15,421 nucleotides of DNA, taken from assembly GCA_026415985.1 (NCBI GenBank), contig JAOAGA010000041.1, positions 1 through 15,421 on the forward strand. Direction: 5' to 3'. Positions 1 through 15,421 of the stretch are shown one piece after another (positions within the stretch are counted from its first letter, which is position 1; each line of letters opens with the position of its first letter). A model generated the notes under the pieces. The model was given only the letters and a program-made list of their open reading frames with translations, was not told the origin of the DNA and did no database searches. Source of the DNA: Pseudomonadota bacterium. Its GTDB lineage: Bacteria > CALINM01. Made by a program: the position numbers and the translations under genes.

Positions 1-178
1 CTACATCACCTACCGCCTTGACCGTAAGGTCAATAAAGCTATGTTTCGAAAAAAGTGTCAGCATATGATCAAAAAAGGGAATACCTGTTGAGATCAAGTA
101 TTCTCCCTTTCCGGGAAAGGATAAACTTAAATCTATATCCGTTTCTTTTGTTTTTCTCTTTTTTTCAATCTTTTCCAC
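1..178 (-). CDS. hisB: Imidazoleglycerol-phosphate dehydratase, N-terminal part (cut by window edge)
   Basis: Catalyses dehydration of imidazole glycerol phosphate to imidazole acetol phosphate in cytoplasmic histidine synthesis. The first 59 residues are visible. They carry the family's opening block [14 protein letters not shown], then [16 protein letters not shown] and a GDV segment; the FDHML and following His belong to the Mn-binding active site. This domain starts straight away, with no phosphatase domain in front, so this is the monofunctional form rather than the bifunctional E. coli type. The start is GTG at 178, sharing one base with the hisC stop (TAGTG). A GGAGG lies just upstream inside the hisC end, so translation is probably coupled. 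The 3' part lies beyond the left edge. The identification is confident; the full length cannot be judged. Confidence 0.93.
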
Positions 179-1221
179 TATTCTTCCTCCATAAATTTTA
201 GGAGTAGTTTCATAAAAAAATCATTTTCTTCCTTTTTGCCAATGGTGAATCTATAGTAGTTCTTCATACCAAAAGACGGAAAGAGGTCTTTTATAAGCAC
301 ACCGTTATTAACAAGATAATCATAAAACCCGTTTTTTTCTACTTTAAAGGTAATAAAGTTTGCCAAACTGGGTAATGTAAAGACCCCCCTGCTTTTTAAC
401 TCCTTATATATCCTTTCCCGCTCTTTTATTATATCAGAAACATACCTGTTAACTAAATCAATATTTTTAAAATAGAACTCTGCTATTTTCTGACTAAAAC
501 TATTTATATTATAAGGTAATCTAACCTTTTCTATCTCTTTAATAAGCTCCCTGTTTCCTATGAGGTAACCTAATCTTATGCTTGCAAAACCAATTTTCGA
601 TAAGGTTTTCATAATAAGAAGATTTTTGTGCGTTTTAACCATTTTTACCAAACTATGACCGCTAAAGGCGGAATAGGCTTCATCGGAAACAAAAATTGTA
701 TTTTCATTATCCAGATATTTAATAAGGATATCATCGGGAAAACAATTCCCTGTGGGGTTGTTTGGATTAGCAATGAAACACAGATAGGGTTCCCTGTTCA
801 TAACCTTATCAAAGGAATCTGCATCGACACTAAAATCAATCTCGGAGAGTTTATAAGGAATAAGCTCCTTGCCGAAAATTTTTCCTGAGAGGGAATACAT
901 AGAAAACCCCGGCTCCGGGTATGTTACTAATGCTCCCTCTCTAATACACATTAGGAGCAAATAAATAAGCTCATCGGAGCCATTACCAAAAATAATCTGA
1001 TTTTCCTCAACCTCTTCCATTTTGGATATCAATTTTCTTAATGATTTACAGGACGGATCTGGGTATCTGTTAATATTAATATCCTTAAGCACTGACAGCA
1101 TTTCTTCTTTAATATCATCAGGCAAATCATAGGGACTTTCATTGGCATCCAACTTAAATCTCACAGATTTTTCATCAATAAAATAGGGCTTTATGTTTTT
1201 AATCTCTTCTTTAATCCTCAT
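178..1221 (-). CDS. hisC: Histidinol-phosphate aminotransferase
   Basis: PLP-dependent transaminase (fold type I, class I/II) that makes histidinol phosphate from imidazole acetol phosphate and glutamate. It has 347 residues, the usual HisC size. Visible motifs are the substrate-binding DANESP (about 25-30), FGNGSDE (about 78-84), NPNNPTG (152-158), DEAY (180-183), the PLP lysine K209 in TLSKIGFA, an arginine in SIRLGY, and a C-terminal YRFTIG. The ATG start at 1221 lies one base after the hisD stop. An AGGAG about 13 nt upstream sits within the hisD 3' end; the spacing is longer than ideal, so coupling with hisD is likely. Related aminotransferases for aromatic amino acids look similar, but placement between hisD and hisB supports HisC. 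Confidence 0.95.
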
Positions 1222-1222
1222 T

Positions 1223-2533
1223 TTATTTGGAACTCCTTTTCTTATCTTTACTGTTTTTTAATCTTAACGACACTGAGTTACTGTGGGCAAATAACCCTTC
1301 TTCATTAGCAAAATCAACTACGAAACTTCCCAAAGCATTTATACCTTTTTCAGTAAAGGATATTATACTCATTCTTTTCAGAAAACTCTCAACCCCAAAA
1401 GGTGAAAAGAACCTTGCGGTCCCGCCGGTGGGCAGAATATGATTCGGGCCAGCAATGTAATCTCCCACTGCTTCCGGTGTGTTTGAGCCCAAAAAAACAG
1501 CTCCTGCTTTAGTTATCAGCGGTAGCAATGAGAAGGGCTCTTTTATTACAATTTCTAAATGTTCCGGAGATATTCTGTTTGCCATCTGAGCACATTCTTT
1601 CAGGTTTTTAAATGACATTATGGCTGAATTTTTTAAAGAATTTTTTATAATATTCCATCTGTCAGATTTCCTTGCAGTTTTTTCAACAATCCTATCCAAT
1701 CTCTCGGCTAATTCTTTCTTATCTGTCAGGGCAATAGCAATGGCCTTTTCATCGTGTTCAAGCTGAGACAACAAATCAATTGCTACATAATCAAGATTTG
1801 CGCTTTCATCAAAGATTATGAGAACTTCACTTGGACCTGCAACCATATCAATATCAACATATCCAAAAAGTTCTTTCTTTGCTAAAGCAACATATATGTT
1901 TCCTGGACCAACTATTTTATCAACCTTCGGCAAGGTCTCCGTCCCGAAGGAAAAACCCGCTATAGCCTGAGCACCTCCGATTCTGCATATCTTTGATATA
2001 CCAGCCTTTTTTGCCGAATAAAGAACTGATGGCGCTATCCCGTTTCCTTTATCAGGGGTTGTAAGAATAATTTCTTTTACTCCTGCAACTTTAGCAGGGA
2101 TGGCTCCCATAAGAACTGACGAAGGATATACCGCCTTTCCACCCGGGGCATAGACAAGGACCCTTTCGAGGGGGATAACTCTTGTCCCGATAAGATTCTC
2201 AAATTCATCAAAATAAAAGAAGGAATTTTGTTTTGTTTTTTCGTAAAACTCAAAAAGCCTGTCACTTACTCTGTCTATTACTTCCTTTATTCTTCTGTCA
2301 AGCCCTTTTATCCCTCTCTCCCATTCCTCATCGGGAAGGAAAAAATCATTTTTAGAGATTCTACAATTATCAAATTTTTCTGTATATTTTAATATAGCTC
2401 TATCCCCTTCCTTTCTGACATTATCTATTATCTCTCTAACTACAACCTCTTCCTCTGAATTAAGAGAGAGCCTTTTATCCATTCTTTCTAAAAAGTTTTC
2501 TATTTTCTTTTTACCTGTGATGAGTATCCCCAT
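1223..2533 (-). CDS. hisD: Histidinol dehydrogenase
   Basis: Zinc enzyme that oxidises L-histidinol to L-histidine with two NAD+, the last step of the pathway. I take the ATG at 2533 as start (436 aa) because the nine bases directly before it, GAGGTGATC, match the complement of the 16S rRNA 3' end. An in-frame GTG at 2539 lies inside that ribosome site and overlaps the hisG stop, so it is less likely. In ATG numbering the family's zinc ligands are Q257 and H260 (SQLEHDE), D358 (AVGDYIAGP) and H417 (LFAHSNS). The catalytic pair E324-H325 is in [13 protein letters not shown] and VDMVAGPSE-type segments are also present. Nothing is missing, and the length is normal for HisD. It sits between hisG and hisC with gaps of 2 and 1 nt. 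Confidence 0.96.
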
Positions 2534-2542
2534 GATCACCTC
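2534..2542 (-). promoter_or_regulatory. Strong ribosome binding site deciding the hisD start
   Basis: On the minus strand GAGGTGATC directly precedes ATG at 2533. It matches nine bases of the generic complement of the bacterial 16S rRNA 3' end (AAGGAGGTGATC). The hisG stop TGA (2538-2536) is embedded in it, so a ribosome ending hisG sits on the hisD ribosome site. This favours ATG 2533 over GTG 2539. Confidence 0.7.
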
Positions 2543-3162
2543 ACATTTTTTCTTATATTATCAATTATTTTTTTAATCTTATCAAACTTTGTCTTAAAAG
2601 ATACCTTGTTTCCTATGAGATATGAAGAAACCTTTAAAACATCTTCAACCTCAACAAGTCCGTTTTTTCTAAGAGTCTCACCACTTGAAACTATATCGAC
2701 AATATAATCTGATATACCAACAATCGGTGCAAGCTCAATAGAACCGTAAAGCTTTATTATCTCAACATCCACACCCTTTTTTACATAAAACTCTTTTGTT
2801 ATATTCGGGAATTTGGTTCCGATTTTTATCTTTTCAGGGTTATTTACATTATTGATGGTTTTTTTAGGTTTTGCCACAACAATCTTGCAAATACCCATCT
2901 TTAATTCAAACAACTTTAGAACATCTTTTTTTTCTTCCTCTATAACATCAAGTCCAACCATCCCCAAATCTGCAGATCCCTTTTCTACATATATAGGAAC
3001 ATCAAAAGGTTTAAGTAACATTACATTAATCTCATATTGGGGGAAATTAAAAAGCAACCTTCTTTCGTCCTTAAGAATATCGTCTAAATGATACCCTGCC
3101 TTTTTAAGTAGTAACAACTCTTCTTTTAAGATTCTTCCCTTCGATAATGCAATTGTTATCAA
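2536..3162 (-). CDS. hisG: ATP phosphoribosyltransferase, short form (catalytic subunit)
   Basis: Condenses ATP with PRPP in the first committed step of histidine synthesis. The protein has 208 residues and ends after the catalytic bilobal domain. Its key segments are the N-terminal LSKGRILKEE, GSADLGMVGLDV (about 62-73) and the PRPP-binding DIVSSGETLRKNGL (about 146-159). It lacks the roughly 80-residue C-terminal ACT-like histidine-binding domain of long HisG. Short HisG enzymes normally need HisZ, a HisRS-like regulatory subunit, and no hisZ lies in this window. The start is TTG at 3162 with AGGAG 6 nt upstream. The gene follows murA after 64 nt and leads the his genes, so a separate promoter there is possible, but I see no convincing one and no His-rich leader peptide. 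Confidence 0.94.
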   Translation of the reverse strand: MITIALSKGRILKEELLLLKKAGYHLDDILKDERRLLFNFPQYEINVMLLKPFDVPIYVEKGSADLGMVGLDVIEEEKKDVLKLFELKMGICKIVVAKPKKTINNVNNPEKIKIGTKFPNITKEFYVKKGVDVEIIKLYGSIELAPIVGISDYIVDIVSSGETLRKNGLVEVEDVLKVSSYLIGNKVSFKTKFDKIKKIIDNIRKNVR

Positions 3163-3226
3163 AGATCTCTCCTGAATTTTTATCCAAATAAAAAACTGAT
3201 TTATTCAAACACTTTATATTAACATA

Positions 3227-4483
3227 CTATTCCTTAAGTCTCTTTATTTTTGCACCTAATTTTGAAAGTTTTTTTTCCATCGCCTCATATCCTCTGTCCA
3301 AATGATAAATTCTTAAAACTTCTGTCTCTCCTTCCGCAATTAATCCCGCTATCACAAGGGCTGCTCCTGCACGCAAATCCGATACCATAACAGGTGCACC
3401 GTTAAGACCTTCCACACCTTTTACTATGGCGTTTCTGTCTTTTATAGTTATATCTGCGCCCATTCTTTTTAGTTCACTGACATGTATAAATCTGTTTTCA
3501 AAAATTGTTTCCCTTATTACAGAAAGTCCTTTTGCTATTGTCATAAAAGCCATAAACTGAGCCTGCAAATCGGTGGGAAAACCCGGATAAGGCATGGTTG
3601 TAATGTCAACACTCTTAATCTCTCTTTTTCCTATTACTCTAACACCGTTCTTTTCTCTTTGTATGGTCACACCTGCTTCAACAAGCTTCTGTTCGAGGGC
3701 ATCTAAATGATCCATCTCACAGTTTTTTATAAGTACATTTCCGCATGTTGCAGCAGTTGCTATTATATAAGTTCCCGCCTCAATCCTGTCGGGTATAACT
3801 CTATGACAGGCAGAGCCAAGACTGTCAACGCCCTCGATCCTTATAACCGATGTTCCCTCACCTTCTATCTTGGCCCCCATTTTCTTCAAGAAGTTGACCA
3901 AGTCAACAACTTCCGGTTCTTTTGCTGCATTTTCAATTATTGTTTCTCCCTTTGCCAAAACACCTGCCATAATAATATTTTCCGTTCCGGTAACTGTTTG
4001 CGTATCAAAATATATTTTGGCACCTTTTAATCTTTTAGCAGTGGCAATTATATAACCATGAGACTGCTCTATCTTGGCTCCCATCTTTTTCAGGGCATTA
4101 ATGTGTAGATTTATAGGTCTATCTCCGATAGCACACCCGCCGGGCATTGATATTTTGGCTACTCCATCTCTTGCAACAAGAGGACCTAACGCCAAAACGG
4201 ATGCCCTCATAGTTCTTACAAGATCATAGGGTGCTTCATGATTTTTTATCTTAACCGTTTTTATTTTCAAATTTCCCTTTTTATCCCTCTCTATCTCACT
4301 TCCAAAGGAAGTAAGTAATTTTCCCATAGTTTCAATATCTTTTAAATTAGGAATCCCTTCGAGAACACATTCCTTATCGGTAAGAAGACAGGCAGACATC
4401 AAAGGCAACCCTGCATTCTTGGCACCACTAATCTCAACCTCACCTGTCAGCCTGTACCCACCCTTTATAACAAACTTATCCAT
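3227..4483 (-). CDS. murA: UDP-N-acetylglucosamine 1-carboxyvinyltransferase
   Basis: Transfers enolpyruvate from PEP to UDP-GlcNAc, the first committed step of peptidoglycan synthesis, in the cytoplasm. I start it at ATG 4483 (418 aa), with GGAGG five bases upstream. A TTG at 4495 would add four residues but sits in the ribosome site. With this start the expected catalytic residues fall at the E. coli positions: K22-N23 (SGAKNAGLP), C117 (PGGCAIGDRP), D305 (GFPTDLQ), R371 (SDLRAGAAL) and R397 (HLDRGYE). The Cys117 form is the fosfomycin-binding one; resistant families have Asp here. The enzyme is an inside-out alpha/beta barrel of two repeats and is complete. It lies between prmC (42 nt upstream) and hisG (64 nt downstream) on the same strand. 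No second murA is in the window. Confidence 0.97.
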   Translation of the reverse strand: MDKFVIKGGYRLTGEVEISGAKNAGLPLMSACLLTDKECVLEGIPNLKDIETMGKLLTSFGSEIERDKKGNLKIKTVKIKNHEAPYDLVRTMRASVLALGPLVARDGVAKISMPGGCAIGDRPINLHINALKKMGAKIEQSHGYIIATAKRLKGAKIYFDTQTVTGTENIIMAGVLAKGETIIENAAKEPEVVDLVNFLKKMGAKIEGEGTSVIRIEGVDSLGSACHRVIPDRIEAGTYIIATAATCGNVLIKNCEMDHLDALEQKLVEAGVTIQREKNGVRVIGKREIKSVDITTMPYPGFPTDLQAQFMAFMTIAKGLSVIRETIFENRFIHVSELKRMGADITIKDRNAIVKGVEGLNGAPVMVSDLRAGAALVIAGLIAEGETEVLRIYHLDRGYEAMEKKLSKLGAKIKRLKE

Positions 4484-4488
4484 AATAG

Positions 4489-4493
4489 CCTCC
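4489..4493 (-). promoter_or_regulatory. Shine-Dalgarno site deciding the murA start
   Basis: GGAGG on the minus strand lies 5 nt before ATG 4483. It overlaps the alternative in-frame TTG at 4495, which makes that upstream start unlikely. Confidence 0.65.
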
Positions 4494-4525
4494 AAAAAAT
4501 CTTCAATTTACTCTGTCTGTAAGAC

Positions 4526-5374
4526 CTATAACTTCAGTTTCAAAACCCTCTCTATCCCTGCATAGTCAGGGATTAAATCTGTTACATATCCAAAATTTTC
4601 AGCATATTCTTTCAAATATTCTCCCTGTCCGTCCCCGATTTCTATAAATATATATCCCTTTTCTTTCAGATAATTTTTCCCTTTCCTTATTATCCTTTTT
4701 GTTAAAAAAAGTCCTCTTTCTTTTGCCATCAACGCCCTTTTCGGCTCCACCCTCACTTCCCTTTGGGCAGAAATGTAGTCTCCAAAGCTTAAATAGGGGG
4801 GGTTTGATATAATAATATCAAATTTTTTAGTTTTAATCGCAGAGAAATCCTCTCCTCTGAAAATATTAATTTTATTTTGCAACTGATATCTTAATATATT
4901 TTTTTTTGTAACTGAAAGGGCTTTTTGGCTGATATCACAACCAATTATAAAGACATTCCTAAGTGCTAATGCCAGTGAAACTGATATAGCACCGGTGCCC
5001 AGACCAATCTCAAACAGATTTACCAATCTGTCAGCATAATCTTTTTTTACAGTTTTTATTGCTTCCTCAACAATCAGCTCTGTCTCGGGTCTTGGAGTAA
5101 AAACACCTTTCTCTACATAGAAGCTATTACCAAAAAACTCCCTTTCGTTAAGTATATAGGAGAGAGGTAACCTTTCTCCCCTTTTTTTGATCATATTCAG
5201 AATCTTATTTTCAAGATCCGGTTCTACTATCCGTTCAGGATGGGCATAGAGATAACTCTTATCTTTGTTAAGGACAGAACTAATAATTATCTCTGTGTCG
5301 AGTAAAGACGAGTCAATACCTTTCTTGGCAAGATAATCTTTGCCCCACAGCAAAATTTCTTTTAAATTTTTCAT
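4526..5374 (-). CDS. prmC: Peptide chain release factor N5-glutamine methyltransferase
   Basis: SAM-dependent methyltransferase that modifies the glutamine of the GGQ motif in release factors, which speeds peptide release. The 282 residues comprise an N-terminal helical HemK domain (about 1-80, with a REFFG segment and PRPETE at about 94-99) and a Rossmann-like methyltransferase domain. The latter has the SAM loop EIGLGTGAI (122-130) and the catalytic NPPY (191-194), which binds the target glutamine. The ATG at 5374 overlaps the prfA stop as ATGA, with AGGA just upstream, so the enzyme is co-translated with RF1, its likely substrate. Other NPPY methyltransferases such as PrmB share the catalytic domain, but the N-terminal part and the prfA neighbour support PrmC. 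Confidence 0.95.
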
Positions 5375-6441
5375 TCCTGCTGATTTTTTAATGCTTCAGT
5401 CTGATAATGGGTAATAAGCGCATCAATCAACTCTTCGATATCTCCGTCAAGTATCTCATCGATTTTATATAATGTCAGGTTAATCCTGTGATCAGTAACC
5501 CTGCTTTGAGGAAAGTTATAGGTCCTTATTTTCTCACTTCTGTCACCGGAACCTACCATACTTTTTCTCACTGAGGAGATCTCTTTTTCCTTCTCCATCA
5601 TCATTCTTTCGTATAATCTTGCCCGAAGAACCTTCATCGCCTTTTCTTTATTTTTTATCTGCGATTTTTCGTCCTGACACTGAACAACTAATCCCGTAGG
5701 AATATGAGTAATTCTGATGGCCGAATAGGTGGTATTTACGCTCTGTCCTCCGGGACCGGAAGAGCAAAAGGTATCAACCCTTATATCTTTCGGATCTATC
5801 TTAACATCTACCTCCTCTGCTTCAGGCAAAACTGCCACTGTTACTGCTGAGGTATGTATTCTTCCCTGTGACTCAGTTTTTGGAACCCTTTGAACCCTGT
5901 GAACACCCGCTTCGTATTTAAGCCTGCTGTAAACCTTATCGCCAGATATCATTGCTATAACCTCTTTAAAACCCCCTATGCCGATATCATTTTTATCAAT
6001 AATCTCAACTTTCCATCTTTTCCGTTCGGCATATCTCAGATACATTCTGAAAAGCTCCGAAGCAAAAAGCGCTGCTTCATCCCCTCCCGTTCCTGCCCTT
6101 ATCTCGAGAAAGACGTTTTTTTCGTCATTGGGGTCCTTTGGTAAAAGCATAAGTTTTAATTTATAGGCAATCTCTTCTTTCTCCTTTTCCAACTCATCTA
6201 TCTCATCCTTTGCCATTTTCTTAAGGTCATCATCCTTTTCATTTTTAATAATCTCAAGATCCTCATCTATCCTTCTCAAAACATCCTTATATTTCATAAA
6301 CAACTCAACAATGGGTTCCAATTCTTTGGTCTCTTTGGAATATTTAGCATATAATGAAGGATTTTGAATTACCTCATTGTCACCCAATTTGCTTTGTAAG
6401 TCTTTATATTTTTCAACTAAAGTATTCAGTTTTTCAAACAT
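5371..6441 (-). CDS. prfA: Peptide chain release factor 1 (RF1)
   Basis: Recognises UAA and UAG stop codons on the ribosome and triggers hydrolysis of peptidyl-tRNA. The 356 residues are typical for RF1. The N-terminal helical domain (about 1-105) is rich in charged coiled segments. The codon-recognition region carries [15 protein letters not shown], where PKT (187-189) is the RF1-type P-x-T anticodon-like tripeptide; RF2 has SPF. The catalytic GGQ is at 231-233 in [12 protein letters not shown]. The ATG at 6441 has GAGG 6 nt upstream. The gene follows the DUF1385 gene after 52 nt and overlaps prmC by 4 nt. A frameshifting site is not expected for RF1 and none is seen. RF2 is not in the window. 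Confidence 0.97.
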
Positions 6442-6485
6442 AGTTCACCTCAAAAAATACCCCAAAGAGTTATTTAAAGCTGATA

Positions 6486-6514
6486 ATTATAACCTATAAT
6501 TTCAGATTTTTAAA
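6486..6514 (-). promoter_or_regulatory. Possible internal promoter for prfA
   Basis: On the minus strand TTTAAA (6514-6509) is followed after 17 nt by TATAAT (6491-6486), about 45 nt before the prfA ATG and overlapping the end of the DUF1385 gene. The -10 is perfect and the -35 matches four of six. In AT-rich DNA such matches arise easily, so this is only a candidate for extra transcription of prfA, prmC and murA. Confidence 0.35.
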
Positions 6515-7339
6515 GGCTTGAATAGCTACTTCAATCTGAGTGTCATCGGGCTCTCTTGTTGTTATCTTTTGGAGCCAGAGACCGGGTAAAAAGATAAATT
6601 TAAAATATTTTGTCTTTTCCAGCTTAAGAAACTCGTATATTACCCCTGCAAGCACAGGAAAGGCAATTATTCTTAATAAAATTTTATATAACCATAAATC
6701 AGACCTGAAAAGGGAGAAAAAGATTATACTCAACAGCACAACTAATATTAAAAAACTTGTTCCACACCTTGGATGAAATCTGCTGTATTTTTTTACATTA
6801 TCGATTGTCAAATCTTCATTGTTTTCATAAGCAGAAATAACCTTATGTTCCGCGCCATGATACTCAAAAACCCTCTTTATGTCTTTCATTAATGAGATAG
6901 AAAGTAAGTAAAGAATAAAAAGAGCTACCCTGATGACCCCTTCAACAAAATTGAACCAAAAATGGCTTTCAAGTATTACCAGATATTTATTTAAAAAATT
7001 TGTTAAAAAAAGAGGCAGAAGGAAAAAAAATAAGATTGTAAAAAGAATAGCTACAACCGCAGAACCTATGAAATAGAGGTTGTTACTCTTTTTGTCTGTC
7101 TCTTCTATAACATCTACTGAAAATTTAAGGGCTTCAAAACCAAGTATCAAAAGAGAGAAAAGTTGTAAAAAACCTCTTGCAAAGGGGAGACGAAATATAT
7201 AGGCCCTTTTGGCGAGTGGAGTCAGTTCTTTTATCTTGACAGCAATATTACCATCAAGTTTTCTGACCGCCACAGACATAGCATTCTCCGATTTGAGCAT
7301 TACTCCTTCAATAACTGCCTGCCCGCCAACCTTTGCCAT
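6494..7339 (-). CDS. DUF1385 (YqhQ-like) membrane protein of unknown function
   Basis: Integral membrane protein of the DUF1385 family; its biochemical function is not known to me. I place the start at ATG 7339 (281 aa) because the family's conserved opening GGQAVIEGVM follows at once. A start at 7384 would add 15 residues that merely read the thyX 3' end. It has about four membrane segments near 90-117, 133-152, 195-212 and 221-236, plus a hydrophobic stretch near 57-72. Between segments lie conserved-looking polar blocks HGAEHK (161-166) and HPRCGT (189-194). The C-terminus has PGLWLQKITTREPDDTQIEV, a typical family ending. His, Glu and Cys in these blocks could form a metal or catalytic site; that is inference. 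Its ATG overlaps the thyX stop by one base (TAATG). An AGGAG lies 14 nt upstream, so coupling with thyX is likely. Confidence 0.88.
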   Translation of the reverse strand: MAKVGGQAVIEGVMLKSENAMSVAVRKLDGNIAVKIKELTPLAKRAYIFRLPFARGFLQLFSLLILGFEALKFSVDVIEETDKKSNNLYFIGSAVVAILFTILFFFLLPLFLTNFLNKYLVILESHFWFNFVEGVIRVALFILYLLSISLMKDIKRVFEYHGAEHKVISAYENNEDLTIDNVKKYSRFHPRCGTSFLILVVLLSIIFFSLFRSDLWLYKILLRIIAFPVLAGVIYEFLKLEKTKYFKFIFLPGLWLQKITTREPDDTQIEVAIQAFKNLKL

Positions 7340-8031
7340 TACAGGTTTTTCAACTCCTTTTTTACTTCCTTTGACATACCGCAACTCATCTCACCTTCAG
7401 GACATTTAGTTCTGATGCATTCAGGACCAGCGTTAACAAATATATTCGGACAAACATCTTTTACCCTTTTTAGCATTAACTTAGCCATTTCTCTGATCTC
7501 CCACTGAGCCCTTTTACAAAGCCTGAGTGTAAAAAAATGCAAGAGCTCGCGGGCATTCATAGATACAATAATTTTAGTCTCAGCAGAATTTGGTAAAACG
7601 TATCGGGCATCCTCTCTGTCGATTCCCAATTCAATAAGCCTATCGTAAGTCTCTTTAGAAAATTTAATGAAATCATCGAATATCTTTTTTGCTGATTTTT
7701 TATTTGAAATACTTTTCGGAGTTATATAGTTAAAATTTTCTTTGAAGATAACGTACCTTTGGCTTTGTTGTGAATAGGATGCGATCCTGTGTCTTACAAG
7801 TTGATGAGAACAGGCTCTTGATATGCCTTCCACGCCAAAGGTAAAGTTAGCGTGTTCAAATGCGGAAAGATGGCCACTTTTTGAAAGCTTCGCAATTAAC
7901 TCCTTAACCTTTTTTTCTGTCATCTCCCTTTCTAAATCAGAAATGTTAGATTTAAAATAGCAGAGCCTTCCTGCCCTTGCTATTATTTTTTCAGGATCTT
8001 TAGTATGGGAGAGCAATACAACATTAAGCAA
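7339..8031 (-). CDS. thyX: Flavin-dependent thymidylate synthase
   Basis: Makes dTMP from dUMP using methylene-tetrahydrofolate and reduced FAD; unrelated to ThyA. The 230 residues include the ThyX signature RHRX7S (R80-H81-R82 to S90), followed by QRYV. Also present are EDARYVLPNSAETKI (about 140-154), NARELLHFF (about 159-167) and RAQWEIREMA (about 174-183). The tail holds four Cys at 194, 205, 210 and 217 (GPECIRTKCPEGEMSC). The start is TTG at 8031, 2 nt after the rpmE stop, with AGGA about 7 nt upstream; no in-frame ATG is near. It sits between rpmE and the DUF1385 gene, which are adjacent in the arrangement I know from other bacteria, so thyX looks inserted into that block. Presence of ThyX suggests ThyA may be absent from the genome. 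Confidence 0.96.
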   Translation of the reverse strand: MLNVVLLSHTKDPEKIIARAGRLCYFKSNISDLEREMTEKKVKELIAKLSKSGHLSAFEHANFTFGVEGISRACSHQLVRHRIASYSQQSQRYVIFKENFNYITPKSISNKKSAKKIFDDFIKFSKETYDRLIELGIDREDARYVLPNSAETKIIVSMNARELLHFFTLRLCKRAQWEIREMAKLMLKRVKDVCPNIFVNAGPECIRTKCPEGEMSCGMSKEVKKELKNL

Positions 8032-8033
8032 TA

Positions 8034-8234
8034 TTACTTCCTGTTATATTTTTTATTAAACTTCTCAATTCTACCCGCTGAATCAACGAACTTCTGCTTG
8101 CCTGTATAGAAGGGATGGCAGAGCGAACATATCTCTACATGAATCTCTTTTTTGGTTGACGCACTCTCAAAAGTATTGCCACAGGCACATTTTACAATAC
8201 ATTTCCCATAGTTTGGATGGATACCCTTTTTCAT
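8034..8234 (-). CDS. rpmE: Ribosomal protein bL31, zinc-binding form
   Basis: Small protein of the large ribosomal subunit near the central protuberance. I start it at ATG 8234 (66 aa), with AGGAG 7 nt upstream, because MKKGIHP is the typical L31 opening; an upstream in-frame ATG at 8252 would read into the rho end. It is the zinc-containing (C+) type, with Cys at 16 and 18 (KCACGN) and at 36 and 39 ([10 protein letters not shown]), followed by [19 protein letters not shown]. The paralogue lacking these Cys, used under zinc starvation, is not seen here. The start lies 4 nt after the rho stop and the end 2 nt before thyX. Confidence 0.96.
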
Positions 8235-8238
8235 ATTA

Positions 8239-9624
8239 TCACTCCTTATCAAATTTATGTAAGTTTTCTAAAAATTCTCTGTTTGTCTTTGTAAGTTTTA
8301 GTTTATCAAGCAAAAACTCCATACACTCAACCGATGAGAACTGCTGTAATACCTTTCTTAATAACCATATTCTTTGTAGTTCAAAGTTAGGCACAAGTAG
8401 CTCTTCCTTTCTTGTTCCCGATTTATTAATATCTATCGCAGGAAAGATCCTTCTGTCTGCTAACTTTCTGTCCAATACAAGTTCCATATTACCGGTTCCC
8501 TTAAACTCTTCAAATATCACCTCATCCATTCTGCTACCGGTTTCAACAAGAGCGGTAGCAATAATAGTAAGGCTTCCGCCTTCTTCAATGTTTCGTGCAG
8601 CACCAAAAAATCTCTTTGGTTTCTGGAGTGCATTGGAGTCAACACCACCGGAAAGGACCTTTCCGCTGGCTGGGACAATTGTATTATAAGCTCTGGCAAG
8701 TCTTGTTATACTATCAAGTAGTATAACGACATCCTTTTTCTGCTCTACAAGTCTTTTTGCCCTTTCTATAACCATTTCAGCTACCTGAACATGTCTTGAA
8801 GCAGGTTCATCAAAAGTTGAACTTACAACCTCACCTTTGACAGTCCTTTGCATATCGGTAACTTCTTCCGGTCTTTCGTCTATTAAAAGAACTATCAGGT
8901 AAACTTCGGGATGATTTCTTGTAATGCTGTTTGCTATATTTTGTAATAAGACTGTCTTACCGGTTCTTGGCGGTGCAACGATCAGACCTCTCTGTCCTTT
9001 ACCAATAGGGGTTAATAAATCCATAACTCTCATTGAATAGTTGTCAGGGGTTGATTCCAGCTTAATCCGCTCCATAGGATACAGTGGGGTTAGATTATCA
9101 AAGAGTATTCTGTCCCTTGCTATCTCAACGGGATCACCATTTATTGATTCAACCTTAAGAAGGGCAAAATATTTTTCTCCTTCCTTAGGAGGTCTTATCT
9201 GACCTGAAATCAGCTCGCCCGTTCTCAGATTAAATCTCTTTATCTGAGAGGGAGAGACATAAATGTCGTCTGGTCCGGGCAGATAGTTGTAGTCCGGAGA
9301 TCTTAAAAAACCATATCCTTCCTGAAGAACCTCTATTACCCCTTCTCCGTAAATTATTCCGTTCTGCTCACCCTGAGCCTGAAGCATAGAGTAAATCAGG
9401 TCCTGCCTTCTCATCGTGGCTGCATTCTCAACATTCATTAAGGCAGCCATATGAGCTAACTCACTAATCTTTTTCTCTTTCAGCTCTTTAAGATTAATTC
9501 TTTTAGGTAGGATTTGCTCATATTGCTCAGTAGGTTCTTCCGGTTGTTTCGTTGTTTCTAATGTTTCTTTTTCTGATACTACATTACTTTCCCTTGTTTT
9601 TTCAGTCCTTTTTGTCCTTACCAT
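8239..9624 (-). CDS. rho: Transcription termination factor Rho
   Basis: Hexameric RNA-dependent ATPase that ends transcription at Rho-dependent terminators and halts untranslated transcripts. The 461 residues begin with a charged, low-complexity extension (about 1-40) that E. coli Rho lacks. Next come the Rho N-terminal helical domain (about 43-85, [16 protein letters not shown]) and a cold-shock-like primary RNA-binding domain (about 93-130, with [22 protein letters not shown] split around it). The RecA-type ATPase has Walker A APPRTGKT (217-224), Walker [16 protein letters not shown] (about 300-314), the secondary RNA-binding Q-loop LSGGVD (about 324-329), and [19 protein letters not shown]. 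The start is ATG 9624 with AAGG and GAGG close upstream. It leads the large cluster and has its own probable promoter and a structured leader. Confidence 0.97.
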
Positions 9625-9652
9625 ACCTCACCTTGATTTTTTTAAAGTGTTG

Positions 9653-9720
9653 CTTCCCAGATATGAAACTCACTATTATTGATTTTAAACTTATTAGGAT
9701 TAAACATATTTGTTGGGAAG
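9653..9720 (-). promoter_or_regulatory. Nested inverted repeat in the rho leader
   Basis: Within the untranslated region before rho, CTTCCCA and TGGGAAG (9714-9720 and 9653-9659) form a perfect 7-bp inverted repeat. Just inside it ATATG and CATAT (9705-9709 and 9661-9665) form a second 5-bp repeat, with a 4-by-1 internal loop between them and about 39 nt of AT-rich sequence in the middle. In the predicted leader RNA this could fold into one long-range stem ending about 28 nt before the rho start codon. rho is known to be autoregulated through its leader in E. coli; a role here is inference. Confidence 0.4.
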
Positions 9721-9746
9721 GCAATTAACGTATATTCAACATCTAT

Positions 9747-9775
9747 AAGTTAACCTTCTGAAAAAAAAATGTCAA
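9747..9775 (-). promoter_or_regulatory. Probable rho promoter
   Basis: On the minus strand a perfect TTGACA (9775-9770) is followed after 17 nt by TAACTT (9752-9747), which keeps the important T, A and final T of a -10 box. The spacer starts with a run of nine T. Transcription would start near 9740, giving a leader of about 115 nt before the rho ATG. The -35 hexamer contains the TGA stop of the upstream helical-protein gene. Confidence 0.55.
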
Positions 9776-10407
9776 GTCCTTTCTTTTAAACTTAAAATGG
9801 TTCTCTCAATCTCTCTTATAACATAGGGTATCCCTATGTCAGCTGGATTCTCCCTAAGAAGCCTTTTTTCAATTTCTAATCTCTTTTCTAAATCCGGGAC
9901 AACCTTCTTCTCCCCGACATTTCTTAATATTATTGCCGAGTTCATCCTGACAAAGGTGTTTTCATCATTCAGACAGTTTGTTTTCAGTTTATTAATACAC
10001 AAAATCGCCTTAAGGGGCCTCTTTTTTTGATACTCTTTGATTGCATAGGTAATATTCTGACTTGCCAGTTGTCTTAGATATCTATCAAAAACACGTTCAC
10101 TTATACCCAAAAGGGGAAACTGCAGATCAATAACCAACTCATTGGTATTTTCAGCCAGACATTCCAACATAAAACGCCGGATGCCATCATTTTCTTCCCT
10201 TTTTAAAAAATCAAAATAGGCTCTGATAACTTCGTCAAACTCTGAGTTAGCGGATACGAGTATTAAGGCCCTTTTAAGCTTTATTGATAAATTTTCCGAT
10301 TTAAAAAAATCGAGTAATGCCCTTTTCCATAGAAGAGAGGAGGGATTTACACCTTTTAAAAAAGGATTTTCCGACCTTAAGATTTCATAGGCTTCTTGAA
10401 GTTTCAT
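9772..10407 (-). CDS. Uncharacterised all-helical protein, weakly HEAT-repeat-like
   Basis: I do not recognise this 211-residue protein as a named family. It has no signal peptide or membrane segment and looks soluble and almost entirely helical. The stretch at about 148-178 (ENTFVRMNSAIILRNVGEKK and following VVPDLEKRL) resembles a HEAT repeat, with a charged residue plus Arg before a hydrophobic helix and a Val-Pro-x-Leu start to the second helix. A weaker unit may lie at about 71-100. HEAT-type solenoids usually bind other proteins. The ATG at 10407 lies 3 nt after the cyclase stop with no clear ribosome site, so translation is probably coupled to the cyclase gene. That pairing hints at an effector or partner role in c-di-GMP signalling, but this is inference. 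The gene is expected to be real because it fits the spacing of the cluster. Confidence 0.7.
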   Translation of the reverse strand: MKLQEAYEILRSENPFLKGVNPSSLLWKRALLDFFKSENLSIKLKRALILVSANSEFDEVIRAYFDFLKREENDGIRRFMLECLAENTNELVIDLQFPLLGISERVFDRYLRQLASQNITYAIKEYQKKRPLKAILCINKLKTNCLNDENTFVRMNSAIILRNVGEKKVVPDLEKRLEIEKRLLRENPADIGIPYVIREIERTILSLKERT

Positions 10408-10410
10408 GTT

Positions 10411-11439
10411 TTAAGCTGCAACAAAATCATTTCTGCTGGTATTTTTAACCTTATACATAGCGTTGTCTGCCTTAACCACAAGCTCTTCCTTATTTTTCGC
10501 ATCTTCAGGAAAGTTGGCATAACCAATACTTGCGGTTAATTTAAGGCTCAGACCAACATTGCTGAGAAAATCCTTATTTCTGATATTATTTAATATCCTC
10601 TCTGCCACAAGGCCTGCCTGTTCCTTTGTTGTCTCCGGCAATATTATAACAAACTCATCACCGCCATATCTTATAGGTATATCAATACTTCTTATGGTAT
10701 TTTTTATAACCTCTGCAACCTCCTTTAGTAGCTGACTACCGTAAAGATGGCCATAGGTATCATTAACTTCCTTGAAGTGATCCATATCTATAAAAATCAG
10801 AGACAGTTCTCTGTTTTTTCTAAAGGCCCTTTTTATCTCCCTGTCAAGCATTTCGTGAAAAAAACGTGTATTATATAAACATGTTAGATCATCTTTCACT
10901 GTTAACTCCTGAATCTTAGAAAAATTGCGGGCATTATCAATCGCTATGGCGATATAATCGGAAAGATAAATCAAGATCTCCAGATCATCCTCAGTGAACT
11001 CTTTACCAATCTTTTTATTTATAAGTTCTATAACACCCAAGACATTATTTCTGCAAATAAGGGGACAACAAATAACTGACTTTGTCTTGAAACCAGTAAC
11101 ATTGTCTATAAAGGGTGAAAATCTTTCATCTTTTTCAGCATCTGTGACAAGAAGTGGTTTTTTGTGAGTGAAGACCCAACCCGCTATTCCTTCCCCTGCT
11201 TTTAATCTCTTCCCCTTTATTTTGTCTGAAAAATCACCGACAACAATCTCAAAATAAAGCTCCTGTGTTAATTCATCAACGAGAAGAAGAGACCAGTTTT
11301 TTGCTGATAAGATACCGCCAACCTTTTCGAGAACGAGTTTAAGAACTTTGTCTAACTCAAGGGTAGAAGTAAGAAGCTTACCTATCTCTGAGAGTGCCTT
11401 CAGTGTTAATATCTTTCTTTTATATACAGAAGATCTCAT
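10411..11439 (-). CDS. GAF-GGDEF diguanylate cyclase
   Basis: Predicted to make cyclic di-GMP from two GTP in the cytoplasm. Taken from ATG 11439 it has 342 residues: an N-terminal helix, a GAF sensor domain (about 28-168, with GEGIAGWVF and SVICCPLICRNNVLGVIELINK), a helical linker, then a GGDEF domain (about 180-335). The domain is intact: DDLTCLYN, FIDMDHFKEVNDTYGH, and GGDEF at 259-263 in RYGGDEFVIILPE. The inhibitory I-site RxxD (RSID, 250-253) sits five residues before it, so product feedback is expected. There is no EAL or HD-GYP domain. An in-frame TTG at 11478 would add 13 hydrophobic residues, but it coincides with a likely promoter, so I prefer 11439. The GAF ligand is unknown. It is followed by the helical-protein gene and divergent from phoU. 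Confidence 0.93.
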   Translation of the reverse strand: MRSSVYKRKILTLKALSEIGKLLTSTLELDKVLKLVLEKVGGILSAKNWSLLLVDELTQELYFEIVVGDFSDKIKGKRLKAGEGIAGWVFTHKKPLLVTDAEKDERFSPFIDNVTGFKTKSVICCPLICRNNVLGVIELINKKIGKEFTEDDLEILIYLSDYIAIAIDNARNFSKIQELTVKDDLTCLYNTRFFHEMLDREIKRAFRKNRELSLIFIDMDHFKEVNDTYGHLYGSQLLKEVAEVIKNTIRSIDIPIRYGGDEFVIILPETTKEQAGLVAERILNNIRNKDFLSNVGLSLKLTASIGYANFPEDAKNKEELVVKADNAMYKVKNTSRNDFVAA

Positions 11440-11449
11440 TTTTATAACT

Positions 11450-11478
11450 AATATATTAAAAACGGATAATAAAATCAA
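11450..11478 (-). promoter_or_regulatory. Possible promoter of the diguanylate cyclase gene
   Basis: On the minus strand TTGATT (11478-11473) is followed after exactly 17 nt by TATATT (11455-11450). A start of transcription about 7 nt further falls near 11443, only about 4 nt before the ATG at 11439. No Shine-Dalgarno sequence precedes that ATG, so the mRNA may be leaderless or nearly so. Confidence 0.45.
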
Positions 11479-11518
11479 ACAAAAATAGTTCCTATTACAG
11501 GATTTTTAAAAATAATAT

Positions 11519-11553
11519 TTGTAATTGTAAAATATCTAACAATCTTTTATAAT
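11519..11553 (+). promoter_or_regulatory. Promoter of the phoU-pst operon
   Basis: TTGTAA (11525-11530) and a perfect TATAAT (11548-11553) are separated by 17 nt, a good sigma-70-type promoter; transcription would start near 11560, about 20 nt before phoU. The -35 hexamer is the second copy of a tandem TTGTAA TTGTAA (11519-11530). I see no E. coli-type Pho box (CTGTCAT repeats) over the -35 region, so phosphate control, if present, uses another site. Confidence 0.65.
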
Positions 11554-11581
11554 TTTTAGGATATTTTCTGGAGGTAAAAAG

Positions 11582-12253
11582 ATGGATGGTCATATTTACA
11601 AATCCTTCGATAAGGAATTGAAAGAGTTAAAAGAAAAACTGCTATTTGAAGGTGGATTGGTAGAAAAGGCTATTGGTAACGCAATTAAGGCTCTTCTTGA
11701 GAGAGATTCAAGGCTTGCCGAGAAAGTTATTCAGGATGATGATATTATTAACTCAAGAGAGGTCGAGATAGACGAACTATGTCTTAAACTCCTTGCCCTT
11801 AGACAGCCCGCTGCAAGAGACTTAAGATTTATAACAACCGCAATAAAAATTAACTATGACCTGGAAAGAATCGGAGATATGTCCGTCAATATGTGTGAAA
11901 GGGTCCTTGAATTAAACGAGGAACCACAACTGAAACCTTACATTGACCTGCCCAAAATGGCAACCACCGTCCAGATGATGCTTAAAGACAGTTTAGACGC
12001 CTTTGTGAAAGAAGACGTTGAGCTTGCATGGAAAGTTACTAAAGACGATGAGACGGTAGACGTTCTCCATGATCAGATTTTCAGAGAGTTGCTAACCTAT
12101 ATGATGCAAGACCCCAAAACGATCAGCAGGGCAACAAGACTGCTTTTTATATCCAAATATTTGGAAAGAATGGCTGATCATTCTGTCAATATAGCTGAGC
12201 TTGTAATCTTTATGGTTGAAGGAAAGATTGTAAGACACCTGAAAAACTTCTAA
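11582..12253 (+). CDS. phoU: Phosphate-uptake regulator PhoU
   Basis: Cytoplasmic regulator that links the Pst transporter to phosphate signalling and limits phosphate uptake. The 223 residues form the expected two similar three-helix bundles, each with one metal-binding E-x-x-x-D motif: DLERIGDMSVNM (ERIGD at 95-99) and YLERMADHSVNI (ERMAD at 195-199). ALRQPAARDLRFI (72-84) is a typical conserved block. The start is ATG 11582 with GGAGG 7 nt upstream, directly after a good promoter. It is the first gene of the operon and pstS starts 13 nt after its stop; in E. coli and many other bacteria phoU follows pstB. No phoR or phoB is in the window. Confidence 0.95.
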   Translation: MDGHIYKSFDKELKELKEKLLFEGGLVEKAIGNAIKALLERDSRLAEKVIQDDDIINSREVEIDELCLKLLALRQPAARDLRFITTAIKINYDLERIGDMSVNMCERVLELNEEPQLKPYIDLPKMATTVQMMLKDSLDAFVKEDVELAWKVTKDDETVDVLHDQIFRELLTYMMQDPKTISRATRLLFISKYLERMADHSVNIAELVIFMVEGKIVRHLKNF

Positions 12254-12266
12254 AGAGGTTTTTAAT

Positions 12267-13067
12267 TTGAAAAAGATAATCTTTTTTCTGCTAATTCTTA
12301 CGGTTTTTTCCTGTCAATCAAAAAGTAATGATCATTTGAATAAACATTCCGTTACTATTGCGGGATCTACCTCAGTCATGCCATTTACTGAAAAGTTAGC
12401 CGAATATTTTATGATAGGCAATCCTACCTTTGTGGTCAATGTTCAGGCAGGAGGATCAACTGCGGGGATTCAGGCAACAATAAATAAAACCGTAGCTATA
12501 GGAATGTCATCGAGGGAGTTGAAGGAAGACGAAAAGATTTTAAAGGAGATACCCATCTGTTATGATGGTATTGCTATCGTTGTTAACCCTAAAAATCCTA
12601 TTAATAACCTTTCTCTTAAGGAAGTACAGGATATTTTCTCCGGTAAGATTAGAAACTGGAAAGATTTAGGATGGATTGACAGAAATATTGATGCCGTTAC
12701 AAGAGAAGAAGGCTCTGGAACAAGGGGTGCCTTTGAAGAGCTTGTTATGAAAAAAACGGAGATTTCTGACGCTATAATGGTTCAGGACTCAAATGGTTCT
12801 GTAAAGGAGATGGTAGTTACAGACCCCTATGCTATCGGATATATCTCATTAGGGATGGTTGACAATAAGGTAAAAGCTTTAGCAATCGATAACCATCCAC
12901 CAACTATTGAAAATATTAAAAATAAAAGTTATAAAATTGTAAGACCTTTTCTTTATCTCATCAATGGTGATCCTTCAGATGATGCAAAAAAATTTATTAA
13001 TTATGTGCTATCAAAAGAGGGCCAACAAATATTAAAAAAAGAGGGGTTGATACCTGTAAATGATTGA
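12267..13067 (+). CDS. pstS: Phosphate ABC transporter substrate-binding lipoprotein
   Basis: Binds inorganic phosphate outside the inner membrane and delivers it to PstCA. The 266 residues start with a lysine-rich, hydrophobic signal ending in TVFSC, a lipobox with C16 as the likely lipid anchor (Phe at -2 is unusual). The mature protein shows AGSTSVMPF (32-40), AGGSTAGIQA (61-70), a TREEGSGTRGAFEE loop (about 145-158) and SNGSVKEMV, where Ser, Thr, Arg and Asp residues ligate phosphate in this family. It is shorter than E. coli PstS and belongs to the compact PBP-like type common outside enterics. The start is TTG at 12267 with AGAGG 8 nt upstream. The end overlaps pstC by 8 nt. Confidence 0.95.
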   Translation: MKKIIFFLLILTVFSCQSKSNDHLNKHSVTIAGSTSVMPFTEKLAEYFMIGNPTFVVNVQAGGSTAGIQATINKTVAIGMSSRELKEDEKILKEIPICYDGIAIVVNPKNPINNLSLKEVQDIFSGKIRNWKDLGWIDRNIDAVTREEGSGTRGAFEELVMKKTEISDAIMVQDSNGSVKEMVVTDPYAIGYISLGMVDNKVKALAIDNHPPTIENIKNKSYKIVRPFLYLINGDPSDDAKKFINYVLSKEGQQILKKEGLIPVND

Positions 13068-13923
13068 CAGAGCTTTAAAAATAGATAAGTATATAAGAAT
13101 TATTTTACTTATCTTTGCCCTTTCCTCTCTATTATTTTTATTCTTAATATTTATTTTTATATTAATTGAGGGATTGCCACTCTTTTTTAAAGTTGGCGTT
13201 AAAAATATTGTTTTAGGTTATAAATGGGCACCCACTAAAGGACACTTTGGTATCTTTCCCATGATAGTCTCTTCTTTTTTGGTCACTTTCGGAGCCTTAA
13301 TAGTAGGTGGTCCCATTGGTCTTGCCTGTGCAACTTACTTAGCAGAATATGCAGGTAAAAAGAGAAAATTATTTTTAAAACCTGCACTGGAGCTTTTGGC
13401 GGGTATTCCTTCCGTTGTCTATGGGTTTTTAGGCGTTATTTATATAGTTCCTATAATCAGGGAAACCCTTGGCGGTTCGGGATTCTCATTGCTTACCTCA
13501 TCAATAATTCTCGGGATAATGATATTACCAACTGTTATCAGTATTACCTATGATTCTCTGATGAGTGTTCCTAAATCGTACAGAGAAGGAGCATTAGCCA
13601 TGGGGGCAACTAAATGGCAGACAATATGGCGAGTTGTTATACCAACTGCAAAATCAGGTATTATGGCGGGCTTCATTCTCGGTATGGGCAGAGCCATAGG
13701 AGAGACAATGGCTGTGATAATGGTGGCAGGAAACGCCCTTAAAATCCCGTCAAGTCTTCTTGATCCGTTAAGAACCCTTACAAGTAATATCGCACTTGAG
13801 TTAGCCTATGCTACAGGGGAACACAGAAAAGCCCTTTTTTCAACAGGAGTTGTTCTTTTAATAATAATTATGATTCTAAACTATTTAGCAAACTTCGTTT
13901 TCAGGAAAAAGGTAATAAAATGA
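13060..13923 (+). CDS. pstC: Phosphate ABC transporter permease PstC
   Basis: One of the two inner-membrane permease subunits of the Pst phosphate importer. The 287 residues have six predicted membrane segments (about 12-37, 66-92, 106-130, 145-163, 196-222 and 257-280). The ABC-coupling EAA loop lies at about 173-200 (YREGALAMGATKWQTIWRVV). The conserved GRAIGETMAV follows at about 210-219; the Arg and Glu of this motif are conserved in PstC proteins. It starts at ATG 13060 inside the pstS end and overlaps pstA as ATGA, so the subunits are probably translated together. A GAGGGG lies 13 nt upstream, which is long. Being first of the permease pair and starting with a single N-terminal helix before the domain, it fits PstC. 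Confidence 0.95.
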   Translation: MIDRALKIDKYIRIILLIFALSSLLFLFLIFIFILIEGLPLFFKVGVKNIVLGYKWAPTKGHFGIFPMIVSSFLVTFGALIVGGPIGLACATYLAEYAGKKRKLFLKPALELLAGIPSVVYGFLGVIYIVPIIRETLGGSGFSLLTSSIILGIMILPTVISITYDSLMSVPKSYREGALAMGATKWQTIWRVVIPTAKSGIMAGFILGMGRAIGETMAVIMVAGNALKIPSSLLDPLRTLTSNIALELAYATGEHRKALFSTGVVLLIIIMILNYLANFVFRKKVIK

Positions 13924-14756
13924 AATTTAACCCGAAAACTATTAATAAATTAGTTAAAGTATCTCTAAATATACAGGCAATATTTACAGTCTTTATTCTC
14001 GTTGCCATAGTTCTAATAATTTTCATAAAAGGTATCAGGCATTTCAATCTTGAGTTTATATTAGGTTATCCGGAGGATATGGGGCGTCATGGCGGAATAT
14101 TTCCAGCCATTATCGGAACTATCTTTTTAGTAGTGCTCTCCCTTGCATTTGCAACACCATTAGGGTTAGGTACCGCTATATACCTTACAGAATATACAAA
14201 GGAAACGACATTTACAAAAATAATCCGGTTTGGGGTAGAATCCCTCGCAGGAATACCTTCAATACTCTATGGATTATTTGGTTTCATCTTTTTTGTTATT
14301 AAACTTAAGATGGGCTGGTCTTTGCTTGCAGGTGCGTTAACTATGGCAATAATGATCTTACCAACAATTATAAGAACCAGTGAAGAAGCCATTAAATCAG
14401 TCCCCAAAAATCTCAGAATGGTGAGTTTTTCTTTAGGCGCCACAAAATGGGAGACTGTAACGAAGGTTGTTCTACCGTCTTCTGCACCGGGAATACTAAC
14501 TGGAATTATGCTCTCAATTGGCAGAGCGGTTGGGGAAACAGCCGCAGTAATATTTACGATGGGTAGCTCATTAAGACTGCCAACATCGCTTTCAGATTCA
14601 GGAAGAACAATGGCAGTTCATTTTTATATTTTGGCAAGAGAAGGCATCTCTATGGAGATGGCCTATTCTACCGCCCTGGTACTGGTTTTGAGCATACTTT
14701 TTATAAATATAATGGCCTATTATCTTATGAATAAGTTTATTTCAAAATACTCCTGA
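13920..14756 (+). CDS. pstA: Phosphate ABC transporter permease PstA
   Basis: Second inner-membrane permease subunit, pairing with PstC to form the phosphate channel. The 278 residues have about six membrane segments (about 14-37, 60-88, 103-127, 135-152, 191-213 and 247-271). The EAA loop is at about 163-191 (SLGATKWETVTKVV), and the conserved GRAVGETAAVIFT is at about 201-213. The ATG at 13920 overlaps the pstC stop by 4 nt, with AAGG about 7 nt upstream. The stop at 14756 is 6 nt before the pstB ATG. The EAA loop, which docks on the ATPase next to its Q-loop, looks normal here, in contrast to the altered PstB. Confidence 0.95.
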   Translation: MKFNPKTINKLVKVSLNIQAIFTVFILVAIVLIIFIKGIRHFNLEFILGYPEDMGRHGGIFPAIIGTIFLVVLSLAFATPLGLGTAIYLTEYTKETTFTKIIRFGVESLAGIPSILYGLFGFIFFVIKLKMGWSLLAGALTMAIMILPTIIRTSEEAIKSVPKNLRMVSFSLGATKWETVTKVVLPSSAPGILTGIMLSIGRAVGETAAVIFTMGSSLRLPTSLSDSGRTMAVHFYILAREGISMEMAYSTALVLVLSILFINIMAYYLMNKFISKYS

Positions 14757-14762
14757 GGATAT

Positions 14763-15421
14763 ATGGACATAAAAATTAGTGCAATTAATCTTAAAGTTAA
14801 GATTGACAATTCAGAAGTTTTAAAAGATATAAACTTATCAATTTACAAAAACACTATAACAGGGCTTATGGGGCCCGCTGGCAGTGGAAAGAGCACCTTC
14901 ATCTCCGTTATAAACAGGATGATTGATTTTATAGAAAATGTTGAGATATATGGCAATCTTGATATAGACGGTGTTAATATCCTTGAGGAAGAAAATGTTG
15001 TATCTCTCAGAAGAAGAATAGGAACTGTTTTTGCTGTGCCCTTACCCTTGCCAAGATCTATTTATGAAAATATCGTCTATGGGCCAAGACTTAAGGGCAT
15101 TTCAAACAAAAACAAGTTAGATTTTATAGTTGAAGACTGCCTGAAAAAGGCCTTTTTATGGGATGAAGTAAAAAACAGGCTTAATACCTCTGCTCTTAAG
15201 CTGTCGGGTGGACAACAGCAAAGATTATGCCTTGCAAGGACATTGGCATTAAATCCAGAGATAATTCTTTTAGATGAGCCCTGTTCCGGTCTGGACCCCA
15301 TATCAACAGCAAAGATAGAAGAAGCACTAAACGAGTTGAAACGTGATTACACAATAATTCTGGTATCAAACAATACAAAACAGATAGCCCGTGCAACAGA
15401 CTATTCGGCCTTTTTCTATTT
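14763..15421 (+). CDS. pstB: Phosphate ABC transporter ATPase PstB, variant lacking several nucleotide-site residues (cut by window edge)
   Basis: ATPase subunit that powers phosphate import through PstCA. It starts at ATG 14763 with GAGG 4 nt upstream, and 219 codons are visible before the window ends. Standard parts are Walker A GPAGSGKST (37-45), signature LSGGQQQRLCLAR (147-159), Walker B ILLDEP (about 168-173) with catalytic E172, D-loop SGLD (175-178) and PstB-specific SIYENIVYGPR (99-109). Three usual contacts are changed when aligned to E. coli PstB. The Q-loop Gln is Ala (A91, VFAVPLPLP where VFQKPTPFP is usual). The H-loop His is Asn (N203, VSNNTKQ where VTHNMQQ is usual). The A-loop Tyr-Tyr-Gly is missing (LKVKIDNSEVL). 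The reading frame is intact, so it is not an obvious pseudogene. The C-terminus is not visible. Confidence 0.93.
   Translation, partial: MDIKISAINLKVKIDNSEVLKDINLSIYKNTITGLMGPAGSGKSTFISVINRMIDFIENVEIYGNLDIDGVNILEEENVVSLRRRIGTVFAVPLPLPRSIYENIVYGPRLKGISNKNKLDFIVEDCLKKAFLWDEVKNRLNTSALKLSGGQQQRLCLARTLALNPEIILLDEPCSGLDPISTAKIEEALNELKRDYTIILVSNNTKQIARATDYSAFFY

Follow-up and report, generated by a model that had tools for sequence, protein, structure and literature searches.

Results

A pst operon at the end of a contig

The window, that is, the whole stretch of DNA analyzed here, comprises positions 1 to 15,421 of contig JAOAGA010000041.1 (assembly GCA_026415985.1) of a Pseudomonadota bacterium from the CALINM01 lineage. 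From position 11582 to the contig end, its forward strand carries a phoU-pstS-pstC-pstA-pstB operon (Table 1). The start of pstA overlaps the end of pstC, and pstB begins 6 bases past pstA. Judged by its solved relatives in Table 1, the pstS product is a phosphate-binding protein. The pstB reading frame stays open for 219 codons, up to the point where the contig (C97) breaks off.

Table 1. Features of the pst operon in the window
Feature	Position	Strand	Remarks
phoU	11582..12253	+	TIGR02135, E 4e-72; first operon gene in the window
pstS, phosphate-binding lipoprotein	12267..13067	+	TIGR02136; solved phosphate-binding 4gd5 (E 7e-59) and 4q8r (E 4e-57)
pstC, permease	13060..13923	+	TIGR02138, E 1e-90
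PstC coupling helix, SVPKSYREGALAMGATKW	13564-13617	+	Normal type; loop REGALAMGAT
pstA, permease	13920..14756	+	TIGR00974, E 5e-85
PstA coupling helix (EAA loop), VPKNLRMVSFSLGATKW	14400..14450	+	Altered
pstB, putative degenerate ("N-type") subunit	14763..15419	+	219 codons to the contig end; 3' end missing
Walker A, GPAGSGKST	14871..14897	+	Intact; Lys in 61/61 relatives
Q-loop, codon 91	15033..15035	+	Ala (GCT) instead of the canonical Gln; every relative of this type has A, P, D, or S
Signature, LSGGQ	15201..15215	+	Intact in the window PstB; lost in the partner
Walker B Asp171 and catalytic Glu172	15273..15278	+	Intact
H-loop (switch), codon 203	15369..15371	+	AAC = Asn, canonical His; Asn in 61/61 distinct relatives

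The pstB fragment matches the TIGR00972 family with an E-value of 8e-83 and 277.6 bits, the curated cut-off being 343.2 bits. Full-length proteins of the same type score 275-368 bits and thus span both sides of this cut-off, which drops many of them and admits others, so that automatic annotation of the subfamily is inconsistent. The structure model of the window PstB is a confident nucleotide-binding domain (NBD) with pLDDT of 92, and the nearest solved fold is that of E. coli PstB (9k3x_C, TM 0.96, 46% identity).

Among the other genes of the window, a GAF-GGDEF diguanylate cyclase gene (10411-11478) lies divergently just upstream of phoU and may share a promoter region with it, and a gene for a DUF1385 membrane protein (6494-7384; Pfam PF07136, E 9e-81) is located between prfA and thyX-like genes.

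Altered ATPase motifs in the window PstB

A preliminary description of this DNA reported Ala in place of the Q-loop Gln and Asn in place of the switch His, with Walker A, the signature, Walker B including the Glu, and the D-loop all intact, and each of these readings agrees with the sequence. The Ala belongs to the motif VFAVP and the Asn to VSNN. The counterparts in E. coli PstB are VFQKP and VTHN, and the same motifs occur in many of the surveyed canonical PstBs. The A-loop, LKVKIDN, has no aromatic residue, as was also reported; this holds for the window protein but not for the group, since Tyr or Phe is kept in 56 of 61 distinct relatives, and loss of the A-loop was therefore rejected as part of the syndrome. 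The combination of Ala and Asn recurs in the sister genome G002 (78% identity) and in four more relatives at 65-74% identity. Sequencing error and pseudogene formation are ruled out, because the sister genome and many relatives carry identical residues.

Two types of PstB and the reciprocally altered neighbor

The 66 PstBs included from the nearest 80 loci in named genomes, most of them metagenome-assembled, form two kinds without mixtures, one with Gln and His in the Q- and H-loops and the other with Ala, Pro, or Ser together with Asn (hereafter, the Asn type); these loci were picked with patterns including LSGGQ, so that other kinds could be missed, and one of them (L051) is masked at the H-loop. 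The titles of the Asn-type loci include Syntrophorhabdus, Omnitrophota, Aminicenantes, Planctomycetota, Verrucomicrobiota, Poribacteria, Bacteriovoracaceae, Acidobacteria, and Kofleriaceae, among others. In the neighborhoods of the relatives, the Asn-type pstB is followed by a second pstB, here called the partner.

We searched 386 genomes, in most cases one or a few from each family, with profiles of the Asn type and of the partner. At a strict profile threshold, a match was obtained in 25 of 389 genomes; G043, G055, and G393 proved canonical, leaving 22 with the Asn type. After removal of near-copies (rows below 90% identity were kept), the set contained 61 Asn-type and 86 canonical PstBs, a part of the survey PstBs having been read, so rare mixed forms may exist. 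Another 45 stretches added 5 pairs with the complementary motifs described below, and 40 PstBs from the survey list, all of them canonical. Ordinary PstBs do not commonly have the substitutions: Gln and His were found in all 86 distinct solo or Firmicute-type proteins and in the 40 further ones.

The partner is directly downstream of the Asn type in 59 of the 61 distinct relatives, the remaining two being the window, with its contig end, and the unlinked case of G332. In all 59 distinct pairs the partner has the Q-loop Gln and the H-loop His, whereas position 4 of its signature, the second Gly of LSGGQ, is replaced by Glu (55 cases), Asp (3), or Tyr (1), resulting in LSEEM, LSLEQ, LTGEQ, LPLEQ, LQLEQ, LSDEQ, and similar motifs. 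The Asn-type proteins of these pairs show the opposite picture, with A, P, D, or S in the Q-loop, Asn in the H-loop, and an intact LSGGQ. Both halves have preserved the catalytic Glu, Walker A, and the D-loop; the Asn type keeps the Glu, the Walker A Lys, and the D-loop Asp. None of the 86 distinct canonical PstBs has a broken-signature neighbor. The three broken-signature PstBs that were not scored directly behind an Asn type are all accounted for: one follows the masked Asn-type gene of L051, another stands behind an Asn-type gene that is truncated at a contig edge (L166), and the third (L171) is the unlinked copy of G332.

In the sister genome G002, the start of the partner overlaps the stop of the Asn-type gene (TAATG). 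In the window the partner is out of view because the contig ends inside pstB, and the partner profile gave no partner-type match on the other contigs of this genome; we would expect the gene to come next, just beyond the contig end. G332 is the only genome seen with unlinked halves (contigs C52 and C57; L204 and L203). Here the Asn type lies inside a contig of 161 kb and the partner inside one of 25 kb, with no pst gene near the partner copy, and both genes are kept.

Phylogeny of the pair

For tree building, the alignment columns of the Q-loop, the signature, and the H-loop were left out. In the first tree the Asn types formed one group and the partners another, with support of 98 and 98. A more careful search gave 100/98 for the Asn types and 100/95 for the partners, the bootstrap being 100 for each half, with the canonical PstBs between them, and the distances among Asn types and among partners are correlated (Mantel r 0.87). 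The earlier suggestion of a co-evolved PstB subfamily is thus borne out by a single group that persists without the motif columns.

Since each half forms one clade, the 59 pairs do not count as so many independent events; most likely the pair originated a single time, or a few times, and its halves were inherited together. Across the 59 pairs there is no case of a half that reverted or was lost, while the exact residues kept changing (A/P/D/S in one half, E/D/Y in the other). We regard this absence of reversion or loss despite shifting residues as the repeated evidence for the pair.

Coupling helices and operon structure

The EAA loops of both permeases had been described as normal. This is correct for PstC, but the loop of the window PstA, RMVSFSLGAT, has Met for the EAA Glu and Ser for an Ala. 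Ser or Asn replaces Ala at the second position before the EAA-loop Gly of PstA in 48 of 53 Asn-type operons compared with 5 of 68 canonical ones, and an equivalent shift is absent from the PstC helix (2 of 46 and 3 of 51, respectively); the permeases of Asn-type operons cluster in trees, and so these counts are not independent events. An altered coupling in both permeases was rejected, the change being confined to PstA.

The Asn-type PstBs sit in pstS-pstC-pstA operons with phoU, in most cases within the operon. The preliminary description proposed PhoU-first operons as a mark of the subfamily, which does not hold, as phoU is the last gene in many of the relatives' loci.

Additional pst genes

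In G058, G148, and G149, which are 92-99% complete, the unequal pair is the only PstB, and the PHO4 and Na/Pi cotransporter families were looked for in these three genomes and not found. The unequal pair thus probably works, and is probably the phosphate importer of G058, G148, and G149.

A second, canonical pstB, which the preliminary description had proposed to look for, does exist in the genome of the window, in a separate canonical Pst operon on contig C140; the PstB encoded there has LSGGQ. Other genomes also hold a canonical Pst operon, which sometimes adjoins the pair (L186, L188, L189, and L194). In these four loci, as well as in L016 and L043, a canonical operon with one pstB lies beside the operon with two and in the same direction.

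Several loci contain further PstB-like proteins. In Poribacteria-type operons (L205:457-8942, L063:1971-9941, and L068:566-8358), the unequal pair is followed by a further BPD permease, a third PstB-like protein with the altered signature LSNGQ or LSIGQ and an H-loop Asn, and phoU. An Ion_trans channel gene (Pfam PF00520, E 2e-36) is located between pstA and pstB in L205, and an ORF without family assignment takes this place in L063. In an Acidobacteria metagenome-assembled genome (L064:7402-8286), a very divergent third PstB-like ORF with a Q-loop Thr, an H-loop Asn, and the signature LTTSM stands directly behind the unequal pair. Finally, the second tandem pstB of Streptococcus hyovaginalis (L056:6745-7512) has Arg for the H-loop His and an intact LSGGQ, possibly an independent start of a similar asymmetry in Firmicutes.

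Comparison with known systems

The E. coli transporter PstSCAB (PDB 9k3s, 9k3x, and 9k3y) shares with the systems considered here the operon genes, the NBD fold, and the phosphate-type PstS, but has one pstB with intact motifs rather than two unequal genes that split them. Tandem pstB genes are known from Firmicutes, namely pstB1/pstB2 of E. faecalis and PstBA/PstBB of B. subtilis, where two adjacent pstB genes likewise occupy one pst operon; the layout of the Enterococcus loci examined is the same as in the two-pstB operons found here, and the B. subtilis heterodimer has been modelled. However, neither E. faecalis protein has lost any ATPase motif (PMC12096839), and those of L045 and L048 are intact as well; the Firmicute pair branches elsewhere in the PstB tree. 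The E. faecalis work was the only study of tandem pstB genes found in the open-access literature, and by its own account nothing on such paralogs had appeared before it (PMC12096839).

The division of motifs follows the pattern of the degenerate-site exporters TAP1/2, CFTR, MRP1, TM287/288, and Pdr5. Of their two composite sites one is canonical and the other degenerate, the signature being lost in one NBD and other site residues in its counterpart, and the degenerate Pdr5 signature LNVEQ resembles LSLEQ of the partner (PMC7756269). Full restoration of the degenerate site abolishes transport by Pdr5 (PMC7756269). These proteins are exporters, and the Walker B Glu that is often lost in them is kept in the Asn type, in which, unlike the exporters, the Q-loop and the H-loop change together. 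Importers with one degenerate ATP site are also known, the fused ATPases of the RbsA/NupO type in a few sugar and nucleoside importers, but these are described as type II importers with two NBDs in one chain, and the second Walker A Lys is lost (PMC11466899), whereas the Asn-type pair consists of two genes of a Pst system with Walker A intact. DppD/DppF, again from a binding-protein-dependent importer, resembles the pair in having two different NBD genes, but there ATP is bound and hydrolyzed at both sites (PMC12136057), and the two single Glu-to-Gln mutants are reported to be equally active.

Discussion

In ABC transporters an ATP site is composed of the Walker motifs and the Q- and H-loops of one subunit and the signature of the other (PMC7756269). 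Given this rule and the complementary losses, neither homodimer of the unequal pair would be complete. By motif anatomy, an Asn-type homodimer would have two sites without the Q-loop Gln and the H-loop His, and a partner homodimer would have two sites without an intact signature, whereas a heterodimer would combine one canonical and one degenerate site. With A91 and N203 in the window PstB and partners without LSGGQ in the relatives, the canonical homodimeric motif set is absent. We therefore infer a physical heterodimer from the motif anatomy, and suggest, with a probability of about 0.8, that the pair is an obligate PstB heterodimer with a single hydrolyzing site, a variant of the degenerate-site ABC transporters. 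The earlier proposals that this PstB acts alone with a different hydrolysis mode, or forms a slow or low-conductance single-subunit Pst system, are not supported, given the complementary LSGGQ defect of the operon partner in every relative where it is in view.

In this reading, a Pst importer would have two ATPase subunits that differ from each other, and the window pstB would encode one of them. Site 1, made of the partner's Walker motifs, Q-loop, and H-loop and of the Asn-type LSGGQ, would be canonical and hydrolyze ATP. Site 2 would be made of the Asn-type Walker A and B, with the Ala Q-loop and the Asn H-loop, and of the partner's LSxEQ-like signature, placing an acidic residue where Gly should meet the γ-phosphate. 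This site could bind nucleotide with little or no hydrolysis and serve as a structural or allosteric hinge, so that one ATP would be hydrolyzed per cycle. Its inactivity is what we infer from the residues present; since the Asn type keeps the catalytic Glu, the Walker A Lys, and the D-loop Asp, site 2 may still hydrolyze slowly, and in MRP1 the replacement of the H-loop His by Asn in NBS2 alone is tolerated (PMC7756269). As the Q-loop touches the coupling helix and only the PstA helix is changed, PstA is probably the docking site of the Asn-type subunit and PstC that of the partner, which is the simplest reading.

A more detailed scheme is tentative, and we consider it somewhat less probable than its opposite. 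In what would be a widespread class of asymmetric phosphate importers, the conserved H-loop Asn could face the conserved signature acid, mostly Glu, across the degenerate site and hold the PstA side of the motor shut throughout the cycle, so that each phosphate would be imported at the cost of a single ATP and a single power stroke, on the PstC side. If true, half of the motor of a binding-protein-dependent importer, encoded by two genes, would be silent by design.

Other readings of the pair start from the same observations. The Asn type might be a regulatory PstB-like protein outside the transporter, for instance a partner of PhoU or of a sensor, with the neighboring PstB forming an ordinary homodimer. 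The presence of phoU within the operon in most cases fits this, nucleotide binding would be possible with Walker A kept, and the literature describes a PstB-PhoU contact (cited in PMC12096839). But in each of the 59 distinct pairs both sites of the supposed ordinary homodimer would be opposed by a broken signature, the PstA coupling helix is changed along with the pair, and three nearly complete genomes have no other PstB, all of which makes a purely regulatory role improbable. We give an equally low chance to a heterodimer in which both sites hydrolyze ATP and the changes tune its rate or coupling, as in a specialized pair resembling the Firmicute PstB1/PstB2. The intact catalytic Glu, Walker A, and D-loop of both halves, the tolerated His-to-Asn change in NBS2 of MRP1 (PMC7756269), and the two active sites in the heterodimeric importer motor DppD/DppF of E. 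coli (PMC12136057) all speak for it. Against it, site 2 consistently lacks the Q-loop Gln, the H-loop His, and the signature Gly together, with a mostly acidic residue at the γ-phosphate contact; the degenerate site of Pdr5 has a similar signature, LNVEQ (PMC7756269), whereas the motifs of E. faecalis PstB1 and PstB2 are identical and intact (PMC12096839).

Decay of a duplicated first pstB on its way to loss could also explain the change of several catalytic motifs, and the genome of the window does have a canonical pstB elsewhere. Nevertheless, the H-loop Asn and the intact signature are fixed in all 61 distinct sequences from many bacterial groups, the frames are open, the partner bears the reciprocal change, and three nearly complete genomes have no PstB besides the pair; decay is thus very improbable, by far the least likely of these readings, and the heterodimer with one hydrolyzing site remains our preferred one.

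A search of the open-access literature turned up neither a report of a degenerate site in a Pst transporter nor a discussion of this PstB subfamily, in agreement with the earlier guess that it had not been discussed as such. Tandem pstB genes of Firmicutes, degenerate-site exporters, and fused importers with a degenerate site were already known; what appears to be new is a degenerate-site Pst pair.

Pst is among the best studied of bacterial uptake systems, and its motor is usually a pair of identical subunits. These observations suggest that this motor was divided, apparently in a single ancient event, into one catalytic and one degenerate site, and that many bacterial groups have maintained the division. 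In a simple importer of this kind one could test why ABC transporters retain an ATP site that is dead, which is a long-standing question, and whether uptake can run on a single ATP per cycle. The two pstB copies in such genomes would not be redundant, and the annotation of a single gene as "PstB" would hide a machine of two parts.
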